From: Burkholderiales bacterium
GTDB lineage: Bacteria > Pseudomonadota > Gammaproteobacteria > Burkholderiales > SG8-39
NCBI GenBank assembly: GCA_016649475.1
Contig: JAENXP010000150.1
Location: 1-6,303, forward strand
Direction of reading: 5' to 3'
Length of the DNA: 6,303 nucleotides
In this document: one piece after another, positions 1-6,303 of the stretch
How positions within the stretch are numbered: position 1 is the first letter of the stretch
Layout: each line of letters starts with the position of its first letter
Notes under the pieces: generated by a model
Database searches by the model: none
What the model was told of the DNA's origin: nothing
What the model saw: the letters and a program-made list of their open reading frames with translations, nothing else
Translations under genes and position numbers: made by a program

Positions 1-6
1 GTCCAA

Positions 7-30
7 GGGGACTATCCCCTCAAGGGGGAT
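7..30. repeat. Overlapping small inverted repeats beside the tandem array
   Basis: GGGGA-CTA-TCCCC (7-19) and ATCCCC-TCAAG-GGGGAT (14-30) are two perfect hairpins that share the arm at 15-19, so they are mutually exclusive. They use the same G4/C4 vocabulary as the adjacent 27-bp repeat and probably belong to the same intergenic repeat. The function is unknown. Confidence 0.5.
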
Positions 31-35
31 CGAGA

Positions 36-110
36 CCTTCGGGGCGTCCCCCGAGGGGACTTCCTTCGGGGCGTCCCGCGAGGGGACTTCCTTCGGGGCG
101 TATCCCCTCA
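36..110. repeat. 27-bp GC-rich tandem repeat, about 2.8 copies
   Basis: Three consecutive units start with CCTTCGGGGCGT at 36, 63 and 90. The first two are 27 bp long and the third is cut short and ends in TATCCCC. The first unit contains a perfect 6-bp inverted repeat, GTCCCC-CGA-GGGGAC (46-60). The second (73-87) has one mismatch in that stem. Each unit can also fold through CCTTCGGGG pairing with CCCCGAGGGG. The units are adjacent with no unique spacers. No coding content is seen, and no T-run follows that would make a clear intrinsic terminator for the minus-strand gene ending at 149. Confidence 0.8.
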
Positions 111-148
111 TCTTGAATTGAAGCTCAACTTCCTGCGGGCACGTCGGT

Positions 149-343
149 TCAGAGAAAGCGCCCGATCAGCGTCAGCGCCAGCGACAGCAGGGCCGTGGTA
201 GTAAACGGCAGATAATAGTCGCGGCCATTGCGCCGCAGCGTAATGTCACCGGGCAGGCGCCCGAGGCCGTATTTTCTAAGCCAGGGGATGCACATAGTCA
301 GCACGAACAGTGCGATGAAAAGGGTCAATAGCCACTTAAGCAT
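149..343 (-). CDS. DUF2905-type small membrane protein
   Basis: A 64-residue protein starting MLKWLLTLF. It has an N-terminal hydrophobic helix (about residues 2-20), then a short polar stretch containing KYGLGRLPGDI, and a second hydrophobic helix near the C-terminus (about 44-62). The LGRLPGDI core between two helices, and the length, match the DUF2905 family of uncharacterised bacterial inner-membrane proteins. No enzymatic role is known. The ATG at 343 is preferred over a longer start at 370, because the family begins with this MLKW-like segment. No good Shine-Dalgarno lies next to it: GGGGAG is 13 nt away. A TACAAT hexamer lies 6 nt upstream of the ATG. The gene diverges from the GST gene across about 50 bp. 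Confidence 0.8.
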   Translation of the reverse strand: MLKWLLTLFIALFVLTMCIPWLRKYGLGRLPGDITLRRNGRDYYLPFTTTALLSLALTLIGRFL

Positions 344-349
344 CGAATC

Positions 350-355
350 ATTGTA
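350..355 (-). promoter_or_regulatory. Possible -10 element for the DUF2905 gene
   Basis: On the minus strand TACAAT (355 to 350) matches the TATAAT consensus at five of six positions and ends 6 nt before the ATG at 343. No convincing -35 box is visible 16-18 bp further upstream. If real, transcription would start at or next to the start codon, giving a leaderless message. Confidence 0.25.
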
Positions 356-393
356 AACTCCCCGCCACAAGAAAGAACCATCAGGGAGAAAAA

Positions 394-1017
394 ATGATCG
401 ACCTCTACACCTGGACGACGCCTAATGGCCGCAAGGTTTCGGTGATGCTGGAGGAATGCGGCATGCCCTACCAGGCGCACGCCATCAACATCGGCAAGGG
501 CGAGCAATTCACGCCGCAGTTCCTGGCGCTCAACCCGAACGGCAAAATACCCGCAATCGCCGATTCCGATGGCCCCGACGCAAAGCCCATCACGCTGTTC
601 GAATCGGGCGCGATCCTGGTCTATCTCGCCGGCAAGACCGGCCGGTTTCTGCCCGCGTCCGACCGCGGCAAATACCTCGCATTGCAGTGGCTGATGTTCC
701 AGATGGGTGGTGTCGGCCCGATGTTTGGCCAGGTGCACCATTTCCTGCGCGCCGCCAAGGAGCAGGTTCCCTACGCGATCGAGCGCTACTCCAAGGAGAA
801 GGACCGGCTATATGCGGTGTTGGATAAGCGCCTGGGCGAGGCCGAGTATCTCGCCGGGGAATATTCCATCGCCGACATCTCTACCTATCCCTGGGTCGCG
901 CGGCACGAGTGGCACCGGACCGAGCTTGGCGATTTTCCCAATGTCAAACGCTGGTACGACGCCATCAGTGCGCGCCCGGCAGTTCAGCGCGGCATGGCGG
1001 TTCCGGTTCCGGCCTAG
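394..1017 (+). CDS. yfcG: YfcG-like glutathione S-transferase (Nu-type, disulfide-bond oxidoreductase)
   Basis: A 207-residue cytosolic protein very like E. coli YfcG, a GST-fold protein that binds glutathione and reduces disulfides without an active-site cysteine. The N-terminal thioredoxin-like domain (about 1-85) carries the family's T9-P10-N11-G12 loop, where YfcG uses Thr and Asn near glutathione. It also has the NGKIP segment (49-53) with the cis-proline, and E70-S71 for binding the glutathione gamma-glutamyl group. The all-helical C-terminal domain has GPMFGQVHHF (108-117), YAIERY (127-132) and the N-cap box S158-I-A-D161. The start is supported by AGGGAG at 383-388, 5 nt before the ATG. 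The stop lies 14 bp before the next ORF, so the two are probably co-transcribed. General conjugating activity is possible, but the YfcG-type features favour thiol-disulfide chemistry. Confidence 0.9.
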   Translation: MIDLYTWTTPNGRKVSVMLEECGMPYQAHAINIGKGEQFTPQFLALNPNGKIPAIADSDGPDAKPITLFESGAILVYLAGKTGRFLPASDRGKYLALQWLMFQMGGVGPMFGQVHHFLRAAKEQVPYAIERYSKEKDRLYAVLDKRLGEAEYLAGEYSIADISTYPWVARHEWHRTELGDFPNVKRWYDAISARPAVQRGMAVPVPA

Positions 1018-1031
1018 GCGCCGCGCCGGCG

Positions 1032-1856
1032 ATGGGCAAGGATTCCGACTCCGATTTGGTGGAACAGCTCGAGATTCTCGAAGCCGCGCCGGCCAAAGGC
1101 CGCCGCGGGCGGACGCTGATATTTGTGCACGGCGCGTTCGCCGGCGCCTGGTGCTGGTCCAAATATTTCCTGCCTTATTTTGCGAAAAAGGGCTTTCGTG
1201 CCTGCGCCGTGAGTCTCAGCGGACATGGCGGCAGTCCGGGACGCGAGCGGCTCGACTGGCTTTCCATCGCCGATTATGTGCGCGACCTGGAGCAGGCGGT
1301 AAAAACTGTCGGCGGCGATCCGGTGCTCGTCGGCCATTCGATGGGCGGTTTCGTGGTGCAGAAGTACCTTGAGCGTGCCGAAGCGCCCGGCGCCGTGCTC
1401 ATGGCTTCGGTGCCGCCGCAGGGCCTGCTGTCGGCGTCGATCGCGCTGGCATTTTCCAATCCGGGCCTGTTCACCGACATCAACTCGATGATGCACCGCG
1501 GCCGCGCCTCGCTCGCCACGCTGCAGCATTCGCTGTTCGCAGGCCCGGTCGCGCCCGATGAACTGCAGACCTATTACCGCCTGATGCAGCCGGAATCGCA
1601 ACGTGCGATGTGGGACATGACTTTTTTCGATCTGCCTCGGCTCGCGCGCGAGCGCTGCCCGCCGCTGCTGGTGCTGGGCGCGGAAAGCGACATTCTGGTG
1701 CCGCCGGCACAGGTCGAGCAGGCAGCGCAGGCCTACGGCACGCAGGCGGAGATTTATCCAGGCATGGGGCATCTGATGATGCTAGAAGTTCGCTGGCAGA
1801 AGGTCGCCGACCGCATCATCGAGTGGTTGCGCAAGCTCAAGCTCGATCGGGTCTAG
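1032..1856 (+). CDS. Alpha/beta hydrolase
   Basis: A 274-residue alpha/beta-hydrolase-fold enzyme of unknown substrate. The oxyanion-hole motif HGAF is at 33-36. The nucleophile elbow GHSMG puts the catalytic serine at 103. The acid is probably D220 in GAESDILVP, and the catalytic histidine is H247 in GMGHLMM. A cap region lies between about 130 and 205. No signal peptide is seen, so it is probably cytosolic. The ATG at 1032 lies 14 bp after the GST stop. The frame is open further upstream to 909, but that part overlaps the well-conserved GST and looks unlike a hydrolase N-terminus. There is no strong Shine-Dalgarno, so expression may rely on coupling to the GST gene. Esterase, lactonase or other ester/amide hydrolysis all fit. 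Pairing with a GST is compatible with a detoxification role but does not prove it. The stop overlaps that of the opposing gene. Confidence 0.85.
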   Translation: MGKDSDSDLVEQLEILEAAPAKGRRGRTLIFVHGAFAGAWCWSKYFLPYFAKKGFRACAVSLSGHGGSPGRERLDWLSIADYVRDLEQAVKTVGGDPVLVGHSMGGFVVQKYLERAEAPGAVLMASVPPQGLLSASIALAFSNPGLFTDINSMMHRGRASLATLQHSLFAGPVAPDELQTYYRLMQPESQRAMWDMTFFDLPRLARERCPPLLVLGAESDILVPPAQVEQAAQAYGTQAEIYPGMGHLMMLEVRWQKVADRIIEWLRKLKLDRV

Positions 1857-3001
1857 AGGGAGGCGCGCCGGTCGCCGCTGGCAAACCCGATCAGCGGCGC
1901 GTCATAGTCTTTCCCCAACGCAAGGACTTTGAACAGTTCACCCATTTCCGTGGGCGAGAGCAGCTGCTGCGCAGCGGCCGCCTGCGGCAGATAGGCCGCC
2001 GCATTTTCGGGCGGCGTGCGCAGCATGATGTCGGTGATACCGCAGTTGATCAGAAACTGCGCCTGTCCGGTGTAGCCGAGCAGTTCCAGCCCGGCTTCGG
2101 CGCCGGCGTGCGCCACGGCGCTGAAATCGACATGGCTGGTGATGTCCTGCAGCCCGGGCAGAAAAAACGGGTCGGCGTGCGCGCGGTGGCGGAAGTGGCA
2201 CATCAGCGTGCCCTCGCTGCGCTCGGCATGATAGTACTCGTGCGCGGGAAAGCCGTAGTCGATGAGCAGAATCACGCCGCGCGTCATCGAGTCCGCCAGC
2301 GAGCGGACAAAGGCGCAGGCCTGCAGCTGGATTTCGGTCTGGTATCCCGGCGGCAGCCGCAGCGCCTCGGCCGCAGCGCGCAGCTGTGCGCCGGCCGGCT
2401 GCCAGTCCCAGGCAAAAGCGCCGCCCTGCAGCGTTACGCCACCCTCCTCCGGGCCCGCGGCGCCGCCCCTGACCAGGTGCGCCGGCATTGCGTCCAGGAC
2501 TTCGTTGGCGACGATCAGGCCCTGATACAAATTGGGAAGCCGGTTAAGCCAGACCACGCGCTCGAGCAGTTCCGGCACTTTCCGAGCGAGCAGGTCGCGT
2601 TCCCGCTCGCGCAAGTCCGGGCTGACTTCGAGAATGTAGTAAGTTTGCGGTAGCCGTCCCAGATGCTCGAGCTCGGTCAGCAGGGCCGCGGCGAGTGCGC
2701 CCGAGCCGGCGCCGATTTCCAGGATCTGGTCGAGGCCGGATTCGAGCACCTGCGCGGCCTGGCGCGCGAGTGTCTGTCCGTAGAGCGGGGTCATTTCGGG
2801 CGCGGTGATGAAATCTCCCTCGCGCCCGAGTTTTCTCGCACCGGCGGTGTAATAGCCCAGGCCGGGTGCGTACAGCGCCAGCTCCATATAACGCGCGAAC
2901 GGAATCCAGCCGGCGTTGGCGGCGATCTCGTCGCGGATCAGCGCGGCCAGCTTTTCGCTGTGCGCGAGCGCTTCGGCCGGCGGGGTGGGTAAGTCGGACA
3001 T
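1853..3001 (-). CDS. MidA/NDUFAF7-family SAM-dependent methyltransferase (DUF185)
   Basis: A 382-residue class I methyltransferase. The N-terminal family block around 56-79 (KLGREGDFITAPEM...YGQ) is followed by the SAM-binding glycine loop ILEIGAGSGALA (93-104), the acidic strand end ILEVS (123-127), NEVLDAMP (166-173), LLIDYG (245-250), the DITSHVDFSA block (286-295), GYTGQAQFL (309-317) and EMGELFKVLAL (352-362). These are hallmarks of the family. Its mitochondrial member NDUFAF7 symmetrically dimethylates an arginine of complex I subunit NDUFS2. The bacterial substrate is not established. The ATG at 3001 is preferred over an upstream GTG at 3031, because the extra ten residues lie in intergenic-looking sequence. 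No strong Shine-Dalgarno is seen. The gene diverges from the pteridine reductase and converges on the hydrolase with shared stop bases. Confidence 0.9.
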   Translation of the reverse strand: MSDLPTPPAEALAHSEKLAALIRDEIAANAGWIPFARYMELALYAPGLGYYTAGARKLGREGDFITAPEMTPLYGQTLARQAAQVLESGLDQILEIGAGSGALAAALLTELEHLGRLPQTYYILEVSPDLRERERDLLARKVPELLERVVWLNRLPNLYQGLIVANEVLDAMPAHLVRGGAAGPEEGGVTLQGGAFAWDWQPAGAQLRAAAEALRLPPGYQTEIQLQACAFVRSLADSMTRGVILLIDYGFPAHEYYHAERSEGTLMCHFRHRAHADPFFLPGLQDITSHVDFSAVAHAGAEAGLELLGYTGQAQFLINCGITDIMLRTPPENAAAYLPQAAAAQQLLSPTEMGELFKVLALGKDYDAPLIGFASGDRRASL

Positions 3002-3020
3002 TTTCGAGCGCCTGTCAATA

Positions 3021-3043
3021 CGAGGGGACACGGGGCATATCCC
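3021..3043. repeat. Degenerate single copy of the window-start repeat
   Basis: CGAGGGGAC at 3021-3029 is identical to 79-87 in the tandem array. It is followed, after a shorter spacer, by GGGGC and TATCCC in the same order as at 95-106. This looks like a shortened, isolated copy of the same repeat in the divergent spacer between the methyltransferase and pteridine reductase genes. The match is short and could be chance in GC-rich DNA. Confidence 0.35.
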
Positions 3044-3077
3044 ACTGGTTCACGTCATGCATAGTGCGCGAATCCGG

Positions 3078-3083
3078 TAAAAT
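3078..3083 (+). promoter_or_regulatory. Possible -10 element for the pteridine reductase gene
   Basis: TAAAAT matches TATAAT at five of six positions and ends 9 nt before the ATG at 3093. No recognisable -35 hexamer sits 16-18 bp upstream. Its position would make transcription start within a few bases of the start codon, consistent with the lack of a Shine-Dalgarno sequence there. Confidence 0.3.
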
Positions 3084-3092
3084 CTTCAAATC

Positions 3093-3842
3093 ATGTCGGT
3101 ACAATTGAATAACAAGGCCATACTCGTCACCGGCGCGGCCAAGCGCGTCGGGGCGGCGATCGCGCGCCGGCTGCACCAGGCCGGCGCCATGCTGGCGCTG
3201 CACTACAATGCGTCGGAGCGTGAAGCGCACGCGCTGCAGTCCGAACTCAACCTGCAGCGCGCCCAGTCGGTGATCCTGGTAAAGGCCGATTTGCTGGAAA
3301 CCGCCGGACTCGCGGAAATCGTCAAGACTTGCGTGGAGCACTTCGGTTCGCTCGATGCGCTGGTCAACAACGCCTCGACATTCTACCCCACCCCCGTGGG
3401 TGCCATAAACGAGCAAAAGTGGGACGAACTCGTTGGCACCAACCTGAAGGCGCCCCTGTTCCTGTCGCAGGCGGCGGCGCCGCATTTGAGGAAAAGCGCA
3501 GGTTGCATCGTCAACATCACCGACATCCACGCCGAGCAGCCGCTGAAAAACTATGTGGTCTACACCATCGCCAAGGCCGGCCTGACCGGCCTTACCCGGT
3601 CGCTCGCGCGCGAGTTGGGGCCGGAAGTGCGTGTCAACGGGGTTGCGCCGGGGCCGATCGCCTGGCCCGAGGACGGCTCTTTCGACGAAGTGACGCGCCA
3701 ACGCGTGATCTCGCACACGCTGTTGAAGCGCGTGGGTGAGCCCGATGACATCGCCCGCGCCGTGTACTATCTGATCGCGGAAGCGCCCTACGTTACAGGG
3801 CAGATCATCGCGGTCGATGGTGGCAGGAGCGTGAACCTGTGA
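3093..3842 (+). CDS. folM: Pteridine reductase, FolM/PTR1-like SDR
   Basis: A 249-residue NADPH-dependent short-chain dehydrogenase that probably reduces dihydromonapterin and/or dihydrofolate/pterins. The Rossmann nucleotide motif is TGAAKRVG (13-20); the K-R-x-G form is typical of pteridine reductases, whereas most SDRs have TGxxxGxG. NNAS is at 92-95. The active site has Y157 and K161 in YTIAK. D144 stands 13 residues before the tyrosine, where ordinary SDRs carry serine; this Asp-Tyr-Lys arrangement is the PTR1/FolM signature (Leishmania PTR1 D181/Y194/K198). APGPIAWPE (185-193) also fits FolM. The C-terminus is the usual SDR tail, VDGGRSVNL. No Shine-Dalgarno precedes the ATG. The last 45 bp are repeated downstream, just before ttcA. 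Another pterin-like substrate is possible. Confidence 0.88.
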   Translation: MSVQLNNKAILVTGAAKRVGAAIARRLHQAGAMLALHYNASEREAHALQSELNLQRAQSVILVKADLLETAGLAEIVKTCVEHFGSLDALVNNASTFYPTPVGAINEQKWDELVGTNLKAPLFLSQAAAPHLRKSAGCIVNITDIHAEQPLKNYVVYTIAKAGLTGLTRSLARELGPEVRVNGVAPGPIAWPEDGSFDEVTRQRVISHTLLKRVGEPDDIARAVYYLIAEAPYVTGQIIAVDGGRSVNL

Positions 3843-3870
3843 TCGATCATCTGGTGCGACGTGGGAGATC

Positions 3871-3893
3871 AACAAGGGGGCGCCCCCCTTGTT
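3871..3893. repeat. Strong GC-core hairpin between folM and ttcA
   Basis: A 10-bp perfect stem: AACAAGGGGG (3871-3880) pairs with CCCCCTTGTT (3884-3893) across a CGC loop. It lies in the 64 bp between the reductase stop and the duplicated gene tail. No T-run follows on either side, so it is not a textbook intrinsic terminator. It could still attenuate transcription into ttcA or block message decay, or it could be the core of a small inserted repeat. Confidence 0.7.
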
Positions 3894-3906
3894 CGTTGAG
3901 ACTGTG

Positions 3907-3951
3907 GGGCAGATCATCGCGGTCGATGCTGGGCGCAGCGTGAATATGTGA
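3907..3951 (+). pseudogene. Duplicated 3' end of the pteridine reductase gene
   Basis: These 45 bp match 3798-3842, the last 45 bp of the reductase gene, at 39 of 45 positions, 109 bp downstream. The frame reads [14 protein letters not shown] followed by TGA, against GQIIAVDGGRSVNL in the intact gene. Of the five codons that differ, three are synonymous (GGC/GGG, AGG/CGC, AAC/AAT) and two are conservative (Gly/Ala, Leu/Met). The TGA at 3949-3951 overlaps the ttcA ATG as TGATG. The fragment has no start of its own and lies in a different frame from the intact gene. It looks like the remnant of another folM allele or homologue. Confidence 0.8.
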
Positions 3952-4853
3952 TGAACGCTCCGGACCACAAGCAACTGGAAAAACAGCGCGTCGACGCGAA
4001 CAAGCTGGAGAAGCGCCTGTGCCGCCTCGCCGGGCAGGCGATCGCGGACTTCGACATGATAGGTGCGGGCGACCGCGTCATGGTCTGTCTCTCTGGCGGC
4101 AAGGACAGTTACGGCCTGCTCGACGTTCTGCTGAAACTGCGAGTGCGCGCGCCGATAGCGTTCGACATCGTCGCCGTCAATCTCGACCAGAAGCATCCGG
4201 GGTATCCCGAGCAGGTCCTCCCCGATTACCTGAAGTCGCTCGGCATCGAGTTCCTGATCGCCGAGCAGGACACCTATTCGACGGTCAAGCGCCTGATCCC
4301 GGAAGGCAAGACCATGTGCTCGCTGTGCTCGCGCCTGCGCCGCGGCGTGCTTTACCGACTGGCCGGGGAACTTGGTGCTACCAGGATCGCGCTTGGCCAT
4401 CATCGCGACGACATTCTGGAAACCTTTTTCCTGAACCTGTTCTTCGGCGGCAAGCTGAAGGCGATGCCGCCGAAACTGGGGTCGGACGACGGCAAGCATG
4501 TGGTGATACGCCCGCTCGCGTACGTGAAGGAAAAGGATCTTGCCCGTTACGCCGAGGTACGCGCCTTCCCCATCATTCCCTGTGACCTATGCGGTTCGCA
4601 GGACCAATTGCAGCGAAAGCAGGTGAAGCAACTGCTGCGTCAATGGGAAAGGGAATTCCCGGGCCGCGTGGAAACCATATTCAACAGCCTGCAGCGGGTC
4701 GCCCCGTCGCATCTGCTGGATCGCAAGCTGTTCGATTTTCCCGCTGTCACCGTCGCCGGCGTTGCCGCCGTGGATGGAGATAAAGCCTTTGATGCAGAAG
4801 ACTTTTCTGCCATGGCGACAGCGATGTTGAGGGTCGGGCCGGCGGCGGACTAG
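3951..4853 (+). CDS. ttcA: tRNA 2-thiocytidine(32) synthetase TtcA
   Basis: A 300-residue cytosolic enzyme that thiolates cytidine 32 in the anticodon loop of a subset of tRNAs, using ATP to activate the base and an Fe-S cluster in sulfur transfer. The PP-loop SGGKDS (48-53) binds ATP. C123 and C126 in CSLC, together with the CDLCGSQ motif (C211, C214), supply the conserved cysteines; E. coli TtcA uses two from the first motif and one from the second. GHHRDD (149-154) and [10 protein letters not shown] upstream of it are also typical. The C-terminal ~40 residues are less conserved. The ATG at 3951 is chosen because it overlaps the TGA of the duplicated reductase tail as TGATG, a common coupling geometry; a GTG one codon earlier (3948) is possible. 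No strong Shine-Dalgarno is seen, so translation may depend on coupling or on the upstream message. Confidence 0.95.
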
Positions 4854-4870
4854 ACTGATAATCAATCGTA

Positions 4871-4889
4871 GTTTGTCAAACTCAGTTTG
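4871..4889. promoter_or_regulatory. Operator-like repeats over the -35 region of the HTH-aminotransferase gene
   Basis: GTTTG-T-CAAAC (4871-4881) is an 11-bp inverted repeat with a single central base. A third half-site GTTTG follows at 4885-4889, forming AAAC-TCA-GTTT with the preceding arm. GTTTGTCA thus occurs twice with 14-bp spacing (4871 and 4885). The array covers the -35 hexamer and part of the spacer, which is where a repressor would block polymerase. The downstream ORF begins with a DNA-binding domain, so autoregulation is a natural inference. Confidence 0.45.
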
Positions 4890-4901
4890 TCATGCTAGAA
4901 T
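4873..4901 (+). promoter_or_regulatory. Sigma70-type promoter for the HTH-aminotransferase gene
   Basis: TTGTCA (4873-4878) and TAGAAT (4896-4901) each match the consensus at five of six positions and are exactly 17 bp apart. The predicted start of transcription, about 7 nt after the -10 box, coincides with the ATG at 4909. Translation from that ATG would then be leaderless. Translation from the ATG at 5170 would instead have a leader of about 260 nt. Confidence 0.65.
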
Positions 4902-4908
4902 TTTCGGC

Positions 4909-6303
4909 ATGAATTGCGCTGAGCGACTGGTATCGATTTTTGGCAGCCAGGCCGAGGTGGCCCGGCGCTTGCGCCTGGATCGTGCAGTCGTCAATAACTG
5001 GGTCAAGTCCGGTTATGTTCCGGCACGTTGGGCGATGGAAGTCGAGCACGCCACCGAGGGCAAGGTAGCCGCGGTCGAAGTGCTCAACGAAGCCAACGCC
5101 AAGAAACCGGTCCGAGTCAAATCGCGCCCCGACGATCTGTTCGGGTCGCATCTTCCAGGGAGTGACGCCATGAGTGATTTCGCACCAGCGAAACGGATTT
5201 TTTCCTTCCACCCGCCGCAGCGCACGCTGATGGGCCCGGGCCCGTCCGAAATCAACCCGCGCGTGATGGCCGCGATGGGCCTGCCGGCGATCGGCTATCT
5301 CGATCCGATCTTCGTCGAGATGATGGAGGAACTCAAGTCGCTCCTGCGTTACGCCTATCAGACCAAGAACGCGCTCACCTTCCCGATTTCCGGACCCGGC
5401 TCGGTCGGCATGGAATATTGCTTCGTCAACCTGGTTGCCCCCGGCGACAAAGTCATCGTATGCAGGAACGGCGTGTTCGGCGGGCGCATGATCGAGAACG
5501 TGGAGCGCGCCGGCGGTACGCCGATCATCGTCGAGGATGCATGGGGCGAGCCGGTCGATCCGCAGAAACTGGAAGACGCGCTGAAGAAGAACAAGGACGC
5601 GCGCCTGGTGGCTTTCGTCCATGCCGAGACCTCGACCGGGGTGCAGTCGGATGCGAAGACGCTGGTGGAGATTGCGCACAAGCACAAGGCGCTTGCGATC
5701 GTCGATGCCGTAACCTCTCTCGGCGGCACGCCGGTGCTGGTCGACGAATGGAAGATCGACGCGATTTACTCCGCCAGCCAGAAATGCCTGTCGTGCACGC
5801 CGGGCCTGTCGCCGGTGTCCTTCGGCGACCGCGTGGTCGAGCACGTCAAGGCGCGCAAGGACAAGATCCATTCGTGGTTCATGGACATGAACCTGCTGCT
5901 CGGCTATTGGGGCGCCAGCACCCGCACCTATCACCACACCGCGCCCACAAACAGCCTGTACGCCCTGCACGAAGCGCTGCTTATCCTGAAGGAAGAGGGC
6001 ATCGAGAACGCCTGGGCGCGACATACGCGCCATCACCTCGCGCTCAAGGCCGGCCTCGAAGCCATGGGCTTGAAGTTTCTGGTGAAGGAAGAGTCGCAGT
6101 TGCCGCAGATGAATGCGGTATACATTCCCGAGGCGGCCAAAACGCGCGAAGCCGAGGTGCGCAAGACCCTGCTCGAAGAATTCAACCTCGAGATCGGCGC
6201 CGGCCTGGGGCCCCTGGCCGGCCAGATATGGCGAATCGGCCTGATGGGCCACACTGCCAGGAAAGAGAACGTGGAACGATTACTCTCAGCCCTCAAAACA
6301 ATA
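4909..6303 (+). CDS. Fused ORF: YdaS/Cro-like HTH domain plus class V aminotransferase (3' end beyond window)
   Basis: One uninterrupted frame runs from the ATG at 4909 to the window edge (465 codons). Residues 1-60 look like a compact helix-turn-helix protein of the YdaS/Cro kind: MNCAERLVSIFGSQ, then the helix pair AEVARRLRL (15-23) and DRAVVNNWVKSG (24-35), then YVPARWAMEVEHATEGKV (36-53). A polar linker (about 62-87, including PDDLFGS) leads to M88, where the aminotransferase begins. The ATG has no Shine-Dalgarno but sits about 7 nt after a good -10 box. The linker frame keeps a GC-rich third position (about 15 of 23 codons). The alternative frame ending in TGA at 5163 is less biased (about 10 of 20). 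The protein could be a fused regulator-enzyme, or a separate HTH gene joined to its neighbour by an indel. The HTH assignment is by pattern recognition only. Confidence 0.6.
   Translation, partial: MNCAERLVSIFGSQAEVARRLRLDRAVVNNWVKSGYVPARWAMEVEHATEGKVAAVEVLNEANAKKPVRVKSRPDDLFGSHLPGSDAMSDFAPAKRIFSFHPPQRTLMGPGPSEINPRVMAAMGLPAIGYLDPIFVEMMEELKSLLRYAYQTKNALTFPISGPGSVGMEYCFVNLVAPGDKVIVCRNGVFGGRMIENVERAGGTPIIVEDAWGEPVDPQKLEDALKKNKDARLVAFVHAETSTGVQSDAKTLVEIAHKHKALAIVDAVTSLGGTPVLVDEWKIDAIYSASQKCLSCTPGLSPVSFGDRVVEHVKARKDKIHSWFMDMNLLLGYWGASTRTYHHTAPTNSLYALHEALLILKEEGIENAWARHTRHHLALKAGLEAMGLKFLVKEESQLPQMNAVYIPEAAKTREAEVRKTLLEEFNLEIGAGLGPLAGQIWRIGLMGHTARKENVERLLSALKTI
5157..5162 (+). promoter_or_regulatory. 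Strong internal ribosome binding site
   Basis: AGGGAG lies 7 nt before the ATG at 5170, inside the open frame that starts at 4909. It is as good as the site in front of the GST gene and marks a likely independent start for the aminotransferase domain. The TGA at 5163-5165 in another frame directly follows it, a layout common when one gene's stop abuts the next gene's ribosome binding site. Confidence 0.7.
5170..6303 (+). CDS. Class V aminotransferase, alanine/serine-glyoxylate type (internal start; 3' end beyond window)
   Basis: PLP-dependent fold-type I enzyme of the AGXT/serine-glyoxylate family, expected to move an amino group from serine or alanine to glyoxylate or pyruvate in the cytosol. 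Numbering from the ATG at 5170: the N-terminal GPGPSEINPRV block is near 20-30, SGPGSVGMEY near 75 holds the cofactor phosphate loop, and HAETSTG is at 151-157. D179 in VDAVTSLGG contacts the pyridine nitrogen. K205 in SASQKCL is the PLP Schiff-base lysine. TYHHTAPTN lies in the later part, and R355 in WRIGLMG binds the substrate carboxylate. The 378 codons present are close to the family's full length, so only a few C-terminal residues are likely missing. AGGGAG 7 nt upstream supports this start, although the frame continues upstream into an HTH domain. Exact donor and acceptor cannot be told from sequence. Confidence 0.85.
   Translation, partial: MSDFAPAKRIFSFHPPQRTLMGPGPSEINPRVMAAMGLPAIGYLDPIFVEMMEELKSLLRYAYQTKNALTFPISGPGSVGMEYCFVNLVAPGDKVIVCRNGVFGGRMIENVERAGGTPIIVEDAWGEPVDPQKLEDALKKNKDARLVAFVHAETSTGVQSDAKTLVEIAHKHKALAIVDAVTSLGGTPVLVDEWKIDAIYSASQKCLSCTPGLSPVSFGDRVVEHVKARKDKIHSWFMDMNLLLGYWGASTRTYHHTAPTNSLYALHEALLILKEEGIENAWARHTRHHLALKAGLEAMGLKFLVKEESQLPQMNAVYIPEAAKTREAEVRKTLLEEFNLEIGAGLGPLAGQIWRIGLMGHTARKENVERLLSALKTI

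Follow-up and report, generated by a model that had tools for sequence, protein, structure and literature searches.

A phage Cro-like DNA-binding domain fused to an AGXT-type aminotransferase in Burkholderiales, a probable autorepressing enzyme with two in-frame products

We discovered that a phage Cro-like helix-turn-helix (HTH) domain and a class V aminotransferase of the AGXT type are encoded by one gene in a Burkholderiales bacterium, and that the two form a genuine single-gene fusion. Such a gene occurs in many environmental members of the order. As a Cro-like DNA-binding domain is joined to the aminotransferase, autorepression by the enzyme is likely, and enzyme and regulator in one chain appears, from the sequence, to be the best reading. 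In our interpretation, which we consider probable, the gene encodes an autorepressing trigger enzyme with two in-frame products, a DNA-binding repressor-enzyme and a plain enzyme made from an internal start. The features on which this interpretation is built are collected in Table 1, in which positions refer to the window, the whole stretch of 6,303 nucleotides that was analysed.

Table 1. Coordinates of the fusion gene and of its predicted control elements in the window
Feature	Position	Strand	Details
HTH domain, Cro/YdaS-like	4909..5106	+	residues 1-66, five helices
Linker	5107..5169	+	residues 67-87; P67 and K71-S72-R73 invariant, rest variable (alignment columns)
AGXT-type class V aminotransferase	5170..6303	+	PF00266; 1vjo E 7.7e-100; 3' part cut by contig end
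PLP lysine codon	5782-5784	+	aligned to 1vjo, 4cbr
Asp codon	5704-5706	+	aligned to 1vjo, 4cbr
Arg codon	6232-6234	+	aligned to 1vjo, 4cbr
Internal Shine-Dalgarno-like GGGAGTGA	5158..5165	+	within linker codons; GGGAG-type
Internal start codon M88	5170..5172	+	predicted to yield enzyme alone; ATG conservation
Predicted sigma-70 promoter	4873..4901	+	-35 TTGTCA 4873-4878, 17-base spacer, TG then -10 TAGAAT 4896-4901
Predicted operator, 19-bp dyad	4874..4892	.	TGTCAAA-N5-TTTGNCA; between and over -35 and -10

Translation of the window gave a single frame that is open from the ATG at 4909 through the window end at 6303, and a Pfam profile search placed both PF15943 (YdaS) and PF00266 (class V aminotransferase) on this one chain. 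An earlier note on this DNA was thus correct that no stop codon separates the HTH from the aminotransferase. It had also described the aminotransferase as complete-looking, which does not hold: the contig ends at 6303 and, because relatives are about 505 aa long, some 40 C-terminal residues are missing from the window protein. The TGA at 5163 is out of frame and belongs to the conserved Shine-Dalgarno-like element. The same joined frame was found in 120/120 homologs among the best 120 of 8000 candidates, with lengths of 499-565 aa and each covering 100% of the query. Among 135 HTH-bearing loci, a number that includes duplicates and the window itself (97 differ from one another in their first 240 bases), the HTH frame continues into the enzyme in 133, and in the other two (L085, L139) the contig ends within the linker. 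No stop codon lies between HTH and enzyme in any of the 135, and a check of these loci for separate genes revealed no two-gene case, which bears out the true fusion that the note had considered.

The fusion was restricted to one order in our samples. In the order sample a strong HTH match was present in 50 of 399 genomes (51 matches, E up to 3.1e-36), belonging to six families, and 50 of the 51 matches sit in frames of at least 504 codons, the remaining one (G177) being cut by the end of its contig. As the next-best match reached just 1.4e-9, this HTH subfamily is met only in fused form in the order sample. In the class sample of 369 genomes, which includes some from this order, no genome but the window's own gave a strong HTH match; five others gave weak ones (E 6.7e-5 or worse) in frames of 74-320 codons. 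In the tree of the enzyme part the fusions make up a single clade: 88 of them lie on one side of a branch (support 97/96), and opposite them are six HTH-less orthologs, whose own branching order is unsure because of their long branches.

Some peculiarities of individual loci were observed. All of the best 80 of 162 named loci carry the title of a MAG or an environmental isolate. Nine loci (L046, L053, L083, L091, L094, L095, L098, L105 and L109) are titled Terriglobia, Bordetella parapertussis or Chitinophaga pinensis and group with betaproteobacterial fusions in the tree; these MAGs are probably mislabelled or mixed. One fusion copy (L181, genome G446) has a frame break within the enzyme part at residue 434. 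In L006/L037 (G013) an ATA occupies the position of the first ATG of the HTH, with no other ATG, GTG or TTG from there back to the upstream stop, indicating either a rare start codon or an assembly error.

The N-terminal domain is a phage Cro-like HTH of the YdaS/P22 Cro kind, other than the GntR domain of MocR, and has the Cro-type helical DNA-binding fold. PF15943 matched residues 6-59 above its cut-off (E 1.3e-10), scored 44.8 bits against a cut-off of 30 when the HTH was searched alone, and was present in 56/56 members. The P22_Cro model gave 28.2 bits, just below its cut-off of 30.2. Within the genus the HTH is under tighter constraint than the enzyme, with a pN/pS of 0.05 versus 0.14. 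Behind it, the K-S-R at residues 71-73 (5119-5127) is invariant in 88 members within an otherwise variable linker and is perhaps a DNA-contacting arm.

The enzyme part matched PF00266 at residues 137-433 (E 3.5e-21), far better than PF00155, which was also above its cut-off (E 4.2e-6). The closest solved structures are alanine-glyoxylate aminotransferases and their relatives, with 1vjo at E 7.7e-100. The lysine, aspartate and arginine that had been named before as K205, D179 and R355 in enzyme numbering are indeed kept: they correspond to K292, D266 and R442 of the fusion (codons at 5782, 5704 and 6232), are each invariant in 56 aligned members, and align with the PLP lysine, aspartate and arginine of 1vjo and 4cbr, which we take to be the catalytic residues. 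With this domain and these residues the enzyme is of the AGXT-type class V kind; none of the NCBIfam equivalog models reached its cut-off for the window protein, so 'AGXT-type' names the family and does not fix the substrate. A full-length structure model had a mean pLDDT of 63.7, too poor to judge the arrangement of HTH and enzyme.

An internal ATG and its Shine-Dalgarno sequence are kept by codon choice, and nearly all first starts are without a Shine-Dalgarno sequence. Of 88 full-length members, 86 have ATG as codon 88, amid variable neighbouring positions; one has GTG, and in one the start is displaced. Ahead of it, 75 of 96 loci have a GGAG core and 19 more a GGAA-type sequence, counts which include one locus (L135) that was scored at the wrong Met and has GTG as its true internal start. 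Pairing with the anti-Shine-Dalgarno at -5 kcal/mol or lower was found for 83/96 internal starts, 3/96 first starts and 28% of 1122 other in-frame Met codons, and the internal start pairs more strongly than the first start in 92/96 loci. Gly84, present in 80/88 members, is encoded by GGG or GGA in 99%; among 35 Gly columns the next highest share of codons ending in a purine is 55% and the median 10%, the others drifting to GGC or GGT. Within the genus the 15-codon window of codons 74-88 has the least synonymous change of 450 windows (0.057, mean 0.257), whereas in the whole family the linker window is not the lowest. The least synonymous change of the gene family-wide lies in codons 312-331.

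The six HTH-less orthologs start 7-16 codons ahead of a conserved PP[QVC]R motif, and the closest two (L024, L025) start 14 and 16 codons ahead of it, compared with 14 for M88. The start of the unfused gene therefore appears to be retained within the fusion. A scan of 4700-5300 for sigma-70 sites gave no + strand site for a separate enzyme promoter inside the HTH, and the window had no Rfam match at gathering scores.

Upstream of the gene we predicted a sigma-70 promoter with 10/12 consensus matches; the scan found 2 sites in 601 bases versus 0.2 expected, and in relatives the A of the -10 is conserved in 95/96 and its final T in 93/96. The mRNA would start at about 4907-4909, at or beside the ATG, and would be leaderless or nearly so. 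The predicted operator, which reads TTGTCAAA-N5-TTTGNCANG in the window, sits where polymerase binds, because TTGTCA is the -35 and TAGAAT, 17 bases on, is the -10. The dyad, whose conservation is in part that of the promoter hexamers, was found with at most two mismatches in 96 of 97 distinct loci and with three in the last when 300 bases upstream were searched, versus 0/739 control windows from the same loci at up to two mismatches and one at three. Three further fusion genomes that the initial search had missed have it at 3, 3 and 2 mismatches. It is absent upstream of the six HTH-less orthologs, where the best match has 5-7 mismatches, and it occurs at one place in the window against 0.01 expected.

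Columns beyond the hexamers are conserved as well, with A in 96/96 and 90/96 directly after TTGTCA, T in 91/96, A in 89/96 and the TTTG in 82-95 of 96. At the dyad axis 0.74 of the positions are complementary; none of the other axes tried exceeded 0.41. Imperfect right half-sites are frequent, with A, T or C at position 17, and covariation between the half-sites is weak (one variable pair was matched by 68/2000 shuffles and three others were not above shuffles). On the minus strand a weaker promoter-like site (9/12) at 4865-4893 overlaps the dyad. In four loci (L065, L071, L050, L060) perfect or near-perfect inverted repeats were seen by eye between the promoter and the first ATG, such as GAATTTGCCGGC...GCCGGCAAATTC in L065; each may be a hairpin or a second site.

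Operator-like sites were also searched for genome-wide in 60 relatives, 34 of which carry the fusion, at up to one mismatch, with hand-counting and with matches of the dyad on both strands counted once. The window's own genome has a single site, at the fusion gene, which makes autoregulation the economical reading. In 29 of the 34 fusion genomes a site with up to one mismatch lies at the gene, and the other five (G005, G019, G124, G420, G423) carry a weaker form. The fusion genomes had 13 other sites versus 7 matches of a reversed control pattern, and the 26 genomes without the fusion had 27 sites versus 16 for the reversed pattern. No second conserved target was recognised in the 60 relatives and the own genome.

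In the window the gene comes after the tRNA 2-thiocytidine synthetase TtcA and a pteridine reductase, and a Methyltransf_28 protein is encoded on the opposite strand. Neighbours in relatives were called as the longest ORFs, a crude procedure by which antisense frames were taken over ttcA in the window itself, and the counts are indicative: a ttcA-like gene is upstream in 47/87 loci with neighbours called, and metF-like (17), MgtE-like (16), ahcY-like (12) and metK-like (9) genes are downstream, mostly on the opposite strand. Given this orientation, and subject to the crude gene calling, the fusion is probably a single-gene unit. A convergent metF-ahcY-metK cluster (methyl cycle) lies downstream in L066, L068, L095, L096, L103 and others, which puts a gene of possible serine/glycine metabolism beside a methyl-cycle cluster.

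Taken together, the probable autorepressing enzyme might work as follows. The HTH would bind the dyad over its own promoter and block RNA polymerase, and the gene would be repressed. The first start, read weakly from a leaderless or short-leader mRNA, would give few full-length subunits of about 55 kDa, and the internal start, read strongly, would give most of the enzyme as a form of about 45 kDa without the HTH. With a weak first start and a strong internal start, the repressor-bearing subunits would be a minority. AGXT-type enzymes are dimers; a dimer could carry one or two HTH domains onto the half-sites of the dyad, and the promoter would close as the enzyme accumulates. As the least certain step, PLP or substrate in the active site may shift the affinity for DNA, and the enzyme level would then track demand. 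More tentatively, it is possible that a glyoxylate aminotransferase gene in Burkholderiales captured a phage Cro domain together with a Cro-type operator once, giving a one-gene feedback loop. Few DNA-binding subunits would come from a leaderless or Shine-Dalgarno-less start and many plain ones from the internal Shine-Dalgarno, and mixed dimers and active-site occupancy would set repression. Aminotransferase-based transcription factors would then have originated a second time, independently and with catalysis kept.

An autorepressor-enzyme with the full-length product alone, in which the start of the ancestral, unfused gene survives as a relic in the form of the internal ATG and Shine-Dalgarno, is an unlikely alternative to two products. 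The signals could be inherited, because HTH-less orthologs begin at about the position of M88, and the synonymous constraint on the linker is not extreme family-wide. However, relic signals should have decayed at such divergence, which counts against this explanation, and the purine-ending Gly84 codon has been kept while other Gly columns drifted; moreover, 93/96 first starts are without a Shine-Dalgarno sequence. We consider it quite improbable that the protein is a MocR-like sensor acting on other genes or an activator of its own gene. The aminotransferase domains of MocR proteins sense ligands (PMC5320631), and the weaker opposite-strand promoter-like site over the dyad would suit such a role, but the genome searches recognised no second target, a single site is present in the own genome, and a dyad over -35 and -10 is in the position of a repressor.

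To an HTH that does not bind DNA now and is just a structural or oligomerisation arm of the enzyme we assign a very small probability. HTH-like domains do occur in some enzymes, among them methylphosphonate synthase, a weak match here; against this stand the very low pN/pS of the HTH and a promoter dyad that tracks it, being present at 96/97 fusion loci and absent from the six HTH-less orthologs. A merging of two genes by sequencing or assembly error is practically negligible. The source genome is unfinished (864 contigs, 83% complete), yet the identical joined frame recurs in all of the best 120 homologs and in loci of genomes from six families, and an assembly artefact or indel was rejected for this reason.

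If the autorepressing enzyme with two products is the right reading, an aminotransferase would have become a regulator independently of MocR, with its catalytic residues retained, and one gene would offer a compact example of how two in-frame starts set the ratio of repressor to enzyme. With the small, well-defined operator, one could ask by experiment whether a DNA switch can be driven by the catalytic state of a fold-type I PLP enzyme. Additionally, a phage-type repressor domain would have been drawn into ordinary metabolism, in organisms whose best 80 named records are all MAGs or environmental isolates by title.

The earlier note had compared the protein with MocR regulators. Both parts do come from other families, as the note stated, and the likeness is functional only. 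MocR/GabR proteins likewise carry an N-terminal HTH and a fold-type I PLP domain in a single chain, but theirs are a GntR winged helix and an aspartate aminotransferase type, whereas the fusion has a Cro/YdaS HTH and a domain that matches class V (AGXT type) best, with a weaker match to PF00155, a class I aminotransferase model. At a threshold of E 0.001 the window protein gave no match to a GntR family, nor does one appear in the family lists of the 56 members, and membership of MocR/GabR was rejected because the N-terminal GntR winged helix is missing. The aminotransferase domain of MocR acts as a ligand sensor, and MocR operators often include direct repeats (PMC5320631); the fusion has a single predicted dyad.

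The fusion resembles phage Cro (Xfaso 1, N15, P22) and YdaS in domain fold and sequence and in a palindromic operator over a promoter, which is predicted here and described for YdaS in PMC8630535. It differs from them in that its HTH is joined to an enzyme, outside any lysogeny switch, and belongs to a subfamily met only fused in the order sample. With the alanine/serine-glyoxylate aminotransferases (1vjo, 4cbr, PucG 3isl) it shares the class V domain and the catalytic residues, and the matching solved chains (352-416 residues) begin at the enzyme domain, without the HTH of the fusion. In the open-licence PMC literature we found no report of a class V aminotransferase that carries a Cro/YdaS HTH.

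By analogy, an autoregulating trigger enzyme such as BirA may be a closer functional model than MocR. Read from its sequence, the fusion has an intact catalytic domain joined to a DNA-binding domain, as trigger enzymes do. PMC4016012 and PMC6978683 describe BirA as having an N-terminal HTH and binding inverted repeats as a dimer, and present group II biotin protein ligases (BirA) and PutA as fusions of a DNA-binding and a catalytic domain in which the enzyme is a transcriptional repressor; the fusion is alike in this, with repression predicted. It differs from BirA and PutA in that its enzyme and its HTH family are unrelated to theirs, in that its predicted target is its own promoter alone, and in that an internal start would yield an enzyme without the HTH.
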